DNA of 35,966 nucleotides, taken from assembly GCA_020629845.1 (NCBI GenBank), contig JAHDCQ010000017.1:1-35966 (forward strand), read 5' to 3'. Positions 1-35,966 of this stretch are shown piece after piece. Within the stretch, counting starts at the first letter, position 1. Each line of letters opens with the position of its first letter. The DNA is from Saprospiraceae bacterium. GTDB taxonomy: Bacteria; Bacteroidota; Bacteroidia; Chitinophagales; Saprospiraceae. The notes beneath the pieces are model-generated. The model made no database searches and had not been told where the DNA came from. It saw only the letters and a list, made by a program, of their open reading frames with translations. The translations under genes and the position numbers were made by a program.

Positions 1-1
1 T

Positions 2-571
2 TCCATAGTGGATTGGGTAACGGTAGAACTACGCGATGCTACTGCACCAAGTACCCTAATAGCCGAACAAGCCGCCGCTATTCGCAAGGACGGGCATATT
101 GTGAGTGCTGTTGGCTTTGATTTTACCAATCCTGTCACCTTCGTAGGCATAGCACACGGCAATTACTACATAGCCGTGCGCCACCGCAACCACTTGGGTG
201 TGATGACGGCTGCACCACTTGCCTTAACAGAGATAGCTACTACTATTGATTTTACGAATCCGATTACGGCGGTTTACAATACATCACCTCTGGGGGCAAT
301 GGCAGATATTGGTGGAACTATGGTTCTTAAGCCTGGGGATGCTAATGGAGATAAACAAGTAATTTACAATGGAAATGGAAATGACAGAAACGCAGTATTG
401 GCAATTGTCGGTGTATTCACCTCTTCGAATATCATCTATGGTTATTACAGAGAGGATTGTAATATGGACGGACAAGTAATTTATAATGGAGGTGGAAATG
501 ATAGAAATGTAATACTTGGTACTGTCGGTGTATTTACCTCTTCGAATATTGTTTCCGAACAAATACCTTAA
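2..571 (+). CDS. C-terminal part of a secreted protein with shared module and two dockerin-like repeats (5' truncated)
   Basis: The reading frame is open to the left edge (codons for S-I precede V-D-W-V), so the real start lies outside the window and the GTG at 8 is not a start. The first 70 residues match the second half of a module also found in the genes at 608 and 19351: VDWVxxELR, then a ...AAxxxxDG... segment, then Y(Y/H)IAVxHRNHLG. After it come two repeats of the form D-x-N-x-D-x-QVIYNG-x-GNDRN-x-(V/I)L followed by VGVFTSSNI, at about residues 112-145 and 153-183. The spacing of Asp and Asn resembles the calcium loop of dockerin type I repeats, so calcium binding is inferred. No type IX sorting domain follows; the protein ends shortly after the second repeat. 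The gene probably forms a transcription unit with the next gene, 36 bases downstream. The function is unknown; a surface adhesion or assembly role is a guess. Confidence 0.8.
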   Translation, partial: SIVDWVTVELRDATAPSTLIAEQAAAIRKDGHIVSAVGFDFTNPVTFVGIAHGNYYIAVRHRNHLGVMTAAPLALTEIATTIDFTNPITAVYNTSPLGAMADIGGTMVLKPGDANGDKQVIYNGNGNDRNAVLAIVGVFTSSNIIYGYYREDCNMDGQVIYNGGGNDRNVILGTVGVFTSSNIVSEQIP

Positions 572-607
572 CCCAAAACAATTCATTCACAATAAAAAAA
601 ATAGAAC

Positions 608-2485
608 ATGAAAAATATAATGCAATATCTTTTTATAGGCTTTTTCTTCCAAATGACCAGCGTTTTCGCGCAGCCTGGTTGTCATCCTGATTATGATGCG
701 CTTATAGCCATTTATAATGCTACGGGCGGTGCTACTTGGTCGGATAATACAGGCTGGATAGATGGCGCGGCAGGCACCGACTGTACGCCTTGTAGTTGGT
801 ATGGGGTCACTTGCGATGGAGCAAATCGAGTGACGACACTAGCCCTCAATTGGAATAATCTAACAGGTACATTGCCTACTGAAATCGGTGATTTATCAGA
901 ATTGCAGGAGCTAAATTTAGTAGCGAATACTATAGGTGGCAGTTTGCCTGTAGAACTTGGGAATCTAAGCAAACTGGAAAAATTTGAACTAGCAAGCAAT
1001 CAATTTACTGGTACCATTCCTACAGAATTGGGCAACCTGACAAAGCTCATCATGTTTCGCTTAGACGAAAATCAGCTCACAGGCACTATTCCTGTAGAAT
1101 TGGGAAATTTTTCGCGCTTGCAAGGCTTAGACTTGTCTATCAATCAATTGACAGGCACTATTCCTGTAGAATTCGGCAATTTGAAGGCTTTAGCTGTTTT
1201 AAAACTTAACGAAAATCAGCTTACAGGCACTATTCCATCGGAGATTGGCAACTTAAAAAAACTCATTATACTTAACCTGAGTGTTAATCAACTTACTGGT
1301 AGCATTCCTGTAGAAATAGGTGGTTTGACCGAGATGCACTACCTATACTTAAATGATAATCAGTTATCTGGTTGTTTTCCGAACTTTTTGAAGAGTCGTT
1401 GTCCTGAACTAGCTGTCGCAGACATGAACAATAATCCAAGTTTGACAGGCGACTTTACGAATTTCTGTGCTACAGGTGCAGGGGGTTGCCCTGAGGACAT
1501 CTCTTTCTGCCACCCTGATTATGCTGCGTTGATGGCATTATATGGCTCTACGGATGGTCCAAATTGGACGAACAATACAGGCTGGGTAGATGGTGCAGCA
1601 GGCTTTGATTGCGATGTATGTAATTGGCATGGAGTATCTTGTAATATCTATGGACGGGTGAGCAGAGTTGATTTATCGAATAATCAGCTTAGTGGCACCA
1701 TCCCAACTGAAATAGGCGATATGACTTACCTACAGATATTAATGCTAGAACGAAACCAACTTACAGGGACTATACCAGCCGAAATTGGTTATCTGTCTAA
1801 TCTCTTCTATCTATCCTTGAATGATAATCAACTATCAGGCATGCTCCCACTCGAATTAGGGAACTTAACCGAATTAGGATTTTTAAGTGTTTCTGCTAAT
1901 CAATTGAGTGGCAATATTCCTGCTGGCTTAGGCAATTTCGGCGATATAATTGCCCTATACATGAACGACAACCAATTGAGCGGTTGTTTCCCAGAGAGTT
2001 TATCGAACTTGTGTCCAAGCATTTCGTACTACGATTTTTCTAGCAACCCATTGCTGCCTAATAGCGGTGATTTCGCTGATTTCTGTGCAAATGGTACAGG
2101 TGCTTGTGCTATGGAGTTAGCTATTAAGATTTTCCTTCAAGGTCCATTTGACAATAGCACCGACTTGATGGGCGACGATTTGCGCCAAGCAAGTTTGTTG
2201 CCGTCTAGCTTCGGCGGCAATAATCTTACGGGAGCGAATGTATTGGCTACTACAGGCAATGATGCCATCGTGGATTGGGTAGAGATAGAATTGCGCCCTT
2301 CTAATGACCCAAGCACCGTTATATCACAACGTGCTGCATTGCTACAGCGTGATGGCGACGTGGTGGATGTAGATGGTGTTTCGCCCTTGAATTATGATAC
2401 GCTTCCAGCAGGCGATTATCATATTGCTGTGAAGCATCGCAATCACTTAGGCATCATGTCCAATATGACAGTTACGGTGAATTAA
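608..2485 (+). CDS. Secreted leucine-rich-repeat protein with two N-cap blocks and a C-terminal shared module
   Basis: The product has 625 residues. Residues 1-21 are a signal peptide ending VFA before QPG. Residues 24-70 form a cysteine-containing cap of the plant LRR N-terminal type (CHPDYDALIAIYNATGG...W...GVTCDG). About eight plant-type LRRs follow (LxxLxLxxNxLTGTIPxELGNL). A second copy of the cap (CHPDYAALMALYGSTDG...GVSCN) starts near residue 303 and is followed by five or six more LRRs to about 495. Residues 502-625 are the module also seen in the genes at 2 and 19351 (IKIFLQG, DDLR, VDWVEIELR, AALLQRDGDVVD, AVKHRNHLG). The protein therefore looks like an internal duplication of cap plus LRRs joined to the module. 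The start is set by the signal peptide; no Shine-Dalgarno is visible. A terminator hairpin follows at 2536. It is likely exported and binds protein or glycan, but the ligand is unknown. No canonical type A or type B sorting domain is seen. Confidence 0.92.
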   Translation: MKNIMQYLFIGFFFQMTSVFAQPGCHPDYDALIAIYNATGGATWSDNTGWIDGAAGTDCTPCSWYGVTCDGANRVTTLALNWNNLTGTLPTEIGDLSELQELNLVANTIGGSLPVELGNLSKLEKFELASNQFTGTIPTELGNLTKLIMFRLDENQLTGTIPVELGNFSRLQGLDLSINQLTGTIPVEFGNLKALAVLKLNENQLTGTIPSEIGNLKKLIILNLSVNQLTGSIPVEIGGLTEMHYLYLNDNQLSGCFPNFLKSRCPELAVADMNNNPSLTGDFTNFCATGAGGCPEDISFCHPDYAALMALYGSTDGPNWTNNTGWVDGAAGFDCDVCNWHGVSCNIYGRVSRVDLSNNQLSGTIPTEIGDMTYLQILMLERNQLTGTIPAEIGYLSNLFYLSLNDNQLSGMLPLELGNLTELGFLSVSANQLSGNIPAGLGNFGDIIALYMNDNQLSGCFPESLSNLCPSISYYDFSSNPLLPNSGDFADFCANGTGACAMELAIKIFLQGPFDNSTDLMGDDLRQASLLPSSFGGNNLTGANVLATTGNDAIVDWVEIELRPSNDPSTVISQRAALLQRDGDVVDVDGVSPLNYDTLPAGDYHIAVKHRNHLGIMSNMTVTVN

Positions 2486-2535
2486 GTAGTCGGACATAAA
2501 TTCAACATATCAATAATTACTGAACTAACTGTGCG

Positions 2536-2569
2536 GCCGTCGAACATCTTTGTTTGGCGGCTTTTTTTT
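2536..2569 (+). terminator. Rho-independent terminator after the LRR gene
   Basis: A 10-bp stem (GCCGTCGAAC pairing with GTTTGGCGGC, two G-U pairs) closes a 6-base loop and is followed by eight T residues. It lies 50 bases after the stop of the LRR gene and before the regulator at 2715. Confidence 0.85.
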
Positions 2570-2714
2570 CATAAAAGCCCTCTCAAAATTCTATCTTCCT
2601 AAGAATTATTCCTAATTTCATACTTTTTGACAAAATAAGATGAACTATTCTGTACAAGCTACGTTAGGGCTGTATTAGTGATACCGCTAAAAAATTGATT
2701 TAAAAGCGATTATA

Positions 2715-3596
2715 TTGGCAATCTATTCAATTCGAGATTTGGAAAAGCTTTCAGGCATCAAAGCGCATACCATTCGCATCTGGGAGCAACGCTATGGCAT
2801 TTTGGAGCCGCAGCGCACCCAAACCAATATTCGCTATTATCAAGATGAAGACCTGAAGTTCCTGCTCAATGTCGCACTGCTGAATCGTAATGGCATAAAA
2901 ATCTCCAAAATAGCTAAATTGAGTAAAGCAGAAATAGCTGAAAAAGTAGCGGCAATTTCGGAAATCAATTTTGAGTATAGCACCCAACTCGACGCGCTCA
3001 CCATTTCCATGATTGAGATGGATGAATACAAATTCGACCGCATCATCACGATGAATATTCAACAAATGGGCTTCGAGCGCACGATGACGGAAGTGATTCA
3101 TCCCTTCTTGGATAAGTTGAGTTTGCTGTGGCTTACGGGCTCTATCAATCCGGTACAGGAAAATTTTATTAGTTACCTCATCCGTCAAAAAATCATTGTA
3201 GCTATTGACCACGAAGCTTTTGCTATCGGTGCAAACACCCAAAAATTTCTACTCTATCTGCCCGAAGGCGAACGTCAAGAGTTGAGCTTGCTATTTTTGC
3301 ATTATTTACTAAAGTCGCGGCGCAAACAAGTCATTTATTTAGGACAAGATATTTCCACCAATGATCTACAAGATGCCTATAAAATCCATAAACCCGACTA
3401 TATTTACACTATGATTACGGAAACCTTTGCAAAGCAATCGGTGCAGCAATATACTGATAGCTTGGCGGAGCAGTTTCCTGAAAGTCAAATTTTGCTTTCG
3501 GGCTATCAGGTCATCGCGCAAAATGTGGAATCCACTCAACGCGTACATATTTTAAAAAGCTTGGAGCAAACAATTCACTTCCTCGATAGTTTATAA
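2715..3596 (+). CDS. MerR-family transcriptional regulator with a C-terminal B12-binding-fold domain
   Basis: The product has 293 residues. Residues 2-70 are a MerR winged helix (YSIRDLEKLSGIKAHTIRIWEQRY, typical of the family). Residues about 95-175 resemble the helical cap, and 176-290 the Rossmann-like B12-binding domain, of CarH/LitR light-dependent regulators. Two signature positions differ from cobalamin-binding members: the W-x9-E-H motif reads W139-x9-E149-N150, and the E-x-H that supplies the lower cobalt ligand reads E186-R-Q188. Cobalamin binding is therefore doubtful; the fold may serve only for dimerisation. The start is TTG at 2715: an in-frame stop lies at 2688 and no ATG occurs before the conserved helix. 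No photolyase or carotenoid gene is adjacent, so the target is unknown. Family assignment is firm; the ligand is not. Confidence 0.9.
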   Translation: MAIYSIRDLEKLSGIKAHTIRIWEQRYGILEPQRTQTNIRYYQDEDLKFLLNVALLNRNGIKISKIAKLSKAEIAEKVAAISEINFEYSTQLDALTISMIEMDEYKFDRIITMNIQQMGFERTMTEVIHPFLDKLSLLWLTGSINPVQENFISYLIRQKIIVAIDHEAFAIGANTQKFLLYLPEGERQELSLLFLHYLLKSRRKQVIYLGQDISTNDLQDAYKIHKPDYIYTMITETFAKQSVQQYTDSLAEQFPESQILLSGYQVIAQNVESTQRVHILKSLEQTIHFLDSL

Positions 3597-3733
3597 CATA
3601 TTATCAAAACATTCCCATAACTGGTTCCATCTTGTAATGTATTCAGGTGTATAAGTGCACTTGCAAGAGCGAGTAATCGGACTATCGTATCACTTAATAC
3701 ATTTTTTTTATAAAAATTAAAATCATTTTTACG

Positions 3734-4408
3734 ATGAAAATTGCGCTTAAAACAATGTTATTGTTAGCAATGGTAGGATTCATGGCAGCTTGTAGTTCAG
3801 CAGGCGATGGTGAAAAAGTAGAGGCAAAAGAAGCAACAGAGGAAGCAGCAGCAGCTACCGCAGCAGCACAAACCTTCAATTTGGATACTGCTAATAGTGC
3901 TATTAATTGGAAAGGCATGAAAAAATTTGTAGGTGGCGAGCATACTGGAACGCTGTCACTTGCTGATGGTACGCTTTCGGTAGAAGGAGGCAACTTGGCA
4001 GCAGGAAAATTTACCATTGATATGGGATCTATGAAGAATACCGATATTGAAGATGAAGAAGGTGCGGGCCAACTCGTAGGTCACTTAGCTTCCCCTGATT
4101 TCTTTAACGTAGCTGAACATCCAACTGCTATGTTTGAAATTACGGGTGTGAAAGCCGTAGACGGGGACATGAAAGTAACGCACAATATTACAGGCAACCT
4201 AACGCTACTAGGTGTAACAAAGCAAGTAACTTTGCCTGCGAATGTAGCAGTTGCTGGTGGCAAATTGACGGCTACTACACCTGAGTTCAATATTGACCGT
4301 ACGCAATGGGGCATTAACTATGGTGGTGAAGGCATTGCAGATTTGGCAAAAGATAGAATCATCAGCCATGATATTACACTGCAAATCACATTGAACGCAG
4401 CGAGCTAA
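3734..4408 (+). CDS. YceI-like domain lipoprotein
   Basis: The product has 224 residues. Residues 1-20 are a lipoprotein signal with the lipobox MAAC (Cys20), so the protein is probably anchored in a membrane. A short Ala/Glu-rich linker (about 26-46) follows. The rest is a YceI-like domain: it opens with FNLDTANSAINWKGMK, contains the blocks GGEHTGTLSLADG and VGHLASPDFFNVAEHPTAMFEITG, and ends with DRTQWGINYGGEG before a basic/acidic tail. YceI proteins are lipocalin-like barrels that bind isoprenoid-type lipids; here that is inferred from family only. The gene stands alone between the regulator and a hairpin at 4427, with a 137-base leader region. The start is fixed by the lipoprotein signal. 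Confidence 0.93.
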   Translation: MKIALKTMLLLAMVGFMAACSSAGDGEKVEAKEATEEAAAATAAAQTFNLDTANSAINWKGMKKFVGGEHTGTLSLADGTLSVEGGNLAAGKFTIDMGSMKNTDIEDEEGAGQLVGHLASPDFFNVAEHPTAMFEITGVKAVDGDMKVTHNITGNLTLLGVTKQVTLPANVAVAGGKLTATTPEFNIDRTQWGINYGGEGIADLAKDRIISHDITLQITLNAAS

Positions 4409-4426
4409 AATAAGAACTGAATATTT

Positions 4427-4483
4427 AATGCTACAATGCGATAATACTACACAGTATTTTCCCTATTATCGCATTGTAGCATT
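4427..4483. repeat. Perfect 20-bp inverted repeat built from an iterated word
   Basis: Arms 4427-4446 and 4464-4483 are exact reverse complements (arm begins AATGCTACAATGCG) around a 17-base loop. The right arm runs on into a second copy of the word ATTGTAGC, so the words GCATTGTAGC and ATTGTAGCAT overlap in tandem. It starts 19 bases after the YceI gene. There is no T tract on either side, so it is not a classical intrinsic terminator, although it could protect the 3' end of the mRNA. Confidence 0.8.
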
Positions 4484-4680
4484 GTAGCATTATCACATTA
4501 AAATGATTCACTCCTTCACTCATTTTTTGCCAACATTGTGCAAGAGTTGGTGAGTAAGGTACTAAATATAGTGTAAATTAAAACAGCTTGAAAACCCAAT
4601 TTTTAGCTTCATTTTGAAACTTTTTTCTAAAAAATCGTCAAAGAGATTGTAACTGTTTTTTTTGATAAAGAATAGAGACA

Positions 4681-5304
4681 ATGGCAGAAAAAAAACGTCG
4701 CTTATTACGCCCTTACGAATGGGTACTATTGATTTTTGTGGGTATCATCATGGTGCATTTCGGTTTGCAAGCCTTAGGCGTACCTATGCATGGGCGAAAT
4801 TCTGAAATGACATGGCTAGATAAACCTAGTGTACGAGAAAAGCCCTTCTCCCCTAGCCCTGACCTGACGAGAACAAGAGCGGTAAATAATGAACTCGACC
4901 AACTTGCCGACCAATTCGCAGAAGGCGATAGCTTTAGGGCGAAGCCGCAAGATATACAACCCAAAGGCTTAAATGAAGATGAAGCAGAGTTCTACCGCGA
5001 CTTACAACAACGCAAGGGTAAAAGCGACTTTTCAGCTAGAGATTGGGCAAGAGTAGTAAAGACCTCTTATATTACTTATAAAACAGTACGTTCCATTTTC
5101 GACCTCGCGGATGGCAGCGAAGACCATGATGTGAGTGAGGGCAAAATTGGGCAAATACTAGAGGATGTAGAACTCACCAATCGGGCGTTTACGCGCTTGG
5201 AGCAAGACTTTGGCGTACCAAGAGAACGCTTGGAGGCTTTTGCAATGCGTGGCGGTAGAGCCTTGAACGATTGGGCTACCTTTATAGACCAAAATAAACG
5301 ATAA
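4681..5304 (+). CDS. Membrane-anchored protein of unknown function
   Basis: The product has 207 residues and I do not recognise the family. A basic N-terminus (AEKKRRLLRPYEW) precedes one membrane helix at about 13-32 (VLLIFVGIIMVHFGLQALGV), which reads as an uncleaved signal anchor. Residues 33-207 are charged and mostly helical, without cysteine pairs, repeats or a known catalytic motif; a Gln/Lys/Asp-rich stretch lies at about 95-110 and the tail reads RALNDWATFIDQNKR. The gene is single, preceded by a 272-base AT-rich leader that includes the hairpin at 4427, and converges on the sensor kinase at 5359, from which it is separated by an inverted repeat. The ATG at 4681 is the only start before the anchor. 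Confidence 0.8.
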   Translation: MAEKKRRLLRPYEWVLLIFVGIIMVHFGLQALGVPMHGRNSEMTWLDKPSVREKPFSPSPDLTRTRAVNNELDQLADQFAEGDSFRAKPQDIQPKGLNEDEAEFYRDLQQRKGKSDFSARDWARVVKTSYITYKTVRSIFDLADGSEDHDVSEGKIGQILEDVELTNRAFTRLEQDFGVPRERLEAFAMRGGRALNDWATFIDQNKR

Positions 5305-5352
5305 TACCAATCCATGTTCAAAAGTTGTATTATACTGAATATGGATTGGTAT
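5304..5352. terminator. Bidirectional hairpin between convergent genes
   Basis: ATACCAATCCATGTTCA (5304-5320) pairs with TGAATATGGATTGGTAT (5336-5352), a 17-bp stem with one G-U pair and a 15-base loop. It sits exactly between the stop of the gene at 4681 and the stop of the kinase at 5359. It lacks a strong T tract but its position suits a two-way terminator. Confidence 0.6.
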
Positions 5353-5358
5353 AAGCCA

Positions 5359-7800
5359 TCAATGTAAGTGCCGTATCAAGCAATCCATTAGCGATGCACG
5401 TTTAAAAGGTTTACTCAAATAACCATCAAACTTTGCTTGAAGTAAAGCATGAATATCTTCTTCCTGACTAATAGCAGTAAGTGCCACAATAGGAGTATCT
5501 ACTGCCTGTGCTTTTAGGTAATTCGCGACATCAATGCCATTCATTTGTGGTATTTGCACATCCATCAAAATCAAGTCAACTTCGGTATGCTGTTCAGCTA
5601 GTCGAATGGCTTCTTGTCCCGTTTTTGCTCGAATAATACGCGCCTCCAAAGGTTCTACTATTTTCTGAATGAGTTTAGCATTGAAATCTAGATCATCGGC
5701 TAATAAAATGGTCTTTCCTTTGAGGGATATATGCTTTCCATTCACCTCTGTTTTTGGAGTAGGAGCTTTATTTGGCATCACTTCATAAGGGAGACTAAAG
5801 TAAAAGGTAGTGCCTTTATGTTCTTCGGACTCAAAGTAAATATCTCCCTCCAATAGCGAAGTCAAACCCTTTGATATGGACAGCCCCAAGCCTGTGCCGT
5901 CATAAGTTCGTGCATAACCTATTTCCGCTTGCTGAAAACGTTCAAATACGAACTCTTTTTTATCATCAGGAATCCCGACTCCGGTATCTTTTATTGTAAA
6001 AATCAAACTATCTTTCTGAAGATGACAGGATAATTCTACCTTGCCTTGTTTTGTGAATTTAATGGCATTACTGAGCAAATTAGTTAGCACCTGTCGTACT
6101 TTTTTCTTATCCGAAAACACAAGCAAATCTGACGCAATAACATCAGGATGCAATAGAAGTTCAATACCTTTTTCTTGAGCAACTGGATAAAACAATACGT
6201 AGAGTTGACGCATAAAAGGTAGCAATTGAAAATGCTCCTTCTGCACCTTGACTGTGCCTGTTTCTATTTTAGCAATATCCAGTAAATCATCCACAATTTG
6301 CATAAGATGCTGACAATTATCATTGATGATATTGGCGTATTCATGCTTTTCATATTCTTCGGTATCGGGCGAGAGCATGAGTTCTGAAAAGCCTAAAATA
6401 CCATTCATAGGTGTTCGGATTTCATGCGATATATTTGCGATGAATGCAGATTTTAGACGGTCACTTTCTTGGGCTTTATACAATAGGTTCTTCATCTGCA
6501 TTTGTTGTTCTTTTCGGCGAGTTACATTTTTGATTACAAGCATACTACCAAATATGTTGCCACGCTTATCTCTAGCGGGCGCATGTACAAATTTGAAATA
6601 GTAATCCTTTTTTTTATGAGATATTTTTGATTCTACTGCAGTTGTTTTCCCTAATTGAGCATCAGCGATTAATGCATTATGGTCGTCTATATACTCTTTA
6701 GGTACATAATCTTCAATTAAGGCATTGGGCTGTAATTCTTTATCCAAAAGTAATCGGAATGTATATTCTGATATTTTATTAAAGGCTACTAGCCGCTTCG
6801 TTTTATCAAATGCCAGAATACCATCCAAAGTACTATCAAATACCCCATTTAGTATAGCAGCTTGCCTGTTAAGTAGTAGACTATTCCGCATTTTTTCACT
6901 TACATCAATGCCTACTCCCAAAACGCCTATCAACTCTTGTTTACCATCAAAAAATGGTGTTTTGGTAAAATCAAGCCAGTATTCTTTCCCTGCTTTTTCT
7001 ATTAAAATATTCTCTACGCGTACTTCTTCTAAATTTTGCATCACTTGCTTATCATCAGCTTGGAAAGACGTACTAGAGGTCGTCATTAGCTCCTCTAGTT
7101 TTTTCCCCTTACATGCTTCTACACTTAGCCCTACAAATTGTGCAAAGGCTTCATTTACTGAAATAATTTTACCCGATAGATTTTGAATAAAAATAAGACT
7201 GGAATTAGCTTTAGCTACGCGTTGCATCACAAAGTCAGCTGTAGAAATGCTTTGTTCGTATTTTTCCTTTGCAAAGTTATGTGCCAGATGCACCGATAAA
7301 ATACTCACTAAGCCAACAATACCCAATATCACTTCTAGCAGCACACGCTCTGTCGGGCTATGATAGGTGAGTGAAAAATCTAAACTATTGCAATAAAATA
7401 ATATGCCTATACTCAATATGAACATGATGGTATTAAACCACTTCAATAATTTGCTATTAGCGATATGAGCAACCATAAAATGGATACCTGTCATAGAAAA
7501 AATAGTGCCATAGTAAATTGGCCCTGAAAAAATTGGGATAGTAGCTAATTGAGCATAGTAAGTGAAGATAACTATAAATAAGGCAATAGTTAGATAACCA
7601 TTTAAAGCTAAAGAGATAGTGAATGCAATAATAGCTAAAGCAATAAACTCTGCATAAGTCCCAGAAAGATTTTGTTGTATGAGGACATCATACAAACCTA
7701 GAATAGCAATTGCAATAAAAAAAGAAAATTGGATATATATAAAAAACCGTACCTTATCTCTAAGGTCAGTATTTCCATACCTCATTAGCTTATTCAACAT
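5359..7800 (-). CDS. Membrane-bound PAS hybrid sensor histidine kinase with receiver domain
   Basis: The product has 813 residues. Five or six hydrophobic helices occupy about 20-175 (membrane sensor region without a large outside loop). Two PAS/PAC units follow, about 190-300 (ending IGVLGVGIDVSEKMR) and 310-430 (ending GSMLVIKNVTRRKEQ). The HisKA dimerisation helix carries the phosphorylated His459 in NISHEIRTPMNG. The ATPase domain shows the N box near 574-582 (NLLSNAIKF), DTGVGI at 605-610 and GTGLGL at 635-640. A receiver domain closes the protein (about 695-813) with acidic pair D702-D703, phosphoacceptor D747 (LILMDVQIPQMNG) and Lys797. The kinase can therefore pass phosphate within itself and needs an external Hpt or regulator as output; none is adjacent. 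The gene is monocistronic with a 475-base upstream region. Confidence 0.95.
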   Translation of the reverse strand: MLNKLMRYGNTDLRDKVRFFIYIQFSFFIAIAILGLYDVLIQQNLSGTYAEFIALAIIAFTISLALNGYLTIALFIVIFTYYAQLATIPIFSGPIYYGTIFSMTGIHFMVAHIANSKLLKWFNTIMFILSIGILFYCNSLDFSLTYHSPTERVLLEVILGIVGLVSILSVHLAHNFAKEKYEQSISTADFVMQRVAKANSSLIFIQNLSGKIISVNEAFAQFVGLSVEACKGKKLEELMTTSSTSFQADDKQVMQNLEEVRVENILIEKAGKEYWLDFTKTPFFDGKQELIGVLGVGIDVSEKMRNSLLLNRQAAILNGVFDSTLDGILAFDKTKRLVAFNKISEYTFRLLLDKELQPNALIEDYVPKEYIDDHNALIADAQLGKTTAVESKISHKKKDYYFKFVHAPARDKRGNIFGSMLVIKNVTRRKEQQMQMKNLLYKAQESDRLKSAFIANISHEIRTPMNGILGFSELMLSPDTEEYEKHEYANIINDNCQHLMQIVDDLLDIAKIETGTVKVQKEHFQLLPFMRQLYVLFYPVAQEKGIELLLHPDVIASDLLVFSDKKKVRQVLTNLLSNAIKFTKQGKVELSCHLQKDSLIFTIKDTGVGIPDDKKEFVFERFQQAEIGYARTYDGTGLGLSISKGLTSLLEGDIYFESEEHKGTTFYFSLPYEVMPNKAPTPKTEVNGKHISLKGKTILLADDLDFNAKLIQKIVEPLEARIIRAKTGQEAIRLAEQHTEVDLILMDVQIPQMNGIDVANYLKAQAVDTPIVALTAISQEEDIHALLQAKFDGYLSKPFKRASLMDCLIRHLH

Positions 7801-8275
7801 AGCTGGCCTATTTGCTTTTCAGAAATTGAAATGAGAACCACTTACATAGGCAAGTAAAATTATATAGCAGATAGTATTGTAGATATTGGGTTAGATTTCG
7901 TTGTAAGATATAAAATTAAATAATAATTTGTACACAAAAACCTGCTTGCTGTGTATATAAAGATGAATTTGGCAAATAAAGTGTCGTTTTTTAGTGATTG
8001 TTAGTTCTAAACTGGTAGTAATTCATAAAAACAAAACAAGGAAAGTTTGGTCATTTGAAGATTAGTTGGAGGAACGACTTCCCTTGTTTTTCTAAATTCA
8101 TTTCTACAAAAGGACTTTGATTTGATGGAAGCTATACGTTTTCATTTGATTCTACTACAAAGATAAGGCAAGTATGCCTTCCAAACTGACGAAACTGATG
8201 AAAGTAGCCTCTCATTACTTGAACTATGAATATGAGCGTATGAAGTGTATTTTTCTAAAAGCTTGTTTGGACCTT
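7801..8275. other. Intergenic region between two minus-strand kinases
   Basis: This 475-base AT-rich stretch holds no convincing gene. It contains an inverted repeat, AAAACAAGGAAAGT (8033-8046) against ACTTCCCTTGTTTT (8077-8090), with one mismatch; read on the minus strand it lies downstream of the kinase at 8276 and is followed by a T-rich run, so it may terminate that gene. A short perfect hairpin, AAGGCA-AGTA-TGCCTT, lies at 8165-8180. The promoter of the 5359-7800 kinase should be here but I could not find a convincing -33/-7 pair. Confidence 0.5.
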
Positions 8276-11200
8276 TTACTCTATTAAAGGAAGTATGATT
8301 TGGACTTTCACCCCACTATATTCAGGATTTTCGTCTTTCATATTGATAATTTTTAAGTCCGTAGGAATGCCATACTCTTCTTCCAATAAGGCAAGACGTT
8401 GCTCGGTGATACTAGTGGCTTTCGACTCATGTCCAGCAGTACGTTTCTTTTGTAAGCCCAATCCATTATCTTCCACTTCACAAAGCAATTGTTCGCCCAT
8501 TACTCTGAAGCGTATTTGAATTAAGCCATCTCCTCCTTTGGCTTTTATGCCATGCAATATGGCATTTTCCACGAAGGGCTGTAGCAGCATAGTGGGTAGC
8601 ATCGCATCGTCCAATTCAGGCGCGTAGTCAAAATGATACGCTAACTTATGTTCCATACGAAGTGCTTCTACTTCAATGTATTCTTTGAGTAAAGCGACCT
8701 CATCTGCAATGTAATTATAGGCTTCGTCCGATAAGTCCAATACCTTACGCATCACTTTCGAGAATTGGTCAGCAAAATGCCGAGCAGTATCGGGGTCCTT
8801 TCGGATGTAACCTTTAATGGATACTAAAGCATTGAAAATGAAATGCGGATTCATTTGCAAACGCAAATTATCAAGCTTTTTCTGCGCTTTAACACGCTGT
8901 TCTTCAACTTGTGCTTTCAGTTTTTCTGCTTCGGCACGTAGGGCTTCTGCTTGCGCTTGGCGTTTTTCTGCTTCTGCTTGTTTTCGTTCTGCTTCTGCCT
9001 GCCGTCGTTCAGCAGCCAAGCGTTTAATCTCTTCTTTTCGTTTAATCCCTTTTAGGCGTTCTCTATAAATCAAGTAAGTAATAAAAGCTACTATTAGTAC
9101 CCCTATAGCCTTTGCCCATAGCGTTTCATACCAACGAGGGAGTATCGTGACCTTCAAGCTCCTATTGTCGGATAATATGCCATCCGAATTATACGCTCGT
9201 AAATTAAAAGCATAGTCGCCATGTCGCAGATTAGGATAGCGTGCAAAGTTGGAGGTGGTACGCACAAATTCCTTATCCACGCCTCGCAATTGGTACTCAA
9301 AAACGGTGTTTTCAGGGTCACTATATTCTAAAGCAGCAAAATTAAACTGTAGGGTATTCCGTCGCTTGGGTAGTTTAATATGTCTCAATAAGCTAACATT
9401 GGCAATGTCGCCCATTTTTTCTTTCCTTTCTAGCGAATCCGTATCGTTCACCAAAATGTTGGTAATAGTAGGTCGGGCAGGGGTTTGTAGCGTATTTATT
9501 TTTTTAGGGTAAAAGCTATTAACGCCTTGTGTGCCACCAAATAAAAACGCTCCCTTGCTAGTCTCCAGCACAGATTGAAACTGAAAATCCATAGACTGTA
9601 ATCCGTCTGCTTCGGTGTAGTGTTGATATTGATAAGTAGTAGGGTTGTATCGCCATAATCCCTTATTACTGCTTATCCAGAGGAGACCTTGCTCATCTTG
9701 CAAGAGGGCTTTAGCTGAAAAATTAGGCAATTTATTATGCTTCACCAAATTGCGCCCTGCTTGTAGTTCAGAAAGCCCTGAGTCTGTAGCCAACCATATT
9801 TTATCTTCCTTTTTATCTGCTTTCACATCATTGGGGTAGGCAGAAAAGTCAATGATTGTATCTTCTACCCAACGGGCTTGTTCATCTTGTTTTAGTACCT
9901 GTATATTTTTTTGTTCTTCGAAGGCATACAGTCTATCGTTGGCTTCCAATACGGCATAAAAGGAAGCCAATTCTGCGACTTCTTCAAAAAGAGTATCCTT
10001 TGCTGGACTCCAGGGAGTAGCCAATTTTAGGGTGCTATTACTAGCATCTGCTAAAACACTGCCATCCGAAAGCGGACAGAAATGATAGACCCCGTCGTTA
10101 TGAAGCGATTCTACTTTTAAGTTGTCCAAAGAAGCATCGCGTACTAAAAGTAAAGACCGATTTGTACCAATCCAAGTATGATTAGCCGCATCGTGATATA
10201 GTGCAAATACGCGTTCATTTAAAGGAATTTTCTCTAGTCTCCTACTCTTTTCCGATTGTATAAAAAGCGTATCCCCTGTAGCAATCCATATGCGCCCTCG
10301 CTTGTCTTCCGATAGGAAATTAACCATCCCTTTTTCTGGAAAAAGTACATCGAATTTACGATTAGTCAGACTACTAAAATAGACTTCTTCCCCATCTACT
10401 GAAACCCATAGGTTTTTATCCGAATCAATGTATACATTCTCTACTCCTTTATTGAAAGATACTAGCTTACCAAACTTCCGATAACATATTTCTGCAGAGA
10501 TTTGCTGGCGGATTTTATCAAAAAAGAAGATGCCTTTTCCTGCTGCCTGTATTACAAGCGTTTGCGCATCAAAACTGCGTAGGAGTCCAATATTTTTGAT
10601 AGTTGCACCTTCAAACACTAAGGGAATAGAATAAATAGAATCTTTAACTATATCGTAGTGTAGCAGTCCACCCGCCGTACCTATCCATATGCTGGAGGGG
10701 CTTTCTGCAAATGCTCGATTGGGCGTACCTATTCGAGTAGTATCCAAATCTACTTCAAAAATCAGGGAATCTGCTACATCATACTTTCTGATATGTACTC
10801 CTTCTGTGTCATTTGCACCTACTAGCACTTTTACTGTGCCAAACTGTCCCATGTTAGTAGCCCGATTCATTGGGAGAACATCTAATTTCTTCCTGTTTTT
10901 TAAGTCTACTATTGGGCTAACGTATAAACTATCCTCATCCCGAAACCACAGCATATCAGAAATGGTATCGAGTGTCAATACGACATAATCCGAACCGAGC
11001 ATCTGAGGCGTACTATCTTCGAATGTATTACCTTCTGGATGGTATTTCTGAATATTCGTGGGGCTACTAAACCAAATAGCACCTGTATTTACGTCTTCAA
11101 AAAAACTACTATTAATTTGGGGGCTTAGCAAGTTATTTTGTTGATTCGGAAGATAATGGACAGTTTCCTTTCCGTCGAAGCGATTGAGTCCGTCAATGGA

Positions 11201-11359
11201 ACTTATCCAGACAAATTTTTGACTATCTTGATAAATGTAGAAATTAAAGGTTTTAGAGGTAAGATTTTCTACCATATGAAAGTCATATGCTAGACGTTGA
11301 GCCATCAGCATAGACGAATACAGCAATAGCAATATGGAGACTACACAATACCTTTTCAC
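8276..11359 (-). CDS. Propeller/Y_Y_Y sensor histidine kinase of the LytS type
   Basis: The product has 1027 residues. Residues 1-20 are a signal peptide (LLLYSSMLMA). About 21-620 form a periplasmic propeller of two-component-regulator repeats (KFVWISSIDGLNRFDG, KNLWVSVDG, RGRIWIATGD, NHTWIGTNRS, QGLLWISSNKGLWRYNP). A Y_Y_Y domain at about 680-742 is followed by one membrane helix (about 749-765). An Ala/Glu/Arg/Gln heptad coiled coil (about 773-832) leads to a His_kinase (LytS/YehU) domain with His839 in QMNPHFIFNAL and an ATPase region with PFVENAILHG (928-937) and EDNGLGL (about 962-968). Such kinases normally act with a LytTR response regulator encoded next to them; none is present in this window. 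The upstream Dyp gene is 68 bases away on the same strand, so co-transcription is possible. Confidence 0.94.
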   Translation of the reverse strand: MKRYCVVSILLLLYSSMLMAQRLAYDFHMVENLTSKTFNFYIYQDSQKFVWISSIDGLNRFDGKETVHYLPNQQNNLLSPQINSSFFEDVNTGAIWFSSPTNIQKYHPEGNTFEDSTPQMLGSDYVVLTLDTISDMLWFRDEDSLYVSPIVDLKNRKKLDVLPMNRATNMGQFGTVKVLVGANDTEGVHIRKYDVADSLIFEVDLDTTRIGTPNRAFAESPSSIWIGTAGGLLHYDIVKDSIYSIPLVFEGATIKNIGLLRSFDAQTLVIQAAGKGIFFFDKIRQQISAEICYRKFGKLVSFNKGVENVYIDSDKNLWVSVDGEEVYFSSLTNRKFDVLFPEKGMVNFLSEDKRGRIWIATGDTLFIQSEKSRRLEKIPLNERVFALYHDAANHTWIGTNRSLLLVRDASLDNLKVESLHNDGVYHFCPLSDGSVLADASNSTLKLATPWSPAKDTLFEEVAELASFYAVLEANDRLYAFEEQKNIQVLKQDEQARWVEDTIIDFSAYPNDVKADKKEDKIWLATDSGLSELQAGRNLVKHNKLPNFSAKALLQDEQGLLWISSNKGLWRYNPTTYQYQHYTEADGLQSMDFQFQSVLETSKGAFLFGGTQGVNSFYPKKINTLQTPARPTITNILVNDTDSLERKEKMGDIANVSLLRHIKLPKRRNTLQFNFAALEYSDPENTVFEYQLRGVDKEFVRTTSNFARYPNLRHGDYAFNLRAYNSDGILSDNRSLKVTILPRWYETLWAKAIGVLIVAFITYLIYRERLKGIKRKEEIKRLAAERRQAEAERKQAEAEKRQAQAEALRAEAEKLKAQVEEQRVKAQKKLDNLRLQMNPHFIFNALVSIKGYIRKDPDTARHFADQFSKVMRKVLDLSDEAYNYIADEVALLKEYIEVEALRMEHKLAYHFDYAPELDDAMLPTMLLQPFVENAILHGIKAKGGDGLIQIRFRVMGEQLLCEVEDNGLGLQKKRTAGHESKATSITEQRLALLEEEYGIPTDLKIINMKDENPEYSGVKVQIILPLIE

Positions 11360-11427
11360 CCTTAATACTTTTGTAGAAAAATTAGGGAACTAAGATAGAA
11401 AGTTAGTAGCAGAATCAATAAAACTGA

Positions 11428-12744
11428 CTAGTATTTTTCCATATTTTGGAAAAAAACCAAGGAAGGGCAATAAAAATAACCACCGCCTCTAAGTTCTACT
11501 ACATCCGAAAAACTAAAGGTTTGGTAGTTTGCTTGTCCCCATTTTTTGAGCCATCGTTGTTGGTCGCTTGGCTTTAGCTCGCTCGTATTGCTGATGAGCG
11601 GATCCATACCTATTCCTAATGCCCCATCTGGAAAAGTAGTAGTATCGCGCCACCGCAATAAGGTCTCAAATTGTCGACGAATATCGCATTGATAGCTCAT
11701 AAATAGCATACCTTTATCTTGCTCGCTGGTGGTATAAGGAATGCTTCTGCGTAAGATTTCAATGGTAAACTTACGCGGAGCTTTCGGATAAAACATGCCT
11801 GAAAGAAGAGACTTATCGCGTGGATTCATCTTGCGAATATGGGCATGAAAAGGACATTTTATCCCCAATTTATCATCGGCATCGAAGCCGAGTTTATTTT
11901 CGTCAAAGTCTTTAATCTTTTGTTGCAATTCGGGAGTATGGATAGCTTCAGCTTTATCAGATAAATGCAAGGGCATACCATTCCGAAACCGACCTACTAC
12001 TTGAGCTGCAGCAAATTCTGTATCCACTTCTAGAGTAGTAGCTAAGGCTGCTATTTTTTGTTCAAATAGTGCTACATCTTGCCGATATTTTTGAAGTACA
12101 AAAAAACTACCATAAGCCCCACCGCTCTCTTCCACTAAGAAGGACTTTTTCAGATAAGCCGCATCTAGTGTACCGTCATCTTTCCAAATACGAGGCTGCG
12201 AAATACCATCTCGAAAACCAAAATGTTCAATATGCTGACCTGCTGTATTGTAAAGGCATTCACCATCCTCATAACTAACTTGCGTGAGCAAATCACGTGC
12301 TTGTAGGTGCTTTACTAAGCGTTCATAGTCCGCTTCTATGACAGCCTTATTGTTTGATGCTAATAAGAGCATAGCATCTAGTCGAATTTGGTAGTTAGTA
12401 TCCCATTTGGAGCGTGATTCGTTCAAGCTTTTTGCCATGCCTAAGCAAAACCCTCTGTATTCTTCAAAAGTACGAGTATCCAGTCCCAGTTTTTGTAAGC
12501 CTGTATAGGAAAAGTAACATGTACGCATTAATGCGTTATCAGAATTGGTAAAAACTTTTGTAATCGCTTGAGCTGCCGTAGTTATGCCAAATGTTCTAAG
12601 AAAAGTATCCGCTAAAAAGCGTAGAGATGGAGCAGTAGCAAGCTTTGGTGAGAAGGTCAAAAACACACAACGATTATGTTTTTTTTCATTGGGTTGTATA
12701 ATATTGGCTTGCAGTACTTGAAGTAGCGATTTAGATGTCTTCAT
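11428..12744 (-). CDS. Dyp-type heme peroxidase
   Basis: The product has 438 residues, in the range of the longer Dyp families. Key motifs are present: the GxxDG motif GFRDG at 176-180 with the catalytic Asp179, the proximal heme ligand His302 in HAHIRKMNPRD, and a conserved arginine pair (R332, R333) in ILRRSIPY near the distal heme side. The C-terminus has the family's GGGYFYCPSL. The enzyme would use hydrogen peroxide to oxidise dyes or other aromatic substrates; the natural substrate is unknown. No signal peptide is visible and no encapsulin shell gene is nearby, so a cytoplasmic enzyme is the simplest reading. The ATG at 12744 is followed by a basic start (MKTSKSLLQVLQ). An inverted repeat at 12764-12807 separates it from the gene upstream. 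Confidence 0.95.
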   Translation of the reverse strand: MKTSKSLLQVLQANIIQPNEKKHNRCVFLTFSPKLATAPSLRFLADTFLRTFGITTAAQAITKVFTNSDNALMRTCYFSYTGLQKLGLDTRTFEEYRGFCLGMAKSLNESRSKWDTNYQIRLDAMLLLASNNKAVIEADYERLVKHLQARDLLTQVSYEDGECLYNTAGQHIEHFGFRDGISQPRIWKDDGTLDAAYLKKSFLVEESGGAYGSFFVLQKYRQDVALFEQKIAALATTLEVDTEFAAAQVVGRFRNGMPLHLSDKAEAIHTPELQQKIKDFDENKLGFDADDKLGIKCPFHAHIRKMNPRDKSLLSGMFYPKAPRKFTIEILRRSIPYTTSEQDKGMLFMSYQCDIRRQFETLLRWRDTTTFPDGALGIGMDPLISNTSELKPSDQQRWLKKWGQANYQTFSFSDVVELRGGGYFYCPSLVFFQNMEKY

Positions 12745-12763
12745 GGGTGAAATATTGTAGCAT

Positions 12764-12807
12764 GAAGTTCCTCAGAAGCTGTTTTAAAAGCTCTACTGAA
12801 GAACTTC
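12764..12807. repeat. Inverted repeat between the small unknown gene and the Dyp gene
   Basis: GAAGTTCCTCAG (12764-12775) faces CTGAAGAACTTC (12796-12807), an 11-of-12 match, with a smaller AGCT pairing inside. It lies 25 bases downstream of the stop of the gene at 12833 and just before the Dyp start, so it could terminate the former or sit in the leader of the latter. Confidence 0.5.
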
Positions 12808-12832
12808 ACGCCACTAGATAATTTGTTCTAGA

Positions 12833-13243
12833 TTACAGACCTTTACCTTCTTTATTAAGCGGGTCGGTCTCTAAGTCAATTTCTACCCCTCCCTCTTGGT
12901 CTATGTGTCTCGGACACGAAAGCGCAATTTTCGCTCCCGCATCGAAAAACAAATCCTCTTTATCCAAACCATCCGCACGGAATTCTACACCTGGTCTAGT
13001 TGGCACTAAAGCGTGGGTTTCCCACATTTCATTACCTACACTTTTACCTGTTGGTGCGTCTTTATCCGTCTCGTATACCCGTACGGTTACCATTTGCAAA
13101 CCCATTATTTTTTTAGTGGGGTCGCTATTACGGATTTGCGTGAAGACCTCCATAATGTCTTCTCTGTGAAAATATGCTTTTGGTTCTACTGGATTGAAAT
13201 CAACGATTTCAATTTTGTTTTCAACGACTCTTGTCCAAGCCAT
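12833..13243 (-). CDS. Small conserved-looking protein of unknown function
   Basis: The frame is open back to 13345, but the first 34 residues (rich in C, F, L) do not look coding. I choose the internal ATG at 13243, which gives a 136-residue soluble protein starting MAWTRVVENKIEIVDFNPVE. It has mixed alpha/beta character (VTVRVYETDKD, GVEFRADGLDKEDLFF), no membrane helix, and only one cysteine, in ALSCPRHIDQEGG near the end. I do not recognise the family. The gene is preceded by a dyad at 13258-13275 and followed by the inverted repeat at 12764. The Dyp peroxidase lies downstream on the same strand, so a link to oxidative chemistry is possible but unproven. Confidence 0.75.
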   Translation of the reverse strand: MAWTRVVENKIEIVDFNPVEPKAYFHREDIMEVFTQIRNSDPTKKIMGLQMVTVRVYETDKDAPTGKSVGNEMWETHALVPTRPGVEFRADGLDKEDLFFDAGAKIALSCPRHIDQEGGVEIDLETDPLNKEGKGL

Positions 13244-13257
13244 ACTTATAAAGTTTT

Positions 13258-13275
13258 CTACATTACACAATGTAG
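13258..13275. promoter_or_regulatory. Candidate operator dyad upstream of the small unknown gene
   Basis: CTACATT (13258-13264) and AATGTAG (13269-13275) form a perfect 7-bp dyad with a 4-base spacer. Its 3' edge on the minus strand lies 14 bases before the ATG at 13243. A dimeric repressor could bind here; equally it may be a chance hairpin in the leader. Confidence 0.35.
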
Positions 13276-13511
13276 GAACGGAACACAAATAAATGTGCCA
13301 TTCCCTAGAGGAAAATAGACAAATTTTTACACAAAAAAACAACAATCTATTTTACTCTAAATGAACACTTTACAAACTCAAAAAAACATTTATTTAGTTC
13401 CATTTTAATACTTTTTTAGGATGAAATACTACAAAAACTCTACGAAAAGGTATTGAATGTGTATAAACATTATTCGTCTTCTGATAATATTGGGAACGAA
13501 TCAAGATGATT

Positions 13512-15776
13512 TTAGCGCACTAAAGTCACCGTCCCCGTCCGTTCTTCTCGTTCCCCACGAGCGGTTTTATAGGTGATAGCGTACACATAAACACCCTGCG
13601 GTAAAGGATTATCGGTATTGTATAGTAGACCATTCCAGCCTATATTCGGATTATCTGTATTAAAGACTAATTGCCCATAGCGACTCCAAATAGTCATGGA
13701 GTAATCAGATAGATTAGAAAGCGAGCCTTTGCCTACGAAAGTGTCGTTTTTGCCATCCGCATTCGGCGTGAAGGCATTCGGCAAAAAATAACGGGTATCA
13801 GGAATAACATCTATGAACTGAACCAAGGTGTCGGTGCAGCCTACATTGTTTTGGATGGCAAGTTGGATACGATATAAACCCGTGTCTTGAAACATGTGAA
13901 TGGGACTGACCTGCATACTTTCACCCTCTTCGCTAAACTTCCAATTATTGAATAGGGCATCTATAGATTCATTAAAAAACTGCACTTCATTCTGTACGGA
14001 AGTGGGCATTTCTGGCGTATAACTAAAGGCAGCAGTAGGCGAACCTTTTGCTAGTACCAATGCAGGATACTGCCTAAGATTGCGACAACCCGTTGGGGAA
14101 AAGACCTCTACATTTACAGTATAAGTACCTGCTTCGGTATATTGGTGCGTGGCATCAATGGAGGTCGTACTATTTCCATCACCAAAGTCCCAATTGACGG
14201 TATATTCATCATTAATTGGTTCGGATAAATTTTCAAATTGAATCACATCAGGGATGCATATGTCGTCATCATCTAACGCAATATCTATGCGTTGCGTACG
14301 CGGATAGTAAGGCACAGTATCGGTCTTTATATCAATACAATTGTTGCTATCTTCTAAGCGTAGACGAGCGGGATAGCCACCTGGTAGCTCGTATTGATGA
14401 CTGGGATTGAGCAAACTGGATTCATTGCCATCGCCAAATATCCAAGTGCGTGTCACCCCCTCAGCTTCCACAATCGAGGCATCCTGAAATTCTACTTGAC
14501 TAATAGTACAGGTGTCATATTTAAAGCTAAAATCAGCTTCCAGACGTGGAGTGACGGTAATATTAATATTAGTCGTATCGCCACATGCCAAATTGGGATT
14601 AGCAATCAAAACACCTTCATACACGCCTGCTGATGGCACTTGCAAAGTATAGTCCCAACTATTCCCACGTATAGTCGTGTCGGGCAGGTAAAACTCCCAA
14701 AGAATACTTGAAATACGACTACGCTCTGTACTTTCATTCAGTAAAGCCACATCAAAGTCGCCGCAGGAACGAATAAAGTGGGTATTCGTACGCCCGCCAA
14801 TGACGGAATCACTAGCTACTTTTGCATCTACAAATGGTACACAAGTCACTACATTGAACTGCAAATCGCGGCGCACTTCACTTAAGAGTTCATTTTGTTC
14901 ATTATACTCCCGTACGCAAAAAGCAAGTACAAACTGCCCCTGTTGCCGAGGAAATCCCCGTATTTCTCCTGTTTCTGGATGAATCGTCAGGCTGCCATTA
15001 TTGCCTAAGGGTCTATCTTTAGTAAACATGGGTTCTTGAAACTGTACTGGCTCATATGGCGGAGGGCTATCAGGATTTGGAGCAACCCCAAATTCCGCAC
15101 CAGGACTCGTTGTATTCGGCCCACCACCATTCAAAGGCAGACAAAAATCATATTCTAGCCGATTGCCGTCCTTATCACTAGCCGAATGGTCGAATAGAAA
15201 AGGTTCATCTACGCATATCACTATCGGAGCGAGTAAATTGAAGGTAGGACTACTATTGCACGTACGCTGGGCTGTAGGCGTGATTTCGATGGAGTAAGTA
15301 GCCCCTGTACCGCCTGGGGATACGATATTATTAATCGTCTCGTTACGGCAACAGCGCTGATACACGACATGGTAACTGCTCGTAATATTTTTCAGTTCTA
15401 TCCTCGGAAAAGTATATGTTCCCCGCTCCACACAAACCGTGCTAGGCACTTGCATACATTCATTCGCATTGGGGTCTACAAATTCAATATCTACCTCTTC
15501 AATCTCAAAAACAGCTACTAAAGAATCTGTATTTGCATAAATGGTAACAGTAGCGAAGAAAGGCGCACCAGGCGCAGAATCGAACAAGGCTCCATTGCTC
15601 CTACAATCGCGGTAAATATCCATCTGAAATTGGTAGAGATTCGTATTTGCACGACTCCCCTCTCCGAGGCATTCATAGGTAATTTCGCCACCAATAATAT
15701 GTCGAGCAAATGTTGTTTGCTGAAAACATCCTAGAATTAAAATAAACGGGACAAGGAAATAATATTGCTTCGACAT
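13512..15776 (-). CDS. Secreted PKD-domain surface protein with type B (CHU_C) type IX sorting domain
   Basis: The product has 754 residues. Residues 1-24 are a signal peptide (LVPFILILGCFQQTTFA before RHIIGGEITYECLG). The first 330 residues are a cysteine-containing N-terminal region (MDIYRDC, DSAPGAPF, VCVERGTYTFP, YQRCCRN) recurrent in Bacteroidota proteins of this kind. Three PKD-like beta domains follow at about 410-655 (WIFGDGNESSLLNPSHQYE, WDFGDGNSTTSIDATHQYTE, then a degenerate one ending HMFQDTGLYR). Residues about 661-754 are the gliding-motility-associated C-terminal domain (YFLPNAFTPNADGKND ... YGQLVF ... GVYVYAITYKTARG), which directs secretion by the type IX system. It is the downstream member of a tandem pair with the gene at 15868. 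No porP/sprF-like partner is adjacent. Role: cell-surface structure or adhesion, inferred. Confidence 0.93.
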   Translation of the reverse strand: MSKQYYFLVPFILILGCFQQTTFARHIIGGEITYECLGEGSRANTNLYQFQMDIYRDCRSNGALFDSAPGAPFFATVTIYANTDSLVAVFEIEEVDIEFVDPNANECMQVPSTVCVERGTYTFPRIELKNITSSYHVVYQRCCRNETINNIVSPGGTGATYSIEITPTAQRTCNSSPTFNLLAPIVICVDEPFLFDHSASDKDGNRLEYDFCLPLNGGGPNTTSPGAEFGVAPNPDSPPPYEPVQFQEPMFTKDRPLGNNGSLTIHPETGEIRGFPRQQGQFVLAFCVREYNEQNELLSEVRRDLQFNVVTCVPFVDAKVASDSVIGGRTNTHFIRSCGDFDVALLNESTERSRISSILWEFYLPDTTIRGNSWDYTLQVPSAGVYEGVLIANPNLACGDTTNINITVTPRLEADFSFKYDTCTISQVEFQDASIVEAEGVTRTWIFGDGNESSLLNPSHQYELPGGYPARLRLEDSNNCIDIKTDTVPYYPRTQRIDIALDDDDICIPDVIQFENLSEPINDEYTVNWDFGDGNSTTSIDATHQYTEAGTYTVNVEVFSPTGCRNLRQYPALVLAKGSPTAAFSYTPEMPTSVQNEVQFFNESIDALFNNWKFSEEGESMQVSPIHMFQDTGLYRIQLAIQNNVGCTDTLVQFIDVIPDTRYFLPNAFTPNADGKNDTFVGKGSLSNLSDYSMTIWSRYGQLVFNTDNPNIGWNGLLYNTDNPLPQGVYVYAITYKTARGEREERTGTVTLVR

Positions 15777-15845
15777 ATGTATGATTTATTGCTCTAAAAC
15801 GGAAATAGTAATGTATGTATTATTGGCGACTCAATCCATACGCTT

Positions 15846-15853
15846 CAAAGCTA
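15846..15853 (-). promoter_or_regulatory. Possible -7 element for the downstream PKD paralogue
   Basis: On the minus strand this reads TAGCTTTG, a perfect match to the Bacteroidota TAnnTTTG element, about 70 bases before the ATG at 15776. No good TTTG -33 box is seen at the expected distance and the site lies just beyond the stop of the upstream paralogue, so it is a weak call. Confidence 0.3.
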
Positions 15854-15867
15854 TTATTTTTTTCCAA

Positions 15868-18156
15868 TTACCGCATTAATACAAGCATGCCAGATTTGCT
15901 TCGTACTTGCCCTCGCGCTGTACGATAGCGAATAGCATAGACGTAGCTGCCATCAGGTGCGAGGGTACTGCTCGTTTGCTTTTTACCATCCCAGCCTTCG
16001 TGAGGACTTTCAGTATAAAACATCAATTCGCCATAGCGATTTCGGACACTCATAGAGAAGTCAGAGAGATTGTCTAAGGCTCCTTTTCCTAGAAAAAAAT
16101 CGTTCTTACCGTCAAAATTGGGCGTGAAAGCATTGGGTAAAAAATAGCTTTCGTCAGGAACAATATCTATCCACTGAAAAGTACTGTCTGTACAACCTGT
16201 ATCATTAATCGTTAATAGTCGCACTTGATACATGCCCGTATCTCGGAAGCTATGAATTGGGTTTTGAAGGTTACTCTCCCCTTCCTCACCAAAATACCAA
16301 CTATAAGTATCTGCGCCTATGGAGGTATTAAAAAAGGATAGGGTGTTATTACGGTCGCTTGGCATATCGGGTGTATAGGTGAACGCCGCTCTTGGGCTAG
16401 GGTACACCGTAACAAAGTCCATAAATGTACGACTTGCTTCACAGCCTGTAGGTGAAGTAATATTTAGTGACACATCATAAGTGCCCGCCATTTCATAAGT
16501 GTGTTTGGCATCAAGACTTATAGCACTTTTGTCGTCTCCAAAATCCCAAACGACCTGATAATCGCCTGAAATAGGTTCCGATAAATTATGGAAACTTATT
16601 TCTTCGTCCGTACAATGGGTCGCCTTGTCGGTGGCAATATCTATGCGTTGTGGTCTTGGGTAATAATCTACTGTTTGTGAATAGGTACTTAGGCAATCGT
16701 TCTCATCACGCACGAGCAATTGTACTTCATAGGAGCCAGGTTCTTCGTATTGATGGTTAGGATTGGTGACTCTTGAACTTGCACCATCTCCAAATCCCCA
16801 TTGCCTACGCGAAACCTCCGTACCAACGATAGACATATCTTGAAATGCTATTTCACTTATGGTACAGGTATCGTATTCGTATGTAAAATTTGCTTCTAGT
16901 AAAGGCGAAATTTTGACCAAAATATTAGCCGAATCACTACAACTCAAGCCAGGGTTTGCCCCAATAAGTCCTCGATAAGTACCTGCTTCCGGAAAGCGCA
17001 AAGCAGCATCCCACGTATCTAAGCGAATGGTATCATCGGGTAGATAAAATTCCCAAAATAAATCAGAAATAAACTGCCTATCTATACTTTCATTGCTAAT
17101 ATTCACCTCCAATTCGCCACAGGATTCTATAATAAATTCATCGTTTAGCACATTTACCGCATCACTTTCTAGCCGCACCTCTATTAAAGGCGAACAGGAT
17201 ACCACATTAAACTGAAAATCGCGTCGCACTTCGCTTAGCAATTGGTCATTTTCATCGTATTCTCTTACACATACCGCCAATACATATTGCCCTTGTAAAT
17301 CAGGTAGCGCGCTCATGTACCCCGTGAGGCTATCTAGGGTCAAATTAGCGGCTTCACCTAGTGGTTTTAGGTAAGAATAAGAGGCTAAAAAATTAATATT
17401 AGGAAAAGGTGGCGGTGCATCAGGATCGGGTGCTAGACCATTAAAATCACTAAAATCAAGCCCTCCTACACCTCCTCCTTTTTTAGGGCGACAAAAGGAA
17501 TACGCTAAGCGATGCCCATTTTTGTCCCAAGCAGAATAATCAAACGCTAAAGGTTCATTGGCACAAATGGCAATTGGAGCTAGTTTCGTGAAGATGGGAC
17601 TGCTATTACAAGGCGTAGTGCGTTGGGCAGCGGGCGTAATTTCGATATAATAAGTAGCACCAGACACACTAGGTTGGAGAATGTTGGTTGTGGTAGCATT
17701 TCGACAGCATCGTTGATACACCATATGATAGCTTTCATCTATTACAGGCAAATCCACAATAGGAAAGGTGTACGTACCACGCTCTACACAAACATCAGGC
17801 GGCAACTGCACACAAGGACTCAATGAAAACTCGCTCACTTCTTCCACCTCTAAGTCCGTAAGTTCAAATGTTTGAATAAGTCTATTTATCCCAGCATACA
17901 AGGTGGCGGTTGCTGTAAAAGGCGCACCAGGAGCAGAATCCAGTACGGTATTATCCGCTATACAATCCCGATAAACATCCATTCGGAATTGGTAGCGATT
18001 CGTATTGGGAGCTGCACCAAGACCTAAGCATTCATAAGTAATTTCTCCACCTACAATATGGCGCGCAGAAAGGAGCAAAGGGGAACAAAAGAGTAGTATA
18101 AACCCCAGTTTTAACATAATTACAGCCCGCAGATTAAAAATTCTTTTACCTGTCAT
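15868..18156 (-). CDS. Secreted PKD-domain surface protein with type B (CHU_C) sorting domain, paralogue of the next gene
   Basis: The product has up to 762 residues. The frame starts at 18156, but an ATG at 18117 (MLKLGFILLFCSPLLLSA before RHIVGGEITYECLG) gives a neater signal peptide and may be the true start. Domain order is the same as in the gene at 13512: Cys-containing N-terminal region (MDVYRDC, DSAPGAPF, VCVERGTYTFP, YQRCCRN), three PKD-like domains (WGFGDGASSRVTNPNHQYE, WDFGDDKSAISLDAKHTYE, WYFGEEGESNLQNPIHSF) and a CHU_C domain at about 669-762 (YFLPNAFTPNFDGKND, NRYGELMFYTESP, YVYAIRYRTARG). The two are clearly a tandem duplication, separated by 91 bases. It is exported by the type IX system; the surface role is unknown. 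The upstream region is shared with the divergent gene at 18764 and holds a large inverted repeat. Confidence 0.92.
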   Translation of the reverse strand: MTGKRIFNLRAVIMLKLGFILLFCSPLLLSARHIVGGEITYECLGLGAAPNTNRYQFRMDVYRDCIADNTVLDSAPGAPFTATATLYAGINRLIQTFELTDLEVEEVSEFSLSPCVQLPPDVCVERGTYTFPIVDLPVIDESYHMVYQRCCRNATTTNILQPSVSGATYYIEITPAAQRTTPCNSSPIFTKLAPIAICANEPLAFDYSAWDKNGHRLAYSFCRPKKGGGVGGLDFSDFNGLAPDPDAPPPFPNINFLASYSYLKPLGEAANLTLDSLTGYMSALPDLQGQYVLAVCVREYDENDQLLSEVRRDFQFNVVSCSPLIEVRLESDAVNVLNDEFIIESCGELEVNISNESIDRQFISDLFWEFYLPDDTIRLDTWDAALRFPEAGTYRGLIGANPGLSCSDSANILVKISPLLEANFTYEYDTCTISEIAFQDMSIVGTEVSRRQWGFGDGASSRVTNPNHQYEEPGSYEVQLLVRDENDCLSTYSQTVDYYPRPQRIDIATDKATHCTDEEISFHNLSEPISGDYQVVWDFGDDKSAISLDAKHTYEMAGTYDVSLNITSPTGCEASRTFMDFVTVYPSPRAAFTYTPDMPSDRNNTLSFFNTSIGADTYSWYFGEEGESNLQNPIHSFRDTGMYQVRLLTINDTGCTDSTFQWIDIVPDESYFLPNAFTPNFDGKNDFFLGKGALDNLSDFSMSVRNRYGELMFYTESPHEGWDGKKQTSSTLAPDGSYVYAIRYRTARGQVRSKSGMLVLMR

Positions 18157-18218
18157 ACAATTCCAAATGTTAATTGTGAGTTTGATAAATTATCAATAAA
18201 AAAGATATGTTCTCTAAA

Positions 18219-18459
18219 AATGCTTTGGATAAGGAATGAAGAATTAATTAAATGAGCCGTTTTCATTCCTAACTGGACTTTGGACAAAGTCCTAGTCTTT
18301 GGTAAATTGGTCTTTAGTCTTTAGCGTGTTCAGAAAATTGAATTTTATCAAATCTGAATTCCAGTACTTTACACATTAGATTCATCTATATACTAAAGAC
18401 CAAAGACTAAAAAGCTAAAGACCTAGACTTTTGTCCAAAGTCTAGATTCCTAAAGCATT
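18219..18459. repeat. Large nested inverted repeat, GTCTTTAG word family, copy 1
   Basis: The core arms 18273-18325 and 18393-18445 are imperfect reverse complements made of iterations of GTCTTTAG / GTCTTTGG. Each outer arm also folds locally: GGACTTT-GGAC-AAAGTCC on the left and AGACTTT-TGTCC-AAAGTCT on the right. The pairing extends outward through AATGCTTT (18219) and the matching AAAGCATT (18452-18459); on the left this is interrupted by another perfect hairpin, AGGAATGAA (18232-18240) with TTCATTCCT (18262-18270). It lies in the divergent region between the genes at 15868 and 18764. A second copy is at 24247 in the opposite orientation. Confidence 0.85.
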
Positions 18460-18763
18460 CTCAGGGTATAAAAAAAAGTCTACACACACACTTTATTCTA
18501 TAAACATCTAAACCGAGGCAGACTTAATAGGGATCAAAATCAAGGAGCAAATTAAAGTTAGTCTAAAAAGAACGAATTAAACAAAAAGAAAGCCTAAGTA
18601 TAAGTTCAATAATAAATGTTCAAATTTCCCTTAAGCTTTGCAAATTTGAGCACTTATTATTTCACATATAGCTAGACTTGCATTTAAAGTATTGTTTTTA
18701 CATTCTTTTTAGCAACATTCAATTGCTCGCTGCCTTTCGCGAGGGTGAAAAACATGAAAGACG
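18460..18763. other. Remaining leader region before the Sua5-like gene
   Basis: Together with the inverted repeat, 18157-18763 is a 607-base gene-free divergent region. A small hairpin, TTGATA-AAT-TATCAA, lies at 18182-18196 close to the start of the PKD gene. From 18460 to 18763 the sequence is AT-rich with no gene, no RNA fold I recognise and no clear promoter pair, although the promoter of the gene at 18764 must lie here. Confidence 0.4.
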
Positions 18764-19348
18764 ATGCAATTGCGTATGATGCACTACACTGAACTAGATA
18801 GCGCAGTAAAAACGCTGCAAGAGGGCGGTATGCTGCTTATTCCTACGGATACTATCTGGGGAATTGCTTGTGATGCCTGCGATGCACAAGCAGTACAACG
18901 CGTAAGAGACCTCAAAAAGCGCGATATATCCAAACCGTTTATTCTATTGGTAGACTCCGTTGAGATGCTCAAGAAATATGTCTATCATGTCCATCCGCGC
19001 ATTGAAACGCTATTACATTATCATCATCGTCCACTTACTGTCATTTATGATAAAGCGAAAAAAAGTATTGCTCGCAATGCTATTGCTGCGGACGGTAGTG
19101 TAGGCATTCGTATTCCAGCAGATGATTACTGCCGCGACCTCATTCGACAACTCGGTCGCCCCATTATCGCCACTTCTGCTAATGTGAGCAATGAACCCTT
19201 TCCAAGTCATTTTCAGACGATTAGTCCTACTATTTTAGAGGGCGTAGATTATGTTGCGAATCATCGCAGAGATGACACTACCGAACGCGAACCTTCTGTA
19301 GTCGTAAAACTTTCGGATAAAGCAGAGCTTATCTTTTTGAGGGAATAA
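18764..19348 (+). CDS. Sua5/YciO/YrdC/YwlC family protein (probable threonylcarbamoyl-AMP synthase)
   Basis: The product has 194 residues from the first ATG; ATGs at 18776 and 18779 (MMHYTELDSAVKTLQEGG) fit the family start better. The YrdC fold is recognisable from PTDTIWGIACDA, the LKKRDISKPFILLV block with the conserved KR and KPF, SVGIRIPADDYCRDL, and IATSANVSNEPFP. The family makes threonylcarbamoyl-adenylate from threonine, bicarbonate and ATP for the t6A modification of tRNA; the length (single domain, no C-terminal Sua5 domain) fits the YrdC or YciO subtypes. YciO-like members have weak or no such activity, so the exact role is open. The gene stands alone and converges on the gene at 19351 with only two bases between the stops. 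Confidence 0.88.
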   Translation: MQLRMMHYTELDSAVKTLQEGGMLLIPTDTIWGIACDACDAQAVQRVRDLKKRDISKPFILLVDSVEMLKKYVYHVHPRIETLLHYHHRPLTVIYDKAKKSIARNAIAADGSVGIRIPADDYCRDLIRQLGRPIIATSANVSNEPFPSHFQTISPTILEGVDYVANHRRDDTTEREPSVVVKLSDKAELIFLRE

Positions 19349-19350
19349 TT

Positions 19351-19896
19351 TCAATTCACAACTACTGTGCCCAGCGTCATTATACCTAAGTGGTTGCGAT
19401 GACGCACCGCTACATAATAATTGCCAGCCGCTATAGCAAAACGTACGGCAGATTTGCCATCAGTATCCACTACATCGCCATCGCGTTGTAGTAGAGCTGC
19501 ACGAGTAGCCAGTACGACGCTATTGTCAGCAGCACTTCGTAGCTCTATCAATACCCAATCTACTAAAGCATCTGCCCCTGTGATGTCCAGTAAAGCAGTG
19601 CTGATACTTTCACCGCCACTACCACCTACATGGGTATAACCAAGTGCAGTATAAGGTTCTGTCAAAGGAAGTAATCCTGCTGTGCGAAGGTCATCATTCA
19701 TCAGGTTATCGGTGGTGTTGTATGTGCCTTGTAGAAAGGTTTTTATATCTAAAGCAATGCTCAACTCCAAGAGGGATGCATTGTTAATGGCTGTGCAAGC
19801 AAAACCATCGCTATTCCCACCGCCAAATTTGCCATTGGGTTGTGCCAATAGTGTTCCGAGACAAAAAAATAAGAGTATGCTGAGTGTATATTTCAT
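19351..19896 (-). CDS. Secreted protein consisting of the shared VDWV...HRNHLG module
   Basis: The frame is open back to 20049, but that region overlaps the upstream gene; the ATG at 19896 gives a 181-residue protein with a signal peptide (MKYTLSILLFFCLGTLLAQ). Almost all the mature protein is the module seen in the genes at 2 and 608: IKTFLQGTY, LMNDDLRTAGLLP, EPYTALGYTHVGGSGGES, DALVDWVLIELR, AALLQRDGDVVDTDG, YYVAVRHRNHLGIMT, ending VVVN. It therefore defines the minimal length of the module, roughly 130 residues. There is no sorting domain after it. It lies 19 bases downstream of the gene at 19916 and is probably co-transcribed with it. Function unknown. Confidence 0.88.
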   Translation of the reverse strand: MKYTLSILLFFCLGTLLAQPNGKFGGGNSDGFACTAINNASLLELSIALDIKTFLQGTYNTTDNLMNDDLRTAGLLPLTEPYTALGYTHVGGSGGESISTALLDITGADALVDWVLIELRSAADNSVVLATRAALLQRDGDVVDTDGKSAVRFAIAAGNYYVAVRHRNHLGIMTLGTVVVN

Positions 19897-19915
19897 GTTC
19901 TTATAGATAAGTTCT

Positions 19916-21493
19916 TTAATCTGCCGTTCGTACAAAGCGAAAATCATCATCAAATAAAGTGATGTCCCAGAATTCGGTAGCCAAGCGGCGGCTTGAAGTT
20001 CGGGCATTGCGCTGCTTGAAAGGGGAAGGAAATTCAAATCCTGCACCACGATAGCCCATGCCCATGTTCGATTCTACACGCCCAGGACTAAATTGCTGCC
20101 CTGGCCAGTTCGCGACATTTGCGTATCCATTGGCATGTAATAGACCATCACCATGCCTTCCATCGAATATGCGCCCTTGCGGATGTCCCACACTCACGCA
20201 GCGTTCCCAAGCATTGCCGCCCATTTCCATAATGCCCCAATAGCTCGCGCCTGAAGTCACCCTACTCGTATTATTGGGATGGGCCGCAAAAATACCTACA
20301 CGGGCTATCACGTTTCCTGTTTGTGCACCATCGCGCATCCAGCAATTACCTGCGGTAGCACTTACCGTATAGCCAGTAGCAATGCCTTCATTAGTTGCGC
20401 TCAGGTTGTTTAGGGTCATATTTTCGCTTAAATCCATATCGGCTGTTCCCCAGGGATATTCTCCCATCACGGGAGCGGCAAAACCTCGGCAAGCTTTTTC
20501 AAATTCGAGTTCGCTCATAGGCCGCAAGCAGGCCCAATCTGCATAGGCTGCTCCACGCGACCAATCCCAGTAAATCATAGGAACATAGGGTTCGGTGGTA
20601 GTGTAGTTAGGGTGTGAGCCAGTAATGCCGTAGCGGTTAGCAGCAAAGCCACCACCTACAAAATGCCCTGTTTGGGTATTAAAAGCTGCTTGCGTGGCAT
20701 CTATTAGATTCAAAAATTGTACATAATCGCGCTGCGATATTTCATATTTCATACAGTAAAAAGCCTGATAGCCTTTCGGGAAAGCTGCGGGTAAGGTCTG
20801 CGTATTTACATCATCAAAATCATCGGCTGTCCCATTGAGTAAGCCGCCACAGCAGTAGGCATTTTGTTTATTGTTATTTCCCAAACTTCCAGTAGTACCA
20901 CCGCCAAGTGTTATAGCCGCTTCGGAAGTGACTTGATAAGCTGCCCCCGTTGTGCCTGCTTCAAAATTGGCATAAACTTGGTCGCCACCTCTATTTTCGC
21001 CATCGCCTAGCCAATATGCGCCTGTGGGTACGTAGACCATTTCTACACCTAGCACCTTTATATCAACTACCGCATTATCCATAAGTCCATCTGTGCCATA
21101 ATCCCACACTAGACATACATTTTCCCAACTTGCTCTGCCTGCTCCTATTGCATTCCTATATATGAATACGCCCTTTTGGTCAGTACTCACATCTAGTATA
21201 CTACCTTGCGGGGCAACTGCTCCTGTAGTGCTTAGTGTAGCGTGACTCCAAGCTGCCGTCGCGCCTTGCAATCTATATTTTATAAATATCCAAGCAGCGT
21301 CCCAATGCTCAGTATCGCGCCAAGAGTTATCCCAACTTATATCAAATTGTATAATTGCTTCGTCTGCTACATTGTCTCGACTGGCAATACGAGCATTTTG
21401 AATAGAAAGATTATTGGCAAAGTTAAGGGTGGAAAACAATAAGAAAACACAATACGTAATGCTGTATTGAACATGCCATTTAAACTGTCTCAT
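19916..21493 (-). CDS. Secreted formylglycine-generating-enzyme (SUMF1)-like protein, probably non-catalytic
   Basis: The product has 525 residues. An N-terminal hydrophobic segment (about 9-26, ending NFA) is a signal peptide. Residues 27-150 form a beta region (IQFDISWDNSWRDTEHWDAAWIF, then VCLVWDYG). The rest is an FGE-sulfatase/SUMF1 fold: VEMVYVPTGAYWLGDG, FYCMKYEISQRDYVQFLN, MIYWDWSRGAAYADWACLRPMSELEFEKACRG, EYPWGTADM, MEMGGNAWERCVSVG, GYRGAGF, NARTSSRR and a final DDDFRFVRTAD. The pair of active-site cysteines of true formylglycine-generating enzymes, expected in the segment before the final arginines, is absent (GMGYRGAGFEFPSPFKQRN). A binding or structural role is more likely than sulfatase activation. 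It heads a probable two-gene unit with the module protein at 19351. Confidence 0.9.
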   Translation of the reverse strand: MRQFKWHVQYSITYCVFLLFSTLNFANNLSIQNARIASRDNVADEAIIQFDISWDNSWRDTEHWDAAWIFIKYRLQGATAAWSHATLSTTGAVAPQGSILDVSTDQKGVFIYRNAIGAGRASWENVCLVWDYGTDGLMDNAVVDIKVLGVEMVYVPTGAYWLGDGENRGGDQVYANFEAGTTGAAYQVTSEAAITLGGGTTGSLGNNNKQNAYCCGGLLNGTADDFDDVNTQTLPAAFPKGYQAFYCMKYEISQRDYVQFLNLIDATQAAFNTQTGHFVGGGFAANRYGITGSHPNYTTTEPYVPMIYWDWSRGAAYADWACLRPMSELEFEKACRGFAAPVMGEYPWGTADMDLSENMTLNNLSATNEGIATGYTVSATAGNCWMRDGAQTGNVIARVGIFAAHPNNTSRVTSGASYWGIMEMGGNAWERCVSVGHPQGRIFDGRHGDGLLHANGYANVANWPGQQFSPGRVESNMGMGYRGAGFEFPSPFKQRNARTSSRRLATEFWDITLFDDDFRFVRTAD

Positions 21494-21579
21494 TTGGTGT
21501 GCTTTTTTTTATCATTACTAAACGAATATATGTAAATAAACATACATTGGCAAACGCTAAAGTGTTGTTCATCCACTAT

Positions 21580-21611
21580 TTTGGACGAAAAGCAGTATTC
21601 CACTATCTTTA
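21580..21611 (+). promoter_or_regulatory. Bacteroidota-type promoter for the YwaF-like gene
   Basis: TTTG at 21580-21583 and TATCTTTA at 21604-21611 (one mismatch to TAnnTTTG) are separated by 20 bases, the spacing used by the Bacteroidota primary sigma factor. Transcription would start near 21618, about 50 bases before the ATGs at 21670/21673. Confidence 0.5.
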
Positions 21612-21669
21612 GGCTTAACTTTATCTAAACCCCAGATATGTGCCAATCATCAAAACAAAACGACTACTG

Positions 21670-22410
21670 ATGATGGAAACATCCTTTATAGTAGAAAATA
21701 ATGCTTTTATGCGATTTGGATATTCGCATCTTGGCACTTTAGCTCTTCTTTTCCTTCTGGGTTTCCTAATGATCTTTGTGGCACGGCGGTTTCTGACTAA
21801 GGGACAGCAAATTATGCTCGCTAATATGGTAGCAGGCTTCATGTGCCTTGTGGTCATCATTTGGACAATCATAAAAGCACAATTAGGTATCTTTACGATA
21901 GATAAACATCTGCCCTTTGACCTCTGCAACTTCATGGGGGTTACTGCCATTATACTCACCCTCACGCGTAGCTATCGGATGTATGAGGTCTACTATTTCT
22001 GGATTTTAGCTGGAACACTACAAGCACTCATTACGCCTGACTTACCTAACGACTTTCCGCACTATACCTTCTGGAAGTATTGGGTGGTACATGGGGGCTT
22101 AGTTATCGTTATTCTGTATATGACTTTTGTATTTGATATGCGCCCAACTTTGAAAAGTATTTGGCGAAGTTTTCTATGGTTGCAGGTGTTTTTCGTGTCT
22201 CTATTATTAGTCAATTATTTAACTGGCTCTAACTATGGCTATCTAAATGCAAAACCAGAAACAGCTTCTTTGCTCGATTATATGCCCGAATGGCCCTACT
22301 ATCTGCTTACAGGACAGATGATTGTGCTGCCGCTTATGTTTTTAGTATATAGTCCCTGGTTAATAAAAGATTGGCGAGATAAGAAAAGAAAGATTGCAAC
22401 TATTCAGTAG
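21670..22410 (+). CDS. YwaF/TIGR02206-family integral membrane protein
   Basis: The frame can start at a GTG at 21640, but the ATG pair at 21670/21673 (MMETSFIVENNAFMRFGYSHLG) is preferred because the upstream residues are basic and unlike the family. About seven membrane helices span the 246 residues. Family landmarks are LPFDLCNFMG, YYFWILAGTLQALITPDLPNDFPHYTF, a HGG in the next helix, RPTLKSIWRSF, LLVNYLTGSNYGYL and KPETASLLDYMPEWPYY. The function of the family is not established; no substrate can be inferred. The gene is preceded by a promoter-like pair at 21580 and its last codons form part of the inverted repeat that follows. Confidence 0.88.
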   Translation: MMETSFIVENNAFMRFGYSHLGTLALLFLLGFLMIFVARRFLTKGQQIMLANMVAGFMCLVVIIWTIIKAQLGIFTIDKHLPFDLCNFMGVTAIILTLTRSYRMYEVYYFWILAGTLQALITPDLPNDFPHYTFWKYWVVHGGLVIVILYMTFVFDMRPTLKSIWRSFLWLQVFFVSLLLVNYLTGSNYGYLNAKPETASLLDYMPEWPYYLLTGQMIVLPLMFLVYSPWLIKDWRDKKRKIATIQ

Positions 22411-22526
22411 AACAGAGAGCAGAGACCGTTTCACTGTGAGAACAGAGACAAGGATGATGAAAAAGTCGTATTTTAAGTCTCTATTCTCTCAACAAAGTGG
22501 TCTCTGCTCTCTCTTCTGAATAATTA
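22401..22526. repeat. Long imperfect inverted repeat overlapping a stop codon
   Basis: Arms 22414-22449 and 22477-22512 pair over 36 bases with about eight mismatches; the first 14 bases (AGAGAGCAGAGACC) are exact. The pairing continues outward with small gaps so that TATTCAG at 22401 pairs with CTGAATA near 22516, which takes the stop codon of the YwaF-like gene (22408-22410) into the structure. The arms consist of reiterated AGAGAC/GAGAAC words, the same design as the repeats at 18219 and 24247 but with a different word. Confidence 0.75.
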
Positions 22527-22554
22527 CAAAAAATTTAGCAGAATGTATAAAAAT

Positions 22555-22589
22555 TCAAAAGCCCATCACTCTGAGTGATAGGCTTTTGA
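22555..22589. terminator. Bidirectional terminator between convergent genes
   Basis: TCAAAAGCC-C-ATCACT (22555-22570) pairs with AGTGAT-A-GGCTTTTGA (22574-22589), a 16-bp stem with one mismatch and a 3-base loop, with A/T runs on both flanks of the stem. It lies between the convergent genes ending at 22410 and 22810. The remaining bases to 22809 are AT-rich and hold nothing else I can recognise. Confidence 0.75.
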
Positions 22590-22809
22590 CATTGAAGTTT
22601 AGTACATCCTATTTTGTTTGAGGCTTATGTACTACTCCAACTGTAGTTGCTATTAATTTGTCCATAACATGCCTATTTTGTAAATAAATGTGTAACTAAA
22701 ATTACAAGTATTACTGCTTTTCGTAATATAAAGATAAGCACTTCCTGTCACAATTCCTATTTTTTATAAGTTTTTTGGATGAAATAGCATTTTTTTTACT
22801 TGAATAAAG

Positions 22810-23496
22810 CTATTTTACAGTTAAAATATTTGCTACCCCCACTATTTGTTGGCTACCATTGCCATAAGCGAGATGATTGTCTTTCCATCGGTGAAAATAG
22901 GTAATATCAGCAGCCTGCACACCTGTTTTGCCATGCCCATGAAATAATCCATAGTTTAGAACTTTGCCAGCCGCGTCGCGTTCCACTTCTACTACCAAGC
23001 CTACATGCTGCACTCCTCCTGAGCCTATTAGATCACTTATCGTAGGATTTTTGTAACGTTTGCCTTGTCGTCCATAAAAAATAACTTTCCCTACTGCTAT
23101 CAAATCACCTGCGGCTTGTGGCTCGCCTACTAGCGCAAGATTATTATGTTCTGCATACCAGCGAATCAAGGCTCTGCTGGAACGTTCCTTTAAGCTAGGG
23201 AAAATATATTGTGAACACTTAGGACTAATCTTATCCGACACTTGCTGCACTACCCGATGAAAGATACCAGAGCAGTCTTGTAATTTGGAGGGCTTACGTC
23301 CATCATATAAGAGGTGTTGGGCTTCTAATTTTTTAGCTACATCTTGATAGAGAAATTGCTCAAAATCGAATGCCCTGCCCATACAGTTTAGTCCTGAAGT
23401 ATCTGTTGGTGCAGCTTGCTTAGGAAAGAGACATTTGAAAGAGATGTACAGTAGTAAAAACAGGAAAAGATAGAAGCGAATCTTTTTCATAGACAT
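22810..23496 (-). CDS. NlpC/P60- or CHAP-like cysteine peptidase, membrane-anchored
   Basis: The product has 228 residues. An N-terminal helix (about 7-22, LFLFLLLYISFKC) is a signal anchor or lipoprotein signal. The body has the layout of a papain-like NlpC/P60 or CHAP hydrolase: the nucleophile candidate Cys75 in KLQDCSGIFHR, a block AAGDLIAVGKVIFYG, His164 in GVQHVGLVVEV, and a third polar candidate in FHGHGK (His186/His188). Such enzymes cut peptide or amide bonds in peptidoglycan; the exact bond is not predictable. The order C...H...H fits but overall similarity to well-known members is low. The ATG at 23496 directly abuts the TAA of the upstream gene (TAAATG), so translation of the two is probably coupled. 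A second ATG six bases further (MKKIRF) is an alternative start. Confidence 0.75.
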   Translation of the reverse strand: MSMKKIRFYLFLFLLLYISFKCLFPKQAAPTDTSGLNCMGRAFDFEQFLYQDVAKKLEAQHLLYDGRKPSKLQDCSGIFHRVVQQVSDKISPKCSQYIFPSLKERSSRALIRWYAEHNNLALVGEPQAAGDLIAVGKVIFYGRQGKRYKNPTISDLIGSGGVQHVGLVVEVERDAAGKVLNYGLFHGHGKTGVQAADITYFHRWKDNHLAYGNGSQQIVGVANILTVK

Positions 23497-24231
23497 TTAT
23501 GGTGAAATCGCTCGTTTCTTGGTTACGCGCGTGGTTTTTAGAATGTCCCCCTTGCGGTCTTGCAGACTTACTAAATAAATACCATTGGGCAAATTGGTGA
23601 TATTATACACGCCCGAACGATTGGCGGGAAATTCTTTTACTACCCGCCCTACCATATTGTACACTACCACCTTATCCACTAAAGCATTGGTAGAAACATT
23701 GATGAAATTGTTAGAAGGATTTGGATATACACGCAGCGATTTTCTGTTGCTACTCGCTTGTTGACGACTCACATCGCGTACTTCCATCTGATACTCTGCT
23801 ACTCCGATAATATCATCGGGCTGCCCCATAATGGAAAGCTCAATTTCTACCACACCTGTACCGACTGCACCATTGGCTACAATATGTACGTCCAAATTTG
23901 CTGTGCCATAAGGTGGTATAATTACAGGTTCTTCGAGCAGTAAGTCGGGGTCTATATTGGAGTCTACTATTTCCACATAGCAAAGATTGGCATCGCAGAT
24001 TTTGGTACTCCAACCATTGGGTATACTCAGTACTCGCCGCCGCCACTTGATGTAGAGCGTATCGCGCGTTTTGTTTTTAATTAAGCCATGTGCTACTAAG
24101 TCATCAAAACTATTGGAAATATCTACTTGAAAAAGCGTATCTACTCGCGCAGGCGTAAGGCTTACAATATCCTGTGCGAATAAAGTGCAAGCACTAAAAC
24201 AAATAGAAAGTACGAGTAGGTATAATTTCAT
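23497..24231 (-). CDS. Secreted protein with type A type IX sorting domain
   Basis: The frame opens at an ATG at 24246, but the ATG at 24231 (MKLYLLVLSICFSACTLFA) gives a standard signal peptide and a 244-residue protein. The middle 140 residues form a beta-rich domain (LIKNKTRDTLYIKWRRRVL, CDANLCYVEIVDSN, IIPPYGTANLDVHI) that I do not recognise beyond similar Bacteroidota secreted proteins; two cysteines there (CDANLC) could form a disulfide. The last 75 residues are a type A sorting domain: LRVYPNPSNNFINVS, VVVYNMVGRVVKEF, LPNGIYLVSLQDRKG, ending in basic residues. It is the first gene of a pair with the NlpC/CHAP-like gene at 22810. Its leader contains the word-repeat hairpin at 24247, so the promoter lies in or beyond that repeat. 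Confidence 0.9.
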   Translation of the reverse strand: MKLYLLVLSICFSACTLFAQDIVSLTPARVDTLFQVDISNSFDDLVAHGLIKNKTRDTLYIKWRRRVLSIPNGWSTKICDANLCYVEIVDSNIDPDLLLEEPVIIPPYGTANLDVHIVANGAVGTGVVEIELSIMGQPDDIIGVAEYQMEVRDVSRQQASSNRKSLRVYPNPSNNFINVSTNALVDKVVVYNMVGRVVKEFPANRSGVYNITNLPNGIYLVSLQDRKGDILKTTRVTKKRAISP

Positions 24232-24246
24232 ATTCTTATGATTCAT

Positions 24247-24321
24247 TAGGTCTTTAGCGTTTAGTCTTTGGTCTTTAGCACGAAAGATTCTAAAGACTAA
24301 AGACCAATTTCCTAAAGACTA
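24247..24321. repeat. Inverted repeat, GTCTTTAG word family, copy 2
   Basis: Arms 24247-24278 and 24290-24321 are imperfect reverse complements around an 11-base loop. Each arm is three to four iterations of GTCTTTAG/GTCTTTGG. Arm by arm it matches the reverse complement of the core at 18283-18435, including the interruption AATTGG in one arm and AGC in the other, so the two are copies of one repeat in opposite orientation. It begins 15 bases upstream of the ATG at 24231. Confidence 0.85.
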
Positions 24322-24403
24322 AGCTAGTCAGAGTGGAAAGATACTACTATTCCTGTGGGCTTGCAATTTTTTGAGAATTCATTAACGCAGACTTTGTCTG
24401 ACA

Positions 24404-25081
24404 TCAAAAAAGCGTAGGAGGCAACTGTACTCGATAGTGTAAGTCAGGTCCATTATTTTGTACTGAATTTACCTTTTGCGATACCACATAATCGGTGAGC
24501 AAGCCATCTTGGGCGGGCTTTAGCATATCTTGGGCTTCTGCTAGGGAAATAGCATCCAGCCAACGCTCTTGTTGTTCGCGTTCGTATAGAATTACGGGCA
24601 TGCGGTTGTGGAGGAGTGCCATGTCTGCATTGGGTGTGGTGGTAATGATGGAGAAGCTTTTGATGATATTATCATTAAATTGCCAAATATCCCATATTCC
24701 TGCCAGCACCAATAGTTGCCCATCTTTTAATAGAATACGGTGTGGAATTTTATTTTTTCCGATGCGTCGCCACTCATAGAAACTATCGGCTATCACTAGG
24801 CAGCGTTTTTGGCGAATCGGCAGGCGGAAAGAAGGCTTCGTAGCGATGCCTTCTGCCCGCGCATTAATGAGCCGACCAGAGTTTTGTCCATTCTTCGACC
24901 AATATGGAATCAAGCCCCAAATCAAATACTGTAACTGTTCGGGCGCATCATTGGTAATGACGTGGGCTTGCTGCGTAGGGGCAATATTGTAGCTTGCTTG
25001 TAAGCCTTTGCCCAAGTTCAATGCACCAAATTGCTGCTGCACCTTCTCCTCCGATGTCACTAAAGAATAGCGTCCGCACAT
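24404..25081 (-). CDS. SRAP-family protein (SOS response-associated peptidase, YedK/HMCES type)
   Basis: The product has 225 residues. It begins MCGRYSL, so Cys2 becomes the N-terminal catalytic cysteine after removal of Met. The other SRAP active-site residues are present: Asn73 in LINARAE, Glu103 in ADSFYEW and His158 in LLHNRMPVIL. The family forms a covalent link to abasic sites in single-stranded DNA and protects them. It starts nine bases after the stop of the CPA1 antiporter and is probably translated from the same mRNA, a pairing with no obvious functional logic. The MCGRY start leaves no doubt about the initiation codon. Confidence 0.96.
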   Translation of the reverse strand: MCGRYSLVTSEEKVQQQFGALNLGKGLQASYNIAPTQQAHVITNDAPEQLQYLIWGLIPYWSKNGQNSGRLINARAEGIATKPSFRLPIRQKRCLVIADSFYEWRRIGKNKIPHRILLKDGQLLVLAGIWDIWQFNDNIIKSFSIITTTPNADMALLHNRMPVILYEREQQERWLDAISLAEAQDMLKPAQDGLLTDYVVSQKVNSVQNNGPDLHYRVQLPPTLF

Positions 25082-25090
25082 AGTTTAACA

Positions 25091-26968
25091 CTAATGATCT
25101 GAGGTTTCCACTACTTCCAGCTTTTTCACCTCGTCTTCTTCCAGAGGTTTTCCCATGTAAGCTAGTATTACACCTTCTTCATCTTCAATTTCAAGCAAAC
25201 TCAAATCCGCAGGAATGACATTAATGCCGTGATGATCTTTGAGGAATAAAGGCGCACGTTTTTTCTCATTCGACATACTCGCCAATAAGCCCTTAAGATG
25301 TTCTATAGAATTTGCCTTCACTTCATGCATTTCTGGATAGTCCCGAATGATGCTTGCCAACTGTAAGAAATCATCCTGATAAGATAGAATATTCGTTTGC
25401 GGCAAAGCTGCTTTCGCCAAGCGTGTTTCGCTTTCCCCTAGTAGTCGGAATGCGCCTTGCTCGCCAAATAGTTTTTTATATTTTTTAACCGCATAGTTAT
25501 TCACCTCCGAACTGCTAGTCACTGCCATTAAATAGCCAATATCTACAAGGTCAATTTGATCGGTCAAATCATCTTGGAAGACATTCGCTTGAATGGCACT
25601 CAAGCCCGCTTCTTTCATATTATCCACATTCTTAGGATTATTATCTACTACCACTACATGGCGATTGTTGTCTTGGAAATATTTACCAATAATCTCTGCC
25701 AATTTGTTCGCCCCTACTATCATAATACCACGCGACGACTCCTGAATTACGCCCAAAGCGCGCGCCATAAGTTTTGCAGTAGTAGCATTAATCACCACCG
25801 TTCCTAGTACAATCATAAACACAAGCGGCGTAATATATTCTGCGCCAGGTACGCCTCTAGAAGCCAACTCCAGACCAAAAAGCGAAGCAATACCCGCCGC
25901 CACAATACCACGTGGACCTACCCAAGAGACGAATAGTTTTTCATTCGTCGTCAAGGAAGAATCAGTCGTACTTAAGAAAACCGAAAGCGGACGTATCACA
26001 AAAACAACCGTAGCAAATAAAAGCCAGCAACGCCAATCCATGAGCAATTCTAAATCCTCCATGCTGATATTAGCTGCTAAGAGAATGAACAGAATCGATA
26101 TCAAGAGGATACTCAAAGATTCTTTGAAGAAAAGGATTTCCTTGATGCGCGGTACATCCAAGTTGGCGAGTACGATACCCATCACTACTACCGTCAAAAG
26201 CCCAGATTCGTGTGCTAAAAGGTCGGAAAGTGCAAAAGCCATGATTACCCAAGCCAAAGTGAAGACATTGAGTAAAAAGTGCGGCACTAGCTCATATTTT
26301 AGCATATAATAAAAACCATAAGCAGTAGTGATACCTACGCCTAGCCCTATGAAGACAATATGTAAAAACTCTTCGAGGGCATGCGTCGTGAAACCCAAAC
26401 CTTCCCCTGAAGCAATAAAACCGAATACCAAGACTGCCGTCAATGCGCCAATCGGGTCAATGAGAATACCTTCCCACTTCAGTACCGTAGCGACATTGCG
26501 CGTGAGTGGAACATTTTGCAAAATCGGTGCGATTACTGTAGGCCCCGTCACGATAATAAGTGATGAAAATAGGAAAGAAATCGGCCAGCTTAAGCCCATA
26601 ATAAAATGCGCCGCCAAGCCTGCACCTATGAATGTCACTAGCGACCCCACCGAAATCAATCGCCCGATAGCACTTCCTGTTTCGCTAATTTCTTCGCGTT
26701 TCAGGGTCAAACCACCTTCAAAAAGGATGATACCAATGGATAGTGATACAAAGTAAAACAGGCTTTTACCAGGGAAAAGTCCATAATGTCCATCGTAAAT
26801 GGGTTGTAAAAATAGCTTATGATCGCCGTGCCCAGGATACCAAAACTCTGAGAGTGGCCCTACAGCTAAACCTATCAATATTAAAGGCAAAATGGCTGGC
26901 ACTTTGATGCGCCAAGCAATCCATTGAGCCGCTATACCTAATACAATTATTGCAGCGAGTTCTAACAT
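25091..26968 (-). CDS. CPA1-family cation/proton antiporter with C-terminal TrkA-N (RCK-like) domain
   Basis: The product has 625 residues. Residues 1-405 have about twelve membrane helices of the NhaP/CPA1 type with IILFEGGLTL, TGPTVIAPIL and EGILIDPIGA at 166-175, where Asp171 lies in the ion-binding region. Residues about 412-530 resemble a TrkA-N nucleotide-binding fold (GIMIVGANKLAEIIGKYF, then HVVVVDNNPKNV). Its glycine motif is degenerate, so NAD binding is not certain. The last 90 residues form a soluble tail with acidic residues. The antiporter would exchange Na+ or K+ for protons across the inner membrane and be gated by the soluble part. The gene is the first of a pair with the SRAP gene. 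The ATG at 26968 directly starts the first helix. Confidence 0.93.
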   Translation of the reverse strand: MLELAAIIVLGIAAQWIAWRIKVPAILPLILIGLAVGPLSEFWYPGHGDHKLFLQPIYDGHYGLFPGKSLFYFVSLSIGIILFEGGLTLKREEISETGSAIGRLISVGSLVTFIGAGLAAHFIMGLSWPISFLFSSLIIVTGPTVIAPILQNVPLTRNVATVLKWEGILIDPIGALTAVLVFGFIASGEGLGFTTHALEEFLHIVFIGLGVGITTAYGFYYMLKYELVPHFLLNVFTLAWVIMAFALSDLLAHESGLLTVVVMGIVLANLDVPRIKEILFFKESLSILLISILFILLAANISMEDLELLMDWRCWLLFATVVFVIRPLSVFLSTTDSSLTTNEKLFVSWVGPRGIVAAGIASLFGLELASRGVPGAEYITPLVFMIVLGTVVINATTAKLMARALGVIQESSRGIMIVGANKLAEIIGKYFQDNNRHVVVVDNNPKNVDNMKEAGLSAIQANVFQDDLTDQIDLVDIGYLMAVTSSSEVNNYAVKKYKKLFGEQGAFRLLGESETRLAKAALPQTNILSYQDDFLQLASIIRDYPEMHEVKANSIEHLKGLLASMSNEKKRAPLFLKDHHGINVIPADLSLLEIEDEEGVILAYMGKPLEEDEVKKLEVVETSDH

Positions 26969-27184
26969 GACAACGTATTAATTTGCAAGCAACTTGGTTA
27001 TAGGTTGTTGAGTGATGATTTATTAATATGAAAACTTGAATAGCCATATACCATTATAATTTTCAATTTTTAATTATCATTTTTCAATTACCTATCAAAT
27101 CATTTCCGCGAAACTACTAACATTTTCACAGAAAAAATAGCCTTGTTAAGACTCTTAATCCAAAATGGAGTAACATGGTATTCT

Positions 27185-27982
27185 TCAATTAAAATGCTTT
27201 AGCATAATGATTTCGCGCTCGGTGAGGTCCCGAAAATGCCCGCGCGGAAGGTCTTTTTTGGTCAATCCTGCATAATACGTACGGTCGAGCTTGAGGACTT
27301 TATAGTTAAAATGCTCAAAAATACGCCGTACAATGCGGTTGCGTCCAATATGAATTTCAATCTGGACTTCATTCGGTTTGCCTTGTAGCTGCTGCACTAC
27401 ATCCACAGGCACAGGGCCATCTTCTAGCTCAATGCCTGCCCGAATCGCATTGATATGTGCTTCCGCGACTTCCCTATCTAAAGTCACATGATACACTTTT
27501 TGTACTTGATAACTGGGGTGTGCGAGTTTATTAGCCAGGTCGCCATCATTCGTAAGTAATAGTAAGCCTACGGTTGCCCTATCTAAGCGTCCGACGGGAA
27601 AAATACGTTCTTTCACCTTATCGCCAATAATGTCAAGTACCGTTTTTCGGTCGCGTTCATCACTTACGGTAGTGATGGTGTTTTTAGGTTTATTCATCAA
27701 GATGTATACTTTCTGAACCTCAGGCTGTAGTGTTTTACCATTGTACACTACTTTATCGCCCTGCTGTATCTGATACCAAGGTTCTAGCAACACTTTCCCA
27801 TTTACATGCACTTTCCCCGTTTTTACCAAGTCCGCAGCTTCCCTACGCGAACAGACCCCACAATGCGCAATGTATTTATTCAGGCGCATTCCTTCTACTT
27901 GCTCTACTGCTTTGTGCGTTTGCTGCTTGGCAGGTGTAGTCGTTTTATTATTGAATCGCTTATTAGGTCGCTTTTTCTTCAT
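27185..27982 (-). CDS. Ribosomal large subunit pseudouridine synthase, RluB/RsuA family
   Basis: The product has 265 residues. A basic extension of about 30 residues (KKKRPNKRFNNK...) precedes an S4 RNA-binding domain (about 32-80, MRLNKYIAHCGVCSRREAADLVKTG). The catalytic domain contains ILMNKPKNTITT, the catalytic Asp134 in GRLDRATVGLLLLTNDGDLANKLAHP, and GRNRIVRRIFEH. The usual Ser of the RLDxxTSGLL motif is Val here, a mild change. The enzyme converts uridine to pseudouridine in rRNA; RluB-like specificity for 23S rRNA is inferred from the S4 domain and extension. The gene is divergent from the DksA-like gene, with a 223-base region between them that holds paired dyads. Confidence 0.94.
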   Translation of the reverse strand: MKKKRPNKRFNNKTTTPAKQQTHKAVEQVEGMRLNKYIAHCGVCSRREAADLVKTGKVHVNGKVLLEPWYQIQQGDKVVYNGKTLQPEVQKVYILMNKPKNTITTVSDERDRKTVLDIIGDKVKERIFPVGRLDRATVGLLLLTNDGDLANKLAHPSYQVQKVYHVTLDREVAEAHINAIRAGIELEDGPVPVDVVQQLQGKPNEVQIEIHIGRNRIVRRIFEHFNYKVLKLDRTYYAGLTKKDLPRGHFRDLTEREIIMLKHFN

Positions 27983-28039
27983 AAGTGCAAAATAAGGGAT
28001 TTTGGGGTTATAATTTTATTTATTTCTCATTCCTAAGCA

Positions 28040-28081
28040 GATAAATTTGGTCTGGAATTTATCCGCCAATGGGAAATTGGC
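28040..28081. promoter_or_regulatory. Paired dyads in a divergent control region
   Basis: GATAAATT (28040-28047) with AATTTATC (28056-28063), and directly after it GCCAAT (28065-28070) with ATTGGC (28076-28081), are both perfect. The word CAGATAAAT recurs directly at 28038 and 28081. The site lies 58 bases upstream of the pseudouridine synthase start and 125 bases upstream of the DksA-like start, which suits a shared operator or a leader fold. Confidence 0.4.
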
Positions 28082-28205
28082 AGATAAATCGAAATTCAAC
28101 GATTATGCAATTTGTTATACACAATCTAAGGCGACCAAAATCCCACTTTCTGGCAGCTAGAACCTCCAAATATTAGCTAACTTAGCTAGTCTAAACAGCT
28201 TACTT

Positions 28206-28532
28206 ATGGACAAAGCAGCAATCAGACAGCAACTAGAAGCACAAATAGCGAAAACGGAAGATGCCGTAGAAAAATACAAAGGTATGGTGCAGCCCATCTC
28301 TCCTGATGATGCCATTGGGCGCGTATCGCGCATGGATGCGATTGTGAATAAAAGCGTGGTAGAAGCCTCGCTGCGGCAAGCAGAACGCAAGCTCACTAAA
28401 CTAAAAGTGATGCAAACGAAGATAGACGATGAGAAATTTGGCTTATGCACACGTTGCAAAAATCCAATCCCCGTCCAACGCCTACTCTTGATGCCGCAAA
28501 GCTCGAAATGTGTGCGCTGTGCCTCACGCTAG
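28206..28532 (+). CDS. DksA/TraR-type zinc-ribbon protein
   Basis: The product has 108 residues. The first 70 are helical and would form a short coiled coil ([38 protein letters not shown]). The C-terminus has a C4 zinc ribbon with Cys81-x2-Cys84 and Cys102-x2-Cys105 ([12 protein letters not shown]...[10 protein letters not shown]). Family members bind RNA polymerase through its secondary channel and alter promoter choice under starvation; an acidic tip ([14 protein letters not shown]) is present in the loop. Whether it acts like DksA is inferred. It is longer than TraR and shorter than E. coli DksA. Its TAG stop overlaps the TAG stop of the convergent gene at 28529 within a CTAG tetranucleotide. 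Confidence 0.9.
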
Positions 28533-29614
28533 AGACTCTCGTGCGAGTTATCGCAGAATGGACTTGTTTTAGAAATTTTACAATTGCATAATTTTGCCTT
28601 GCCATCGCGCTGCGCGACAAAGCGAACAGGCGTATGTTTCGTGCCATGATGCGAGCCATCGCAATAAGGTTGATTCTTGCTTAAACCGCATTGACACCAT
28701 AGGTATGGCTCATCTTTTTTGAGTTCTACCCAGATAGGTTCGTTAGTGGCAGTGCGTGTTTTTACATAACCTCTCGAAAGTTCGCTATGCTTATCTTTAG
28801 CTTGCACAGCAGGGTAAAAATAGGAAGCTGTCCAATGCTCCTTAGGGTCGTTGGGAAGTCCATAGTCGCTGGGGAATCGCTGCGTATAGACTGCCGTGCC
28901 AAAGAGCTGATCCCAGATCGAAAACATGTTGCCAAAGTTGCCATTTGGATCGCTGATGCCATCCAATTTTGACTTGCCATGATGCGCGTGATGAAAAGCA
29001 GGCGTGATAATGATGCGCTCTAGCACATACATCAGAGGCTGCAAGAATCGAATGCGATACAGCGGCTTATCCCAAGGCAAGGTGCTATGCGAACCGATAA
29101 TTACAATCTGCTTCAAGACCAAACCTACGACTACTGCCAAGCCACCACCCATGAAAGTAACGAGTCCACCCCACCACAAATTCGGCATCATGATATAGTA
29201 CAAAGCCGCATTGCGATAGGATACAAAAAAGCCCATTTCCTCTGCCTGATGGTGTGCGCGATGGAGTTTCCAAAGAAAATTATACTCATGCGCCGAGCGA
29301 TGATACCAATATTGCAAGCAATCATCTACTAGCAAATAGCCAAGCAGCACGAAGCCCCAATTCATATCGGTCAGTACATTCATATAGGCGGGAAAAAGTG
29401 CATTGCCCAATACTACAATTGTTAAGACAATAGCAGGTTTAATAAGACTAGCCAGGGCGAAAAAACTCCCTACTTCCTGAATCCAATCACTCCAAGAGCG
29501 ATGACTGCGTTTGAGATTGCCCGCTATTGTTTCCAGAATACCAAAAAGGATAAGAATACTCACCACGAGATTATCCCATATCTCTATGCCCATGCCGAAC
29601 GCCTGTTGTTCCAT
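28529..29614 (-). CDS. Fatty acid hydroxylase/sterol desaturase fused to two CDGSH iron-sulfur domains
   Basis: The product has 361 residues. Residues 1-245 are an integral membrane di-iron hydroxylase with several helices and the histidine motifs HRSAH (105-109), HRAHH (118-122) and HHAHH (208-212). After a linker of about 50 residues come two CDGSH-type 2Fe-2S motifs: Cys307, Cys309, Cys318, His322 ([16 protein letters not shown]) and Cys343, Cys345, Cys354, His358 ([16 protein letters not shown], with N for G). The layout suggests that the iron-sulfur tail passes electrons to the di-iron centre, replacing a separate redox partner; this is inference. Substrate may be a lipid, sterol-like or carotenoid compound. 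It lies 11 bases downstream of a membrane protein gene, so they are likely one operon. Its stop overlaps that of the DksA-like gene. Confidence 0.93.
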
Positions 29615-29625
29615 TTCTGATTACT

Positions 29626-30393
29626 TTACCATGCTAAAAAAGGATTGCCTCCCAATGCTTGCATTAATACAAAACTTACCCAAGCAAGGTACGCAATTGC
29701 AAATAAAATTACGAATGGAACGCGTTTTAGCAAATAATATGACACGAATGGTAAAATTTGTAAGGCATGCATTCCCATAAAATGTGCTACACGTAGATCA
29801 CCAAATTTGGTACTCCAATTGACGATAGGAAGTCCGTCACTACCATCTGCACCGCCAACGCTGTGGGCTAGGCGTTGCCCCATTAGCATGCCTTCAAAGG
29901 CAAAAATTACAAAGAGCAAAATCCCCAATCGAATACCCCAGACATAAGCAGCAGGCAATTCAGGAAAAGATTTTCGGAAAAACAGAAAACCCATATAGCC
30001 CGTCCAAAGGGTCAGGATGGCAATGAGCGTGCCCATGAGACTCCACATAGTAGCATGAAAACCAGTACTTATATTGAAATGCGACAGTTCTCCCAAACCA
30101 GCTTGCGCTGCAATATAGACTAGCTCAAAACTGAATACCAAAATCACCATCCATGTATACATATTGACTGCTCGAGGAGACTTTAGGTGGACGAGTAGCC
30201 AGCCCATTGTCCAGACAAAAATGGTAGTAGATAGAAAAAATTTCATGGGTTTTATCCAAGCATTGATTCCAAGTACTTGGGTATCGGTAACGCCTATGAG
30301 TAGGGCGCAAACTAGGGCTGAAGCTAGACAAAGCCAGCCAAAACCGTAAAATGCGCGATTGCGAAGCGCGAGTTCTTGCAAAAATGCTTTCAT
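29626..30393 (-). CDS. Multi-pass membrane protein of unknown function
   Basis: The product has 255 residues and about seven membrane helices (for example 17-36, 51-68, 78-98, 112-135, 150-168, 203-222, 228-246). Conserved-looking polar features within or beside helices include WIKPMKFFLSTTIF, HATMW, EGMLMGQR and RVAHFMGMHALQILP. The two histidines in the last motif could bind a metal or heme, but that is speculation. I do not know the function of this family. It is the first gene of a pair with the hydroxylase-CDGSH gene, with 11 bases between them, so a role in electron supply or lipid handling is possible. The start at 30393 gives a short basic lead before the first helix. Confidence 0.85.
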   Translation of the reverse strand: MKAFLQELALRNRAFYGFGWLCLASALVCALLIGVTDTQVLGINAWIKPMKFFLSTTIFVWTMGWLLVHLKSPRAVNMYTWMVILVFSFELVYIAAQAGLGELSHFNISTGFHATMWSLMGTLIAILTLWTGYMGFLFFRKSFPELPAAYVWGIRLGILLFVIFAFEGMLMGQRLAHSVGGADGSDGLPIVNWSTKFGDLRVAHFMGMHALQILPFVSYYLLKRVPFVILFAIAYLAWVSFVLMQALGGNPFLAW

Positions 30394-30424
30394 GTGTAGT
30401 GGTTTTGTTGGAGGAAGATTAGAA

Positions 30425-30455
30425 GCAGAGGCACAGCATTTGTCTGTGCCTCTGC
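30425..30455 (-). terminator. Terminator-like hairpin after the esterase gene
   Basis: GCAGAGGCACAG (30425-30436) and CTGTGCCTCTGC (30444-30455) form a perfect GC-rich 12-bp stem with a 7-base loop, 15 bases downstream of the stop of the minus-strand esterase and before the start of the membrane gene. No long T tract follows on the minus strand, so termination may be partial. Confidence 0.6.
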
Positions 30456-30469
30456 CTTCTTGTATTCAT

Positions 30470-31174
30470 CTATAATAAAGACAAATAATGCGGAAACATC
30501 TCGCGCCAAAGTGGCCAATCGTGTTCAACCCAGCCGCGTATATCCAACCAATGATCTACCTGCTTTTCTTTCAAAATTTTAGACATTTCAAAGTTGAATT
30601 CCTTACAAATATCCCATTCCGATGTACCTAGCACGATTTTCATCTTCCATAAATCAGGATGATTCATGCCTGGTACAAAATCCACAGGATTATTGAAGTA
30701 GACATTGTCATCATAGTGACCGTCTAAGAAAGACTTGATATTGAACGAGCCACTCATGGAAAGCAAATGACTCACCCGATCGGGGTATCGGAAAGCAAAA
30801 TTACCCGCCATATAGCCCCCAAAACTTGGCCCAGCCACGCACACCTTGCCCGAAGGCGTATTGAAGCGCACTTTATCCACTACTTCCTCCAAAATCATTT
30901 TATCATACCACGTATGATTTTTTACTCGAACAGAAGGATGTACTTTTTTGTTGTACCAACTATGGTCATTAATGGCATCAACGCAATAAATTTGCACCTT
31001 GCCCTGCTCCACAAAATGACGCGCTGATTCTACGAGTTTCATATCCTTGCACTCGTAATAGCTGCCAAGTGTGGTAGGGAATAAAATAAGGGGGTAGCCA
31101 CTATCGCCAAACACCAGCATTTGGGTGTCCATGCTGAGGTTATGCGAGTACCATTTATAATGTCGTTCTGTCAC
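30470..31174 (-). CDS. Alpha/beta-hydrolase esterase (esterase D-like)
   Basis: The product has 234 residues, no signal peptide, and so is cytoplasmic. The nucleophile elbow is GPSFGGY with Ser117. Candidate catalytic partners are Asp188 (SEWDICKEF) and His218 (WVEHDWPLWREMFPHYL). The N-terminus (YKWYSHNLSMDTQMLVFGDSGYPLILFPT) and the HDWPLWREMFPHYL end are typical of a family of esterases related to the putative esterase/FrsA-like group. The substrate is unknown. On the minus strand a TACTTTTG match to the TAnnTTTG element occurs at 31231-31224, 50 bases before the ATG, without a clear -33 box. A strong hairpin follows the gene. Confidence 0.9.
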   Translation of the reverse strand: MTERHYKWYSHNLSMDTQMLVFGDSGYPLILFPTTLGSYYECKDMKLVESARHFVEQGKVQIYCVDAINDHSWYNKKVHPSVRVKNHTWYDKMILEEVVDKVRFNTPSGKVCVAGPSFGGYMAGNFAFRYPDRVSHLLSMSGSFNIKSFLDGHYDDNVYFNNPVDFVPGMNHPDLWKMKIVLGTSEWDICKEFNFEMSKILKEKQVDHWLDIRGWVEHDWPLWREMFPHYLSLL

Positions 31175-31272
31175 AGATATACTTTTTTAATAATTTCATT
31201 CAAAGAATTGCTAAAAAGTGCCACAAAAGTAGGACTTTGCGCGGAGATTTTTAGATGCGAAGTAAATGTTTT

Positions 31273-31305
31273 GTATTAGGTATCAGGTATTACGTATTAG
31301 GTATT
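31273..31305. repeat. Tandem GTATTAGGT words
   Basis: The words GTATTAGGTATC, AGGTATTACGTA and TTAGGTATTT follow one another. Inverted words of the same kind (ATACATAATACCCATA) recur at about 31559-31574, beyond the element at 31377. This resembles the other word-repeat hairpins of the window, here split by an insertion. Confidence 0.4.
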
Positions 31306-31376
31306 TCAGACACACTTTGAATAACTTTGTAGGTACTACCTATTTTTTTGAAATATACCACTTATATAAATCTTAC

Positions 31377-31545
31377 TTAAGTAATCAGACAAAAATAAGC
31401 TGACAACTAATTGGATGCAGTTTTTATCTGAATTGAGGCGCAAAAAATGGAGTTATGCCTTCGCATAGTGATAGTTTTTGCAACGAAAAGTCAGGTAAAA
31501 AGAGCTTTCAAGGAGTTGTTAAATTATTTTTGTCTGATTACTTAA
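31377..31545. mobile_element. MITE-like element with terminal inverted repeats
   Basis: The ends 31377-31398 and 31524-31545 are perfect 22-bp inverted repeats (outer bases TTAAGTAATCAGAC). With a few mismatches the pairing continues inward for the whole length to the centre ATGC-CTTC-GCAT near 31453-31464, so the 169 bases form one long foldback. TAC flanks both sides directly (31374-31376 and 31546-31548), consistent with a 3-bp target duplication. It has no coding capacity, so it would need a transposase in trans. Both ends contain TATTTTTG reading outward, a perfect match to the TAnnTTTG promoter element, although no -33 box is evident. It sits between the divergent esterase genes; the flanking bases 31175-31376 and 31546-31612 hold no gene. 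Confidence 0.75.
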
Positions 31546-31612
31546 TACTTTGTACCTTATACATAATACCCATATCTTGATATGGATTTGCTATGAAATA
31601 AAACTTTACATT

Positions 31613-32428
31613 TTGGAACAAGAAGCATCACAAACAGTTACCACTATCGAACAATTTACACATTACCACCAGTCCGCTTTTCTGCAACGCGAAGTACGTA
31701 TAGATGTCTACACTCCTAGCGATTATGCCGAAAATAACAAGACCTACCCTATTGTCTACTTCAATGATGGGCAAGATATGGAAGCCGTACGCCTTGTCAG
31801 TACGCTCGAAGAGTTGATGGATAAGGAGGAGATTCCGCCTATTATTGTGGCAGCCATTCACGCCAATCACGATCGCATACATGAATATGGTACTAGCCGA
31901 CAAGCAGACTACAAAGGACGTGGCGGACGTGCAGACTTATACAGTCGCTTTGTGATGGAAGAACTCTTGTGCTTTACCCAGCAGCACTATCGTATCGCGC
32001 CAGAGTTGGATAAGCGTATTTTTGCGGGCTTCTCCTTAGGAGGCTTAATGGCCTTCGATTTGGTGTGGAACAATGCCGCACATTTCGGAAAAGTTGGCGT
32101 TTTTTCAGGTTCATTTTGGTGGCGTTCTGCGCCAGTACCCCCACACGACCCTGATGCCCATCGGATTATGCACGATATTTTGTATCAAAGCCGCAAGCAA
32201 GATGGGCTAAAATTTTGGCTACAAACGGGTACTGAAGACGAAAAAGAAGACCGCAACAACAATGGCGTGATTGACTCCATTGATGATACCCTCGATATTA
32301 TTCGCGCCCTACGGCACTTAGGCTATGAACAGCAAGATGTACATTATGTAGAAGTGGGCGGCGGACACCATCATCCGAAGACTTGGGGTTTGGTACTACC
32401 TGATTTTTTGAAGTGGTGCTTGAATTGA
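31613..32428 (+). CDS. Putative esterase of the Fes/S-formylglutathione hydrolase fold (PF00756 type)
   Basis: The frame is open from 31550, but the first 21 residues are unlike the family and begin right beside the mobile element; TTG at 31613 (MEQEASQTVTT) is the likely start, giving 271 residues. There is no signal peptide. The nucleophile is Ser141 in FAGFSLGGLMAFD; His252-254 in VGGGHHHPKTWG supplies the catalytic histidine. An EF-hand-like loop DRNNNGVIDSID at 213-224, between the sixth and seventh core segments, may bind calcium. The family hydrolyses esters of siderophores, sugars or thioesters; the substrate here is unknown. The gene is divergent from the other esterase. The TTG start and the neighbouring insertion suggest that its original leader may have been changed. 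Confidence 0.88.
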   Translation: MEQEASQTVTTIEQFTHYHQSAFLQREVRIDVYTPSDYAENNKTYPIVYFNDGQDMEAVRLVSTLEELMDKEEIPPIIVAAIHANHDRIHEYGTSRQADYKGRGGRADLYSRFVMEELLCFTQQHYRIAPELDKRIFAGFSLGGLMAFDLVWNNAAHFGKVGVFSGSFWWRSAPVPPHDPDAHRIMHDILYQSRKQDGLKFWLQTGTEDEKEDRNNNGVIDSIDDTLDIIRALRHLGYEQQDVHYVEVGGGHHHPKTWGLVLPDFLKWCLN

Positions 32429-32834
32429 GTTTAAAGTAAGTGGATGTACAGATTTAAAGATGCGAGATATGAGACTAAAATGCCTCAGCAGCCTTAAGTT
32501 TTCCTACTTATTCTGCATTATAGCGACACAAAAGGAGTGAAAATCTGTGATTCTATCCCATTGGCTACTCATTTTTTACAAATAATGCAATAGGCAAACT
32601 TTAAAGTCTTGAAATAGAAATAATTTGAAGAGTGAGATTTTTCTTAATTACTTCCCCTCCTTTTAGACCTCATAAATGTCGCCCCCTAAAAGTTGTTTTT
32701 ATGGTTTGAATGCAAGTTTTAATTTACGCAAAAAATTGACTTTTAAAACATTTTTTGTTATTTTGCATCGTTTTTTAAACAAAAAAAATATTCACTCGTT
32801 TCTTTAAGAGAATATCATCATAAAAATTTAGTCC
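32429..32834. other. Intergenic region upstream of recA
   Basis: This 406-base AT-rich region holds no gene or strong hairpin that I can see. Only its last 100 bases have an assignable role, as the recA promoter and leader. Confidence 0.5.
32736..32765 (+). promoter_or_regulatory. Candidate recA promoter
   Basis: TTGA(C) at 32736-32740 and TTATTTTG at 32758-32765 (one mismatch to TAnnTTTG) are 18 bases apart. Transcription would start near 32772 and leave a leader of about 60 bases. I see no LexA-type palindrome. Confidence 0.45.
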
Positions 32835-33923
32835 ATGCCGACAAATAATAAAGAAAGAGAAGCTAAATTAAAAGCACTCGAACTCACCGTTGATCGTTTA
32901 GAAAAAACCTATGGTAAAGGTACGGTCATGCGCCTCGGCGATAAGCAAATAGCACAAGTAGAGGCTATTCCTTCAGGCTCTCTTGGCTTGGATATTGCAC
33001 TAGGTATCAATGGCTATCCCAAAGGACGTGTAATAGAAATATATGGCCCAGAATCTTCAGGAAAAACAACCTTAGCTATACATGCCATTGCAGAATGCCA
33101 GAAGGGAGGTGGTATAGCTGCCTTCATTGATGCGGAGCATGCTTTTGATCGGTATTATGCAGAGTCATTGGGGGTAGATACTGAAAACCTCTTGATTTCT
33201 CAGCCCGATAATGGAGAGCAAGCACTAGAAATTGCGGAAAACTTAATTCGCTCTGGAGCTATTGACATGATTGTAGTGGATTCGGTAGCAGCACTTGTGC
33301 CGCGTAGTGAAATTGAGGGTGAGATGGGAGACTCTAAAATGGGACTACAGGCACGCTTGATGTCGCAAGCGATGCGTAAGCTGACTGGTACTATCGGAAA
33401 AACAGGTTGTTGCTGTGTGTTCATCAACCAGTTGCGTGAAAAAATTGGCGTAATGTTCGGCAATCCTGAAACCACTACGGGCGGTAATGCCTTGAAATTT
33501 TATGCTTCTATACGCCTAGATATTCGCCGACAAGGTTCTGCTATTAAAGATAAAGAAGGGAATGTAGTGGGGAACCACGTAAAGGTGAAAGTAGTGAAAA
33601 ACAAACTTGCTCCACCATTTCGTTTAGCCACTTTTGATATTATGTATGGTGAAGGTGTATCGAAAGCGGGAGAGATTGTAGATTTAGGAGCGCAGCATGA
33701 TATTTTAGGCAAAAGTGGTGCATGGTACAGTTATGGTGGTGCTAAGATTGCACAAGGGCGCGAAGCTGCCAAGCAGTTTATGCGCGACAATCCAGAGGTA
33801 GCTAGAGAGGTAGAATTAAAGATTAAGGAAAAAATTACTGGTGTGAAAACAGAAGAGCCAACTGAAAAAGCGGCAGCAGCACCAAAGAAGAAAGCTACTA
33901 AAGGATCGAAAAAGGCTGAGTAA
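32835..33923 (+). CDS. recA: Recombinase RecA
   Basis: The product has 362 residues, normal for RecA. It binds single-stranded DNA as a filament and drives strand exchange in homologous recombination. Landmarks: the N-terminal helix ([26 protein letters not shown]), Walker A GPESSGKT at 71-78, the Walker B strand [10 protein letters not shown], the L1 region ([23 protein letters not shown]), the conserved [33 protein letters not shown] around L2, and the C-terminal domain. The tail is unusual: residues about 339-362 are rich in Ala and Lys ([12 protein letters not shown]), not acidic as in E. coli. The gene is single, has its own promoter-like site, and ends at a strong terminator. The start is fixed by the conserved N-terminus. 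Confidence 0.99.
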
Positions 33924-33955
33924 AATTCGTTAAATACAAAGCATTTATCATCATT

Positions 33956-33994
33956 CAGCCCTTACTAATAATTAGTAGGGGCTGTCTCTTTTTT
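33956..33994. terminator. Terminator after recA, shared with the convergent kinase gene
   Basis: CAGCCCTTACTA (33956-33967) and TAGTAGGGGCTG (33973-33984) form a 12-bp stem with a 5-base loop, followed by TCTCTTTTTT on the plus strand. It ends at the stop codon of the receiver fragment on the minus strand. Confidence 0.9.
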
Positions 33995-34670
33995 ATCGAA
34001 GTACTTTTTGTTGTATACGCTCTTCTCCTATTTGACTAATCAAATCACTTAATTGTCGTATATTGAAAGGCTTACTGATGTAATTATCCATTCCAGCCTC
34101 TATACAACGAATCCGATCACTACTCATTGCATTGGCTGTAACACCTACAATAATGGGCTGTTCAATCGACTTCTTGCGAATGGCAAGTGTAGCCTCTAAA
34201 CCGTCCATTTCAGGCATTTGAACATCCATGAAGATAAGGTCAAATTTTTTCTTTTCTACTATGTCAGTTGCTTCTATTCCATTTTCTACTAAAGTAGGGA
34301 TATAGCCTATTTTCTTCAGTACGGTTAAAATTAATTTTTGATTAAAAACATTGTCCTCGGCTACTAAAATATTGAGAGGATAACGTTGTCCTAGGTCTAT
34401 TGATAGTGGACTAACAGGCGTATTGTTCATCACAGATTTATGTTTCAATAATGCGTTAATTAAATTTCGATGTTGAACCGGTTTGGTAAGCAGTACGGAG
34501 GACTCATCAAGCAGGGAAGTTCTTGTTCCTACCGATGCTAAATAAATAAATTTTACATTAGAATAGAGCGTCTCTATTCTTGACGCTATGCCTGCATTAA
34601 AGTCACTATTTTTTATGTCACAAATACAAAAATCTATGATTTTTTTTTTCGTTAAAGATAGCTGAATCAA
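33993..34670 (-). CDS. Receiver-domain portion of a frameshifted hybrid histidine kinase
   Basis: The frame codes for 225 residues. The first 75 (IIDFCICDIKNSDFNAGI, FIYLASVGTR, LLTKPVQHRNLINALLKHK) are the second half of a degenerate receiver domain whose first half is the C-terminus of the kinase fragment at 34618. Residues about 98-218 are a complete receiver with acidic residues Glu105-Asp106, phosphoacceptor Asp149 (LIFMDVQMPEMDG), Thr178 and Lys200. The ATG at 34670 overlaps the kinase frame by 53 bases and gives an N-terminus (MIQLSLTKKK) that is only the other reading of kinase codons. The break falls at a run of ten A residues (34649-34640 on the minus strand); nine would join the frames as FNEKKIIDFC. 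So this is most likely one gene with the next entry, not an independent regulator. Confidence 0.85.
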   Translation of the reverse strand: MIQLSLTKKKIIDFCICDIKNSDFNAGIASRIETLYSNVKFIYLASVGTRTSLLDESSVLLTKPVQHRNLINALLKHKSVMNNTPVSPLSIDLGQRYPLNILVAEDNVFNQKLILTVLKKIGYIPTLVENGIEATDIVEKKKFDLIFMDVQMPEMDGLEATLAIRKKSIEQPIIVGVTANAMSSDRIRCIEAGMDNYISKPFNIRQLSDLISQIGEERIQQKVLR

Positions 34671-35931
34671 AATTATCTTGAATAATAGTTTTCATTCCTA
34701 GGGCATCAAATAGACTCTTTAGCCCTTTCACTTGATTTTTAGACACATCACAAATCAAGGCTGTTTTGCCAATTAATTCAGGTGGTGGAATAATGTCCTC
34801 TATTGTTCGCTTACTTGCTTTTGCCTTTATAGTAAAATAAAACTCCGCGCCTTTTCCATCCTCACTGTTTACTCCAATCGTTCCTCCCATCAGCTCACAA
34901 AAACGCTTCGAAATAGCCAAACCTAAGCCAGTACCACCAAATTTTCTAGTAGTAGATGCATCGACTTGCGTAAAGGGTTCAAATAAACTGGCTTGCCGTT
35001 CTTTTCCAATCCCCATCCCTGTATCTTTTACACTAAATCGTAATACGGCACTTCCATCGGGTGCTTGTGCAACTTTAGAGACATGCACGAACACTCCGCC
35101 TGTCTTGGTGAATTTAAGCGCATTACCAATTAAGTTGCCCAATATTTGTTTAAGTTTTACTTCATCGCCTCTAATCGAGCTAGGTACATCGGGTTCTATC
35201 ACGTAGTTAAGCTCCAACTGCTTGCTAAGTGCATTGCCAGTAAATAAAACGAGGATATTTTCAACGCTCGTTCGAATATGAAAGGGTACACTTTCTAGTG
35301 TTATTTTCTCTGATTCTGTTTTCGTGAAGTCTAGTATATCATTGATAATGAACAATAAGTTTTCACCGCTTTGTTGTACCGCATTGAGTAGTTCTTGTTG
35401 TTCAGTATTGAGTTCCGTAGCGTGTAATAATTCCAGCATTCCTAATACTCCGTTCATAGGAGTTCGAATTTCGTGGCTCATATTGGCTAAAAATATCGTT
35501 TTCGCAGCATTTGCTTTTTCTGCTTCTCGTCTAGATTCGTCTGCTTGTCGGGTACGTTCTTTTACTTTTGCTTCTAGCTTGGCTTGTGCTTCTTGATTAC
35601 TTATACTTTTTGAATACTGCCCTGATGCTATAGCTATAAGTATCAATAGGGGAATTAATATTCTGAACCAAAGCTGCTGCCAATAAGGGGGTGCAATATG
35701 CACCTCTAAGGCGTGGGCAGCACTCCAAAATCCGTCACTACTTTGCGCCCTCACTTTAAATACATAATCGCCAGGAGCTAAACTGGTATAGGTTATTTTA
35801 TTATCCTTCCCCCCTTCATTCCAGCCGTCATCCAAGCCTTCTAGTATATATTCGTACGTATACTTTTGTACTCCCTTATAATCCACCACCGCATAGCCGC
35901 AAAGCGTACCGAATCTTGGGAGTAGGAACAA
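34618..35931 (-). CDS. Kinase portion of a frameshifted Y_Y_Y hybrid sensor histidine kinase (5' end outside the window)
   Basis: The frame codes for 437 residues. Residues about 15-80 are a Y_Y_Y domain (YTYEYILEGLDDGW, LAPGDYVFKVRAQSSDG), followed by one membrane helix (about 88-105), a coiled-coil linker and HisKA with His153 in NMSHEIRTPMNG. The ATPase domain has NLIGNALKF (266-274), DTGMGI (303-308) and GTGLGL (333-338). From about residue 388 a receiver domain begins (GKTALICDVSKNQ) and is cut at the A10 tract. The start at 35931 is not real: the only frame open to the right edge reads ...EQITLDSIVPTPKIRYALR, which fits the segment before a Y_Y_Y domain, and joins the kinase frame if one base is removed near 35893-35903. 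The upstream propeller lies outside the window. The gene is thus broken twice, by true mutation or sequence error. Confidence 0.88.
   Translation of the reverse strand: MFLLPRFGTLCGYAVVDYKGVQKYTYEYILEGLDDGWNEGGKDNKITYTSLAPGDYVFKVRAQSSDGFWSAAHALEVHIAPPYWQQLWFRILIPLLILIAIASGQYSKSISNQEAQAKLEAKVKERTRQADESRREAEKANAAKTIFLANMSHEIRTPMNGVLGMLELLHATELNTEQQELLNAVQQSGENLLFIINDILDFTKTESEKITLESVPFHIRTSVENILVLFTGNALSKQLELNYVIEPDVPSSIRGDEVKLKQILGNLIGNALKFTKTGGVFVHVSKVAQAPDGSAVLRFSVKDTGMGIGKERQASLFEPFTQVDASTTRKFGGTGLGLAISKRFCELMGGTIGVNSEDGKGAEFYFTIKAKASKRTIEDIIPPPELIGKTALICDVSKNQVKGLKSLFDALGMKTIIQDNFDSAIFNEKKNHRFLYL
34640..34649 (-). other. A10 homopolymer at the kinase-receiver frameshift
   Basis: Ten A residues on the minus strand lie exactly where the kinase frame leaves the degenerate receiver domain. 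Removing one A restores one continuous reading frame through the second receiver domain. Confidence 0.9.
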
Positions 35932-35966
35932 TACTATCTAAAGTGATTTGTTCGCCATAAAACGCA

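Follow-up and report, generated by a model that had tools for sequence, protein, structure and literature searches.

Foldback miniature elements with unrelated ends share a conserved centre, predicted to fold as RNA, in the Saprospiraceae

Short, non-coding, AT-rich sequences present in many copies, with inverted ends, a target duplication and a transcript predicted to fold, are described as MITEs in the part of a review drawn on here (PMC10969869), and the element reported below resembles them in all these features. It differs in that the centre, not the ends, is common to a bacterial family and is held as a structure. The BOX, RUP and SPRITE repeats of pneumococcus are likewise interspersed and mobile-looking and have predicted RNA folds, and the excerpted text proposes that RUP is moved in trans by IS630-Spn1 (PMC3049150). 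They are set apart by description, since here one fold is found with several unrelated end types in many genera; moreover, the same excerpt places the pneumococcal repeats in excess between convergent genes, whereas 6 of our 77 elements lie in such a gap (crude ORF caller). MRSC-65-2 and similar mobile or repeat candidates are also multicopy structured motifs without a fixed orientation to genes, and are taken as selfish in the excerpt of their description (PMC11109978). However, MRSC-65-2 consists of a UYCCGG repeat and spans phyla, while the core described here is nearly restricted to one family, which sets the two apart by description. MITECca01 of Cardinium is likewise a high-copy, mostly intergenic MITE of the Bacteroidota; it is about 240 bp long, derived from IS982 and, as stated in the portion of the report cited, not found in other sequenced Cardinium strains (PMC9769881). 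The elements reported for Candidatus Thiomargarita (PMC4853749) and the REP sequences (PMC3733652), as they appear in the excerpts compared, are different ones. No description of the core was found in the open-access literature searched or in Rfam 15, ISfinder and subscription journals lying outside that scope.

The window, that is, the whole stretch of DNA analysed, comprises 35,966 nucleotides from a bacterium of the Saprospiraceae, a family of environmental bacteria. Its own genome is a draft of 5.88 Mb in 594 contigs, 91% complete. A first-pass annotation made from the letters alone had described a foldback MITE, and in this it was right: the element is multicopy with constant boundaries, one copy is nested, and it is missing from the orthologous gap of a same-genus genome. 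Its perfect 22-bp inverted ends (Table 1), the near-complete foldback to the tip CTTC within a central ATGC-CTTC-GCAT, and the location of the element between two divergent ORFs (30470-31174 on the minus strand, 31550-32428 on the plus strand) could all be read as claimed, as could an outward TATTTTTG at both element ends. At 163-169 bp and with no inner ORF of 80 aa or longer, the element has the size (50-500 bp) and the non-coding character of a MITE. As single-stranded DNA, positions 31360-31560 fold at -39.1 kcal/mol, compared with -15.9 +/- 2.95 for 200 shuffles (z -7.9; 0/200 shuffles as good), and the two element ends are the sole matches within the window to a 19-base end pattern with up to 3 mismatches.

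Table 1. Features of the window copy, in window coordinates, with the basis of each assignment.
Feature	Position	Strand	Basis
Left TA, target dinucleotide (duplicated)	31378..31379		TA at both ends in 12/13 full-length copies
Element proper, 163 bp, AGTAATCAG...CTGATTACT	31380..31542	+	boundaries constant over full copies, flanks unrelated
Right TA, target dinucleotide	31543..31544		TA at both ends in 12/13 full-length copies
Left terminal inverted repeat, as drawn in the first-pass annotation	31377..31398	+	sequence, end-pattern search
Right terminal inverted repeat	31524..31545	-	sequence, end-pattern search
Conserved RNA-like core (R1)	31415..31503	+	27 pairs, 26 with changes on both sides, 102 distinct sequences
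Outer core helix, 5' side, partner about 31491-31501	31421..31431	+	RNAalifold, covariation
AGGC, 5' side of outer internal loop	31436..31439	+	A 1.73, G 1.35 and 1.34, C 1.40 bits
Inner helix GCAAAAA, partner 31475-31481	31440..31446	+	RNAalifold, covariation
GGA, 5' side of GGA/GA internal loop	31449..31451	+	1.5-1.7 bits, 102 sequences
Apical hairpin GTTATGC-CTTC-GCATAGT	31452..31469	+	tip variable, stem covarying
GA, 3' side of GGA/GA internal loop	31470..31471	+	1.7 bits
AACGAAA, 3' side of outer internal loop	31482..31488	+	first two A 1.73 and 1.64 bits, next positions 1.05-1.52

Other repeats are present in the window. Positions 22409-22517 form a 109-bp imperfect inverted repeat with 41-bp arms (80%), CTCTGTTCTC-like; such a sequence also stands beside an end match in another contig (L071, C352) and may represent another interspersed foldback family. 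Repeated stretches CTAAAGACCAAAGACTAAA and CTGGACTTTGGACAAAGTCC occur at 18273-18445 and 24260-24322, and sequence resembling them adjoins copies of the element in C478 (L015), C321 (L004) and C85 (L044). At 4426-4492, just downstream of an ORF ending at 4408, a hairpin with perfect 20-bp arms, AATGCTACAATGCGATAATA, accompanied by another partial copy, resembles a terminator or a small repeat.

A search of the own genome with the window element returned 2 partial copies and 13 full-length ones; the 12 full-length copies outside the window are 85-99% identical to the window copy. A single-end pattern with up to 3 mismatches matched 50 places as opposed to 6 for its reversed control. The copies agree from TAAGTA to TACTTA and outside these limits the flanks are unrelated; all full copies except that on C87 have TA on both sides of the 163-bp element. 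The TAC duplication proposed from the window copy does not stand, given that TAC flanks this copy alone (1/13) and the 12 others have no equal triplets, whether in the frame first drawn (by eye) or directly outside the TA. For the window type, TA fits as the target site duplication. The elements have inserted in multiple copies, with constant boundaries and with TA or, in a relative described below, TNA flanks as left by target duplication. The C87 copy is nested in another foldback, and uninterrupted copies of the latter on C413 and C276 keep the same spacing there (by eye); to within one base, this is what an insertion that duplicated TA should leave.

The interrupted foldback belongs to another family (L101 on C413, L102 on C276, L010 on C87), with ends GAGCATGTTTGG and without the R1 core; it has its own apical hairpin and a strong folding strand asymmetry, perhaps a second structured centre. 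Copies of different subfamilies, L002 (C157:101-268) and L012 (C376:3394-3561), lie at the same point of an AT-rich foldback, AATGAGTGAAT..., which also adjoins the truncated copy in L015; either the target is shared or a nested arrangement was co-amplified. Relatives whose ends are of this kind but which lack the core include two of 31 bp (C573, C561), one of 125 bp (C85) and one of 162 bp (C572), and all four are absent from the 105 matches of the core model in the own genome. The two 31-bp elements occupy separate TA sites, and so the ends alone seem enough for movement, provided that the 31-bp copies spread as such. These smallest elements read AAGTAGTCAGACAAAAATRAGATGACTACTT, with T before and A after (C573 near 36247-36266, L042; C561 near 5556-5575, L052).

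In a genome of the same genus, G002, the right-hand esterase has an ortholog 85% identical, and its orthologous gap aligns on both sides and is without the window element (by eye). Since these flanks align and the element is absent, the alignment implies that the window element is an insertion younger than the split from G002, or a replacement, or was lost in G002. In its place the G002 gap contains another core-bearing element, whose ends read GGGAGCAGATAAGAAATAA...TTATTTTTTATCTGTTCCC, with TTA on both sides (by eye). That this element (L360, G002:C350) lies upstream of the esterase ortholog in the same orientation, with other ends, may be coincidence or reflect a preferred site. Just upstream of the esterase, and beyond the limits of the window element, the window and G002 share a short conserved stretch (by eye). 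A third genome, G001, aligned in pieces only, within the left-hand gene.

What the first-pass annotation did not notice is the principal feature, a centre whose structure is conserved well outside the end type of the window. A DNA search in 60 relatives gave matches in 4, own genome included, and in two other genera (G021 and G006) the middle alone was matched, inside repeats with different ends. RNAalifold on 21 sequences from four genomes returned 27 pairs, 15 of them with two-sided changes. A covariance model, R1, was built from the centre, the window sequence being part of the training set, and it matches the window core at 100 bits (E 2.7e-21, own genome). At E up to 0.01, R1 has 105 matches in the own genome and 68 in G150, a relative assembled in four contigs; within the family it is found in 153 of 298 genomes and 74 of 112 genera, with at most 14 candidates scored per genome. 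Over the phylum it is found in 7 of 395 genomes, namely the own genome, two others of the Saprospiraceae and four of one other family in the class, the last four with weak matches (E 1.7e-8 to 4.5e-4). An exact hairpin pattern occurs in at least 118 stretches of GTDB genomes, and among the 80 matches listed 78 are titled Saprospiraceae, one Lewinella cohaerens and one Chitinophagales; exact matches of one hairpin pattern numbered 0 in the viral collection. Two of three same-genus genomes are without the core, which makes its presence patchy. Rfam at the gathering threshold had no match in the whole window, and at five chosen loci (E<=1) it returned one tRNA and four sub-threshold miRNA matches, all outside the elements.

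Around this centre the ends are of unrelated types: AAGTARTCAGACAAAAATAA (window), AAGTACTTGGACAAAATTAT, GAGCATGTTTAAA, GAAGCTGTTTGAAAG, GGGAACAAGAAAAAAATAGG, GGGACGAGGAAAAAAATAAAC, AGACTTTATTCACAAA and AGTGCTCCGCGCAAGAAATAA, the automatic end calls being wrong or missing for some of the 104 rows. Among 15 representatives, chosen by hand along with their end types, pairs with different ends (n=86) share an inner identity of 0.69, as against a shuffled mean of 0.56 and a 95% level of 0.62, and their arms share 0.55 and 0.54 (shuffled 0.55). Pairs with the same ends (n=19) reach 0.72 in the inner part and 0.69 and 0.67 in the arms. In G150, inner identity is at least 0.96 in 118 of 465 pairs, and in 26 of these 118 both arms fall below the shuffled 95% level. 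Had the arms simply changed fast, the cores would not have been left near-identical; to judge from these identities, the module has been exchanged between elements with different arms or homogenised across them. Identical 3-bp flanks border 12 of 19 G150 elements with assigned ends, 11 of the 12 being TNA (ends were assigned in 19 of 30 loci, wrongly at L190, where TTA is seen by eye on both sides).

As to the transposase that would move these elements, G150 carries a gene for a 256-aa IS5-family transposase in four copies (NF033580, 161 bits at a cut-off of 110). One IS5 copy, read at both ends, runs GAGTATGTTC..GAACATACTC between TAA and TAA, like the core-bearing miniatures of the same genome, and the shared ends make the IS5-family transposase the likely partner of the GAG..TGTT type in G150, one end type only and not that of the window. 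Among 19 chosen genomes, IS5-type transposases were detected in three (G129, G264 and G308) and the own draft genome had none. The elements of G264 and G308 end in GAACGTGTTTAAAAATT and GAAGCTGTTTTAAAAT and were set aside as parents because these ends differ from those of the core-bearing elements seen in the two genomes; the best IS5-type match of G129 was set aside for want of clear inverted ends. Derivation from an IS630/Tc1 parent finds no counterpart in the own draft genome, which at 91% completeness has 0 DDE_3 domains, and the two PF01609 (DDE_Tnp_1) matches there have other ends than the window's, or none. The full-length insertion sequence with the window's ends, for which a search had been advised, did not appear in the own draft genome (594 contigs; DDE_3, DDE_Tnp_1 and IS5-type searched). 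A multicopy IS is easily lost from such a 594-contig draft.

Alignment A4 holds 102 distinct sequences from 100 loci picked by hand from about 321, some overlapping; 54 of the loci came from the exact hairpin pattern, some hold training sequences, and one row is a weak match on the opposite strand of an element. Given this choice of loci and an alignment fitted to the model, the counts lean towards structure, and as the sequences are related the counts are non-independent and serve as support, not as probabilities. We find that 96.3% of the cells are paired, with two-sided changes in 26 of 27 pairs. Covariation is 0.577, as opposed to 0.163 +/- 0.007 in shuffled alignments (0/500 as high) and 0.061-0.115 with slid partners, so that compensatory change of the kind expected of a structured RNA exceeds the shuffles in this model-fitted alignment. 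The key loop bases mostly carry 1.3-1.7 bits and many stem positions 0.15-0.5 bits. Among the least variable positions are the A and the GC of AGGC, the GGA, the GA and the AA; the loop-closing C-G pair and the A-U run of the inner helix are conserved as strongly as the loops, and some unpaired core positions vary freely. A kink-turn and a dif-like site were each considered for the internal loops and dropped on inspection.

Leaving out one fixed G-U pair, G-U cells number 187 and A-C cells 22; by pair, 19 lean towards G-U (the fixed one included), 2 towards A-C and 6 tie. A symmetric count beyond the inner loops gives, after de-duplication, 126 G-U to 55 A-C. The innermost zone is reversed, with 75 A-C to 34 G-U, and in zone 37-46 the two counts almost balance (28 to 26); we put the innermost excess of A-C down to the conserved loop, which would there be read as stem. 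Compensatory changes maintain the structure, with G-U pairs preferred to A-C. In 99 of 102 sequences the predicted fold is more stable on the module strand than on the complementary one (means -28.4 and -20.6). This asymmetry is not special to the R1 core, since core-less foldbacks show similar strand energies (-67.1/-56.1 and -71.7/-53.4, and -60.6/-48.1 for the 162-bp element); it is similar in 3 of 4 core-less elements and absent in one, and in another inverted repeat of the window it was not found. Together, covariation, nearly fixed loop bases, the excess of G-U over A-C and the strand preference point to selection on a putative RNA.

The reading we favour, and consider probable, is that these elements are non-autonomous DDE-type transposons, moved in trans, which carry a conserved predicted RNA as a passenger. 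A DDE-type transposase, putative for the window's end type, would read the inverted ends and insert the MITE at TA, acting in trans. The centre would be a structured RNA module on the strand shown, presumably transcribed, whose shape selection would keep as an RNA fold, and in the Saprospiraceae the same module is carried by miniatures with several unrelated kinds of ends. Going one step further, the module may be a passenger RNA that works for the element or for a common host factor; that the core seems dispensable in cis, as the two 31-bp elements with the same ends suggest, agrees with such a role. A fixed UTR role is spoken against by the genes around the elements. Their orientation varies (for 77 elements, +E+ 16, -E- 18, -E+ 18 and +E- 6; crude ORF caller), and among 345 ORFs no neighbour gene recurs beyond a repeat-rich cluster (7 loci) and one cluster of 3 loci; in one set, an arm-pairing score of at least 35 was required, which kept 84 elements. 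Varied orientation and the want of a partner gene argue for a function that benefits the element itself or depends on a common factor.

Tentatively, one may instead see the module as a mobile RNA gene that has no transposon to itself and either works in trans or is a ligand of a common cell protein; it would have been packaged between the ends of several unrelated DNA transposons and so spread through the Saprospiraceae; the ends would then be interchangeable carriers and the RNA the unit of selection. It is rather unlikely, in our judgement, that the elements are ordinary MITEs, their arms complementary as in all foldbacks and kept so by hairpin-templated repair, with a centre that reflects functionless common descent. 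Repair to symmetry should erase asymmetric loops, yet the loops are among the most conserved bases, and it should leave G-U and A-C equal, yet they are unequal. The arms, moreover, are unrelated across end types while the centre is still alignable, and within one genome near-identical cores lie between arms at shuffled similarity (26/118 high-identity pairs). What speaks for such an origin is that core-less foldbacks are strand-asymmetric too, that recurring neighbour families are confined to the two clusters mentioned, that 4 of 77 elements fall inside an ORF and orientation to genes is unsteady (crude ORF caller), and that MITEs, in the excerpt cited, commonly fold back (PMC10969869).

Still less probably, the fold would work at the DNA level, with a recombinase or a host nuclease recognising the extruded hairpin. 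Single-stranded hairpins guide several mobile elements, and the ends are symmetric around the hairpin here; wobble pairs, however, are tolerated for one strand only (19 columns to 2), and the energy gap between the strands fits RNA better than either DNA strand. For another mobile motif, the excerpted report allows that structure may matter as DNA (PMC11109978). Very improbable, finally, is the portable promoter or regulatory island that the first-pass annotation proposed as giving both esterases start sites, for although TATTTTTG, presumably a -7 promoter motif, points outward at both ends, the window copy lies between divergent ORFs and -E+ exceeds +E- by 18 to 6 (raw counts of a crude ORF caller, regardless of gap frequency), the exact string is tied to the window end type and absent from GAG..TGTT ends, with T-rich near-matches in some other end types (by eye), and the conserved stretch upstream of the esterase lies outside the element and is kept by G002 without the window element (by eye), which does not favour the promoter idea.

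What defines a MITE is its pair of ends, and the sequence between them is usually regarded as decayed. In the present elements it is the interior that is conserved, as a one-strand fold which is found across a bacterial family between unrelated ends, a single genome having as many as about a hundred copies. If the RNA is real, these elements would serve as a test case for the spread of RNAs carried along by transposons, and the core would offer a defined structure with which to search for a partner protein.
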